In this document: positions 1-48,721 of the stretch, piece by piece
Numbering within the stretch: the first letter of the stretch is position 1
How the letters are laid out: every line of letters starts with the position of its first letter
DNA from: Marinifilaceae bacterium
GTDB lineage: Bacteria; Bacteroidota; Bacteroidia; Bacteroidales; Marinifilaceae
Direction: 5' to 3'
DNA: 48,721 nucleotides
NCBI GenBank assembly: GCA_016936255.1
Contig: JAFGYE010000101.1
Coordinates: 1-48,721, forward strand
Made by a program: the position numbers and the translations under genes
Notes under the pieces: model-generated
Databases searched by the model: none
What the model was told of the DNA's origin: nothing
The model's input: the letters and a program-made list of their open reading frames with translations, nothing else

Positions 1-755
1 GGAAACTGAAATCGTCTGTGTGGTTTCTCCTGTATTCCATAAATAAGTTGATCCTACATTGCCTGCATCAAAAGTGATGGTGCCTCCAGCACAGATTACC
101 TGATCCGCTCCCAAATTGACGGTTGGATTCGGGTGTGTGGTTGCGTTGGCATCATCCGAAGCAGAACAGCCGTTGGCATTAGTTACTGTTACGCTGTAAT
201 TTCCTGAAGTAGAAACACTGATGGTTTGAGTGGTTTCGCCTGTACTCCATAAATAAGTTGAACCTGCATTGCCTGCATCAAAAGTAATTGTACCTCTGGC
301 ACAGGTTTCCTGATCTGCCCCCAAATTGGCGATTGGATTTGGGTGTATGGTTGCGTTGGCATCATCCGCAGCTGAACAGCCGTTGGCGTCAGTCATCACA
401 ACAGAATAATTCCCGGAAGTGGTCACCAAAATTCCTTGCAAGGTTTCGCCTGTGCTCCACAAATATGTAGATCCTGGATGACCTGCGTCAAACATGATGT
501 TATTTCCATTACACTCCTCTTGGTCTGCACCTAAATCAACAATTGGATTTGGATGAACGGTAATATTTATATCATCAGTGCCTGAACAGCCGTTGGCATC
601 AGCTACAACAACAGAATAATTCCCGGAAGTTGAAACCGTAATAGTCTGAGTGGTTTCGCCTGTATTCCATAAATAACTCGCACCAACATAACCGGCATCC
701 AAACTAATTGTATTTCCCTGACAGATATCCTGATCAGAGCCTAAATTCAAATTCA
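1..755 (-). repeat. 210-bp in-frame tandem repeats inside the adhesin gene
   Basis: The block tggtttcgcc (first copy tggtttctcc, third copy aggtttcgcc) begins at 21, 231, 441 and 651, an exact 210-bp period, or 70 codons. The units are very similar over most of their length, and the array continues beyond the left edge. Each unit encodes one Ig-like domain with a conserved Cys pair. Two more diverged units of the same domain lie near 2050 and 2265. The exact spacing suggests expansion by unequal recombination. Confidence 0.92.
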
Positions 756-3456
756 GGTTACTATTAATATCGACCCTCACAGTATCCAATGCAGGATTTA
801 CACAAGGAACAATTGGTTGCGCACTTAGCTCTATATCAATAAATCCATTTAAGATATCAGCACTACCAGGTGTATAAGTAGGATTCAAAATTCCAGTATT
901 GTCAAAAAAACCATCCCCTAGACTTCTCCAGATAAATGAAGATTCATTGCTTACAACACCGCTCAAACTTGCTGTCCCTGATTCACAAATGGCAAGATCT
1001 GAACCTGCATCAGCAACTACATGCTGAATAACTTCAACCGTTACATCTAATGGAATCTCAGATAATTTATACATACTAATACCATCCAAAGCAAAAGCAT
1101 TATCAACACCCGTTGTGCTTGTATTATTGATTTGAACATTTAAAGAACTTGAGCTATCGGAATAAACCAGTCTTTGATATTTATCCCAATTACAAGGAGA
1201 ATTGGTACTAAAGCTTTCGATTACAACACCATTAACAACCAGCTCAAAATCATCAAAACTATCATTCTTAAGATTTGTAATATTTAAAGAAAAGACATAA
1301 TAACTATCCGGATCAACATTTATATCTTGTTCCCAAACTGTATTATTTACAGATCCACCTTCAACAACCATTACATTATCGGGAGAATTTCCAGTAACAC
1401 CTGTACAACTGCTTTTATCTGATCCAAATGCCCGAGTATTACTACTAACCGTATATTTACTTGAACGGCTTCTACACGACCAACTTGAAGTACTTGAACA
1501 ATAGTAGTAGTCACTTTGAAAACCTATATTCCCTAAAGTAAAATCGCCATTATTAACCAATTCCAAAGTCTCATCAATATAGAACACACGTAAATTGTAT
1601 GTTGTTGTTGAATCTGGTGAAACTACGACTCTGGAAGAAAGACCATCTACATCCCAATTAAATAAGAAGTCATTTCCAGCGTAAAGCTCAACAGACTCAT
1701 CTCTACAAATAATGGTATCATTTAAAGTTACATCAGGCACAGTACCCGCAGCACTTGTAATATTGACCATATCCATAGCAGAACAACCATTCATATCAAA
1801 AACACGAACAGCGTACAAACCAGGCTTATCAACATCCAGATATCTGTTTCTTGATCCATCATCCCAAATATAGAAGAAGTGACTTCCTGCATCCAATCGA
1901 ATTACGTCACCTGCGTTCAAAACCTGATCAGGTCCTAAATCAACCATCGGAGGTGGAACCAAAGTCACATTAATATCATCTGTTGCATTACAACCATAAG
2001 AATTTGTGACAGTAACAGAATAATTACCATCACCATACACTATAATCTCTTGTGTTGTTTCACCTGTACTCCATAGATAAGTTGCTCCTGAAATTCCCGC
2101 ATTTAAAACCACTGGATTTCCTGAGCATACTGTACGGTCAGGTCCCAAGTCAATTGTTAGATTTGCATAGAAACCAACATAAACAGTATCAGTCTCAACA
2201 CAATTAAAAGAATTTGTCACTTCAACAGAATAGGTTCCGGCTGTTGACACTTCAATGGTTTGGGAAGTTTCCCCTGTATTCCAAGAATAAACTGAACCTG
2301 CATTCCCCGCATCTAAAATAACATTTCCACCACCACAAGATGCCTGATTATCACCAAAACCAATAACTGGAACAGGATTCAGATTAAGAGTTAAAAAATC
2401 AGAGACAGCTCCGCAAGGAGAATTCGAATTAGCTGTCGCTGTAAGTATTACACTGCCAGTGGCTGCATCATTACTTCCCGGAGTGTAAGTAGAATTAACA
2501 TTTGAAGGATTAGAAAAAGTACCATCACCTGAAGTTGACCACAAAAAACCTGTTTGGTTGGAAACTGCTGCACTCAAACCTGCAGTTTCATTACCACATA
2601 TAGTAATATCTGAACCCGCATCAATCATCGCAGGTTCAATTACTGTAACTGTTCTGCTGTCCGGCACTTCAACCAAAGGATTAAAAGAAATACCATCCAA
2701 GGCATAATCGTTACCACTTCGGATTAAATTTTTATTTACAATTGATATTTCAATAGATGTTTTTGTACCCGAATACCACAAAGAGTAAAACTCTTCCCAG
2801 TTACAAGTCAATCCAGCACTAGGTTCAATATAATCCCCCATTAAAACTCCATCAATCTTAAATTCCAATCGAGCCGGATTGGTTGGATGAACATTTGCAG
2901 CCCAAGTAGAAAATGCATAATATTGATTCGGATTTACCGTAATCGTCTGGCTCCACACAACTACATCTTCATCAGGAGCACCATTAACAATCAGCATTTT
3001 ATCCGGACTATTTCCTGTATGTCCGCTGCAAGGAGAAAAATTAGCGTGATATGCCTGAGGATTGCTGTCAACAGCATATCTTCCCTCCATCCACAAAGAT
3101 TCATTATCGGAATGGCTAGCTGAAGACAAAACAGGATCAGGACAATAGATATATTCACTATAAAAGCCAGTATTCCCAAGATCAAATTCACCATTGGAAA
3201 TTAACTCAGTTCCTGTATCCGGAACAAAGACACGAAGATTGTATGTGGTTGTTACTGCCGGAGAGACACTAATTGCAGATGAAAGTTGTCCTGTACTCCA
3301 ATTGTACATGTATGAACCTGTTTGTGCTTCTAAAATAACAGATTCACCAACACAAATAGTTGTATCATTAACTGGTCGTACAATTTGTGCTGTTCCAGAA
3401 TAATAACTAAATCCTATAATTATCGTAACACCAATAAGCTGTAGAAATCTTTTCAT
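1..3456 (-). CDS. Giant secreted modular adhesin, N-terminal 1152 residues (gene runs off the left edge)
   Basis: The frame is open from the ATG at 3456 to base 1 with no stop, so this is a partial gene missing its C-terminus. Residues 1 to about 23 form a signal peptide ending near TAQ. An Ig-like segment follows, then a beta-sandwich, lectin-like block (about 84-262, containing NGEF and LDGISF) and a segment with the STSGDGTF and TYTPGS patterns common in Bacteroidota surface proteins. Two Ig-like repeats come next. A second copy of the lectin-like block lies at about 632-802, followed by regular 70-residue repeats to the edge, each with a YLWxTGETxQ core and a conserved Cys near NGC. Such proteins are usually exported by the type IX system through a C-terminal domain, which is outside the window. 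Adhesion or glycan binding is inferred from architecture. Coding is certain; the exact role is not. Confidence 0.9.
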   Translation of the reverse strand, partial: MKRFLQLIGVTIIIGFSYYSGTAQIVRPVNDTTICVGESVILEAQTGSYMYNWSTGQLSSAISVSPAVTTTYNLRVFVPDTGTELISNGEFDLGNTGFYSEYIYCPDPVLSSASHSDNESLWMEGRYAVDSNPQAYHANFSPCSGHTGNSPDKMLIVNGAPDEDVVVWSQTITVNPNQYYAFSTWAANVHPTNPARLEFKIDGVLMGDYIEPSAGLTCNWEEFYSLWYSGTKTSIEISIVNKNLIRSGNDYALDGISFNPLVEVPDSRTVTVIEPAMIDAGSDITICGNETAGLSAAVSNQTGFLWSTSGDGTFSNPSNVNSTYTPGSNDAATGSVILTATANSNSPCGAVSDFLTLNLNPVPVIGFGDNQASCGGGNVILDAGNAGSVYSWNTGETSQTIEVSTAGTYSVEVTNSFNCVETDTVYVGFYANLTIDLGPDRTVCSGNPVVLNAGISGATYLWSTGETTQEIIVYGDGNYSVTVTNSYGCNATDDINVTLVPPPMVDLGPDQVLNAGDVIRLDAGSHFFYIWDDGSRNRYLDVDKPGLYAVRVFDMNGCSAMDMVNITSAAGTVPDVTLNDTIICRDESVELYAGNDFLFNWDVDGLSSRVVVSPDSTTTYNLRVFYIDETLELVNNGDFTLGNIGFQSDYYYCSSTSSWSCRSRSSKYTVSSNTRAFGSDKSSCTGVTGNSPDNVMVVEGGSVNNTVWEQDINVDPDSYYVFSLNITNLKNDSFDDFELVVNGVVIESFSTNSPCNWDKYQRLVYSDSSSSLNVQINNTSTTGVDNAFALDGISMYKLSEIPLDVTVEVIQHVVADAGSDLAICESGTASLSGVVSNESSFIWRSLGDGFFDNTGILNPTYTPGSADILNGFIDIELSAQPIVPCVNPALDTVRVDINSNLNLNLGSDQDICQGNTISLDAGYVGASYLWNTGETTQTITVSTSGNYSVVVADANGCSGTDDINITVHPNPIVDLGADQEECNGNNIMFDAGHPGSTYLWSTGETLQGILVTTSGNYSVVMTDANGCSAADDANATIHPNPIANLGADQETCARGTITFDAGNAGSTYLWSTGETTQTISVSTSGNYSVTVTNANGCSASDDANATTHPNPTVNLGADQVICAGGTITFDAGNVGSTYLWNTGETTQTISVS

Positions 3457-3503
3457 ATTCACTCTTTCGTTAAAAACCATCTACTCCAAATCTCCAAGTG
3501 TCT

Positions 3504-3529
3504 GCCTTTTGATGAAAGGCTATTTTTTT
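3504..3529 (+). terminator. Small hairpin with T-run, plus-strand terminator-like
   Basis: A GCCTTT/AAAGGC stem with a 5-nt loop is followed on the plus strand by TATTTTTTTT. No plus-strand gene ends here. It lies in the 5' leader of the minus-strand adhesin, so it may only limit antisense transcription, or may be chance. Confidence 0.35.
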
Positions 3530-3542
3530 TACTTTAATTACG

Positions 3543-3550
3543 CAAATTTA
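3543..3550 (-). promoter_or_regulatory. Possible -7 box of the adhesin promoter
   Basis: The minus strand reads TAAATTTG, a full match to the Bacteroidota -7 consensus TAnnTTTG, about 90 bp upstream of the adhesin start. No TTG -33 element is seen at the usual spacing, which lowers confidence. Confidence 0.4.
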
Positions 3551-3982
3551 ACGATTAAAGTTTGGCTTTTTGTCACTTGATTCACTTTGCTCTTCAAAAA
3601 AACACCTAACCAACAGGATATGAACAAATTGCTCATTTGTTTAATTTTTATTAAAATGCAGACTAAATAAAAATGCGGTTGGATTTGTTAATTAATAAAT
3701 CTGAACAATCATATTTTTTCAATACCTTAAATACAGCCACAAAACCGAAAACGATTTCGTAAAATAATACTTTTTAACCCTTCATAATTCAATTATGATA
3801 TGTTCAACCAAGCTAAAATTCAAATTATCACCCCAACATACTCACTACCTAAATATAAAAATATCGTTTAAATGCATTATCATCTCAAAATATTTCACAT
3901 TTTTTAATATAGGTAAAACATCTAATTAAAAGATACTTAACAATCATACGTAGTGGCAATGTTGTGTTGATTTTTATTGCTG

Positions 3983-4010
3983 TTGAGGTTTAATAAACAC
4001 AATCAATTTG
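3983..4010 (+). promoter_or_regulatory. Possible promoter of the PUL operon
   Basis: TTG at 3983-3985, a 17-bp gap, then TCAATTTG at 4003-4010, one mismatch from TAnnTTTG. Transcription would start near 4017, giving a leader of about 55 nt before susC. The spacing is at the short end of the accepted range. Confidence 0.35.
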
Positions 4011-4070
4011 GAACAAGCACCTATATAGGCCGACCTTTATGAGGTTATTAATAATCAAAAATAAAAGAGC

Positions 4071-7000
4071 ATGAGATTACTATTATCTAACCTAATTCTT
4101 TTGTTGTTTTCTATATCTGTATTTGCACAAAGCAGTACTAATATTACAGGTATAGTTACAGACCAATCTGAAATGCCATTAATTGGTGTTACCGTATTTG
4201 TTAAAGGAACCACTTCTGGAACCGTAACAGATATTGATGGGAGCTACAGCATTGAAGCTTTAAGCAATGCTACACTCGTTTACAGTTTTATAGGTATGAA
4301 AACTCAGGAAATTCCTGTAAATAATCAAACCTTGATTAATGTATCTTTACTTGAATCTACCACAGGTCTGGATGAAGTTGTTGTTATTGGATACGGAAAG
4401 ATGAGCGTAAAAGATCTAACGTCATCAATAACCACTGTAAAATCTGAAGACTTGGTTAAAACTCCTTCTGGTAACGTTATGCAATCGTTACAGGGGAAAG
4501 TTGCCGGACTTCAGGTTATTAGTTCCGGGGCTCCGGGTGAATCACCAACCATACGCCTTCGTGGTATTGGTTCTTATCCCGGACATGGCAACGAAGGACC
4601 TTTGTATGTTGTTGATGGAGTATTTTACGACAACATCGATTTTTTAAATACGGCTGATATTGAATCAACCTCAGTACTTAAAGATGCGTCAGCGGCAGCT
4701 ATTTATGGAGTGCGGGCTGCAAATGGAGTTGTATTAATTGAAACCAAATCCGGTAAACGAAATCAAAAAGCCCAAATTAATTACAATGGCTATTACGGAT
4801 ATCAAGTGGCTCAGAATGTATTGAAAATGGCGAATGCTGAACAATACACAAATATGGCCTTAGAATCAGGATCGGCGGCAGATGAACAATTCATATTAAA
4901 TGCGATGCAGCGATACGGCAGAAGTCGTATAAATCCAAATGTACCAAACGTAAATACAGATTGGTATGACGAAATTATGCGCACTGCAGCCATTCAAAAT
5001 CATAGTTTAAGTGTATCCGGAGGTAACGAGAATACTACTTACTCAATTGGAACAAGTTTCTTTACCCAGGAAGGTGTTTTGAATATGAAGAATGAGTATG
5101 AACGTTTTAACCTTCGTTCAAAAATTGACTTCCAGGCAAATGAATGGTTCACAATTGGTGGCAATATTATATTGAGTAATTCGACCAAATATGAACCCGA
5201 ATCGGCAGCTTGGAATGTGGCTTATTTTGCGGTACCAATTATGCCTGTTTACGATGAACTAAATACTGCTGCAAGCCCAACAAGATATGCGAGTGCTGAA
5301 GACTTAGGGTATCGGGGAGGTAAAAACCCATTTCCAACGATGGATTTAAGTGAAAATCGCATTAGAACAAAAAAAGTACTTGCAAATTTCTATGCTAAAC
5401 TGGACCTAATACCAAAAAAATTAAATTTCAAAACAACTTACAGTCAGGATTTTACTTCACAGGAAGGACGATTTATTGATCTTGCTTATTTTGTCAGCAC
5501 TAATTTTAAGCGTACTGATGACTCAGTTCAAAAAAACTCTCAAACTACAACAAACCAAACCTGGGATAATATTTTAACATATACCGACAGCTTTGGAGGA
5601 CACAACTTTACACTTATGGCTGGATCATCTTACAGAGATGAAACCTGGAATTATCTTAGTGCAACCGGTTTAAATTTCCCATCTGGACTTGAAGAAAACT
5701 GGTACATTAGTAAATCAAAGAGTAAACCATCTGATAGTGTTAATGATGACGGAAGAAAACAGTATGGTATGTCCTATTTTGGAAGAATGTCTTATAATTT
5801 CAACAACAAATATTTACTCTACGGAACCATGAGAGCGGATGGCAGCTCAAAGTATCAGGAAAAATGGGGTTATTTCCCAACTGTTGGTGCTGGTTGGGTT
5901 ATTTCAGAAGAAAACTTCATGAAGGATGTAGAATTTATTGATTTTTTAAAATTTCGTGCAAGTTGGGGTAAACTGGGAAATAATAAAATCGCGGCCAGCG
6001 ATGGTGCTAACTCAACCAATGTTGTAACGACTGCAATTGATGGTGTTTTAGTTTCCGGTACAACAACCTCGAGTACCTACTCTTCTCTTAAATGGGAGGT
6101 TACCGAAGAAACAAACTTTGGTGTTACGACAACTCTTCTTGCTAACAGACTATCTGTAGATGCTGATTATTATATCCGCGACACAAAAAATGCAGTTATA
6201 GATGTTACCAATCCTCTTATAGGAGGTACTGTAAGAAAAAATGTTGGTGAAATCAGAAACTCAGGATTCGAGCTGGCTTTGAGTTGGAGTGATAATATTA
6301 CGAAAGATTTAAAATACTCAATCGGAGCAAACATTTCCACTCTTAAAAACGAAGTAAGAGATCTATTTGGTCAGCCCTATATAGACGGCGGACAAGCAGA
6401 ATTTCGTCAACGTTCAATTGTAGGTGAACCATTACTTGCATTTTTCGGACGTGAGGTAGTTGGTGTTTATCAAAACGAGGCTGAAATAGCCGCTGACCCT
6501 GTTGCTGTGGAAAATGGCTTAGCTCCCGGAGATTTAAAATACAAAGATCAAAACGATGATGGAGTAATTGATGACGACGACAGAGTTGTTTTAGGTTCTT
6601 ATTTTCCAAAATTCATGTACGGTGCAAATCTTGGCATAACATACAAGAACTGGGAATTCACAATGAATATTTTAGGACAGACCGGAAACAAAATTTTGAA
6701 TCGTAAACGCGGTGAATTAATCTGGACAAATGATGGAAACATAGATGCTGATCTGGCAAAAAACCGTTGGCATGGTGAAGGAACATCAAATAAATATCCT
6801 TCCTCTGCAGGATTAAGAAAAGGCTGGAACCAAAAGATGAGTGATTATTTTGTAGAAGATGGATCCTACTTCAGAATTCAAAACATTCAAATTGCTTACA
6901 ATCTAACACAAAAGGTAATGTTTGGTGTAAAAGTTCCTGAAGCCAGAATTTCGTTCACTGCAGATCGTCCTTTAACTGTCTTTAGCTACAATGGATTTAA

Positions 7001-7082
7001 TCCTGAAGTTGAAAATGGAATTGATACACAAACCTACCCTATCCCAGCAGTATATACACTTGGCTTAAATGTTAATTTTTAA
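4071..7082 (+). CDS. susC-like: SusC/RagA-family TonB-dependent outer membrane receptor
   Basis: Outer membrane importer for oligosaccharides, expected to pair with the SusD protein encoded next. Residues 1-20 are a signal peptide ending at FAQ. A carboxypeptidase-regulatory-like beta domain spans about 24-97, then the SusC signature DEVVVIGYG at 101-109. The plug domain covers about 115-225, with LRGIGS, YVVDGV and the SVLKDASAAAIYG motif. The rest is a beta-barrel that ends in NVNF with a terminal Phe, as expected for assembly by BAM. At 1003 residues the length is normal for the family. It is the first gene of the PUL; the gap to susD is 19 bp. The substrate cannot be read from this sequence alone. 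Confidence 0.96.
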   Translation: MRLLLSNLILLLFSISVFAQSSTNITGIVTDQSEMPLIGVTVFVKGTTSGTVTDIDGSYSIEALSNATLVYSFIGMKTQEIPVNNQTLINVSLLESTTGLDEVVVIGYGKMSVKDLTSSITTVKSEDLVKTPSGNVMQSLQGKVAGLQVISSGAPGESPTIRLRGIGSYPGHGNEGPLYVVDGVFYDNIDFLNTADIESTSVLKDASAAAIYGVRAANGVVLIETKSGKRNQKAQINYNGYYGYQVAQNVLKMANAEQYTNMALESGSAADEQFILNAMQRYGRSRINPNVPNVNTDWYDEIMRTAAIQNHSLSVSGGNENTTYSIGTSFFTQEGVLNMKNEYERFNLRSKIDFQANEWFTIGGNIILSNSTKYEPESAAWNVAYFAVPIMPVYDELNTAASPTRYASAEDLGYRGGKNPFPTMDLSENRIRTKKVLANFYAKLDLIPKKLNFKTTYSQDFTSQEGRFIDLAYFVSTNFKRTDDSVQKNSQTTTNQTWDNILTYTDSFGGHNFTLMAGSSYRDETWNYLSATGLNFPSGLEENWYISKSKSKPSDSVNDDGRKQYGMSYFGRMSYNFNNKYLLYGTMRADGSSKYQEKWGYFPTVGAGWVISEENFMKDVEFIDFLKFRASWGKLGNNKIAASDGANSTNVVTTAIDGVLVSGTTTSSTYSSLKWEVTEETNFGVTTTLLANRLSVDADYYIRDTKNAVIDVTNPLIGGTVRKNVGEIRNSGFELALSWSDNITKDLKYSIGANISTLKNEVRDLFGQPYIDGGQAEFRQRSIVGEPLLAFFGREVVGVYQNEAEIAADPVAVENGLAPGDLKYKDQNDDGVIDDDDRVVLGSYFPKFMYGANLGITYKNWEFTMNILGQTGNKILNRKRGELIWTNDGNIDADLAKNRWHGEGTSNKYPSSAGLRKGWNQKMSDYFVEDGSYFRIQNIQIAYNLTQKVMFGVKVPEARISFTADRPLTVFSYNGFNPEVENGIDTQTYPIPAVYTLGLNVNF

Positions 7083-7101
7083 TTACAAAAAACATTTTAT
7101 C

Positions 7102-8637
7102 ATGAAACTATTTAAATATTCTATTCATATCACCCTTGTTGCAGCTACAATTTTGTTTACTGCTGCCTGTGATGACAAATTAGACGAACCTGCCGAGAAT
7201 ATTACCATTGCAGACAGCACTGATTATTCAATTGCCGAAAATATGATTTCACCCTTAATCGGTCTTTATGCTGAATTCAACAATAAAGGCTGGGAATCAA
7301 ATCCATTAATGTCCGTCCGGGGAGATGATGTAAATGCAGGAGGTTTAGGTGATCAGCAAGATTTTGCCGAGACTGACCTATACAATTACAACAAAGATTT
7401 TTGGATGTACAATTCCGCCTGGGAAGGTGAATACCGCGATGTAATCACCTCTCACAGTACAATGGAGCAAATTCAATTGTATGCTGACAAAACAGGAAAT
7501 CAAAGCTTAGGAGACCAGTATATTGCAGAAGCAAAAACAATTCGCAGCTGGATTCTCTTTAATATATCCCGAACATGGGGAAATATTCTAGTTCCCACGA
7601 GTTCAGATCCTACAGAATTATTGGCTGCAGATATCACATCAAAAAATGATGTGATGCAGCACATTTCTAATCAAATGGACGAGGCAATTCCTTTCTTACC
7701 GGATATGAATCCGAATCAAAGAACTGATATTCGTGGTGGCGTAACCAAATACACCGCGCTTGCGATAAAAGCTCTTGCAAATTTGGAATTGAAAAACTAT
7801 CAGGCTGTTGCTGATGCTACTTCGCAAATTATCAGTTCAAATAAATTTAGCTTGGAAGCTGATTTTTACGAGCTGTTTAAAATTCCCGGGAAGCTAAACA
7901 ATGAGAATTTACTGGAAATGCAATATTCTGACTTTGGACAAGCTTCAGGAGACAGCAAAAGTTACCTGTTCGAATTCTTTGGACCGCAAAGCTGGACTCC
8001 AAAAGTTGAAGGAGCCGGCAGTGGCTGGGGATTTTGGGAACCTAGCTTAAAATACATCAAATTCATGCTTGACAGAGGTGAAACTGTTCGTCTGGAAACC
8101 AGTGTATTATTTACAGACAGGGGTATTGCTGAAATTCAAAAAGATCCGAACTATGCAACACTTCCTGCATGGGTTTCAAACACAACCCGATCGGGAGATG
8201 TAATTAATGATTATGCCCGTGCCCTTTTTGCAAGCGGCAAGCATTATTTACCATCAGATCAGCTTACACCTGGACGTACTACATACGGTACAAACAAAAA
8301 CTTCACCTGTATTCGTTATGCTGAAATCCTGTTAATGCACGCCGAAGCCATAACGCAAGGCGCATCAAGCTCATCAATATCTGCAGATGCTGCGGTTAAT
8401 TTAGTTCGGGAAAGAGCTGGCTTAACAGCAATTTCAGGAGTTACAAACGAACAGGTTATGGATGAAAAATTTGCTGAATTAGCCATGGAATGGGGAACAC
8501 GCTTTTTTGATATGGTTCGTCTTGAAAAATACAACGAGCTAAGCTACGAAGGAAGAACCTTTAATGCTGATTTGATTTACTTACCCTATCCTCAAAATCA
8601 AGTTGATTTACTTCCAGTCTTAAAAGGCAGCAACTAA
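7102..8637 (+). CDS. susD-like: SusD/RagB-family nutrient-binding outer membrane lipoprotein
   Basis: Surface lipoprotein that caps the SusC barrel and binds the glycan. The start at 7102 (MKLFKYS) is preferred over an in-frame ATG 33 bp upstream, because it gives a proper lipoprotein signal with lipidated Cys23 in the TAAC lipobox, and the earlier ATG overlaps the susC end. The body has helical TPR-like repeats and the C-terminal SusD pattern FTCIRYAEILLMHAEA, ERAGL and WGTRFFDMVRLEKY. At 511 residues the length is typical. A 105-bp gap without a gene follows before the LamG gene. Confidence 0.96.
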   Translation: MKLFKYSIHITLVAATILFTAACDDKLDEPAENITIADSTDYSIAENMISPLIGLYAEFNNKGWESNPLMSVRGDDVNAGGLGDQQDFAETDLYNYNKDFWMYNSAWEGEYRDVITSHSTMEQIQLYADKTGNQSLGDQYIAEAKTIRSWILFNISRTWGNILVPTSSDPTELLAADITSKNDVMQHISNQMDEAIPFLPDMNPNQRTDIRGGVTKYTALAIKALANLELKNYQAVADATSQIISSNKFSLEADFYELFKIPGKLNNENLLEMQYSDFGQASGDSKSYLFEFFGPQSWTPKVEGAGSGWGFWEPSLKYIKFMLDRGETVRLETSVLFTDRGIAEIQKDPNYATLPAWVSNTTRSGDVINDYARALFASGKHYLPSDQLTPGRTTYGTNKNFTCIRYAEILLMHAEAITQGASSSSISADAAVNLVRERAGLTAISGVTNEQVMDEKFAELAMEWGTRFFDMVRLEKYNELSYEGRTFNADLIYLPYPQNQVDLLPVLKGSN

Positions 8638-8742
8638 TAATTTTGATCATTAAAATGAAACGCCCATGTAAAAAAACTACACACAAGAGAATGAGTGTAA
8701 TTTGGGAGTTCCATATGGCAAACAGAAACAAATAATAATCAT

Positions 8743-10461
8743 ATGAAATTATTTAAAAATATACTAATTGTAATGATTGCTCTCGTATTTGCTACGGCAT
8801 GCGACGAAGGAATTGATCCGATTACAGCAGTAAAACCAGGAGTGGATGAAACTGCCCCCGTAATCAAAATAAACTACCCTACTGAAGGAACAGTCATAAA
8901 AGTTCTTGATCTGGTAACATCAATTAACATTGATATTAAAGTAACCGATGATATTGAAATTGGAAGCATATCTGTGCTAATGGATGGAAATGAGATAGCC
9001 GGTTTTACTACATTTACGGATTATCGAATTGCTCTTGAAGAATTTACCTATGACAACGTAAATACAGGAAATCACATTATGACTGTGATCGCAACTGACC
9101 TGGAAGGAAAAAGTACCACATCATCGGTAAATTTCTCAAAAGAACCTCCTTACACACCATTATTCGATGGAGAATTGTTCTACATGCCATTTGATGGAGA
9201 TTATTATGAATTGGTTAACATTGTACAGGCAACTAAGGTTGGATCTCCTGGTTTTGCCGGGGAAAGTATAATCGGAACTGATTCTTATTCGGGAACTACC
9301 GATTCTTATCTAACCTACCCAATTGCTTCAATGCTTACACCTGAATTTACTGCTGCATTCTGGTACAAGGTGAATCCATCACCGGATCGGGCAGGTATTT
9401 TGGTTATTGGAAATGATACCCCTGAAAATCGTAATCAGGGATTCAGATTATTCCGGGAAGGAAATGGTGCCGAGCAAAGAATTAAGCTTAATGTAGGTAT
9501 TGGTACTGCAGAAGTTTGGAATGATGGCGATGTTATTGACGTTGCCACCGGAGAATGGGTACACATTGCCATGACTATTTCACAAACTCAATGTACAATA
9601 TTCTTTAACGGCGTTGAAATGCGATCTTTCCCTTTGACTGCTGCTGTTGATTGGACTGGCTGTGAAACATTGACAATTGGTGCCGGAGGCGAAACATTTA
9701 GCTATTGGAATCATCTTTCGGACAACAGCGCAATGGATGAGTTACGTTTATTCAATAAAGCGTTAACTGCAGGCGAAATTCAAGATATGATTAATATTGC
9801 CAATCCGTACCAGCCAAAATATGGTGAAACATTCTATATGCCTTTCGATGGAAACAATACCGATTTAATCAGCTACAACGAAGCCACAGCAGTAGGTACA
9901 ACAGGTTTTGCAGGCGAAAGTGCACTTGGAAGTGATGCTTTTGCAGGAGCCACTGATTCTTACCTTACTTTTCCTATCGAAGGGCTGTTTGGAGAAGAGT
10001 TTAGTACTGTATTTTGGTATAAAGTAAACCCTGATCCGGACCGCGCTGGAATTCTTGTAGTTGGAAATAACATTCCCGAAAATCGCAACCAGGGCTTTAG
10101 ATTGTTTCGGGAAGGAAGTGCAACCGAACAAAGAATAAAATTAAATGTTGGTACCGAAACAGCAGAAGTTTGGAATGATGGCGGTGTTATTGATGCAACT
10201 GCCGGCGAATGGATTCAAATTGCGGTTACTGTTTCTCTAACTAAAAGCACAATTTATTTCAATGGTGTGGAAATGTTATCCTCAGATCTTTCTAAAGGTA
10301 TTGATTGGACCGGATGTACCACGATGACGATTGGTGCCGGAGGTGAAACTTTCAGTTACTGGAATCACTTATCCGATTCAAGTTTCCTTGATGAATTACG
10401 TATTTTTAATACAGCTCTTTCTCAGGAAGAAATTCAAACAATATATGATGCAGAGAAGTAA
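8743..10461 (+). CDS. Surface lipoprotein with Ig-like domain and two tandem LamG domains
   Basis: Probable surface glycan-binding protein of the PUL, in the position where SusE/SusF-type proteins usually sit. The lipoprotein signal has Cys20 in the lipobox ATAC. Residues about 45-135 form an Ig-like beta domain containing VTDDIEIGSISVLMDG. Two concanavalin A-like LamG domains follow at about 140-350 and 358-572. They are closely related: both contain FYMPFDG, WYKVNP, DRAGILV, ENRNQGFRLFREG, TIGAGGETFSYWNHLSD and a closing DELRxFNxAL. No hydrolase motif is seen, so binding rather than catalysis is inferred. The duplication looks recent because long segments remain identical. Confidence 0.88.
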   Translation: MKLFKNILIVMIALVFATACDEGIDPITAVKPGVDETAPVIKINYPTEGTVIKVLDLVTSINIDIKVTDDIEIGSISVLMDGNEIAGFTTFTDYRIALEEFTYDNVNTGNHIMTVIATDLEGKSTTSSVNFSKEPPYTPLFDGELFYMPFDGDYYELVNIVQATKVGSPGFAGESIIGTDSYSGTTDSYLTYPIASMLTPEFTAAFWYKVNPSPDRAGILVIGNDTPENRNQGFRLFREGNGAEQRIKLNVGIGTAEVWNDGDVIDVATGEWVHIAMTISQTQCTIFFNGVEMRSFPLTAAVDWTGCETLTIGAGGETFSYWNHLSDNSAMDELRLFNKALTAGEIQDMINIANPYQPKYGETFYMPFDGNNTDLISYNEATAVGTTGFAGESALGSDAFAGATDSYLTFPIEGLFGEEFSTVFWYKVNPDPDRAGILVVGNNIPENRNQGFRLFREGSATEQRIKLNVGTETAEVWNDGGVIDATAGEWIQIAVTVSLTKSTIYFNGVEMLSSDLSKGIDWTGCTTMTIGAGGETFSYWNHLSDSSFLDELRIFNTALSQEEIQTIYDAEK

Positions 10462-10481
10462 TCTCTCTGTATAGAATTCTT

Positions 10482-10520
10482 AATTCCAGAGGTTTCTCAC
10501 AACCAGAAGCCTCTGGAATT
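10482..10520 (+). promoter_or_regulatory. Intercistronic hairpin inside the PUL
   Basis: An 11-bp perfect inverted repeat, AATTCCAGAGG/CCTCTGGAATT, with a 17-nt loop lies between the LamG gene and the GH43 gene. No T-run follows, so it is not a normal terminator. It may stabilise the 3' end of the susC-susD-LamG transcript or attenuate expression of the enzymes. Confidence 0.6.
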
Positions 10521-10548
10521 CAATATTACTCAACCAGAATTAAAACCA

Positions 10549-12255
10549 ATGCTCAGACTATTAACCATCCTTTTAACTTTTGTAAGTGTTTCAGCTTTTG
10601 CTCAGCGTACAGCAGAAACCTATTGCAATCCGCTGAATATTGACTACACCTACATGATTTACAATTCCCAAAACGACCTTTCCTATCGCTCTGGAGCAGA
10701 TCCTGCTGTAGTGGAATTTCGTGGCGAATACTACATGTTCGTAACACGGTCATTGGGTTACTGGCATTCTACAGATTTGCTGAACTGGGATTTTATTCAG
10801 CCGGAAAAGTGGTATTTTCAAGGATGCAATGCTCCTGCCGCACACAACTACAAAGACTCGGTTCTATACGTAACCGGAGATCCTTCCGGTTCTATGAGTG
10901 TGCTATATACCGATAATCCTAAAAAAGGAGATTGGAAAATTGTCCCTGCCATTCTCAATAATCTTCAAGATCCTGATCTGTTTATTGATGATGATGATCA
11001 GGCTTATATCTTTTGGGGATCTTCCAATCAATTTCCGATCAGAGGCAAGAAGTTAGATAAAAACAAAAGATTTATTGCCGAAAAAAACACCACAGAATTA
11101 TTCAGCCTTAATCAGGAAATTCACGGATGGGAACGATTTGGGGAAAACCATTCCGATACCATTCTTAAAGGATATATGGAAGGTGCCTGGCTGACAAAGC
11201 ACAAAGAAACTTATTACATGATGTATGCCGCACCGGGAACAGAGTTTAATGTTTATGCTGATGGCGTTTACACCTCTAAAAATCCACTGGGACCTTATAC
11301 TTACCAAGCTCACAATCCGGTTGTATACAAGCCCGGAGGATTTATGAACGGAGCCGGGCATGGAAGCATCGTAAAAACAACTTCCGGTGCTTACTGGCAT
11401 TTCGGATCGATGGCTCTTTCTGTCAACGAAATCTGGGAGCGCAGACTTTGCATGCATCCTGTTTTCTTTGATGAAGACGGACTCATGCACAGCAATACCC
11501 GATTTGGAGATTATCCACATTATGCGCCAAATTCAAAAGAAAAAACCGGCAAATTTCATGGATGGATGCTTTTATCATACAATAAACCCGTTAAAAGTTC
11601 ATCTCCCAAAGGAATTGAAAACCTAACAGATGAAAATGTAAAAACATTCTGGTTGTCAGAAACAAACACTGGCGGAGAATGGTTTACAATCGATCTCGAA
11701 AAACCAATGGACGTAAAAGCAATTCAAATCAATTTTCACGATTACAAATCGAATATGTACGGCAGATATAAAAATTTAAAACATCGGTATCTGATTGAAT
11801 ACTCTGTTGACGGATCAAATTGGAAATCACTGATTGACAAATCCAATAGTTTTAAAGATACTCCCAACGATTACGTTGAACTGGATCAGGCCTATAAGGC
11901 CAGATTTATAAAATATACCAATATTGAAGTTCCTACTCCATCGCTTGCAATTTCGGATATTCGAATATTTGGAAATGCTTCAGGCAAAGCACCATCAACA
12001 GTAAAGAACTTTAGCGTTGAACGCTTAAAAGACCGACGAGATGCAAAGATCAGCTGGAAACAAATGGAAGACTGCCAGGGATATAATATCATTTGGGGAA
12101 TCGCTCCGGACAAGCTATATAATTCATGGATGATTTATGGTAAAAATGAACATTTGCTTAAATCACTTGACTCTGACAAAACCTACTACATCACAATTGA
12201 AGCATTTAACGAAAACGGCATTTCGAAAACCTCTCAGGTTATTGAAGTAAAATAA
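10549..12255 (+). CDS. Secreted GH43-family glycoside hydrolase with F5/8C and Fn3 domains
   Basis: Predicted five-bladed beta-propeller glycosidase that cleaves side chains or terminal sugars. A signal peptide ends at AFAQ (residue 19). The catalytic residues of GH43 can be placed: general base Asp51 in SGADPA, pKa-modulating Asp141 in LQDPDLF and acid Glu211 in YMEGAW. After the catalytic domain (to about 345) come an F5/8 type C (CBM32-like) module at about 350-475 and an Fn3-like module to the end. There is no lipobox, so it is periplasmic or released. The next gene starts 11 bp downstream, so the two are probably co-translated. The subfamily, and so the sugar (arabinose, xylose or galactose), cannot be decided by eye. 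Confidence 0.85.
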   Translation: MLRLLTILLTFVSVSAFAQRTAETYCNPLNIDYTYMIYNSQNDLSYRSGADPAVVEFRGEYYMFVTRSLGYWHSTDLLNWDFIQPEKWYFQGCNAPAAHNYKDSVLYVTGDPSGSMSVLYTDNPKKGDWKIVPAILNNLQDPDLFIDDDDQAYIFWGSSNQFPIRGKKLDKNKRFIAEKNTTELFSLNQEIHGWERFGENHSDTILKGYMEGAWLTKHKETYYMMYAAPGTEFNVYADGVYTSKNPLGPYTYQAHNPVVYKPGGFMNGAGHGSIVKTTSGAYWHFGSMALSVNEIWERRLCMHPVFFDEDGLMHSNTRFGDYPHYAPNSKEKTGKFHGWMLLSYNKPVKSSSPKGIENLTDENVKTFWLSETNTGGEWFTIDLEKPMDVKAIQINFHDYKSNMYGRYKNLKHRYLIEYSVDGSNWKSLIDKSNSFKDTPNDYVELDQAYKARFIKYTNIEVPTPSLAISDIRIFGNASGKAPSTVKNFSVERLKDRRDAKISWKQMEDCQGYNIIWGIAPDKLYNSWMIYGKNEHLLKSLDSDKTYYITIEAFNENGISKTSQVIEVK

Positions 12256-12266
12256 GACAACAAGTT

Positions 12267-13700
12267 ATGAACTATACAATTTTACTATCTCTTTTCATGC
12301 TTCTTTCATCATGTGGTAAAGATAAAGAGGTTAACATTCCCAAAGAGGAAACCGGCAATAATGGCCCAAAAATTTATCAGGGATTATCCGATGAGATGTT
12401 ATTGGATACCATTCAATATTATACTTTTCAGTATTTCTGGGATGGTGCAGAACCCAATTCGGGTTTGGCTCCTGAGCGAATCAATTTATCAGGAATTTAT
12501 CCGCAAAACGATCAACATGTTGTAACAACAGGAGGTTCGGGTTTCGGGCTTATGGCTGTACTTGTTGGAATCGACAGAGGATTTATTTCCCGTGAAGAAG
12601 GCGTGCAACGATTCGAAAAGATTGCCGGTTTTTTGGAAGAAGCAGATCGTTTTCACGGAGCCTGGCCACATTGGATGAATGGAAAAACAGGGAAAGTTGT
12701 ACCCTTTGGTCAGAAAGACGACGGCGGCGATTTGGTTGAAACATCCTTTCTTGCGCAAGGCTTAATATGTGTTCAGGAATACTTTAAAACCGGATCGGAA
12801 AGAGAAAAACAATTGAGCGAAAGAATTAAAAATCTTTGGCATGGTATTGAATTTAATTGGTATGAGAAAGACGGCAGCGATGTGCTTTACTGGCATTGGT
12901 CACCAAATTATGCATGGGAAATGAATTTTCCTCTGGAAGGTTACAACGAGTGCTTAATTACTTACATCACAGGAGCCTCATCGCCGGACTATTCCATCAA
13001 AGCCGATTCATATCACAAAGGCTGGGCCCGAAATGGAAACATTGTTCAGCCAAGTTCAAAATACGGATATACTTTAGATCTAAAACACAATGGCAATCCA
13101 TCTGCTGGCGGCCCTTTGTTTTGGGCACACTATTCCTACTTAGGTTTTAATCCAAGTATCAGTTCTGATAAATATGCCAACTATTGGGATATTAATGTTG
13201 CACACACCCTAATGAACCGAGCCTATTGCATTCAAAATCCTAAAAAATTTGATGGATACGGCGAAAATCTGTGGGGATTAACAGCCAGCTATTCCATAAA
13301 AGGGTACAGCGAATGGGAAGATGGTGGAGGAAGAGAACGGAATGATTTGATTGCAAGTGATCTCTATTTGGGTTATGCAGCTCATAATCCCGATAAAGAC
13401 TATGGAGTCATCGCTCCCACCGCAGCTCTTTCCTCTTTCCCTTATGCCCCCGAAGAATGCATGAAAGTGGCAAAAAATATATATTTCAATTTGGGAGACA
13501 AAACCTTTGGTAAATATGGTCCATACGATGCTTTTAGTGTAGAATACAATTGGTATCCGAGAAGTTATTTAGCCATCGATCAGGGGCCAATTGTATGCAT
13601 GATTGAGAACTACAGAACTGGTTTACTCTGGGATTTGTTCATGAACTGTCCGGAAGTGAAAGAAGGATTGAACAAACTGGAATTTACTATTCAACAGTAA
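12267..13700 (+). CDS. GH144-like (glucoamylase-domain) lipoprotein, probable endo-beta-1,2-glucanase
   Basis: The lipoprotein signal has Cys16 in the lipobox LSSC. The body (about 45-470) has the hallmarks of the glycoamylase-like (alpha/alpha)6 family now called GH144: FQYFWDGAEPNSG, VTTGGSGFGLMA, FHGAWPHWMNG, DDGGDLVETSFLAQG, YWHWSPNYAW, GYNECLITY, GGPLFWAHYSYLG, WGLTASYS and AIDQGPIVCMIENYRTG. The founding GH144 enzyme, from Chitinophaga pinensis, is an endo-beta-1,2-glucanase, and Bacteroidota members often sit beside GH3 enzymes, as here. The lipid anchor suggests action at the outer membrane. Family placement is strong; substrate is transferred from family knowledge. Confidence 0.85.
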   Translation: MNYTILLSLFMLLSSCGKDKEVNIPKEETGNNGPKIYQGLSDEMLLDTIQYYTFQYFWDGAEPNSGLAPERINLSGIYPQNDQHVVTTGGSGFGLMAVLVGIDRGFISREEGVQRFEKIAGFLEEADRFHGAWPHWMNGKTGKVVPFGQKDDGGDLVETSFLAQGLICVQEYFKTGSEREKQLSERIKNLWHGIEFNWYEKDGSDVLYWHWSPNYAWEMNFPLEGYNECLITYITGASSPDYSIKADSYHKGWARNGNIVQPSSKYGYTLDLKHNGNPSAGGPLFWAHYSYLGFNPSISSDKYANYWDINVAHTLMNRAYCIQNPKKFDGYGENLWGLTASYSIKGYSEWEDGGGRERNDLIASDLYLGYAAHNPDKDYGVIAPTAALSSFPYAPEECMKVAKNIYFNLGDKTFGKYGPYDAFSVEYNWYPRSYLAIDQGPIVCMIENYRTGLLWDLFMNCPEVKEGLNKLEFTIQQ

Positions 13701-13741
13701 GTTATAAATCGTGATCAAACATTATCTAAGAAACATTCAAA

Positions 13742-14530
13742 ATGAGAGATTTTAAAACTATATGTCTCGGACTGATCCTTTTTTTGAGTTTAGGGCATAC
13801 TTATGCTCAAGACTTAAACCTGTATCAGAAGGCCAATTTTATTCTTGAACAGGACACCTTAAAATATCGAATTCTTTATCCGGAAAACATGGAAAAAGGA
13901 AAGACATATCCATTGGTATTATTTCTTCATGGTTCCGGCGAAAGAGGAACTGACAACCAAAAGCAGCTGACTCATGGAGCGAAGCTTTTTCTGGATCAGA
14001 CAAACAGAAAAGAGTATCCTGCTATTGTTGTTTTTCCCCAGTGTCCCCCTGATATTAAGTGGACACATCGATTAAAGGAAAAATCAGCAGCAGGAGACTG
14101 GATTTTTAAATTCCCTACGGAATCAGGGCCAACAAAACCAGCCTATATGGCCGATCAGTTAGTAAATAAAATAATACATGAAGGGAACATTGACCCAAAG
14201 AGAATTTACATCATGGGCTTATCAATGGGAGGAATAGGAACGCTGGAATTTTTATACCGTTGGCCGGATAAGTATACGGCTGCTGCTGTAATTTGTGGCG
14301 GACACAACCCGAAATTGGTCACAAAATACTCTCATGTTCCAATTTGGTTTTTTCATGGGGGCAAAGATGATGTTGTACCCGGAAAGTATTCTAAACTAGT
14401 CTACGATGAGCAAAAAAAATACAATGCTGAATCAAAATACACACTTTATCCGGAAGCCAATCACAATAGCTGGGATCAGGCATTTGCAGAACCGGTTTTA
14501 GTAAAGTGGCTCTTTAGCAAGAGCAAATAA
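13742..14530 (+). CDS. Secreted alpha/beta-hydrolase esterase (CE1/LpqC-like)
   Basis: A 262-residue exported hydrolase with a signal peptide ending at TYAQ (residue 23). The alpha/beta-hydrolase features are LFLHGSGERG (oxyanion side), nucleophile Ser161 in GLSMGG, acid Asp209 or Asp210 in GGKDDVVPG and His241 in EANHNSW. Related proteins are annotated as polyhydroxybutyrate depolymerase-like or feruloyl/acetyl esterases. Its place between GH144 and GH3 in one operon suggests that it removes acyl groups from the glycan, but the acyl type is unknown. A peptidase or lipase role is less likely given the context. Confidence 0.82.
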   Translation: MRDFKTICLGLILFLSLGHTYAQDLNLYQKANFILEQDTLKYRILYPENMEKGKTYPLVLFLHGSGERGTDNQKQLTHGAKLFLDQTNRKEYPAIVVFPQCPPDIKWTHRLKEKSAAGDWIFKFPTESGPTKPAYMADQLVNKIIHEGNIDPKRIYIMGLSMGGIGTLEFLYRWPDKYTAAAVICGGHNPKLVTKYSHVPIWFFHGGKDDVVPGKYSKLVYDEQKKYNAESKYTLYPEANHNSWDQAFAEPVLVKWLFSKSK

Positions 14531-14568
14531 TTAATTACAAATAAACAATAAAGCGATTACAGATTACT

Positions 14569-16854
14569 ATGAAAATGATTAGAAAAATGAAAACAAAGCT
14601 TACACTATTCAGCATATTGGTATCCATTGCAATGTTTTCATGCAATACATCCAAATCGAAATACAAAAGTTATAGCGGCGATGCCGAAATTGAACGAAAA
14701 GTGGATTCTGTTCTCTCTTTAATGACATTAGAGGAGAAAATTGGACAAATGACTCAGTTCTCTGGAAGAGGTGATATTACGGGACCCGAAATGCAAAATG
14801 AGGTAATGCCTTATCTTAAAAAAGGTTTGGTAGGAAGTATGTTTAACGAAGCAACTGTTGAAAAAGTCAGGCCACTTCAGGAGGCTGCTCTGGCAGAATC
14901 AAGACTAAAAATTCCTGTGCTTTTCGGATACGACGTCATTCACGGCTTTAGAACCATATTCCCTATGTCGCTTGCTGAATCATGCTCCTGGGATCTTGAT
15001 TTAATGAAAGAAAGTGCCCGGATAGCTGCAACAGAAGCTGCTGCCGAGGGCATTTCATGGACTTTTGCTCCAATGGTTGATATAGCCAGAGATGCACGCT
15101 GGGGACGCGTAATGGAAGGTGCCGGAGAAGACGTTTATCTTGGAAAACTGGTTGCCACAGCAAGAGTTAAAGGTTTTCAGGGTGAAGGCTGGAAAGATTT
15201 AAAATCGACCAATACGGTGCTGGCCTGTGCCAAGCATTTTGCTGCATACGGAGCGGCAGAAGCTGGTCGCGACTACAATACTGCTGAAGTTTCGGAACGT
15301 ACTCTAAATGAAATCTATCTTCCTCCTTTCAAAGCAGCCAAAGATGCTGGTGTAGCAACCTTCATGACTGCTTTTAACGAAATTGGCGGCGTACCATGTA
15401 CTGCGAGCAAATATTTATACAAAGATGTTCTTAGAGACCGATGGGACTTTAGAGGCTTCGTAGTTACCGACTACACCGCAATTAACGAATTGGTTGAACA
15501 CGGCATTGCAAAAGACGAAGCTCAGGCTGCAGAATTGGCAGCAAATGCCGGAATCGATATGGACATGACAGGTGGTGTTTACCTGGAGAACCTAAAAGCT
15601 CAGGTTGAAGCCGGAAAAGTAAGCATGGAAAGCATAGATATCGCTGTAAGTCGAATTCTGGAAATGAAGTTTTTACTTGGCCTTTTCGACGATCCCTATC
15701 GATATATGGATGAAGCCAGACAAGAATCAACCCGAATGAAACCAGCATTTCTGGCATCAGCAAGAAATATTGCGAAACGTTCTGTTGTTTTATTGAAAAA
15801 CGAAAACATATTCCCAATTGATAAATCTTCACGAAAAACCGTTGCTTTAATTGGCCCGATGATTAAAAACCAGACCAGCTTAAATGGGGAATGGGCGGGC
15901 CGCGGAGATAGAAATCAAAGTGTTTCTTTGTTCGATGGTTTACAAGAAAAATACAAAGGTTCAAATATTCAATTTACCTATGCTTCGGCCTGCGGTTTAA
16001 AAGGAAACGATAAATCAGGATTTAAACCGGCATTAAGTGTTGCGAGCAAAGCTGATCTTGTTCTTGTTGCCATGGGAGAAGATTTCAATTGGTCAGGCGA
16101 AGCTGCCTGCAGAACAAATATTCAGCTGCCAGGCGTTCAGCAGGATTTTCTAAAAGAGCTTAAAAAGCTAAATAAACCAACTGGTTTAGTCCTTATGAAC
16201 GGACGTCCGTTGGATTTATCGTGGGAAAATGAGAATATGGATGCGATAATGGAAGCCTGGTATTTGGGAACAACAGCAGGAGATGCTCTTGCCGATGTTA
16301 TTTCAGGAGATTACAATCCATCCGGAAAGCTAACCTTATCTTTCCCCCGCAATGTAGGGCAGGTTCCAATTTATTACAATGAGAAAAACACAGGCCGCCC
16401 AATTCCCAAAGATGATCCTGATGCAGATTATAAATCCACTTATATCGATGTTGAAAACTCCCCTCTTTATCCTTTTGGATATGGTTTAAGTTATACCACA
16501 TTTTCGATAAAAGAGGTGAAATTGAATAAAAACACATTGAGCCCAGGTGAAGAATTAACTGTTAACGCCACAATAAGCAATACTGGCAATGTTTTTGGAG
16601 AAGAAGTAGTGCAATTGTATGTTCAGGATTTATATGGAAGTGTAACTCGTCCTGTGAAAGAATTAAAAGGATTCGAAAAAGTAGGATTAGAGCCAGGCGA
16701 AAGTAAGGAGATCCAATTTACAATTTCGGAAGATGATTTAAAATTCTATGATATTAACATGAATTTCGTTGCAGAGGATGGTGATTTTAAACTTTGGGTA
16801 AGTACCAGCTCATCCGACGAATCGAACGAACGTTCATTTAACTTTAAGCATTAG
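14569..16854 (+). CDS. GH3 beta-glucosidase, lipoprotein
   Basis: Exo-acting beta-glycosidase, the probable last step of the pathway releasing glucose. The lipoprotein signal has Cys25 in MFSC. Starts at 14575 or 14587 are also possible; all keep the lipobox. The N-terminal TIM-barrel domain shows GYDVIHGFRTIFP, GRVMEGAGED, CAKHFAAYG and the nucleophile Asp301 in VVTDY. The second alpha/beta sandwich includes RSVVLLKNE and MGEDFNWSGEA, which supplies the likely acid/base Glu. The Fn3-like C-terminal domain has YPFGYGLSYTTF and ENSPLYPFG. At 761 residues the length is standard. It ends the PUL operon 27 bp before a strong terminator. Confidence 0.94.
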   Translation: MKMIRKMKTKLTLFSILVSIAMFSCNTSKSKYKSYSGDAEIERKVDSVLSLMTLEEKIGQMTQFSGRGDITGPEMQNEVMPYLKKGLVGSMFNEATVEKVRPLQEAALAESRLKIPVLFGYDVIHGFRTIFPMSLAESCSWDLDLMKESARIAATEAAAEGISWTFAPMVDIARDARWGRVMEGAGEDVYLGKLVATARVKGFQGEGWKDLKSTNTVLACAKHFAAYGAAEAGRDYNTAEVSERTLNEIYLPPFKAAKDAGVATFMTAFNEIGGVPCTASKYLYKDVLRDRWDFRGFVVTDYTAINELVEHGIAKDEAQAAELAANAGIDMDMTGGVYLENLKAQVEAGKVSMESIDIAVSRILEMKFLLGLFDDPYRYMDEARQESTRMKPAFLASARNIAKRSVVLLKNENIFPIDKSSRKTVALIGPMIKNQTSLNGEWAGRGDRNQSVSLFDGLQEKYKGSNIQFTYASACGLKGNDKSGFKPALSVASKADLVLVAMGEDFNWSGEAACRTNIQLPGVQQDFLKELKKLNKPTGLVLMNGRPLDLSWENENMDAIMEAWYLGTTAGDALADVISGDYNPSGKLTLSFPRNVGQVPIYYNEKNTGRPIPKDDPDADYKSTYIDVENSPLYPFGYGLSYTTFSIKEVKLNKNTLSPGEELTVNATISNTGNVFGEEVVQLYVQDLYGSVTRPVKELKGFEKVGLEPGESKEIQFTISEDDLKFYDINMNFVAEDGDFKLWVSTSSSDESNERSFNFKH

Positions 16855-16880
16855 TTTATCAATAGTTGGTTTTATTAGTT

Positions 16881-16919
16881 ACAGCGGTACAGTTTCTAAA
16901 TTGTACCGCTGTTTTTTTT
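16881..16919 (+). terminator. Rho-independent terminator of the PUL operon
   Basis: A perfect 10-bp stem, ACAGCGGTAC/GTACCGCTGT, with a 12-nt loop is followed at once by a run of eight T. It lies 27 bp after the GH3 stop codon. Confidence 0.93.
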
Positions 16920-17073
16920 GCTTTACAGCCAACAAAAAATAAAATTCCCACAAGTTAAAACTCATCTAAAATACTTTTAGATTCAGAATCAAGTTATACC
17001 CTGACATCACAGACTTGGTTATAGCAAAAGCATAACAAGCCGCTATTTTAAGCCGTCCTGATCTTTAATCGTA

Positions 17074-17382
17074 TTATTTATTGCCACCCAAAAGGCGAAT
17101 TACCTCTTTCAGGATTTCATTTTCAGTAGTAAGCTTCTCTATTTGCGGATTGATTGGGTTTTCGATATTGAGCTCTCCGGCGAGTATCTTAAAAAAATTA
17201 ACCTGAAGTATCTCACTAATCTTAGCCAGACGATCGGTTTGAATGTCTGGCTTTTTTAGGGTGTTGTAGGTGGCATTTAAACTTAAACCAAGCTTTTTAG
17301 CCATATCAGATATGCTCACTTCCTGCTTTTTCATTTCTGATAAGATCAGCTCGTTAATGGGGATTGTTTTATTCGAAGTCAT
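17074..17382 (-). CDS. Small XRE-type helix-turn-helix regulator
   Basis: A protein of 102 residues. The N-terminal half has a Cro/C1-type HTH: MKKQEVSISDMAKKLGLSLN, then TYNTLKKPDIQTDRLAKISEIL. The C-terminal part (LTTENEILKEVIRLL) has heptad spacing and looks like a short coiled coil for dimerisation. An ATG 45 bp upstream (17427) is in frame, but a TAAATTTG -7 box overlaps it, so translation from 17382 is preferred. It lies alone between the PUL terminator and the minisatellite. Targets are unknown. Confidence 0.8.
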   Translation of the reverse strand: MTSNKTIPINELILSEMKKQEVSISDMAKKLGLSLNATYNTLKKPDIQTDRLAKISEILQVNFFKILAGELNIENPINPQIEKLTTENEILKEVIRLLGGNK

Positions 17383-17424
17383 GCTTAAAAATAGTGATAA
17401 TAATTTACATTCTGGAATAACAAA

Positions 17425-17432
17425 CAAATTTA
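17425..17432 (-). promoter_or_regulatory. -7 promoter box of the XRE gene
   Basis: The minus strand reads TAAATTTG, a full TAnnTTTG match. Transcription would begin near 17417, about 35 nt before the ATG at 17382, which rules out the upstream in-frame ATG. No clear -33 TTG was seen. Confidence 0.5.
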
Positions 17433-17541
17433 AATGGAAATTTATTCCTGTATTTCAGTAATTAATTACAATAAAACAGCATAAAAATACAATAATACAA
17501 TGATAAAATACCAATATTTAATTACAATATATAGTCCTATA

Positions 17542-17688
17542 GTAGCATATTACATTCTTACAGTAGTAGCTTCCACTCCTGTGATAGCAGGTTACAATCC
17601 TACGGTAGCAGATTACATTCCTACAGTAGCAGGTTACATTACTACAGTGGCAGATTACATTCCTATGGTGGAAACATACAGATCTGCA
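17542..17688. repeat. 21-bp minisatellite, about seven imperfect units
   Basis: Units begin at 17542, 17563, 17584, 17605, 17626, 17647 and 17668. The best consensus is gtagcagattacattcctac plus a. The central four units are most alike; the second and last are diverged. Both strands are open across the array, because 21 bp is seven codons. The plus frame would read VADYIPT-like heptads within an 86-codon ORF at 17500-17760. No signal peptide, start signal or known family supports translation, so it is listed as a repeat. It fills most of the 417-bp gap between the XRE gene and the end of the propeller regulator. Confidence 0.85.
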
Positions 17689-17799
17689 GCAACAATGGTA
17701 AATCACCAACAAAACTATGCCAAAATATTTCTTTTAGATTCAAGTCATCCCCTGGAATAGACGGCTTGATTTTAGTAAGAATATTAGCTGACAAATCAA

Positions 17800-20658
17800 T
17801 TAATACCTCATAATCACTTTGGTGAGATTTTCATCGGGTTCCAACTCCATTTTTTTTCGTAGTCTGTATCTGCTCACCTCCACACTTCGAACTGTAATTC
17901 CCAGAAGTATCGAAATTTCTTTCGAATTCATATTCATTTTCAAAAGAGAACACAATCGTAAATCCGCAGGAGTTAAATTTGGATAATTCTGCCTCAACCC
18001 ATCGTAAAACCCACTTTGAGATGCAGCAAAATGCTGCTCAAAATCGAGCATGTCCTTTTTCTGAGTCAGCTGTCCGTTTATTACTTTCAAAATCTTATCG
18101 TAATCGCGGTGAGGAAAACGTCCTTCCAATTTCTGGAACATAACTTCCAATTCGCGTTTTATTGTATTTATCGATCTGTCCTTCTCAACCAGAGCGTTGG
18201 CTGAAACCGTTAATTTCCCCTGCAGATTCTCCAGTTCTTTCTGTAAAACATCATTCTGAAGCTGCTCTATTGTCGATTCGTTTTTCTTGTGTTGATCGGT
18301 ATGTTTTTTCTCAATGATATAGGTCTGTTTCTCCAAAATGCGTTTATTAAAAACAATCAGTAAACCAACACAAACCACCAGCGATAAAATGATAACAACA
18401 ACGCCTGTTTTTGAAGCAAACCAAGGAGGCAAAATTACGAATGGGTATTCTACCACATTTGATCTGCTGCCGTCGGAAAATACAGCTCTGGCCTGATATA
18501 CATATTCTCCGTGCGGTATATCATTTATTGTATTTACATTTTCAGTTTCACCTTCAATCCAATCGTCGTAAAGATTCACAATACGGTATTGATAGGTCAC
18601 ATCATTAGGGCCATAGTTGACCGAATTAATAGTAAATTCCAGAGAATTATCTCTGTTCTTAAGTTCCAAAACCTTGTTGTTATGCAAAGGCAGTAAAATT
18701 CCCTTATTATCGACACCCTTTTTCCCCTTTACAACTTGAGTGATGACCAATGGCTGATGCTTGTAAACATCATTCGATTCATTGGGAAGGATAGCAAAGC
18801 CATTCTCCAAACATAAAACACTGGCATCTTTGTTAATTGAAATATTCTGATACTTATCGGGAAATGAAAATTGTTTATCCAGCGTGAAAGCACTTACAAA
18901 ACTCATCGAATCTGCTGTGTTTTTCATATAAACAGCCTCATTATCGGCGATAGCCCAAAAATGGTCTTGATCGGCATTTACAACATTTACAGCCTTTTTA
19001 AAACGGCCAAGAGTATTATTCAACTTATTAAAAAGCAACATTCTATCAGTAAGATCATCATAAGTGTAAATCTCCTCTCCTGTTGTTACAACCACCCGGT
19101 TATTAACGGTAAAAACATTCAGCTGATATTCTGTAGGCAAACCTGATTCCAAACCAAAATACTTGTTGGATACTACCTTTCTAAAATCATCAGACAGCTT
19201 CAAACGATTCAAGCCTTTTATTTCGTGACTGATCCAAACATAACCAGCATGATCAACCTCAATAAACCGACATGCACCTTCAAATCCATCAACAAAATGA
19301 GAAAAAACCCATTGGTTATTTTCTCTTTTAAACATCCTTATTTTGAAGTAAGTAGATTCAATTAACCATTCCTGCCCGTTTTTTTCAATAATTTCAAAAT
19401 CAGTACCTCCGATTGCTGTTGACAATGGATAAGCGTTTCCCTGATCCAGTTTGAAGATACCATTATTGCTGCCACACAAGAGTTCGCCCCTCAAAATTTC
19501 CAATTTCCAGATGTGCCCGGTAATCCCCTCTAAAAGGGATAATTCTCTAAAATCCAGATCTGCATAATCCTTATCAAATTTTGAGCAAAGAACCCCGTTG
19601 TTTGTTCCAATATAAATGTAGCCATTGTGTTTTATGACAGAATAAATTGCCGACGGAGCATTATCCATATCAATTTTATACTCAATGGTCGAATTTAAGT
19701 CGACATAAGACAATCCATTATCCATTCCCAGCCATAAATCTCCCGAATGATCGAGAGCCATTCCCAAAACAGTATTGTTTTCCAGTTTAGACTGTCGGTC
19801 GATGTGACTAAGGATTTTACCATCATGATTAATAATGTATAAACCACCCAATAAGGTTCCTACTGCATATGCAGTATCACCAATGGAAACGGCAGAATTT
19901 ACATCTTTTGAAGACAATACCTCATTGGCTTCACAATTCCATTTCTTAGTTTTTCCATCCTTTAAAATGTGAAGTCCTGATTTTCCATCGCCAACAATAA
20001 TACCACGCTCGTTGGGCAAATAAAAACGGATGGTCGCATTTTTTGCAAAATCGGAATCAGCAATAACTTTAATCTCCCCGGCTTCAATTTTACAAATCCC
20101 ACTACCGCTGACTCTTGAATAAACTGTGTCATTTATCTTTCCTAAAAACATCAGTTCACCTCCCGGCACTACAGATTTTACCTCTTCGGTTTCCGTATTG
20201 TATATAAAAAGTGTTGGGAATGACTGAAAAAGAATTTCTTTTCCGCTCTTAACAATGGACCATATTCTCTCACTGGAGAACTTGTAATCGTTTAATCTTT
20301 CGGCTAATGAATAATAATTTAATACGCCTAAGCTGTCCCTCTTCCAATATCCAAAATCTTCGTAACAGCCGGAATACAATCTCTGGCTATGCTCATCAAA
20401 CAGCAGAGATCGAATTGCCGATTTAGATCTGTGCTGATGTAAAACCCAATCTTTCCCGTTGTATTCAAGTACACCGCCGCTGTTCCCAAAATAAGCCCTT
20501 CCAAGCTCATCAAATGCTACTGCCCAGTTCTGGCTCATTGCCTGATACTCACTCCGATCGTGATTAATAACAAAAATCCCAAACGGCTTTTCTATTGCGG
20601 AAATAAAAGTCGTCTGAAAGAGTAAAAATAAAAGAAGAATTAAATTGGCAGGTTTCAT
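17800..20658 (-). CDS. Membrane-spanning one-component regulator: beta-propeller, Y_Y_Y domain, LuxR-type HTH
   Basis: Residues 1-21 are a signal peptide. About 25-600 are propeller repeats of the two-component-regulator type (FDELGRAYFGNSGGVLEYNG, LDHSGDLWLGMDNGLSYVD). A Y_Y_Y beta-sandwich follows at about 680-740, containing VTYQYRI and GEYVYQARAVFSDG. One transmembrane helix lies at about 747-768, then a cytoplasmic coiled coil (about 790-860) and a LuxR/GerE-like HTH at the C-terminus: LTPADLRLCSLLKMNMNSKE and ISILLGITVRSVEVSRYRLR. There is no histidine kinase or receiver domain, so it differs from the hybrid two-component systems of Bacteroides PULs. A sensor outside linked directly to DNA binding inside is inferred. 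It converges with the PUL and is its best candidate regulator. Confidence 0.88.
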   Translation of the reverse strand: MKPANLILLLFLLFQTTFISAIEKPFGIFVINHDRSEYQAMSQNWAVAFDELGRAYFGNSGGVLEYNGKDWVLHQHRSKSAIRSLLFDEHSQRLYSGCYEDFGYWKRDSLGVLNYYSLAERLNDYKFSSERIWSIVKSGKEILFQSFPTLFIYNTETEEVKSVVPGGELMFLGKINDTVYSRVSGSGICKIEAGEIKVIADSDFAKNATIRFYLPNERGIIVGDGKSGLHILKDGKTKKWNCEANEVLSSKDVNSAVSIGDTAYAVGTLLGGLYIINHDGKILSHIDRQSKLENNTVLGMALDHSGDLWLGMDNGLSYVDLNSTIEYKIDMDNAPSAIYSVIKHNGYIYIGTNNGVLCSKFDKDYADLDFRELSLLEGITGHIWKLEILRGELLCGSNNGIFKLDQGNAYPLSTAIGGTDFEIIEKNGQEWLIESTYFKIRMFKRENNQWVFSHFVDGFEGACRFIEVDHAGYVWISHEIKGLNRLKLSDDFRKVVSNKYFGLESGLPTEYQLNVFTVNNRVVVTTGEEIYTYDDLTDRMLLFNKLNNTLGRFKKAVNVVNADQDHFWAIADNEAVYMKNTADSMSFVSAFTLDKQFSFPDKYQNISINKDASVLCLENGFAILPNESNDVYKHQPLVITQVVKGKKGVDNKGILLPLHNNKVLELKNRDNSLEFTINSVNYGPNDVTYQYRIVNLYDDWIEGETENVNTINDIPHGEYVYQARAVFSDGSRSNVVEYPFVILPPWFASKTGVVVIILSLVVCVGLLIVFNKRILEKQTYIIEKKHTDQHKKNESTIEQLQNDVLQKELENLQGKLTVSANALVEKDRSINTIKRELEVMFQKLEGRFPHRDYDKILKVINGQLTQKKDMLDFEQHFAASQSGFYDGLRQNYPNLTPADLRLCSLLKMNMNSKEISILLGITVRSVEVSRYRLRKKMELEPDENLTKVIMRY

Positions 20659-20683
20659 AGTTGCAATTCGATCTGGTTTCCTA

Positions 20684-20691
20684 CAAATATA
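20684..20691 (-). promoter_or_regulatory. -7 promoter box of the propeller regulator
   Basis: The minus strand reads TATATTTG, a full TAnnTTTG match, 25 bp before the ATG. It abuts the T-run of the rluF terminator. No TTG is visible at -33. Confidence 0.5.
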
Positions 20692-20719
20692 AAAAAATCA
20701 GGCACGATATTACCTGATT
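20690..20719 (-). terminator. Rho-independent terminator of rluF
   Basis: On the minus strand AATCAGG/CCTGATT forms a 7-bp stem with a 10-nt loop, followed by seven T. It lies 63 bp after the rluF stop. Confidence 0.8.
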
Positions 20720-20781
20720 TAGTTGATCTTGCAATAAATAGCAAAGAAAAAAGGAATTAAAAATTTAAGAATATTACTATT

Positions 20782-21507
20782 TTAAATCTCATCGAAGGTT
20801 TTAGCGGAATCCTCGCACAAATTAAGCAAGGTTTGCAATTCAGTTTTAGTAAACGAGCGGTACTTTCCAACTTTTAAGCTGCCTAAGGAGATGTTCATAA
20901 TCCGAAGCCTTTGCAGGGTTTTCACATTATAATCCAGATATTCGCACATTCTGCGAATTTGTCTGTTTAAGCCCTGAGTCAGAATTATTTTAAATGTAAA
21001 ATCATCAACTCTCCAAACTTTACATTTCTTAGTTACGGTATCTAATATAGGAACACCATTTCCCATTTTTTTAATAAAATCGGATGTTATTCTTTTATTT
21101 ACCCGAACAATATATTCTTTTTCGTGGTTGTTACGAGAGCGAAGTATTTTGTTCACGATATCGCCGTCATTGGTCAAAAAAATAAGCCCTTCACTCGGTT
21201 TATCCAATCGTCCAATTGGGAAAATCCGCTCCGGATAATTAAGGTAAGTTATAATATTTCCCTTGATATGAGTATCTGTAGTGCAGGTGATGCCAACTGG
21301 TTTGTTAAATGCCAAATAAATATTTCCTACTTGCTTGGTAATGGTTTGTCCTTTTACCTTGATCGTATCCTCGCCGGTAACCTTAACGCCTAAATCTGCA
21401 GTTGTTCCGTTCACCTTCACTCTCCCACTCTCAATCAGCTTATCAGCCTCTCTTCGTGAACAATATCCTGTTTCGGCAATTGCCTTGTTTAGTCGTTTTA
21501 ATTCCAT
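20782..21507 (-). CDS. rluF: 23S rRNA pseudouridine synthase, RluF type
   Basis: Converts a uridine of 23S rRNA (U2604 in E. coli) to pseudouridine in the cytoplasm. An N-terminal S4 RNA-binding domain spans residues 1-60 (RLNKAIAETGYCSRREADKL, SGRVKVNG). The RsuA-type catalytic domain follows, with NKPVGITCT, catalytic Asp102 in GRLDKPSEGL, EKEYIV and LTQGLNRQIRRMCEYLGY-like LTQGLNRQIRRMCEYLDY. The last motif and the 2604-type TCTTD segment favour RluF over RluB/RluE. At 241 residues it is a little shorter than the E. coli protein. It is a single-gene unit. Confidence 0.9.
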   Translation of the reverse strand: MELKRLNKAIAETGYCSRREADKLIESGRVKVNGTTADLGVKVTGEDTIKVKGQTITKQVGNIYLAFNKPVGITCTTDTHIKGNIITYLNYPERIFPIGRLDKPSEGLIFLTNDGDIVNKILRSRNNHEKEYIVRVNKRITSDFIKKMGNGVPILDTVTKKCKVWRVDDFTFKIILTQGLNRQIRRMCEYLDYNVKTLQRLRIMNISLGSLKVGKYRSFTKTELQTLLNLCEDSAKTFDEI

Positions 21508-21536
21508 TTTTTATCTACTTCCATCCAATTGAAATG

Positions 21537-21544
21537 CAAAACTA
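21537..21544 (-). promoter_or_regulatory. -7 promoter box of rluF
   Basis: The minus strand reads TAGTTTTG, a full TAnnTTTG match, 29 bp upstream of the start codon. A -33 element is not evident. Confidence 0.45.
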
Positions 21545-21621
21545 CAGTAATTAATTAATTATCTGAAAAGAAGAAGCTTTTCTTTAAAAAAAACCAATTT
21601 AAAATTGCCTGCAGCCACTCC

Positions 21622-21657
21622 TAAAAACAACACCCCCAACCCGAAAGATGGAGGTGT
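21622..21657 (-). terminator. Rho-independent terminator of the carboxylesterase gene
   Basis: On the minus strand ACACCTCC pairs with GGGGGTGT (one G-U pair) and is followed by TGTTTTTAG. It lies 27 bp after the esterase stop. Confidence 0.75.
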
Positions 21658-21683
21658 ATTTTATGATTGTGAGGCAAAAAATA

Positions 21684-23318
21684 TTACTGATTATTTTTAT
21701 AATGACGATCCAAAAATAAGTAGCGATTATCATTCTTTGCGTCAACCACTTTTGATTCTACATCAATAAGCATGACAGGCGGAGCAGGATCCATTGCCTC
21801 AGCTGCCGGCCATTTCTCAAGACCAACTCCATTAGGGTTGCCTGTTCGTATAAAGTTGGCAAAATAAGTCTGCATGCTTTCCGATACAGTATAATCATCA
21901 TCTGTCCATGCATAATCGTTAACCAAAGACAGGTTGCCCATGCAGTATTCAATTTCACTGGCATGAGCAGCGCCAATCGGCTCAGGCATCTTAAATGAAT
22001 CATCCTCTTTCTTTTTCGTACCTCCGGCAAGTCCTGATACGGATTCCTGATCAACCAGGGCCGGACGAATTCTACTGAAAAGATATCTGTACACAGGCTG
22101 AGAACTATTTTTCCGGTGCAAATCAAACCATTTCCACGTACTGTAGGATATAAACCTGTCGGACGCAAGATCCGTTGCCGACTGTTCTATTTCTTTTTCA
22201 GTATCATGTGCATAAAGTTTTAGCACCTCATCGTAAGAATCAGGATAAGTAATTTTCACCTTTTTAATAAAATTCTCCTTAGTATACGGCAGTCCCTGCA
22301 TAAATGCCATTCCGGGAATTTCAGCCGAATTCCATCCCACCAATAAAGGCACCTGTGCCTGTTCCTTCGCATTAAAAACAGCAGGGAGTGATTTGGAGTA
22401 AAAATATCCGTCAAGAACGGTTGGAAAGCTATAAATTTTCGATTGTTTGCAAATTTCAAAAAGTTCATCCGTAGTTAGTTTTCTTAATTCGGCCAATGAA
22501 GTTAAACCAGCCTTTTTAGTAAACTCTACGCCTTTTTGCTCTGCCTCTGCCAAGGGTATTGGAAATAAAGTTGGATTAATTGCAGCCCCACTTTCGCCAA
22601 TTGCACCTGCAATTAATTTATTTGATAAAGGAGAAGCCATCTGAGCACTTACTGAAATAGACCCTGCTGATTCTCCTGCTATGGTCACCTTATTCGGATT
22701 CCCTCCAAATGCTGAAATATTTCTTTGCACCCATTTCAGGGCTGCACTCTGATCAAGCAATCCATAATTACCAGATGCCTTATAACCTGCCTCTTCACTA
22801 AGTTCCGGATGAGCAAAAAAACCAAAGATATTCAAACGGTAATTTACGGTAACTACAACAATTCCTTTTTGAGCCATGGCTGCACCATCATATCTCGGTT
22901 CAGAACCATCTCCGGCCAAAAAACCACCCCCATAAAAATAAACCAGAACAGGCAATTCTTTCCCATCGCCATTTTTGGCAGGAGTCCAAACATTAAGATA
23001 AAGACAATCCTCGCTCATACTCTCCGAACGGGATTTCATATCACCGTAAACATTCGTTTGAACGGGCTTTGCTCCAAATTTTTTAGCTTCTAAAATTCCG
23101 TCCCAATTGTCCAATGGCTGAGGAGCTTTCCATCGCAATTCACCAACAGGTGGCTTTGCAAATGGAATTCCAAAATACAGACTAAGACCTTTGTGCGGAT
23201 CTTTAATTCCTTCGATTACTCCATTCTCAATTTTTACTTGTTTGGAACTGTTTGTATTCTGAGCCATTATGATGAAACTCAGAAAACAAAAACAAACGAC
23301 CAAATACATTTTTCCCAT
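21684..23318 (-). CDS. Secreted type-B carboxylesterase
   Basis: An alpha/beta-hydrolase of the carboxylesterase type B (para-nitrobenzyl esterase) family, 544 residues, a normal length. A signal peptide ends at MAQ (about residue 20); a start at 23309 is also possible. Family motifs are FGIPFAKPPVGELRWKAPQP, SEDCLYLNVWTP, VYFYGGGF (oxyanion hole), nucleophile Ser217 in GESAGS, probable acid Glu in NSAEIPG and His in GAAHASEIEY. Substrate is unknown; relatives hydrolyse varied carboxylic esters. It has its own terminator and no close partner gene, so a link to the PUL esterase is not supported. Confidence 0.9.
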   Translation of the reverse strand: MGKMYLVVCFCFLSFIIMAQNTNSSKQVKIENGVIEGIKDPHKGLSLYFGIPFAKPPVGELRWKAPQPLDNWDGILEAKKFGAKPVQTNVYGDMKSRSESMSEDCLYLNVWTPAKNGDGKELPVLVYFYGGGFLAGDGSEPRYDGAAMAQKGIVVVTVNYRLNIFGFFAHPELSEEAGYKASGNYGLLDQSAALKWVQRNISAFGGNPNKVTIAGESAGSISVSAQMASPLSNKLIAGAIGESGAAINPTLFPIPLAEAEQKGVEFTKKAGLTSLAELRKLTTDELFEICKQSKIYSFPTVLDGYFYSKSLPAVFNAKEQAQVPLLVGWNSAEIPGMAFMQGLPYTKENFIKKVKITYPDSYDEVLKLYAHDTEKEIEQSATDLASDRFISYSTWKWFDLHRKNSSQPVYRYLFSRIRPALVDQESVSGLAGGTKKKEDDSFKMPEPIGAAHASEIEYCMGNLSLVNDYAWTDDDYTVSESMQTYFANFIRTGNPNGVGLEKWPAAEAMDPAPPVMLIDVESKVVDAKNDNRYLFLDRHYKNNQ

Positions 23319-23762
23319 TTTGTTTTGTTTATTATATGATTGAAACTATCAGACCGCATTCATTTTGCTGATGAGCAATATTTTCCCATTGACAGGCTTT
23401 ACTGCCATCTTGTTTGCCATCCTACCGGCAATTGTCTGTTTTTTGAAACCAGACAAAGCAAATAAAAAAACAATGGAACTATAAATATACCTGACACTCA
23501 TTTATCCAGCCTCATCAATTTTACCAAAAAATCGACAAATAAAAGAAGAAACAGAAGTTGTATTTTACAGATACAAGGAAATTAATATAAATCCTCAAGG
23601 AGTCAGGTGAAGTTCTGCAGGATTGCATTTCTGACTCGATGAATAATTGAAAACGAAACTGTAAAGCAAGCTTTAAAAGCGTTATTATACACACATTAAT
23701 CTTTTACGTGGCATTGCAATGAGTCGACAGTATTGTTACCCGTTCACCAATTGTCTAAATTT
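23319..23762. other. 444-bp intergenic region with one possible small ORF
   Basis: It separates the starts of the carboxylesterase from the end of the carbonic anhydrase gene, both minus. A 37-codon plus-strand ORF (23371-23484) is listed separately. No clear terminator, -7 box or repeat was found in the rest. Confidence 0.5.
23371..23484 (+). CDS. Possible 37-residue membrane peptide
   Basis: The plus-strand frame from the ATG at 23371 encodes a 37-residue peptide with a single hydrophobic helix (GFTAILFAILPAIVCFL) followed by a lysine-rich tail, KPDKANKKTMEL. This layout resembles small inner-membrane proteins. No ribosome binding site or promoter is evident and no family is recognised, so it could be chance. 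Confidence 0.25.
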   Translation: MSNIFPLTGFTAILFAILPAIVCFLKPDKANKKTMEL

Positions 23763-24302
23763 TTACTCTTCTACAATCGACAAGCGGTTGGTTTCCACAT
23801 GATAAAACAAAGGAGCAACTGTAATTTTCGGATATTTCACACGCAATCGCTTGGCTTCAGTCACTACAAATTCTATTTCATTTCCAATTTCAAACATGGG
23901 AGCAAAATTGGTAAAATGTTCTTCCGCTCTTTCTGCTGTCCAACCTGCAGTACCAACCAAACCACGTATAAATTCATCTTTTCGGGAATGCAGATTAACC
24001 ATGCCGCAGTTATCATGGCCAATGAGTGCTATGTGCTTAATTTTACCAACAGAAATAGCATATGAAACTTTAAACTCACTATATCTTAAATTGGCTCCTC
24101 CTGATCGGATAATATAAGAGAAATTTTCAGGGATATGCAGATGTTTGCGATTATCCATACACATACCAACCAAAAGCTGGGCTTCGGTATAAGTGACAAA
24201 AGGCCGTTTTATGTTATGGAATTCCAGCAGCAATCCAATGGGTGTATGTCGATATTCCGGTAAGATATCCTCAATACAATTAACAGGTAACAGTCGATTC
24301 AT
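23763..24302 (-). CDS. Beta-class carbonic anhydrase-like protein
   Basis: A 179-residue cytoplasmic protein with the beta-carbonic anhydrase zinc site: Cys48-x-Asp50-x-Arg52 in MCMDNRKH, then His96 and Cys99 in GHDNCGM. Between them is IIRSGGANLR, the usual substrate-side loop. These ligands fit reversible hydration of carbon dioxide. It belongs to the short divergent group of bacterial beta-CAs, so physiological activity is likely but not certain. It has its own promoter with canonical spacing just upstream. The next minus gene upstream is the sulfurtransferase. Confidence 0.85.
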   Translation of the reverse strand: MNRLLPVNCIEDILPEYRHTPIGLLLEFHNIKRPFVTYTEAQLLVGMCMDNRKHLHIPENFSYIIRSGGANLRYSEFKVSYAISVGKIKHIALIGHDNCGMVNLHSRKDEFIRGLVGTAGWTAERAEEHFTNFAPMFEIGNEIEFVVTEAKRLRVKYPKITVAPLFYHVETNRLSIVEE

Positions 24303-24370
24303 GATTACGATAGATATTTCATTTCCACTAAAAAATCATCATTTTAGAGTGGTATGGTTTAGAATGATTC

Positions 24371-24401
24371 TAAAGATAGCCAAATGATTCTTCTGTGCAA
24401 A
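24371..24401 (-). promoter_or_regulatory. Promoter of the carbonic anhydrase gene
   Basis: On the minus strand TTTG at 24401-24398, a 19-bp gap, then TATCTTTA at 24378-24371, one mismatch from TAnnTTTG. Spacing is canonical for the Bacteroidota primary sigma factor. Confidence 0.65.
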
Positions 24402-24420
24402 TCAGAAATACAAAGAAGAA

Positions 24421-25266
24421 TTATTCGACCGGATAATTTTCCAACTGTCCCCATTCCGCCCACGAACCATCGTAAAGATATTTGCTGTTTGTTCGCACCA
24501 GCTCGCAGGCCAGTAAAACAATACAAGCACTTACTCCCGATCCGCAGCAAAAAACCAAGGGTTTATTCTTTACAGATAAGCGTTCAAAAATCTCATTTAA
24601 TTCATTTTTCGGCAGAAACATTCCATTAGCCAAAACGCTGCTAAAAGGAATATTAATGGATTTTGGAATGTGACCACTTTTCACATTTTCCCTGGGTTCG
24701 GGAACTCTGCCCAAAAACCGATCTTCTGAACGAACATCAATTACAAGGCTCTGCTCACTATTGATATTTTCGAGAATTTGTTCAGAATTCAAGACTGATT
24801 CCAGATTAAAATCAGCTTGGAAATCGCCCGGCTCCAATTCGATAGATTTCTTTGTCTCTACTGCAAAATTTTCTTTGCTCCAAACTGGCAAACCACCATT
24901 CAAAACTGCAACATCATCATGCCCCATTACTTTAAACAGCCACCAAACCCTTGGACTTGAATAAGTACCTAAATTATCGTAAACAACTATTTTACTATTC
25001 TTATTAATTCCCAGTTTACGGCACTCTGAGGTAAATCGCTCCGGACTTGGAATCATATTTGAAATTGGATTATCAGGATCACAAAACACATTTTTCAAAT
25101 CGAAAAAGCGTGCATTCACAATTTGAATACCTTCGTATTCTGATTTTAACCCGGCCTTATTATCCTTTAGACTAGCATCAAGAATAAGCAGATTAGGATC
25201 ATACAAATGCTGAGAAAGCCATTTGGCTGATACTACCGGTTTCAATTTGATTTGAGTTTTTAACAT
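24421..25266 (-). CDS. sseA: Two-domain sulfurtransferase, 3-mercaptopyruvate type
   Basis: Moves sulfur from 3-mercaptopyruvate (or thiosulfate) to a thiol acceptor in the cytoplasm. Two rhodanese domains are present, at about 1-145 (inactive) and 160-281. The active-site Cys241 lies in CGSGVSA, close to the CGSGVTA loop of 3-mercaptopyruvate sulfurtransferases and unlike the CRxGR loop of thiosulfate enzymes. VIDVRSEDRFLG and SGHIPKSINIPF are the usual second-domain motifs. The gene starts only 3 bp after the glutaminase stop, so they form one operon. Confidence 0.88.
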   Translation of the reverse strand: MLKTQIKLKPVVSAKWLSQHLYDPNLLILDASLKDNKAGLKSEYEGIQIVNARFFDLKNVFCDPDNPISNMIPSPERFTSECRKLGINKNSKIVVYDNLGTYSSPRVWWLFKVMGHDDVAVLNGGLPVWSKENFAVETKKSIELEPGDFQADFNLESVLNSEQILENINSEQSLVIDVRSEDRFLGRVPEPRENVKSGHIPKSINIPFSSVLANGMFLPKNELNEIFERLSVKNKPLVFCCGSGVSACIVLLACELVRTNSKYLYDGSWAEWGQLENYPVE

Positions 25267-25269
25267 GAA

Positions 25270-26184
25270 TTAAAAAATTGAAGATTCAGTTTCGCTGGTA
25301 AACAGTTCCAAAAATTTCATTCCCTTACTCGAATTTCCCTTTTTATTCAACCTTGGACTCCATACTGCAATGCTGTATTGATTAGGAAGAATGGCAACAA
25401 TGCCACCTCCTACTCCACTCTTTCCGGGCAATCCGACTTTAAACGAAAATTCTCCGGCCTCATCGTAAAAGCCACACAATTGCATAATTGCATTCACTCT
25501 TTTCGATTTACTCGAACTTAAAAACCTTTCTTTTGTTATCGGATCTATACCATACGAAGCTAAAAATAGAAATGTTCGTGCAAGTTCGCTGCAAGTCATT
25601 TCGATGGAACACAAATTGAAATAAAAGTCCAGAACGGTATCAATATCATTACGGATATTCCCTAAATCCTTCATTAAATTGATTAGAGCAGCATTTCGAT
25701 AACCTGTTGATTTTTCTGATTCGGAAATACGGGAACAATACTCAAGAGAAGAATTACCTGACAGAGCTCTTACAAAATTCAGAAATTCTTCTTTAGGATT
25801 TTCCAGATGTTCCACTAACACATCGCAAATTACCAATGCTCCTGCATTTATAAATGGATTACGCGGAATTCCCTGATCGTATTCTAACTGAACCAAGGAA
25901 TTAAAAGGAGTACCAGATGGTTCAACTCCTACTCTTTTCCATAAATTCTCGTCTTCCAATTTGTAAGCCATTACCAAGGACAAAACTTTTGAAATACTTT
26001 GTATGGAGAACTTTTCTTCTGAATCTCCCAGACTAAAATTTTGGTTTGTATTTGTAATTAAATGAACTCCAAATTTGTCCGGATTAACATCACGAAGTTC
26101 CGGAATATAAGACGCAGGACTCCCGGAATCCTTATAATCGTCCATCTTTTTTAAAATCTCAGTAAATATCTTTTGGTATTCCAT
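25270..26184 (-). CDS. glsA: Glutaminase
   Basis: Hydrolyses glutamine to glutamate and ammonia. A beta-lactamase-like fold with the Ser-x-x-Lys pair Ser63/Lys66 in SIQSISKV. Other family motifs are GIPRNPFINAGALVICD, ELARTFLFLASYGIDP and VGLPGKSGVGGGIVAILP. At 304 residues the length is typical. First gene of a two-gene operon with the sulfurtransferase. No clear promoter was found; a weak TAACTTTA stands about 40 bp upstream. Confidence 0.95.
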   Translation of the reverse strand: MEYQKIFTEILKKMDDYKDSGSPASYIPELRDVNPDKFGVHLITNTNQNFSLGDSEEKFSIQSISKVLSLVMAYKLEDENLWKRVGVEPSGTPFNSLVQLEYDQGIPRNPFINAGALVICDVLVEHLENPKEEFLNFVRALSGNSSLEYCSRISESEKSTGYRNAALINLMKDLGNIRNDIDTVLDFYFNLCSIEMTCSELARTFLFLASYGIDPITKERFLSSSKSKRVNAIMQLCGFYDEAGEFSFKVGLPGKSGVGGGIVAILPNQYSIAVWSPRLNKKGNSSKGMKFLELFTSETESSIF

Positions 26185-26479
26185 AAACCAGCTTATTAAG
26201 TTGGCTTAAAGTTACATTTTGAACGGTAAAATCCTAATAGATTAAAAATGAGTTTACAGTACTCTATTTTCCATATGTAATACAAAGGCAATAAGAATCT
26301 TAATACTATTCCCTCCCATATTGTATTTTGTCGTGATTAAAAACCATTATGCTTTTTCCGGCTTTCTTAAATTGAATATTAATATGAGAGATGCTAAAAA
26401 GCCATCAATCAATCTAAAATTATGTTCCTCTTTTTAGTCAGCGGTCAATTGGATTTACAGATAAAAAAAAGCTTGGTAA
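26185..26479. other. 295-bp intergenic region
   Basis: It lies between the glutaminase start and the end of the hybrid kinase gene. It is AT-rich. No ORF, strong hairpin or full promoter match could be identified. Confidence 0.4.
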
Positions 26480-27811
26480 TTATCTGATATTTTTTCTAAT
26501 CTTATTTAACAATTCATCTCTCTTAAATGGCTTTGATATGTAATCATTACACCCTACATCCAAAGCCTTTCTTTTTTCGTTTCCAATGGCAAAAGCGGTT
26601 TGAGCAATAATAGGAATGTTATTACGAAACTCCCGAATTATCTTAACCGCTTCGTAACCATTTAAAATTGGCATTTTAATGTCCATCAAAATCATTCCTA
26701 AATTTGAGTTGTTCCGACAAATGTCCACTGCTTCCTGTCCATTTTTTGCTCTTAAAAAATCGATTCCCGCATCGTTTAATATTCTTGATATGTAAAGAAA
26801 ATTATATTCTTCATCTTCTGCAACAAGCACACAACCCGGCCTTAAAACACTCTTCGAATCTGCTTTTTCCTCTACTGTAGGTTTCTGAACAACGAAATCA
26901 CCAGGAATTGTAAAATAGAATTTGGAACCAATTCCAAGATTGGATTCTACCCAAATATCACCACCTAATAAATTCACATTCCCTCTGCAAATGGCTAAGC
27001 CTAAGCCCGCTCCACCAATCGTTTTTGTTGTTTCAATCTCTGCCCTGTGAAAACGATCAAAAATTTTCTCATGATATTCCGGAGCAATTCCAATCCCTGA
27101 ATCCTTTACATAAAACAGCAATTGATCTTCCTTCATCTCACATCCCAATTCAACCTCTCCTTTTAGAGTATACTTTATTGCATTACTGATCAGATTATCT
27201 AGAATTTGTCCCAACTTTACTCTATCGGAAAAAACAATGTAATCTGAACTGTAAAGAGTATTATTTAACTGAAGAGAAATATCTTTCGTTAAAATTGTGC
27301 CATGAACTGAATGAATCTGTTCCAGAAATTCGTTCAGCTTAAATTGGGTCTTATTAATGATCACATTTCCCGAATCCAGCAACGAAACATCCAATACATC
27401 ATTAACTACGTTAAGCAATTGATCCGAACTTTTAGTTATAATATCAAGGTACATTTCTTTTTGATCCCTCGTCAGATCATTTTCTTTTAAAAGACCTGCA
27501 AAACCAATAATTCCATTCATTGGCGTTCTTATTTCATGCGATATATTTTGCAAAAAGGCTGTTTTCAAAGCGTCGCTCTCTCTCGCTTTTTTTTCTGCCT
27601 TACGAATTTTCACCAAATGCATTTTCAGCAAAACGTAGAACAAGATTCCAGTCACTAAAACATAAAACCAACCTTTATATGTTTGTATTTCTGTTAGAAA
27701 ATCAGGATCGGAAATTATATTTTTCACCAATTGGTCAGAGAATGAAATCCATAATCCTCCCACCAACAAATAGAAAATCAAAATTTTATGTTCGAATTTT
27801 ATCTTTACCAT
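26480..27811 (-). CDS. Hybrid sensor histidine kinase with C-terminal receiver domain
   Basis: A 443-residue inner membrane protein. Two transmembrane helices (about 10-26 and 46-64) enclose only about 20 extracytoplasmic residues, so there is almost no sensor domain. A HisKA domain follows with phospho-acceptor His92 in SHEIRTPMNG. The ATPase domain has N-box LISNAIKYT, DSGIGIAPEY and GGAGLGLAI. The receiver domain (about 327-443) has phospho-acceptor Asp377 in LMDIKMPILNG. No output or HPt domain is seen and no partner regulator is adjacent, so the phosphorelay target is elsewhere. Confidence 0.92.
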   Translation of the reverse strand: MVKIKFEHKILIFYLLVGGLWISFSDQLVKNIISDPDFLTEIQTYKGWFYVLVTGILFYVLLKMHLVKIRKAEKKARESDALKTAFLQNISHEIRTPMNGIIGFAGLLKENDLTRDQKEMYLDIITKSSDQLLNVVNDVLDVSLLDSGNVIINKTQFKLNEFLEQIHSVHGTILTKDISLQLNNTLYSSDYIVFSDRVKLGQILDNLISNAIKYTLKGEVELGCEMKEDQLLFYVKDSGIGIAPEYHEKIFDRFHRAEIETTKTIGGAGLGLAICRGNVNLLGGDIWVESNLGIGSKFYFTIPGDFVVQKPTVEEKADSKSVLRPGCVLVAEDEEYNFLYISRILNDAGIDFLRAKNGQEAVDICRNNSNLGMILMDIKMPILNGYEAVKIIREFRNNIPIIAQTAFAIGNEKRKALDVGCNDYISKPFKRDELLNKIRKNIR

Positions 27812-27861
27812 GTCTATTCTTACGTATATTCGAAATAACTTATTTTTAACGGCTAATAACT

Positions 27862-27891
27862 TAAAGATAATCTTTAAACAATAAATGCCAA
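27862..27891 (-). promoter_or_regulatory. Promoter of the hybrid kinase gene
   Basis: On the minus strand TTG (27891-27889), a 19-bp gap, then TATCTTTA (27869-27862), one mismatch from TAnnTTTG. It lies just after the pbpC stop codon and predicts a leader of about 44 nt. Confidence 0.6.
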
Positions 27892-27922
27892 TAGTATCAA
27901 TAGTAATTAAGATTCGTATTTA

Positions 27923-30310
27923 TTATTTGATCTCATCTTCATCTTTTCCAACCACGGTAAATTTTTTATACAATGTATTGCCATGATTGTCAACCAAACT
28001 AAGCAGATGTTCTCCTTCTTCAGGACTTAATTCCTTCTGATGAAGCAGAACCGTACTGCCTATAAAATCACCATCAAGATGCCAGAAAACTTCAGCTTCC
28101 GGATCATGATGAGCCATCTCGAAAACAACTTTCCCACGAATTCCATCCAAATCTATTGGGACAAAAATCTGATCGTTTCCCTTCGGATAAATCAACTCCA
28201 TAACCTCTTGATTTTGAACTCCTGAACAATCATCCCGAAAGGGAGGTAAAGGCCGATACAGAGCATTTCTTTTTTTATAGTACCATTCCATTGCAGGTGG
28301 CAAAACAAACCAATTTACATGTTTCATGTTACTTACTTTCTCGCATTGAGAATTCACCTGATACCTCTTGCCGGCATCCAAATGTACAAGTCTGTGATAG
28401 GGACATGAATTGGTCTCCAAACCGGTCTTGCAAACCAATATGGTATCAACAGTCTCGCACCATCGACCTGCCCTGTATCCACTTTGCCTGCAAACAGGAA
28501 TCTCTTCCATCTCCTCAAACGGAACATCAAACCAAGAACCAGAAGGAAGCAAATTAAACACATCGAACATCACAGGCGCTGCTGCACTTACACCCGTTAA
28601 GCCCGGCCGGCCTTCTCCATCAGCATTACCAACCCAAACACCAACAACATAATTTGGTGTTGCTCCAATAGCCCAGGCATCCCGAAAACCAAAGCTCGTT
28701 CCGGTTTTCCAGGCCACTTTTCGTGATGAAGAAAAAGATTTCCACCCATTTTCACCATCCGGTCTGTTGACTTCCAGCAAAGCTTCAAATGTTTGATAAA
28801 TGGAAGCCGCACTTAGTCTTGGCTGAGCTCCATCTTTTCCCAATTTCACAGAATCCTTCAGTCGGTAAGAAGACTCCCGAATATCATTAACAAAATAAGC
28901 TTTATTAAATTGATTGTAATGACTTAAAGTTCTTGCCAATCCTGAATATATTCCACATAAATCCCACAATGTACCTTCTGCTCCACCCAATATTAAAGAC
29001 AATCCATAATGTCCGGCCGGACGATTGAGCGTACTCATCCCCAATTCCTTCATCATATGGTGAAAACGCTCTACTCCGTAATCGCGAAGCATGCGAACTG
29101 CAGGCACATTTAAAGACCGTGACAACGCCTTTTGAGCTGGAACGGCACCATCGTAGCGAAGATTAAAATTCTTGGGCGAATAGCCTGCTATCTGAGTAGG
29201 TATGTCAGGTATCAGAGTATTGGGAAGAATTTCGCCATTAGTCAGCATTCCGGCAAACAAAAATGGTTTTAAAACACTTCCGGTACTTCGTGCAGCACGA
29301 ACAACATCCACCTGATTCCCATGATTTTCCTCATCTAATTTTGCTGTATTTCCAACATAAGCTATGCTTTGTCCCGATTCAACATCCAAAACCAAAACTG
29401 CCATATTGTGAATCTGATTGGCCTCTAAGTTTTGCTGGTATTTTCGGACCAACTCATTTACCTGCAATTGAATCCGATAGTTTAAAGAACTTGTAATCCG
29501 CTCACCTCTATAATCAACATTTGCCTGATCCAGTAAATGAGGAGCCAACATCGGCAGAGAATTAATCTTAGAAGGTATTTCTTCTAATTTTGCCAATTCA
29601 CAAGTCATAGAATCAATAATTTCCCGTTCCTTCAACCGATCCAAAAGGCGATTTCGTTTGTCACGAAGCCTACTGCTGTTTCTTCCCGGATAAATTAATG
29701 AGGGAGCATTCGGCAACACAGCCAAAGTGGCTGCTTCAGCCCATGATAAATCTTTGGCATTTCGTGCAAAAAAACGCCACGAAGCTGCTTCCAATCCAAC
29801 CACATTTCCTCCAAAAGGAGCATGAGAAGCATACATGGCAAGAATCTTCTTTTTAGAATATCCCAACTCTAAGCGAATCGATTTTATCATCTCAACCAGT
29901 TTCTGATAGAGGTTTCTGCTCTTGCCTTTGCGGGAAATACGAACCAACTGCATGCTTAACGTACTTCCGCCGCTCACTACATGACCAGCCTTCATATTTT
30001 GAATTAAAGCTCGTCCTAACGAAACCGGATTCACTCCCGAATGATAATAAAAATACTGATCCTCGAATGTCAAAAGTGATTGTTCAAACTTTTCGGCTAC
30101 CCGTTCTGATTCCGGAAACCGCCATTGTCCATCAGCAGCAATTCTGGCTCCAAGTAACTTTCCTTCTCTGCTATAAAGAATAGTTGATGTGGGATCGTGA
30201 AATAATTTTGATGGCAGAGAAAACCAAAATCCGAGCCCCAACAACAAAAATGCCAACATGAAAATGCGACATTTTTTAGATTGGCAATATTTTATTTTTG
30301 GTATTTTCAT
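27923..30310 (-). CDS. pbpC: Penicillin-binding protein 1C
   Basis: Bifunctional peptidoglycan synthase, 795 residues, anchored by an N-terminal helix (about 14-32). The glycosyltransferase domain shows FEDQYFYYHSGVNP and GGSTLSMQLVR. The transpeptidase domain has the SxxK motif in STGSVLKPF, SLN in SRSLNVPAV and KTG in AWKTGTSFGFRDAW. A C-terminal BiPBP_C domain completes the 1C type. The alpha-2-macroglobulin gene lies 88 bp upstream in the same direction, the pairing known from E. coli (yfhM-pbpC). A hairpin lies in the gap, so expression may be partly uncoupled. Confidence 0.95.
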   Translation of the reverse strand: MKIPKIKYCQSKKCRIFMLAFLLLGLGFWFSLPSKLFHDPTSTILYSREGKLLGARIAADGQWRFPESERVAEKFEQSLLTFEDQYFYYHSGVNPVSLGRALIQNMKAGHVVSGGSTLSMQLVRISRKGKSRNLYQKLVEMIKSIRLELGYSKKKILAMYASHAPFGGNVVGLEAASWRFFARNAKDLSWAEAATLAVLPNAPSLIYPGRNSSRLRDKRNRLLDRLKEREIIDSMTCELAKLEEIPSKINSLPMLAPHLLDQANVDYRGERITSSLNYRIQLQVNELVRKYQQNLEANQIHNMAVLVLDVESGQSIAYVGNTAKLDEENHGNQVDVVRAARSTGSVLKPFLFAGMLTNGEILPNTLIPDIPTQIAGYSPKNFNLRYDGAVPAQKALSRSLNVPAVRMLRDYGVERFHHMMKELGMSTLNRPAGHYGLSLILGGAEGTLWDLCGIYSGLARTLSHYNQFNKAYFVNDIRESSYRLKDSVKLGKDGAQPRLSAASIYQTFEALLEVNRPDGENGWKSFSSSRKVAWKTGTSFGFRDAWAIGATPNYVVGVWVGNADGEGRPGLTGVSAAAPVMFDVFNLLPSGSWFDVPFEEMEEIPVCRQSGYRAGRWCETVDTILVCKTGLETNSCPYHRLVHLDAGKRYQVNSQCEKVSNMKHVNWFVLPPAMEWYYKKRNALYRPLPPFRDDCSGVQNQEVMELIYPKGNDQIFVPIDLDGIRGKVVFEMAHHDPEAEVFWHLDGDFIGSTVLLHQKELSPEEGEHLLSLVDNHGNTLYKKFTVVGKDEDEIK

Positions 30311-30360
30311 TTAATAAAGAAAATATCCTTTCGGATTTACTGTATTTCAACATAATAACG

Positions 30361-30386
30361 CTGTCAGGTCTTTCAGACACTGACAG
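30361..30386. promoter_or_regulatory. Hairpin between the alpha-2-macroglobulin gene and pbpC
   Basis: CTGTCAG/CTGACAG form a 7-bp stem with a further GTCT/AGAC inside. There is no strong T-run on either strand, so an mRNA-processing or partial-termination element is more likely than a full terminator. Confidence 0.5.
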
Positions 30387-30398
30387 GCTATTGATTGT

Positions 30399-33300
30399 TT
30401 ATTTCACAACTTCAACCCATTGACCCGGCTTGCGGGCATGAATACGATCATCGTACATAGCTTCACAGTTTACTGTTGGCAGATAATATTTTCCAACGTA
30501 AGCGGCATTCATAGTAATCGAGAAAGTTTTGCTCTTGTTTCGATCCAAATCAAAATAAGTATACACACGATCGTCACGAATATCCTGATAAGTTGGAACA
30601 TCAGATTTTACAAGTTCATCAACATCTCCGAAACGAGTATTCACAATCTCCCAGCCCGATGGGAATATCTGAGTTAAAGCCATTTGTTCATAATTGTCCA
30701 TCACACCCGGATTTTCAATCCGAACTTCTACTTTAAAATCAGTTCCCTGAAGCAGGGTTTTCACATCAATCAGATTTCCCTGCATATCTTTGTACGAAAT
30801 CTTCATTTTCAGATTCTCCTCGGCAGAAGTCTGATCTCCTGTTGCAGGAATTCCACTCATACTTACCCGCGCATAAAGAACACCATCGGATAGGTTGTTG
30901 ACTTTTACACTTGGTTTCCCTGTTTTTAAATCCAAAGGAATCTGAATGACCGGATTATTACTCGATAATTCCTGAATTTCACCACCATTCAAGGAGTAAG
31001 AAACACTCAATTGCTTTGATTCCCCACGTCCGGCAAACTCTGCCATACCGATTAAACAAAATGCTGTTGTTTGTGTACTCATCCAGGACTTACTTGATAA
31101 TTCTGCTGATAATTTCTGAACCAAAGGAAAAGCCTTAGTTTTTTTATCAAGCAAACTTAAAGTTTCCAGAATCATCGCTCTGTCACGGGTATCAGACCCA
31201 AAAGAACCTGAATGTTCACGATAAGCTTCCACTTCCGTTCCCAGATTTTCAATCAGATTCTCTGCAACTTCTGTTTGTCCTATTAAACGATAAGCTGCTG
31301 CCAATCTCCATTTTGCAGCTGATGAAAGTTTTGTTTGTTCTCTCATCCTATTCATTGAAGCCAAATCAGGAATTTCAGCTTCGGCAAGAGTATACAAGCG
31401 GTATGCCTGCAGCAGATCATGACGGGAATAGTAAACACCACCGCGGTAAGAAGAACTCTCCCAGCTTTTAGCTGCAGATTTTTGATATCGTAACCATGCA
31501 GATTTCAAGCCAATTGGCAAAGTATAGCCCATTTCCTCAGCCTTCAGCATAAAATGCCCCGCATAACTGGTTCCCCAATCACTTTCATAATCGCCTCCCG
31601 GCCAATAACTAAATCCACCATTTGGCATTTGAAAACTCAACAAACGGTTCAATCCAGCCTGAACGTTTTTAGAAATCCGGGCTTTTTGTTCTGAATCCAG
31701 AGTCACTACTTTATCTAAAAATAACTGAGGGAAAACCGACGAAGTTGTTTGTTCAATGCATCCATGAGGATATCCGATAAGATATTCCAAACGACGACCA
31801 AAATCGATTGGTGGAATATTAGACAATTCCAAAACCCCTTTGTTGGTTCCTTCCATTCCGGGTAGTTTCAATACATTTGCCCAGCTCTCACCCGCTTTTA
31901 ATAATGTGTCACTTACATTTACCACACGTGGATTCGGATTACGCACATCCAGTTCAATATCATAAGTTGTTTTTACATTTCCACTTTCAGCAAAAACCTT
32001 TACTTTGGCAATACCTAATTTAGAAGCCACTTTCAAATCAAAATCAATTACCTGCTCTCCCGTTTTTTCAAAAACCACGATCTTTTCAAGACCGCCTTCG
32101 CTGATAAGAAATTCATTGGGTTCGATTCTTACTTTTACGTTCTTAATTTTAGGATCCATAGCAAAAACAGTAACCGGTAATTTTACTGATTCTGCCGGAC
32201 CAACCACTCTAGGCAAGCTTGCCAGTATCATTAAAGGCTTGCGAACCTGAGTCGTTTTCTCGGCAGAACCATAAGCTCCCTTATCTCCTGCAACTACCAT
32301 GGTGCGCACAGATCCAACATAATTAGGCATGGTAATTTTATGCAATTTGCTATCTCCGGCGTGTAATGTGTAAGGACCATAAAACAGTACCACGGGTTTA
32401 AACCGATTTGCCTTGGCTTGCTTCTTTTCTCCCAAATCTTCATCACCTCCAATAGCAAATGCTTTTTCCAGTCTGGCACCAAATGCCCCCATCACCAAAT
32501 CATACATATCCCAGGTTTTCACTCCAAGAGCTTCGCGGGCATAAAATGTATTCCAGGGATTTGGTGTTTTAAAGCGTGTTAAATCAAGCAAACCATCATC
32601 AACAACCGCTAAAGTATAAGTCATGGCCTTTCCATCCTTCTCCGAAACTGTCACCTCAAATTCTTTCTCCGGCTCCAACACATCAGGCATTTTAATTTCC
32701 GGATTCAATCGGGTATTTGGATCTTCAACCAAAATTGGAATAACACCATACATTCGAATCGGCAAATCGTTCTCGGTTTGAGCATGAGGTTGCACCAAAC
32801 TCACACTAACATATGCATTGGGAGCCATTGCAGGGGTAATATCAAAGGAAAATTCTGATTCCTTAGATTTTGTATCTACCCAAAACGCGTGCAAAACCTT
32901 TGCTCCGGTTTCAATACTTACCAAAGCTTTTCCTGATTTTGATGACGGAATTGTTACCGTAGCTTTTTCACCTACCTGATATTTATCTTTATCAGATGTA
33001 AAAGAAAGCATGCTTGCATTGCCCGGCATTCCTTCAGGCGTGCGGCCATACCATTTTGAAAAATAAGCTGTTTCTCCTGTTGAATGACCACTCACAGGAT
33101 CGGTCACCCGAATTAAATAACGTCCGTAATCACGCCAGTTGTTGTATTCAATATTCAACTTAAATTTCGCTTTTCCCTCTTTGGTACTTACCTTTTGATG
33201 CGAAATAATCCGGGTTGATGAACGGCTAATGTATGAAGCCAGATTTTCCTCACCTGCATCCCACCACCATCTCCAGTCGATCTTGTAAACTTTCACATCC

Positions 33301-35963
33301 AAATCTTTTCGATCTACAGGAGCTCCGTCAGAATTTACAGTGGCAATTTGAATTTCATGATCAGTATCCGTTAAATACCAACCCCTCTCCGATTCCGGCA
33401 TTTGTATCCCAACAAATGATTGATAGGGAGCAAACTTCACCCTTTGCATATCGATACTAAAATCACCGCCCTTTTCAAATACACGGGTTATGAAATTGGC
33501 ATTCAACATTCCAGGAGCAGATTTGTTTCCTTTCAAATCCAAATCCACAACGGCTTTTCCATTCTGATCTACTTTTCCATCAAAAACAACTTGTTCATCA
33601 GCATAAAATTCTTTCGACGGATCATCAAAAGTATACCGGGGATATTTATCAAATGAGGTTTTAGCTGGAGTCAACCGCAGACTGATATTTGATTTTAAAT
33701 CGCGGGCAATGGCTCCATGCAGCCATTTCACTTCCAGATTGGCTTTTTGATTCACTGCCGCAGATTTTAAAACTTCAGATTCGAATTCAAGCTTTATTTT
33801 TAACCTGTTTGGTTTGACTGTCTCTATTTTTATCGTTTTTGTAAAAGTGGCACCTCCAACTTTTATTCTGGCCGACCAGGTTCCTGTTGGTGCATCAGCA
33901 TCCGTTGAGCTAGTGAAAGAATAAAATCCATTGGTTCCTCCTGTACTTATTTTATGAGTAACGGTTTGTCCCTGAGGATTTATCAACTCAAAAACAACCG
34001 GATGATTATCTGGTAATACATCATTGGAATCCTCTAAAACAAAGGTCAGGTATAAATTATCTCCCGGACGCCAAACACCACGTTCTCCGTATAAATATCC
34101 TTTTATTCCTTTTTGAACAACTTGTCCGCCAACATCAAAATTACTAAGCGAAAGCGAGGATCCGTCATCCAAACGCAAATACCCGCGTTGATCTCCTTTT
34201 TTTGCAACCAAAAGGAAAGGTTGCCTGTCCAACTGTACTTTAACCAAACCATCTTTATCGGTTTTACTTCGGGCCATCAGCTGTTTTTGGTAGTTGTACA
34301 CTTCCAATTCAACCGAAGCTTCCGGTTCTGCAGTAATCAAATTGGAAACCGCAAAAGTGATCGATTTATCAGTTCCGCCTTTCGCAATAATCCCCAAATC
34401 GGAAGCAAATAAATTCCGGCTAACAAACCGTTCTCCGTTATAATAGGATACATGACAAGGATTCTCTTCCTCTCTCCACGTGTATCCGGCAGGATAATAG
34501 TAAGATTCATACCATCCCGGCTGATCCCAATCCTGCATTTCTTTCTCCAGTTGCTGCTCTGCAACTAAATCATCTAAACTGCTTAACTCATTCTCGCTTT
34601 CCTGCTCTGCTCCGCAGGCATACAATACATATTCTTTTCTAAAACGCAATTCGATTCGGTAAATCGACCCAGGCTTCACATCAATGTAATTCGCAATGTC
34701 CAAAGTGAACGCGTTCCATTTGCGCAAATCAATGGCTCGATTGGTTCCCAAATCGATTCGTTTCTGCAAAATCAATCGAGCTACTCTTCGAATATTGCCC
34801 GATTCACCCATTTTGTTATCCTGCAAAAACTGATGTACATTGTTCTCAAATATTTCAACTACCCTTACATCAACAGCTTTTAAACTAACTGCCTCGAATG
34901 GTAAAATCAATCCTTGCGATGAAGGTGAAATAACACCCTTTCCAATCAATCGAACAGCTGGCTTGATGTCTTCAAATGTGAGTTCCCTTTTAGTGCTTTT
35001 TGTCAAAGCATACTCCATTGCATTTCGAATTCCTTCTTCAAAACTTACTGTTTTGATTCCAGATAACCTATAGCCGGGATAAGCCCTGACTTCATTTCCT
35101 TCTACAATAAATTTCAAAGAAGATACTCCGTCAATACGAATTAAACCATCCAGATTTTGATTCTTTTTCAGTGGATCAGAAAAACGAACCGACACATATT
35201 GCTCCGGTTGCTGAATCACCTTTGCACTCATCACTTTAAAAACATTTAATGCAGGAATCTCAATTTCTTTCTCCCCTTTTTCATCCACTCCAATGGATGC
35301 CCCGTTCCACACTAAATTCAATTCTCCTTTGTCCTCTTCTCTTTTCAAGCTATCCACAACAAAATGATGCTGTTTTCCATCAGCAGAATGCATCCACTCA
35401 ATATTTTTTTTCTGAGAATTAATTATGGCAACCAAAACCGATTCAATCTCATCATCAACAATTACATCAGCTGTTGTAATGTATCCTTTGTATTTCTGAT
35501 AAAGCATATCTGTTTTATCGTAAGATTGCAAGCCTTCTCCTGTAAAGGCAAAACTTTGTTTTATGGTTTGGAAATTGAATTTTAGCTCGGCATATTTCGC
35601 AGGAACCTCCATCAATTTCGATAGTTTCACATTCACTTTGTATTCTTTTCCCGATTCCATTCTGGTTTCTGGTCGGAATTCAATACAACGAGGATCTTTC
35701 CAATATGCTTTTCCCTTTACCGAAGGAGCAATACTAACAATTCCCTCTTCCAGTTCCTGACCAGATTCAATCTTTTGATCGTAATCATTTACCAGTCTTA
35801 TTTGAATCACCGACCCGGCAGAAATAACTCCGGAAGTAAAAGCCGAAATATATTGCCCAAAACCAGGATCAACTTTTTGTTTTACACTCTTTTTGTCTTT
35901 ACAGGAAAACGTCGCAAGGATCAATATCGCCAACGAAATCAGGAGGTAGAATTTCTTTCTCAT
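30399..35963 (-). CDS. Bacterial alpha-2-macroglobulin, lipoprotein with intact thioester motif
   Basis: An 1854-residue periplasmic protease trap thought to protect the envelope, paired with PBP1C, which repairs peptidoglycan. The lipoprotein signal has Cys21 in the lipobox TFSC. Macroglobulin beta domains fill the N-terminal half. The bait and A2M region follows (TLAVVDDGLLDLTRFKTPNP, RPxxLFYGPYTLxxG-like segment). The thioester domain has GYPHGCIEQTTSS, with Cys1402 and Gln1405 of the CxEQ motif, and a helical alpha/alpha toroid (LLSFQMPNGGFSYWPGG). The C-terminal MG10-like domain follows. Length is normal to long for the family. Confidence 0.94.
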   Translation of the reverse strand: MRKKFYLLISLAILILATFSCKDKKSVKQKVDPGFGQYISAFTSGVISAGSVIQIRLVNDYDQKIESGQELEEGIVSIAPSVKGKAYWKDPRCIEFRPETRMESGKEYKVNVKLSKLMEVPAKYAELKFNFQTIKQSFAFTGEGLQSYDKTDMLYQKYKGYITTADVIVDDEIESVLVAIINSQKKNIEWMHSADGKQHHFVVDSLKREEDKGELNLVWNGASIGVDEKGEKEIEIPALNVFKVMSAKVIQQPEQYVSVRFSDPLKKNQNLDGLIRIDGVSSLKFIVEGNEVRAYPGYRLSGIKTVSFEEGIRNAMEYALTKSTKRELTFEDIKPAVRLIGKGVISPSSQGLILPFEAVSLKAVDVRVVEIFENNVHQFLQDNKMGESGNIRRVARLILQKRIDLGTNRAIDLRKWNAFTLDIANYIDVKPGSIYRIELRFRKEYVLYACGAEQESENELSSLDDLVAEQQLEKEMQDWDQPGWYESYYYPAGYTWREEENPCHVSYYNGERFVSRNLFASDLGIIAKGGTDKSITFAVSNLITAEPEASVELEVYNYQKQLMARSKTDKDGLVKVQLDRQPFLLVAKKGDQRGYLRLDDGSSLSLSNFDVGGQVVQKGIKGYLYGERGVWRPGDNLYLTFVLEDSNDVLPDNHPVVFELINPQGQTVTHKISTGGTNGFYSFTSSTDADAPTGTWSARIKVGGATFTKTIKIETVKPNRLKIKLEFESEVLKSAAVNQKANLEVKWLHGAIARDLKSNISLRLTPAKTSFDKYPRYTFDDPSKEFYADEQVVFDGKVDQNGKAVVDLDLKGNKSAPGMLNANFITRVFEKGGDFSIDMQRVKFAPYQSFVGIQMPESERGWYLTDTDHEIQIATVNSDGAPVDRKDLDVKVYKIDWRWWWDAGEENLASYISRSSTRIISHQKVSTKEGKAKFKLNIEYNNWRDYGRYLIRVTDPVSGHSTGETAYFSKWYGRTPEGMPGNASMLSFTSDKDKYQVGEKATVTIPSSKSGKALVSIETGAKVLHAFWVDTKSKESEFSFDITPAMAPNAYVSVSLVQPHAQTENDLPIRMYGVIPILVEDPNTRLNPEIKMPDVLEPEKEFEVTVSEKDGKAMTYTLAVVDDGLLDLTRFKTPNPWNTFYAREALGVKTWDMYDLVMGAFGARLEKAFAIGGDEDLGEKKQAKANRFKPVVLFYGPYTLHAGDSKLHKITMPNYVGSVRTMVVAGDKGAYGSAEKTTQVRKPLMILASLPRVVGPAESVKLPVTVFAMDPKIKNVKVRIEPNEFLISEGGLEKIVVFEKTGEQVIDFDLKVASKLGIAKVKVFAESGNVKTTYDIELDVRNPNPRVVNVSDTLLKAGESWANVLKLPGMEGTNKGVLELSNIPPIDFGRRLEYLIGYPHGCIEQTTSSVFPQLFLDKVVTLDSEQKARISKNVQAGLNRLLSFQMPNGGFSYWPGGDYESDWGTSYAGHFMLKAEEMGYTLPIGLKSAWLRYQKSAAKSWESSSYRGGVYYSRHDLLQAYRLYTLAEAEIPDLASMNRMREQTKLSSAAKWRLAAAYRLIGQTEVAENLIENLGTEVEAYREHSGSFGSDTRDRAMILETLSLLDKKTKAFPLVQKLSAELSSKSWMSTQTTAFCLIGMAEFAGRGESKQLSVSYSLNGGEIQELSSNNPVIQIPLDLKTGKPSVKVNNLSDGVLYARVSMSGIPATGDQTSAEENLKMKISYKDMQGNLIDVKTLLQGTDFKVEVRIENPGVMDNYEQMALTQIFPSGWEIVNTRFGDVDELVKSDVPTYQDIRDDRVYTYFDLDRNKSKTFSITMNAAYVGKYYLPTVNCEAMYDDRIHARKPGQWVEVVK

Positions 35964-36074
35964 TTTGTGAATTGTACGGATTAATTAACTGAGGATAATA
36001 TTAAGGATAAGAAATGATTTATCAAAGTTTATAAACGATCATAATCAATACTATTTTTCAACAATAACCGAATT

Positions 36075-36107
36075 AAAAAAGCCGAAAAGGAGATCCTCTT
36101 CGGCTTT
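36075..36107 (-). terminator. Rho-independent terminator of the RhlE helicase gene
   Basis: On the minus strand AAAGCCGAA/TTCGGCTTT form a stem with further pairing inside, followed by six T. It lies 36 bp after the helicase stop. Confidence 0.88.
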
Positions 36108-36142
36108 ACATATATTTTAAAATTTATTTTTATTCTGATTTC

Positions 36143-37510
36143 TTATTCAGCCCGTTTCTTGGAGGCTGAATTGCCACGTCTCCATTCTTTATTTCCTGAA
36201 TATGATGGTTTCGAAGAATTTGGCGTTCTGGAAGAACCTGAAGACTTTGAAGAATTCGATGATCTTGAACCGGACGATCTGGATGAATTTGATGGTTTTG
36301 AAGATTTAGATGCCCTGGGCTGTTGCCTTCTTCTATCTGACTTCACTTCCTCTACGGCATTATCCTCTACTCCACCCGGAAGAAAAGGATGATCCTTAAC
36401 CACGTCAATATCTTGTCTTATTAACTTCTGGATATCTTTAAGATATGGTTTTTCTTCTGTATCACAGAATGAAATTGCATTGCCGCTCGCACTTGCACGA
36501 CCTGTTCGTCCGATGCGATGAACGTAAGTTTCAGGAATATTTGGTAAATCGTAATTTACAACCAAAGACAATTCCGACACATCAATACCTCTGGCTGCAA
36601 TATCTGTTGCAACAAGTACCTTTGTACTTCCATTTTTAAAATTACTTAAAGCAAGCTGTCGGGCATTTTGAGATTTATTCCCATGAATTGCTTCGGCCGG
36701 AATGCCTGCCTTTTGCAAGCCTTTAACTACCTTATCGGCACCATGTTTTGTTCTCGAAAACACCAGGGTAGAATCGGTTTCTTCAGTTTTCAAAAGAAAA
36801 ATCAGCAATTTTGGTTTTGCTTTTTTACTCACGTAGTAAAGCGATTGCCCAACTTTTTCGGCTGTAGTCTGTTCCGGCTTTACTGTTACTCTATCAGGAT
36901 TACCTAAAATTTTACCTGCCAAACTTACGATGCTTGCCGGCATGGTTGCAGAAAAAAACAAGGATTGTCTTCTTTTAGGCAATAGATCAATAATTCTGCG
37001 AATGTCATGAATGAACCCCATGTCGAGCATCTGGTCTGCCTCATCCAAAACAAAATACTTAATGTCTCTTAATGAAATATACCCTTGCTGTATTAAATCC
37101 AGCAATCTTCCCGGAGTGGCAACCAACACATCAACACCTCGGTTTAAAGCCTGTGTTTGTGCGCCTTGTTTCACTCCCCCAAAAATAACGGTATTCAAAA
37201 TTCCAGTATATTTTCCATACTCTGAAAAACTATCCTTAATCTGAATAGCCAATTCGCGGGTTGGAGTTACCACCAAAGCCTTAATTTTGCGACGGCCTTT
37301 TTCCGGTGTTTCATCATTGTAAATATGCTGTAAAATTGGAATTGCAAATGCTGCAGTTTTACCCGTTCCTGTTTGTGCACAACCTAATAAATCTCTTTTG
37401 CGAAGTAAAATGGGTATTGATTTTTCCTGAATTGGAGTGGGATGTGTATAACCTTTTTCCCCAATCGCTTTAAGAATGGGATCTATAATCTCTAATTTGT
37501 CAAATGTCAT
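36143..37510 (-). CDS. rhlE: DEAD-box RNA helicase, RhlE subfamily
   Basis: ATP-dependent RNA remodelling enzyme acting in ribosome assembly or RNA decay. All core motifs are present: Q-motif YTHPTPIQ, Walker A AQTGTGKT, PTRELAIQ, TPGRLLDL, DEAD in VLDEADQML, SAT, TDIAARGIDV and HRIGRTGRA. Residues after about 385 form a low-complexity Ser/Arg/Lys-rich tail with repeated SSK, SSG and SSR units, ending in basic RRGNSASKKRAE. Such tails bind RNA and vary fast. The plus strand across the tail is also open, which is a shadow. Confidence 0.95.
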   Translation of the reverse strand: MTFDKLEIIDPILKAIGEKGYTHPTPIQEKSIPILLRKRDLLGCAQTGTGKTAAFAIPILQHIYNDETPEKGRRKIKALVVTPTRELAIQIKDSFSEYGKYTGILNTVIFGGVKQGAQTQALNRGVDVLVATPGRLLDLIQQGYISLRDIKYFVLDEADQMLDMGFIHDIRRIIDLLPKRRQSLFFSATMPASIVSLAGKILGNPDRVTVKPEQTTAEKVGQSLYYVSKKAKPKLLIFLLKTEETDSTLVFSRTKHGADKVVKGLQKAGIPAEAIHGNKSQNARQLALSNFKNGSTKVLVATDIAARGIDVSELSLVVNYDLPNIPETYVHRIGRTGRASASGNAISFCDTEEKPYLKDIQKLIRQDIDVVKDHPFLPGGVEDNAVEEVKSDRRRQQPRASKSSKPSNSSRSSGSRSSNSSKSSGSSRTPNSSKPSYSGNKEWRRGNSASKKRAE

Positions 37511-37532
37511 AAATGTACTTAAAATTGAACGG

Positions 37533-37565
37533 CAAAGATAGTCTAATAGTTTGGATTAACAGCAA
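37533..37565 (-). promoter_or_regulatory. Promoter of rhlE
   Basis: On the minus strand TTG (37565-37563), a 22-bp gap, then TATCTTTG (37540-37533), a full TAnnTTTG match. The -7 box is followed by C, giving TTTGC as often seen. Confidence 0.6.
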
Positions 37566-37670
37566 CTATCGCAAAATAGCTGATTATCAACAATATTTAC
37601 ACAATAACAATTAAATTAAAATTGGGAAAACTGTTTATTCTAACAACTCAGAAACTATTATTTAAATCAA

Positions 37671-37913
37671 TTATTTCTTCGAAGAATCGGATGAAGGAGA
37701 AGCCTTTTTCTTAATATGTGTCAGTTCCATTTTGCGGATTCGGGCACGAATTGCTCCTTTTGTCCGCTTCAGTTTAATTGCCATTTCACCAACAGCCACA
37801 CCATCAAAAAACAGATTGATCAATTCATCATCATCTTTTCTTGACCACGGATTGTAGGCCTGCTGATTTTCTTTTTTAATTTTCTTGATGGAATCAAAAT
37901 TGTCCTGGTCCAT
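37671..37913 (-). CDS. Small SANT/Myb-like helix-turn-helix protein
   Basis: An 80-residue protein starting MDQDNFDS. An in-frame ATG at 38006 is rejected because the -7 box at 37948-37955 lies downstream of it. The core AYNPWSRKDDDELINLFFDG, then VAVGEMAIKLKRTKGAIRAR, is a tri-helical DNA-binding unit with the Trp of SANT/Myb-type domains; a similar unit is found at the C-terminus of some bacterial helicases. The C-terminal tail KKKASPSSDSSKK is basic and disordered. Role as a small DNA-binding protein is inferred. Confidence 0.72.
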   Translation of the reverse strand: MDQDNFDSIKKIKKENQQAYNPWSRKDDDELINLFFDGVAVGEMAIKLKRTKGAIRARIRKMELTHIKKKASPSSDSSKK

Positions 37914-37947
37914 GGTTTTAAATTGTTTGATGTTATTGTTTATGGTG

Positions 37948-37955
37948 CAAAGGTA
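37948..37955 (-). promoter_or_regulatory. -7 promoter box of the SANT-like gene
   Basis: The minus strand reads TACCTTTG followed by C, a full TAnnTTTG match. It predicts a start near 37941 and a leader of about 28 nt. Confidence 0.55.
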
Positions 37956-37979
37956 GTCAGAAGAATCTATTTTGAAGAG

Positions 37980-38019
37980 AAAGAGCCACAAATGAAATGA
38001 ATTCACTCTGTGGCTCTTT
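37980..38019 (-). terminator. Terminator after the DJ-1/PfpI gene
   Basis: An 11-bp perfect stem, AAAGAGCCACA/TGTGGCTCTTT, with an 18-nt loop lies 30 bp after the stop of the DJ-1-like gene. The T-rich tail on the minus strand is TTTCTCTTC, only moderate. Confidence 0.7.
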
Positions 38020-38048
38020 ACTTATTTAAATTCAACACTCAATTTAAA

Positions 38049-38753
38049 TTACTTCTTTTGAAGCATCTTTAACAGCATTTCGGCTACAAGTGCTGATGAT
38101 GCCGGATTCTGACCGGTAATTAAATTACCATCCTGAACGGCATAAGCAGCCCAATTATCACCTTTGCTGTAAATACCTCCATTTTCCTTCAACATGTCTT
38201 CTACCAAAAATGGAACAACCTTAGTCAACTGAACAGCTTCCTCTTCTTCATTTGTAAATCCGGTCACTTTTTTGCCCTTCACCAGGAATTCACCTTGTGC
38301 ATTTTTCACATGCCGCAAGGCTGCCGGTGCATGGCAAACAAAGGCTATTGGTTTCTTTGCGGCATCAAAATCCTGAATTAATTTTGCCGAAGTTGCATCT
38401 TCCGCCAAATCCCAAAGAGGACCATGTCCGCCAGGATAGAATACCGCATCGTAATCTTCAAAATTGATATCTGCCAAAGCAATGGTTTCATTAATCTTTT
38501 TCTGAACTGCTTCATCCTGATTAAAGCGCTTGGTATCCTCAGTCGCATTTTGAGGCAAGCTAGAAGTTGGATCGATTGGTGCCACGCCTCCCTTTGGTGT
38601 GGCAATTGTTATATCAACACCCTGATCGACTAAGGTATAATAAGGATTGGCAAATTCTTCCACCCAAAATCCGGTTTTGTGACCTGTATCTCCCATTTGA
38701 GAATGAGAAGTCAGCACGAATAATATTTTCAAAGCTCCTGTTGTTATCGTCAT
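38049..38753 (-). CDS. DJ-1/PfpI family protein (Hsp31-like)
   Basis: A 234-residue cytoplasmic protein of the class I glutamine amidotransferase-like superfamily. The nucleophile elbow has Cys140 in AFVCHAPAAL, with FYPGGHGPLWDL upstream supplying the conserved region. TGHKTGFWVEEFANPY is typical of the Hsp31-like branch, whose members act as glyoxalase III or chaperone. It starts 35 bp after the oxidoreductase gene, so the two are probably co-transcribed, which fits a carbonyl or electrophile stress role. Exact activity is unproven. Confidence 0.88.
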   Translation of the reverse strand: MTITTGALKILFVLTSHSQMGDTGHKTGFWVEEFANPYYTLVDQGVDITIATPKGGVAPIDPTSSLPQNATEDTKRFNQDEAVQKKINETIALADINFEDYDAVFYPGGHGPLWDLAEDATSAKLIQDFDAAKKPIAFVCHAPAALRHVKNAQGEFLVKGKKVTGFTNEEEEAVQLTKVVPFLVEDMLKENGGIYSKGDNWAAYAVQDGNLITGQNPASSALVAEMLLKMLQKK

Positions 38754-38788
38754 ATCTATTAAATTTAAACCTGTTTATTTTCTTAAAA

Positions 38789-39781
38789 TTATATTTCCAC
38801 AATCATTTTTCCCTTATTCTTTCCTTCGAAAAGATCAAGAAAAGCCTGCGGCGTATTTTCAAATCCTTCAACAATTGTTTCGGTTGATTTTAATTTTCCT
38901 TCCTGCAGCCATTTTGCCAATTGAGGAATTGCTTCTCCCCATTTCTCCAGATAATTGGATACTATAAATCCTTGCATCAGTACCGAATTCTTAATCAGTA
39001 TGGGCTGAACTCTAGGTCCCATTGGTACGCTGGTCGCATTATACATCGAAATTGCTCCGCAAACAATGATTCGTGCAAAACGATTCAAATTCATCATCAC
39101 GCCATCTGAAATTTCTCCGCCTACATTATCGAAATAAACATCTACTCCGTTGGGACAAGCTTCTGCGATTGCCTGACTCATGTTTCCGGCAGTATTGTAA
39201 TTAATTGCAGCATCGAAACCAGATTCCGAAATCAGCTGCTCAACTTTCCCGTTGCTGCCTGCGATACCAACAACCCTGCAGCCCATTATCTTTGCAATTT
39301 GTCCCACAATGCTTCCCACAGCTCCTGCTGCTCCCGAAACCACTACTGTTTCTCCTGCTTTTGGTTTTCCAATATCCAGCAATCCAAAATAAGCCGTTAA
39401 ACCTGTCATTCCCAACACGCCCAAGTAAGAAGACAATGGAGCTTTCTTTGCATCCACCTTTAACAAGCCTTCGCCTTTAGATACCTGAACCTCTTTCCAT
39501 TCCAGCATGCCTGATACAAAATCACCTTTGCTAAAACCTGCCAATTTTGACTCAACAACCTCTGCAATTATCCCAGAGCTAATTGCTTTGTTCAACTCAA
39601 ACGGTTCGATATACGATTTGCCTTCCATCATTCGTCCTCTTAAGTAAGGATCAACAGAAATACATGTTGTCTTTAAAATCATTTCTCCATCTTTAATTTG
39701 CGGCTGTTCTTCAGTCACAAATTTAAAATCGGATAATTTTGGTACGCCTACCGGTCTGCTTTTTAATTGTATTGTTTGCAT
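38789..39781 (-). CDS. NADPH-dependent zinc-free medium-chain oxidoreductase (CurA/LTB4DH-like)
   Basis: A 330-residue member of the medium-chain dehydrogenase/reductase family that reduces activated double bonds of enones. The N-terminus QLKSRPVG and ISVDPYLRGRM are characteristic of this branch. The Rossmann fold has VVSGAAGAVGSIVGQIAKIMG, and VYFDNVGGEI follows. No zinc ligands are present. A TetR-type operator lies 20 bp before its start, so it is probably part of the TetR regulon with the downstream DJ-1 gene. Confidence 0.9.
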   Translation of the reverse strand: MQTIQLKSRPVGVPKLSDFKFVTEEQPQIKDGEMILKTTCISVDPYLRGRMMEGKSYIEPFELNKAISSGIIAEVVESKLAGFSKGDFVSGMLEWKEVQVSKGEGLLKVDAKKAPLSSYLGVLGMTGLTAYFGLLDIGKPKAGETVVVSGAAGAVGSIVGQIAKIMGCRVVGIAGSNGKVEQLISESGFDAAINYNTAGNMSQAIAEACPNGVDVYFDNVGGEISDGVMMNLNRFARIIVCGAISMYNATSVPMGPRVQPILIKNSVLMQGFIVSNYLEKWGEAIPQLAKWLQEGKLKSTETIVEGFENTPQAFLDLFEGKNKGKMIVEI

Positions 39782-39801
39782 CTTATTTTGTTTTTTATAT
39801 T

Positions 39802-39816
39802 AATGAATGTTCATTC
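39802..39816. promoter_or_regulatory. TetR-type operator upstream of the oxidoreductase
   Basis: The site aatgaatgttcattc is an almost perfect palindrome centred on GAAT/GTTC. It differs at only three of 15 positions from the site upstream of the tetR gene (41174-41188). Confidence 0.65.
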
Positions 39817-39852
39817 TCTTTCTGGGATAAAAAAAAGCCTTACCTATGAACT

Positions 39853-40515
39853 CTACAGATAAGCACCAATCTCTTGTATTTTGTTTGATTCAATTATCTT
39901 ATAATCTGGTTTTGCCTGAGCCAAAGCGTGTAATGCATTTGCAATTGTCTCTGCCTCAATCGCCCGGTATTTTTTCCATTTCCCCAATAAAAACGGACTT
40001 AGCACTTTCATGATAATCGATCCAATTTTTTCACCCAATCGATCTTCATCTCTTTTCCCATTAATCAGAGAAGGTCTTAAAATATAGGTATTTGCAATCT
40101 CCAGACTTAAAACTGCCTGCTCCATTTCTCCTTTTGTTTTGTTGTAGAAGATATTGCTCTCTGCATTTGCTCCCAAAGCTGAAATTACAAGGAAACTTTT
40201 AATTCCATTTGTCTTAGCCAAAGCTGCCGCTGCCACAGGAATACCAAAATCAATCTTCCTGTAAATGGCTTTATCCTTCGTTTTCTTAGCAGTAGTTCCA
40301 ATGCAGCAAAATACTTCATCGCCTGTGAAATCCTTCTTAAATTCTTCTAAACTAAGCAAGTCTCCAATAAACTCTTTTAACTTGGGATGAACCAAATCTA
40401 AACCTCGGCGGGTAAAAATCTTCACTCTCGTATAGGCTTCATCTTCCAAAAGCCGGTTCAACAGAAGCTTCCCTGTTAATCCGCTTGCTCCCAATATAAT
40501 TGCTGTCTTTCCCAT
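39853..40515 (-). CDS. NAD(P)-binding atypical short-chain dehydrogenase
   Basis: A 220-residue Rossmann-fold protein with the dinucleotide motif ILGASGLTGKLL at the N-terminus. Later motifs are CCIGTTAKKTKDK, ISALGAN, FYNKTKGEME and the active-site-like YILRPSLINGKR, as in HTATIP2-like or NAD(P)H-binding proteins of the phylum. It follows tetR after 7 bp and is surely co-transcribed with it. The substrate is unknown. After it a 71-bp gap holds an operator. Confidence 0.85.
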   Translation of the reverse strand: MGKTAIILGASGLTGKLLLNRLLEDEAYTRVKIFTRRGLDLVHPKLKEFIGDLLSLEEFKKDFTGDEVFCCIGTTAKKTKDKAIYRKIDFGIPVAAAALAKTNGIKSFLVISALGANAESNIFYNKTKGEMEQAVLSLEIANTYILRPSLINGKRDEDRLGEKIGSIIMKVLSPFLLGKWKKYRAIEAETIANALHALAQAKPDYKIIESNKIQEIGAYL

Positions 40516-40522
40516 AACTGTA

Positions 40523-41101
40523 TTATATTCGAATGCTATCCCAGGCCGACTGAAATGCCTGTTTCAAACTTTCTTGATTTATCTGGTAAAGGCCGCGTTT
40601 TTGCATATTCATTAAAAAGGCCAATGGGTTTATGGCATAAGCATAAAGAATGTATGGCGAAACATCTTTAATAATGCCTTCCTTCTGCCCCTTTTCCCAT
40701 AAATCCAGTAATGGCTGTAAATGTTTTAAACCTTCCTGTCTGCTGTCCTCATCAATCATCATTGTGTTATCGCACTGCGATAAAAACCATGCTTCCTCAA
40801 CCTGTTTCAACTTATAGTCAGCAATATTGTACCAGATAAATTCAAAGGCTTTTTTTACGGGCATATTTTCAGAATAATCTTTGAATGCCTGCTTAGTATA
40901 TGATACTTTCAGTTCCAGATAAAGCTGATTGATCAGATCCTGTTTGTTTTCGAAATAAATGTAAATAGTTGCCGGTGACACATTGGCCATCTTGGCTATT
41001 TTAGACATTGGAGCATCATGAAAGCCATTATTGTTCACCAAATTCAAGGTAGCTTTTAACAAAGCATTCCGTTTCTCCTTACTTTTTTCTCTGATTGCCA
41101 T
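40523..41101 (-). CDS. TetR/AcrR family transcriptional repressor
   Basis: A 192-residue regulator. The N-terminal HTH is clear: LKATLNLVNNNGFHDAPMSK, then IAKMANVSPATIYIYFENKQ. The C-terminal helical domain should bind a small hydrophobic ligand. First gene of an operon with the short-chain dehydrogenase. Matching palindromes occur upstream of its own start and upstream of the oxidoreductase, which suggests autorepression and control of the whole group. Confidence 0.92.
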   Translation of the reverse strand: MAIREKSKEKRNALLKATLNLVNNNGFHDAPMSKIAKMANVSPATIYIYFENKQDLINQLYLELKVSYTKQAFKDYSENMPVKKAFEFIWYNIADYKLKQVEEAWFLSQCDNTMMIDEDSRQEGLKHLQPLLDLWEKGQKEGIIKDVSPYILYAYAINPLAFLMNMQKRGLYQINQESLKQAFQSAWDSIRI

Positions 41102-41144
41102 ATTGGAAATTCTGATTTAATAGTCTTTTTTGATTTTGATAGAA

Positions 41145-41152
41145 CAAATATA
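41145..41152 (-). promoter_or_regulatory. -7 promoter box of the tetR operon
   Basis: The minus strand reads TATATTTG, a full TAnnTTTG match, 43 bp before the ATG. The operator at 41174-41188 lies over the expected -33 region. Confidence 0.55.
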
Positions 41153-41173
41153 AAATAAATAATTTACAAAATG

Positions 41174-41188
41174 AATGAACGTTCACTT
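41174..41188. promoter_or_regulatory. TetR-type operator upstream of tetR
   Basis: The site aatgaacgttcactt is centred on the perfect palindrome GAACGTTC. It sits about 22 bp upstream of the -7 box, so binding would block RNA polymerase. A near-identical site lies at 39802-39816. Confidence 0.7.
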
Positions 41189-41323
41189 ATTTTAACATTT
41201 GAAATACAAAAACTCAGTATCAGAGGATTTCAGAAGTATTCTATGCAGGAAAATGAGTATACAGAATAAAAAAGAAGCTTGTAATCTCCACTTCTAAGAC
41301 TAAACAAGGAAAACAACAGGCAA

Positions 41324-41998
41324 TTAGTTTGTATCGGAGTAAGTGTAATGCCCAATAATGGGAAATTCAAATAAACAATCCTCAATTATCTGACCAGCGC
41401 CAATGTTGTGCACTATTAGGAAGCGTTTGCCATCTCTGGATTTTTTATTAATTACGATACCAATGTGTGTAATTGCACCGCCTAAATTCCAGCAAACAAT
41501 ATCGCCGGGAGAATAATCAATGGAATTTTGACTTAATGGTTTCTCCTGTCCGTTACGCTCAAAAAATTTCATCAGGTTGGGTACTCTTCGGTGATCAATA
41601 TTGGTATCGGTATGTTTCAACCCCCAAATGTCCGGATACAAACTAAAATTGGCTTTCATCTGTTTATAATTTTTATTTTATGGTCAGATCGAACTTACCA
41701 TATAATCATCTCCCTGTGTGTCAAAATCGCTCTGATATGGACGTTTCATATCCTCATGAACCTCCTTCTGCAAATCGATTCCCAATTTTCGGTAAGCACG
41801 AATCACAACATCAGTGCAAACGCCTCTATCCGAAGGAATATCTCCATTTGGATAAGGAATTGAAAAATAGCTGGGATCGTAAATAACTCTTTGCTGGGTT
41901 AGTTGCAAGGCGGCATCGGTTAATTGCTCAGGAAATGTTTGTGCAAAACCAACTCCTCCAACAACAAAGAGTAAAACTGTGAATAGAAGTTTTTTCAT
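41324..41998 (-). pseudogene. DUF1287 gene interrupted by an 84-bp element
   Basis: The two halves of a DUF1287-family protein lie in the same frame. The first half (41998-41744) has a signal peptide ending at GFAQ, then IPYPNGDIPSDRGVCTDVVI and GIDLQKEVHEDMK. The second (41659-41324) resumes with MKANFSLYPDIWGLKH, NIDHRRVPNL and GDIVCWNLGGAITHIGIVIN. The Cys of GVCTDVV and the His of THIGIV fit an NlpC/P60-like papain-type site. Between them are 90 bp, an 84-bp insert plus a second ATGAAA, carrying in-frame TGA and TAA stops. Removing them gives an uninterrupted 194-residue protein of normal family length. The gene is broken unless the insert is removed or bypassed. Confidence 0.85.
41660..41743 (-). 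mobile_element. 84-bp miniature element (copy A) inside the DUF1287 gene, flanked by ATGAAA repeats
   Basis: The insert is bounded by ATGAAA on each side (41744-41749 and 41654-41659). On the minus strand it starts CGTCCAT, contains TTTTGACACACAGGGAGATG and ends AAATTATAAACAG. TATGGT/ACCATA can form an outer stem. Copy B just upstream of the gene has the same start, the same core and the same end. The element is too short to encode a protein and must be mobilised in trans, if at all. Confidence 0.75.
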
Positions 41999-42102
41999 CT
42001 GTTTATAATTTTAAGGTTTTGTCAGATGGTCCCGAAAGCTTTCGGGATTACCATGCTGGAATAATCATCCCCCTGTGTGTCAAAACATCCTCGTCATGGA
42101 CG
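41999..42102 (-). mobile_element. 104-bp miniature element (copy B), directly before the DUF1287 start codon
   Basis: It is flanked by ATGAAA at 42103-42108 and by the ATGAAA that forms the first two codons of the gene. It shares with copy A the left end CGTCCAT, the core TTTTGACACACAGGG-GATGATTAT and the right end AAATTATAAACAG. The outer ATGGT/ACCAT stem encloses a perfect 18-bp palindrome, TCCCGAAAGCTTTCGGGA (42030-42047). Confidence 0.75.
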
Positions 42103-42108
42103 TTTCAT

Positions 42109-42215
42109 GTGTCTGAATTTGTTTTTTATTACCACATAGTCTGTCCCGAACTTGTTTCGGGAGAACTCGTCAACCTAGTCATCCTCGTCTGTGAGAAAAG
42201 TCTTCTCATGGCTCG
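42109..42215 (-). mobile_element. 107-bp miniature element (copy C), in tandem with copy B
   Basis: It is flanked by ATGAAA at 42216-42221 and shares the ATGAAA at 42103-42108 with copy B. The left end is CGAGCCATGA and the right end ATTCAGACAC. A TCCCGAA/TTCGGGA stem with a 5-nt loop lies at 42144-42162 and GAGAA/TTCTC near the left end. Its body is only loosely related to A and B, but its design is the same. Confidence 0.65.
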
Positions 42216-42254
42216 TTTCATCAAATCATTCATGAAAATATAGAGAACACAAAT

Positions 42255-42300
42255 AAACAGCATGCTCCCGGAAGATAAAAACAACCGGAACATGCTGTTT
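42255..42300. terminator. Terminator after aqpZ, possibly bidirectional
   Basis: AAACAGCATG/CATGCTGTTT form a 10-bp stem, extended by an inner CCGG/CCGG pairing. It lies 18 bp after the aqpZ stop. T-rich stretches follow on both strands. Confidence 0.8.
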
Positions 42301-42317
42301 AATATTATTTTATAAAA

Positions 42318-43004
42318 TTACTCCTTTTCGGGAGACATGTACTTGTATACCAAGCCCGCCAAAATTGCACCTGCAATCGGTGCCAGCCAGAACAACCACA
42401 ATTGATCCAAAGCCCAATCGCCAACAAAAAGTGCCTGACTTGTACTTCGCGCCGGATTCACTGATGTATTTGTTACCGGTATGCTGATTAAATGAATCAG
42501 AGTCAACCCCAGACCAATTGCCAATCCTGCAAAACCAGCTGGTGCTTTCGAGTGCGTTGCTCCTAAAATAATCAGTAAAAACATAAAGGTCATAACCACT
42601 TCGCTCACCAAAGCTGCCAACATGCCGTATCCGCCGGGCGAGTGCTCGCCATATCCGTTCGCAGCAAAACCTCCCATATCAAAACCAGCTTTTCCACTTG
42701 CAATCATATACAAAATTCCAGCTCCGGCAATTCCTCCCAATACCTGAGCCACAATATAAGGCCCCAGATCTTTCAGTTCGAAACGTCCGCCAGCCCAAAG
42801 ACCAATAGATACTGCCGGATTTAGGTGACAACCAGAAATATGCCCAATTGCATAGACCATGGTAAGCACAGTTAATCCAAAAGCAATTGCCACACCAACA
42901 AATCCAATTCCCAATTCGGGATATGCGGCCGCCAAAACAGCACTTCCACATCCACCCAGAACCAACCATAGGGTTCCTATAAATTCTGCGACTAATTTTT
43001 TCAT
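42318..43004 (-). CDS. aqpZ: Aquaporin Z
   Basis: Water channel of the inner membrane, 228 residues with six helices and two half-helices. The two NPA boxes are in [10 protein letters not shown] and NTSVNPARS. The selectivity-filter region matches water-specific channels: Phe in AIAFGLTV, His in [13 protein letters not shown] and Arg after the second NPA. The N-terminus [20 protein letters not shown] is characteristic of AqpZ. It is a single-gene unit with its own terminator. Confidence 0.95.
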
Positions 43005-43320
43005 GCGTTCCTATTTTTAAGGTTTAAAGTAAAATAAACAAGGTTTGATTGTAAACAGATACTCTTCATCTTACAGAACAATAAATATAATAAATTCTTT
43101 TTTTATGGCTGTGTGTTTATCAGTGGATTCTAATAATTGACTAAGCAAGTTCCTAAATTACAAATCTGTGGTTCTGCACCTAATATTTCCTCCAAAATGA
43201 AATTAAAAATTCTAAACTCAGCCAGATCCCAAACAACAGAGTTATTGCAAACAACATAATTGCCAGACAAACATTGGAGGAATCTAAAAATTATTGGTAA
43301 ATTCAAGCTGTTTTTTTTAG
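43005..43320. other. 316-bp divergent intergenic region
   Basis: It lies between the start of aqpZ (minus) and the next plus-strand gene. It is AT-rich. No convincing -33/-7 pair, operator or repeat was found by eye on either strand. Confidence 0.4.
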
Positions 43321-43347
43321 ATGCAAAACCTCATATTCTATTATACC

Positions 43348-44097
43348 ATGTCAGATCAATCAGATTTAGAAATTCTACTGGATGAAATCAATGCCATAGC
43401 AAATGAAAACATAAAGCATTGCGACATGCCATTCGAAATTTACATCTATGAAGCCGAACGGCTGCACACACGTGCAACAGAAGATCTGCCGAAACTTTCT
43501 GCCGTAAATATGCCCGTCGGTTTAATCGATAAACTGCATACCCGCACCAAGGCTCTGAGCCGTGCACAGCTAAACTGGGTGGAACTGACAGGTGAAAAGA
43601 AACAGGCAATGACCAACTTTAAAGCCGAAACTCCCGCCCTGCTAAAGCTGCGCAAATACCTGATTGACAACATGCAGTTTGCTTTTAGAAATGATAAAGA
43701 TCTGCTGAAAAAAATCAGAGATATTAAAAAAGGCAATTCGCTGGCCAGTATCATTTTCGATTTGGCTCTATTGGCCCGACTGGGAAAAAGCAATGTTGAA
43801 GCACTGCAAGCCATCAACTTCGATTTAAGCCTGTGCGACAAGGCCACCGAAGAATATGAACGAATAAGTAATTTACTGGCCATAAAAGACAGCAAGATGT
43901 ACATTCCGGACGAGATGCTGCTAATCCGGAACAAAGCCTTCACTCTGCTTAAACAAGTGGTTGATGAAATCCGACGCTATGGTAAATTTGTTTTTCGGGA
44001 TAAGCCCGGGATCTTAAAGGCTTACCAAAGTGAACACCACTGCAAACGCAATGCTGAATACTATAACAACAAGAAAAACAACAGCTCTCAGAGTTAA
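43348..44097 (+). CDS. Conserved-looking hypothetical protein, mainly helical
   Basis: The family is not recognised. From the preferred start (MSDQSDLEI) it has 249 residues; an ATG 27 bp upstream at 43321 is also in frame. It has no signal peptide or membrane segment. The sequence is rich in Leu, Lys and Glu, and predicted helices alternate throughout. The C-terminal segment VVDEIRRYGKFVFRDKPGIL, then KAYQSEHHCKRNAEY, is basic and could be a small independent unit. Codon use is normal for a real gene, with more G and C than the surrounding spacers. No neighbour suggests a role. Confidence 0.75.
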   Translation: MSDQSDLEILLDEINAIANENIKHCDMPFEIYIYEAERLHTRATEDLPKLSAVNMPVGLIDKLHTRTKALSRAQLNWVELTGEKKQAMTNFKAETPALLKLRKYLIDNMQFAFRNDKDLLKKIRDIKKGNSLASIIFDLALLARLGKSNVEALQAINFDLSLCDKATEEYERISNLLAIKDSKMYIPDEMLLIRNKAFTLLKQVVDEIRRYGKFVFRDKPGILKAYQSEHHCKRNAEYYNNKKNNSSQS

Positions 44098-44572
44098 ATG
44101 AATACTTACAATACAAAAAAAGTCTGATCTTACTCCATTTTCATACATCCAGCCTAATAATTATTTGCTAACGCTTACTAATTAGATTTCTCAGCTGAAA
44201 TATTATACATTCATTTTATTAAATCACATCATCAGATGAATAAATGATTACTTCAGATTATGAAATGAATGGATCAGCTGTCATCTGATTGTATTGGATT
44301 TTCATCTGAAATGTTAAGGATTTCAGCAAATAGTTTGATTTATTCATCTGACAAGGCCATTTATTACGCAAACTATATTGTTTCATCTTCTGATATAGCA
44401 ATAACATCAGCAATCGTTCTGCAATCCGTAACTTAAAAGGGAAAACAACCCGGGACAACTACAGATTTGTAATCCAAATAAAATTTTAGAGGTAAAAATT
44501 CTAATCCGGAGGGACAAACGAATAAAAAAAGGACAGCAAATCTGCTATCCTTTCTATTCTTTTCAGAGTTTT
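44098..44572. other. 475-bp gene-free region with a cluster of CATCTGA motifs
   Basis: No gene is supported here; an open minus frame at 44258-44458 has no gene-like features. The segment 44190-44400 is dense in CATCTGA and its complement: tcagatgaa at 44232, tcatctga at 44281, ttcatctgaa at 44301, ttcatctgac at 44343, and looser copies such as cagctgaaa near 44193 and catcttctga at 44383. Confidence 0.55.
44524..44553 (-). terminator. Rho-independent terminator of the EFR1-type gene
   Basis: On the minus strand AAAGGATAGCA/TGCTGTCCTTT form an 11-bp stem with one G-U pair, followed by seven T. It lies 20 bp after the stop. Confidence 0.88.
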
Positions 44573-45352
44573 TTAGATAAAAAACACGGGTTCTTTGCGT
44601 TCCGAACAGTTTTCGAAGAGATTATTTGTTATCTGATTGATAAGCGGTGTATCAAAAATCCGGGCATCCTCCGGGCAGGCTTTAACACATGCACAACACC
44701 AAATACAAGCCTCTGCATTTGTAATTACTGCTTTGTTTACCTCAATAACATCAACCGGACAAACATCGGCACAAACACTGCACAAGGTACATTTTACGTC
44801 AATGGTTCTTGGTGACATTACCGGTGCATTTGGCAATTCTTTGTACGGATAATTACCAGAAACAGCTAATTCTGCACCTTCGTTCTTCTCCAATTTCGCC
44901 AAAATCTCTCCCGCAAATTGTTTTGCTTTTAGAAGATCGGTCTCATCAGGACGATTTTTTGCTATGGGTTTACTTTTGATTGAGTAAGAATGCTCTCCGA
45001 TAAAAGTGGCTGCGGCTACAGGTGTAAAACCTAATGCTGTACTTACATCTTTTAACTCAAGCAGAGCGTCATCGAAATCTCTGTTTCCATAAACCGCGAC
45101 TAAAACCACGGGTGTATTTTCAGCTTTAAATTTTTTCAATCGTGAAATTACTTCAACGGGCAAACGTCCTTTGTAAACAGGTACACCAATAATGGTTAAT
45201 TCGTTACCAAAATTCTTATCCTTAAAATTGGTTTGTGTAATATCAAACTCATTGATTTGTTTTGCTTCCAATCCCTGTCCAATGGCTTTAACTACTTTTC
45301 TACTTGTTCCTGTTGGAGAAAAGTAGATTAAATTAACTGATGGTAAATTCAT
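44573..45352 (-). CDS. EFR1-type flavodoxin fused to a two-cluster ferredoxin
   Basis: A 259-residue electron carrier. The N-terminal flavodoxin-like domain begins YFSPTGTSRKVVKAIGQGL, which carries the FMN phosphate loop, and includes VAVYGNRDFDDALLEL. The C-terminal domain has two 4Fe-4S motifs: Cys188, 191, 194 and 198 in CTLCSVCADVCP, and Cys216, 219 (or 220), 222 and 226 in CIWCCACVKACP. Proteins of this type move electrons from reduced ferredoxin to unknown partners in anaerobes. It has its own terminator, and no redox partner gene is adjacent. Confidence 0.9.
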   Translation of the reverse strand: MNLPSVNLIYFSPTGTSRKVVKAIGQGLEAKQINEFDITQTNFKDKNFGNELTIIGVPVYKGRLPVEVISRLKKFKAENTPVVLVAVYGNRDFDDALLELKDVSTALGFTPVAAATFIGEHSYSIKSKPIAKNRPDETDLLKAKQFAGEILAKLEKNEGAELAVSGNYPYKELPNAPVMSPRTIDVKCTLCSVCADVCPVDVIEVNKAVITNAEACIWCCACVKACPEDARIFDTPLINQITNNLFENCSERKEPVFFI

Positions 45353-45416
45353 AGAATATTCTTTGTTCGTGCTACTGCCCGAAGGTAGGAAGACTTACTA
45401 AGAATTTAGATTTTAT

Positions 45417-45451
45417 AAAAAAAAAAGGATAGCTTTAAATACTATCCTTTT
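45417..45451 (-). terminator. Rho-independent terminator of the TonB-dependent receptor gene
   Basis: On the minus strand AAAAGGATAG/CTATCCTTTT form a 10-bp stem with a 9-nt loop, followed by a T-run of about ten. It lies 44 bp after the stop. Confidence 0.88.
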
Positions 45452-45494
45452 CATAATTTAGGCAAAGTTTTTATTTTCCATGTGGGGATAAGGC

Positions 45495-47969
45495 TTACAT
45501 AAATCCACCGCCACCTTGTGTTTCGCGACTATCTCTTTGCTTTCTTCTTTTGGCCTTGTTCTTCCCACTGCCAAATTGGTACGAGAAGCCCAGGTATGCA
45601 GTCCGGCTTTCCCAATGGAACTCTCCTTCCTGGTTGTAAGGTACTTTTGAATCAAACTTAAACTTCATTCCTTCAAAAATATCGTTTACTCTAAAGGTTA
45701 GTGTTCCTTTTCCTTTCAGCACCGTATAACTTGCTCCTGTATTGATCATCCACATTGGATCCACTTTAAATTGTAAATCTTCGCCACCTCCGCGGTACAT
45801 TGCGAACAACTGAAATTTCAATTTTTTAGTAGCCGTAAAGCTATTGGACACCCGGGCATTGAAGGAACTGTTGGTAATCTCAAGGTTCTCTCCATTTGAA
45901 ACACCGGTTTCTTTCTGAATATACAAATCGGAACTTGCATTCATCGACCACCATTTAAAGAATTGATAATTTGCCGATAATTCTATTCCATAACGATCGT
46001 TACTATCGGTGTTGTAATACGACATCTCCACCTTTTCAACATCCAAAGGATCCTTATTTAGAACTCTGGAAATATTATCAGTAACACGTCTATAGAATGT
46101 ACCCAAAGTAACAGAACCTTTCTCAAGACCTTTTGTGTAATTAAATTCGAACGAATTTGTAAACTGAGGATTTAAATTAGGGTTACCAAAAGAACTAATC
46201 AGAGGCGTACTCCATTCTCTAATTGGGTTAACCTGCTGTATGGATGGTCTGTCGACCCTGCGGCTATAACTCAACTGAAATTGATTTTTTTCGCTGGGTG
46301 CAAAGGTGAAAAAAACGGATGGGTAAACTGTAAATTTACTATCTGTATACTTAGCACTTTCATCTCCTTTACTGAATTTTCCATCTACTTCGTACTGCTC
46401 TATTCTAGCACCCAGCTGCATTGAGAATTTATTCAACTTTTGATTTAAATTAACATATCCCGAATAAATGTTCCTATCGTATGTAAATGCTGAATTGGGC
46501 TTTAGAACAGTTTCAAACCAAGCTCCATCAGGAATTTTATTTCCCAAATTATCATATACAAATTCGTGCTGATTACTGGCTTTTGAATTTTCTGTATCGT
46601 TAATTCTAAGCTCCAAGCCCATTTCTAATTTTGTATTTTCTGATAATGGATTTGTATAATCTAAATTGAAAAGACTATTGGTATAATCATTTTTAACATC
46701 ATCCCGATAATTTGATGTCAAATCAGATAAGTTTAAAAGCTGCTTGCTGACTGCATCCTCCGGTGAATCACTTTTACTAAAGTTGCTTTCAAACTCCAGG
46801 CTATGGCCTTTCTTTTCGAAATCAATTTTATAGTTTAAATTATAGGTTCCCGTTGTATTGCTTGTATTTGATTCAAGCCGGCTATCATTATCCAGATTAT
46901 CCGCTCTAAAAATTTTTGTTGTCCCATTCATCAATCCATCGTGAAAATTCTGAGTGGTGTAAAAAGAAAGGGTGTTTTTATCATTTAAATAAATATCGGC
47001 TCCCACTTTTAACAACTGAGAGTTGTTATCGCTGTTAAATTCAAATTTTTGAAGAATATCATCAGCTAAAATAATCTCACCATCTGCATTTTCTGAATGT
47101 CTAAAAACTTCACCATAATTATTTCTTTTTCCTCCATTTGCACCAAAGTTTAAAAAGAAATTAACAGCTCCTGTTTTGTAATTTAAATCCAGAGAACCAT
47201 TAGCACGTGTGTTCTCTCCACGTGTTACGCCCAAATTCACATTCCCATTAAACCCAATATTTGCATTCTTATTCAATACAATATTTATAATACCACTCAT
47301 TCCTTCAGGATTATATTTTGCTGATGGATTGGTAATTAATTCAATGCTTTTAATTGAGGTAGAAGGTATCTGCTGCAACAATTGAGCTGCACTAATATTC
47401 GTCGGCTTACCATCCACCAATATTCTCACATTCTCGTTTCCTCTTAAGCTCACTGTTCCCGTTTGACTATCAACACTAACCGATTGCACATTGTTCAAAA
47501 CCTCTGAAGCTGTGGCTCCGGCAGCAGTTAAATCTTTACCAACGTTTATAACCTTTCTATCCACTTTCTGAGTTACGCTGGACAGCTCTGCTCTTACCGT
47601 TACTTCACCAAGAAGTTCAGTATCCTCTTCAAGTTCAACAGTTCCCAATTTATGTGCTGATATTTTGGATGAAAAATCAAATTTTCTAACATATGACTTG
47701 TAGCCCATGTATTGAATCTCAACTGTGTTTTTCCCTTCGGTAATTTTTTTAATAACAAACGTTCCTTTGTCATCTGTAATACCTCCGGTAATTATTTTAT
47801 TATTGACATCTCTTATCACCACATTTACATACGGTAGAGGTTCCTTTGTCTTTACATCAACAACAATACCTGTTAACGATCCATTTTTAATTTCCACCCC
47901 CATATCTGCTTGTGCGTAACTGGAAATACTGCATATCATTAATATGATTATCAATATTCTTTCTCTCAT
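45495..47969 (-). CDS. TonB-dependent outer membrane receptor (OMP_b-brl_3 type)
   Basis: An 824-residue outer membrane protein. A signal peptide ends at SYAQ (residue 20). A carboxypeptidase-regulatory-like domain follows at about 30-115 (GIVVDVKTKEPLPYVNVVIR, GTFVIKKI). The plug domain covers about 125-230, with VDSQTGTVSLRGNENVRILV, then DGKPTNIS, and ELITNPSAKYNPEGMSGIIN. The barrel ends in AYLGFSYQFGSG, after which a basic, Gly-rich tail, KNKAKRRKQRDSRETQ, extends beyond the usual last strand. There is no SusD partner, so the substrate (metal chelate, peptide or other) is unknown. Confidence 0.93.
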   Translation of the reverse strand: MRERILIIILMICSISSYAQADMGVEIKNGSLTGIVVDVKTKEPLPYVNVVIRDVNNKIITGGITDDKGTFVIKKITEGKNTVEIQYMGYKSYVRKFDFSSKISAHKLGTVELEEDTELLGEVTVRAELSSVTQKVDRKVINVGKDLTAAGATASEVLNNVQSVSVDSQTGTVSLRGNENVRILVDGKPTNISAAQLLQQIPSTSIKSIELITNPSAKYNPEGMSGIINIVLNKNANIGFNGNVNLGVTRGENTRANGSLDLNYKTGAVNFFLNFGANGGKRNNYGEVFRHSENADGEIILADDILQKFEFNSDNNSQLLKVGADIYLNDKNTLSFYTTQNFHDGLMNGTTKIFRADNLDNDSRLESNTSNTTGTYNLNYKIDFEKKGHSLEFESNFSKSDSPEDAVSKQLLNLSDLTSNYRDDVKNDYTNSLFNLDYTNPLSENTKLEMGLELRINDTENSKASNQHEFVYDNLGNKIPDGAWFETVLKPNSAFTYDRNIYSGYVNLNQKLNKFSMQLGARIEQYEVDGKFSKGDESAKYTDSKFTVYPSVFFTFAPSEKNQFQLSYSRRVDRPSIQQVNPIREWSTPLISSFGNPNLNPQFTNSFEFNYTKGLEKGSVTLGTFYRRVTDNISRVLNKDPLDVEKVEMSYYNTDSNDRYGIELSANYQFFKWWSMNASSDLYIQKETGVSNGENLEITNSSFNARVSNSFTATKKLKFQLFAMYRGGGEDLQFKVDPMWMINTGASYTVLKGKGTLTFRVNDIFEGMKFKFDSKVPYNQEGEFHWESRTAYLGFSYQFGSGKNKAKRRKQRDSRETQGGGGFM

Positions 47970-48637
47970 AATTAGTTTATTTACTTGGTTTGTTCTGTGG
48001 TTAATTAGACTACAATAAAAATTGAATGGTTACAAATAGATTTTTACAATTGTTCTGAACTACTACATTGGACTTAAGTTAAAGCCCCGGCAAAATGGCA
48101 TAAAACTCTATTTTAACACATATTGGATTTGCTTTATCACATATGATGCCGAAAAACGTATCAGTCACACAATCAACACAAAGAACCCAATTTAGTTTCA
48201 AAAGGAAACGTACGATAACGAACACACATTGTACGATTGTAACTTCTATTTTAAAAATAACAGGGAAGCACAAAGACAAGGCACTGTAAATAAATTTTCT
48301 CAAAGGGCTATCTGATACAAATGCTGTATGTTTTGTTTGCAAAAACGAATGAAGAGCAAATGGAAATATTCAACACCTTACAAGCCACCTGATGCAATTT
48401 GAGAAAAGCGAAAATGTGTAATTACCTGACAATTTATATTTGTAATTGAGACCTGAGCCACTAAAAATATTGATTGGCTTTTTTATCCGCCTAGCTGTTT
48501 ATTATAAGCAGGGTAAATAGCAAGTATTAGTAGTCTGTGATTCCTGTAATTTTTTTCTGCTGAAATGGAAATTCCTACGAAATAGATTTTTTTAGTATCA
48601 TTATTCAGATCCTGTAGATGACATATTAGTCTAATTT

Positions 48638-48674
48638 AAAGAGGATGTCTCATAACAAAGTAGACATCCTCTTT
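48638..48674. terminator. Strong hairpin terminator near the right edge
   Basis: AAAGAGGATGTCT/AGACATCCTCTTT form a perfect 13-bp stem with an 11-nt loop. It lies 25 bp after a minus-strand stop codon at 48700-48702. Similar GAGACATCCTC-type hairpins often follow transposase genes in this phylum, so an insertion sequence may begin here. Confidence 0.75.
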
Positions 48675-48699
48675 TTCATGATCTTTTGTTTTTTTGAGA

Positions 48700-48721
48700 T
48701 TAAACTGCCTTATACTGCTTA
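48700..48721 (-). CDS. Possible C-terminal end of a gene running off the right edge
   Basis: Only the last six codons are inside the window, reading KQYKAV and a TAA stop at 48702-48700. The strong terminator just downstream supports a real gene end. The product cannot be told; a transposase is one possibility. Confidence 0.35.

Follow-up and report, generated by a model that had tools for sequence, protein, structure and literature searches.

A repeat with ATGAA ends, found mostly at start codons, splits a DUF1287 gene in a Marinifilaceae bacterium

In IS200/IS605 elements a guide sequence pairs with the cleavage and target sequences, according to the available excerpts of two accounts (PMC6006769, PMC5934647). 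REP elements of the CGTC super-family, as far as the excerpted description goes, have stems of 8–9 bp, loops of 4–5 nt and a CCA tail, are arranged mostly as head-to-head dimers, lie mostly downstream of genes, and lack a dedicated transposase (PMC3733652). A third kind of repeat, TAACTGA direct repeats located upstream of start codons, is reported for Beggiatoaceae, Cyanobacteria and five Bacteroidetes (PMC4679880). Our literature search, whose range lies outside most subscription journals and bioRxiv, returned no mobile repeat anchored at start codons.

Bacterial insertions are usually tolerated between genes. Here we analyse a 48,721-nt stretch of a Marinifilaceae bacterium (contig JAFGYE010000101.1, assembly GCA_016936255.1), below called the window, in which a DUF1287 gene on the minus strand is split by a short insert. 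The insert belongs to a repeat with about 80 copies in this genome, and two further copies adjoin the start codon of DUF1287 itself, a context beyond that given by an earlier sequence-only reading of the locus. The repeat is present in high copy number, ends in ATGAA, has empty counterpart sites in related genomes, and contains a hairpin and a guide whose pairing with the ATG end is conserved. It is highly probable that the gene was split by a mobile, ATGAA-anchored repeat, of which the insert is one copy.

The split gene and its uninterrupted relatives

The element together with both ATGAA copies spans window positions 41655–41749 (Table 1). The sequence-only reading had described an ATGAAA-flanked insert dividing DUF1287, and this description holds with slightly shifted boundaries: the flanking repeat is ATGAA(A), and an 85-bp interior plus one ATGAA adds a net 90 bp. 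The first ORF reads ...VHEDMK, continues with 19 insert-encoded residues and then stops, while the second begins ATGAAAGCC and is translated as MKANFSLYPDIWGL.... The Pfam DUF1287 profile of 163 positions is divided accordingly, with positions 2–62 matching the first half and 58–163 the second. An apparent signal peptide (judged by eye) is found in the first half only, and the Cys/His pair that we take to belong to an NlpC/P60-like fold is distributed over both halves, so the split DUF1287 is probably inactive.

Table 1. Positions of the split gene, the parts of the inserted element and the other copies of the repeat in the window
Feature	Positions	Strand	Basis or remark
First half of DUF1287	41684–41998	−	104 aa, 19 residues contributed by the element
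Second half of DUF1287	41324–41659	−	111 aa, own ATG
Element interior, 85 bp, between the two ATGAA copies within DUF1287	41660–41744	−	sequence; absent in five congeners
Left ATGAA, on the upstream side in gene direction, encoding Met-Lys of DUF1287	41745–41749	−	sequence
Right ATGAA, opening codons of the separated second half	41655–41659	−	sequence
Hairpin left arm, CCATAT on the gene strand	41735–41740	−	pairing list
Hairpin right arm, ATATGG on the gene strand	41698–41703	−	pairing list
Guide GTTCGATCTG (majority of copies GTTCCATNTG)	41685–41694	−	complementary to right-end CAGATGAAA, partly to left ATGAAAC
A/T-rich tail, directly abutting the right ATG	41660–41684	−	sequence
Second copy, with an additional CCCGAAAGCTTTCGGGA palindrome, abutting DUF1287's own start codon	41999–42103	−	BLAST and profile
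Third copy, divergent, in tandem upstream of the second	42109–42216	−	pattern match; outside the 81 profile matches
Fourth window copy, ending at the ATG (8743) of a 572-aa ORF	8660–8742	+	pattern and profile

Searching the genus with the second half of the gene revealed an open DUF1287 frame of 198–227 aa in G001, G002 (Labilibaculum euxinus A4), G003, G004 (L. manganireducens) and G008 (Labilibaculum sp. K2S); the remaining genomes of the genus gave no match (G005) or a weak partial one (G006). When the locus was aligned across seven genomes, the element was present in the window genome and in G007, which belongs to the same species, and absent at the identical point in the other five. The empty site is GATATGAAAG in G002, G003, G004 and G008; in these four it contains ATGAAA, where G001 has ATGCAA. 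From 281 loci found by name, 80 orthologues were kept and one was dropped at a contig edge; all 79 readable ones (three of them from the same genomes as G002, G004 and G008) are open across the insertion point and for 30 codons upstream of it, and 50 of the 79 carry ATGAAA at this point. Both comparisons had been suggested by the sequence-only reading together with the proposal that the uninterrupted join is ancestral; they bear the proposal out, and support an insertion that would have entered an ancestrally whole DUF1287 gene. The third window copy, upstream of the gene, is present in G007 and G002, and is shortened to one hybrid unit in G008.

The second half had also been described as undecayed, which is true for its own genome and fails for G007. 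There, the second half differs from that of the window genome by four nonsynonymous and three synonymous codon changes, while the first half (254 nt) is identical. Three of the four nonsynonymous changes are private to G007, and two affect near-invariant residues; the changes include Gly52Arg (Gly in 78 of 80 relatives), Ala88Ser (Ala in 70 of 80) and Tyr105Cys (Tyr in 80 of 80). Though small, these numbers point to early decay of the second half under relaxed constraint.

A repeat family positioned at start codons

BLAST with the insert region found at least 46 places in the own genome among the best 40 of 79 candidates, and a profile search found 81 matches; the sequence-only profile (R1) was built from 38 of 41 pattern-found copies with their ATGAA ends excluded. 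A single, unique insertion is thereby ruled out. All nine Labilibaculum genomes, own included, contain the family, with from at least 8 to at least 144 matches each among the best 150 candidates. Across the bacterial family, 24 of 56 genomes had matches, and these represent 7 of 17 genera. High copy number is confined to Labilibaculum: eight re-searched genomes from outside the genus have 2 to 15 matches each. Copies measure 80–122 bp from ATGAA to ATGAA. At one place in G003 (C13; L117 1211–1613) four units are arranged head to tail, and the last three are identical at 97 bp, indicating that units multiply by tandem duplication too.

Several further observations concern the spread of the family. 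Some genes that look orthologous between different genera are each preceded by a copy (L241 and L032; L246 and L020; L255 and C27:55134), which may reflect long retention, shared transfer or repeated insertion. One copy searched against phage and plasmid collections had no match, and viral contigs gave no exact pattern match. Rfam 15 yielded no match at the gathering score for four element loci, and two sub-threshold hits at chance level in the window stretch. Among the matches read, no copy carried a gene as an autonomous parent might.

The right end is ATGAA in 78 of the 81 own copies. The script recognised 76 of these ends, omitting five copies, two of which are ATGAA by eye. Of the 76 scripted ATGs, 63 start an ORF of 60 aa or longer and 10 a short one, mostly within a tandem copy; the remaining three belong to neither class. 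With the ATGAA-blind profile, ATG[AG]A was found at the right end in 70 of the 75 own copies and in 83 of the 84 from relatives, followed by an ORF in 58 of the 70 and 52 of the 83, respectively, the remainder being largely tandem units. Thirty copies from five other genera gave 20 open ORFs of at least 60 aa, six short ones (a class that includes L252, a wrong pick) and four copies missed by the pattern; by eye, L232 among the missed copies ends in ATGAGA, and L233 and L242 have ATGAA on the other strand.

This placement was compared with the background of ATGAA sites. Genomic stretches totalling 97.8 kb contain 418 such sites, 23 at ORF starts, 304 inside ORFs and 91 elsewhere, so that ORF starts make up 23 of the 114 sites outside ORFs. 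The 62 non-tandem copies tallied by hand for this comparison comprise 57 at gene starts, one at a leader peptide, three others and one internal; the ORF limit was 60 aa for copies and 100 aa for the background, and the background stretches contain copies themselves. Judging by the background counts, the start-codon pattern is due neither to chance nor to simple loss of intragenic insertions.

Seven further sites were aligned with relatives, and in five of them the element is missing exactly at the start codon. Four are empty in G001: C72:61620, C120:7270–7543 (three units), C72:49251–49454 (two units, with a slightly diverged flank) and C16:13695. The fifth, C16:23557, is empty in G002. At the other two, C72:51967 and C120:17647, the relative also lacks the element, but its flanks are diverged. 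ATGAGA instead of ATGAAA is found at three of the five empty start-codon sites, all in the more distant G001; either the sequence changed in G001, which would itself protect the site, or the target is looser than ATGAA. Different copy types occupy C16:23557 in the window genome, G008 and G004, the last with a tandem pair, an arrangement suggestive of repeated insertion at a single start codon.

Some sites have an additional structure. L017, L026, L027 and L037 are operon junctions, at which the left ATGAA provides the TGA stop of the upstream ORF and the right ATGAA the start of the next gene. At C72:49251 of the window genome (G000; L095 about 1130–1250, minus strand) two tandem copies lead up to the ATG of a Phe-rich ORF of 26 aa, MKTVFFKSWFFIFFFF..., which is conserved in G001, G002 and G004 and looks like a phenylalanine attenuator leader peptide.

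The DUF1287 target is an internal Met-Lys ATGAAA, so that a start codon is not required for insertion. This makes the split gene an informative exception: the ATGAA sequence alone suffices. A second intragenic copy (L274 629–718, in contig C20 of G004) has a net length of 89 bp, and the frame is lost; it lies in a VOC/glyoxalase-like ORF, whose second piece shows weak similarity to the Glyoxalase family (E 0.016, under the cut-off). Altogether, frames are open on both sides in 7 of 145 tested copies. These are the DUF1287 insert, counted in each of two genomes, L274, L039 (a doubtful case), two tandem units and a single start-codon site for which the empty form is known. The distance from ATGAA to ATGAA falls into all three classes modulo 3 (0/1/2), with counts of 25/18/19 in 62 own copies and 15/31/35 in 81 copies from relatives. 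The multiple-of-three length noted by the sequence-only reading is real for the DUF1287 copy. Given these lengths and the frame-shifting 89-bp copy, we infer that frame-keeping by the 90 bp in DUF1287 is due to chance.

Element anatomy and possible origins

Copies share a layout of hairpin, guide at its 3′ foot and A/T-rich tail, with CAT, CAG or CAC preceding the ATG. The hairpin arms are 6–7 bp long and separated by 31–36 nt. The guide is readable in all but 5 of 153 copies. Its variable base is complementary to the base preceding the ATG in 53 of 66 own copies (10,000 shuffles: mean 26.8, maximum 41) and in 77 of 83 copies from relatives (shuffle mean 59.3, maximum 70), the latter being partly orthologous, taken from top matches and not independent. 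Complementarity is maintained via A-T, C-G and G-C pairs. Besides the right end, the guide can pair with the left ATGAAAC, and in L020 the two pairings are mutually exclusive. On the left, target side the observations point both ways: T precedes the ATG in 59 of 75 copies of the CATATG class (guide base A) versus 6 of 17 of the CATCTG class (guide base C; p 0.0009), in line with pairing, but the G that the guide predicts before the left ATG in the CATCTG class is found in 2 of 17 copies only.

On average over 63 own copies, the hairpin part folds better than shuffled sequences (mean z −1.63), with z above 0 in six of them. The DUF1287 copy itself folds no better than its shuffles (z −0.19), and an RNAalifold consensus for 38 aligned copies contains no pair. 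In the second and third window copies (41999–42103 and 42109–42216) and in several others, a nested palindrome (CCCGAAAGCTTTCGGGA or CCCGAAACAAGTTCGGGACAG) replaces the sequence between hairpin and guide. The element also contains a spliceosome-like GTAAGT...CAG, which we regard as coincidence.

We propose that the insert is a copy of a non-autonomous mobile repeat, which consists of hairpin, guide and A/T-rich tail and lies between two copies of ATGAA. At the usual site the old ATG would come to open a short upstream ORF, and the gene would retain an ATG behind the A/T-rich leader of the element; such insertions would be tolerated because the ATG stays in the right place for the gene, now with the element's leader. 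In DUF1287 the same event, at an internal Met-Lys codon pair, would have produced two ORFs, each with an ATG. Of the insertion with target duplication put forward by the sequence-only reading, the insertion stands; duplication is adequate as a description, and an ATGAA copy borne on the element end fits equally. Since the family lies almost exclusively at start codons and preserves the ATG, many genes are preceded by a shared structured leader.

By analogy, the repeat might move as folded single-stranded DNA, its guide choosing ATGAA targets in an IS200/IS605- or REP-like manner, a plausible reading that we hold tentatively. If the guide does choose the site, this would be natural DNA-guided targeting with a guide longer than that of IS608 and a recognisable biological target. 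A further step, possible and distinctly speculative, would be an element that seeks start codons: its guide would read ATGAA in single-stranded DNA, each insertion would swap a gene's leader for that of the element, and 80–140 genes per genome would come under one mobile and possibly switchable translation leader, in which the guide pairs with the old or the new ATG. The same guide pairing may serve both DNA-level targeting and RNA-level hiding of the start codon.

Among Y1-transposase loci scanned for the element, one weak match (18.7 bits) was found in 33 and none in 14 more; the underlying survey had 52 matches, seven of them outside the scan. The Y1 genes that were read carry other flanking repeats, not the ATGAA element. 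Five of them (L327, L331, L332, L335 and L336) encode proteins of about 176–184 aa with NHVH or NHLH and YIHNNP or YLHNNP, and are flanked by palindromic repeats of their own, which belong to the CGCACGA/TCGTGTGG type in all but one case; they resemble subclass 2.6 in the excerpted text of PMC6006769.

Conservation of the pairing between guide and start-codon end, the two mutually exclusive pairings of L020 and the copies preceding apparently orthologous genes in different genera would all be expected of a cis-regulatory RNA leader selected at many genes, in which case the copy in DUF1287 would be a stray. The guide would then act as a two-state translational switch, either hiding the start codon in a hairpin or pairing with the upstream ATGAAAC instead. 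However, presence of the element varies between close species at five of seven sites, the downstream genes are unrelated by eye, the stops of the upstream ORFs are scattered, and Rfam recognised nothing at its gathering score; we regard this explanation as conceivable but doubtful. Leader function does not preclude mobility, and both may hold together.

Alternatively, copies might have spread without transposition, by template switching or gene conversion of 5′ leaders in which the ATGAA common to gene starts would serve as microhomology. Such exchange would account for ATGAA as the sole constant at the ends, for variation in tandem unit number and for the lack of a cognate transposase among the scanned Y1 loci. 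Yet it explains poorly why 80–140 copies per genome keep a hairpin and guide, or how insertions arose inside DUF1287 and the VOC-like ORF, where no leader exists to exchange, and we consider it unlikely.

The sequence-only reading also raised a reversible switch, in which precise excision via the ATGAAA repeats would restore DUF1287 in a fraction of the population. Ordinary homologous recombination requires repeats longer than 6 bp. The insert is present in both genomes of the species examined, the window genome and G007, and the second half shows signs of early decay in G007; no evidence for a switch was found, and despite the perfect short direct repeats, the exact empty sites in relatives and the sealing of the donor upon IS200/IS605 excision noted in the excerpted PMC5934647, we judge it very improbable. 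As for removal of the 90 bases from RNA or their bypass by ribosomes to yield a single DUF1287 protein, likewise raised before, the multiple-of-three length and the second half intact in its own genome are outweighed by copy lengths in all three classes, the frame-shifting 89-bp intragenic copy, start codons as the normal downstream neighbours of copies and the decay in the sister genome, making it scarcely credible.

Comparison with described repeats

The proposed mobile repeat has features in common with several described systems. Like classical MITEs, it is small, non-autonomous and multi-copy, with a short duplicated target; unlike them, it has no terminal inverted repeats, and it has a fixed target sequence and a fixed orientation to genes. 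No inverted repeat links the two ends of the DUF1287 copy, and end pairing in L020 and L022 is confined to the self-complementary CATATG. This absence of terminal inverted repeats joining the ends disfavours a classical MITE.

TAACTGA repeats also lie a few bases before the start codons of unrelated genes, but they are heptamer arrays, and hairpin, guide and demonstrated empty sites do not appear in the excerpted description (PMC4679880). REP elements with RAYT transposases (GTAG and CGTC super-families), as portrayed in the available excerpts, are likewise short, hairpin-bearing, many-copy and chromosomal. Copies of our repeat begin ATGAAACGTC, resembling the CGTC tag of CGTC REPs in the excerpt of PMC3733652. 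Unlike in CGTC REPs, loops measure roughly 30 nt or longer, arrays are exclusively head-to-tail (among those read) and copies terminate at start codons. Identity with CGTC REPs was rejected on stem, loop, dimer arrangement and location, despite the CGTC-like tag in many copies.

With IS200/IS605 elements (IS608, ISDra2 and non-autonomous derivatives), as far as the excerpted accounts describe them, the repeat shares a subterminal hairpin, no terminal inverted repeats being seen, a short fixed target on one side and a guide, which in our repeat pairs with the ATG end, the observations on the target side being mixed. It differs in that the copies seen have no transposase gene inside or beside them, and in its target, ATGAA, which is nearly always a start codon. 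By the same partial accounts, IS200/IS605 elements have one hairpin per end and a tetranucleotide guide located 5′ of the hairpin foot, whereas our repeat has a single hairpin and a guide of about 9 nt at the 3′ foot. If the start-codon-seeking reading were true, the repeat would be a natural counterpart of the laboratory-built IS608 variants with extended guides.
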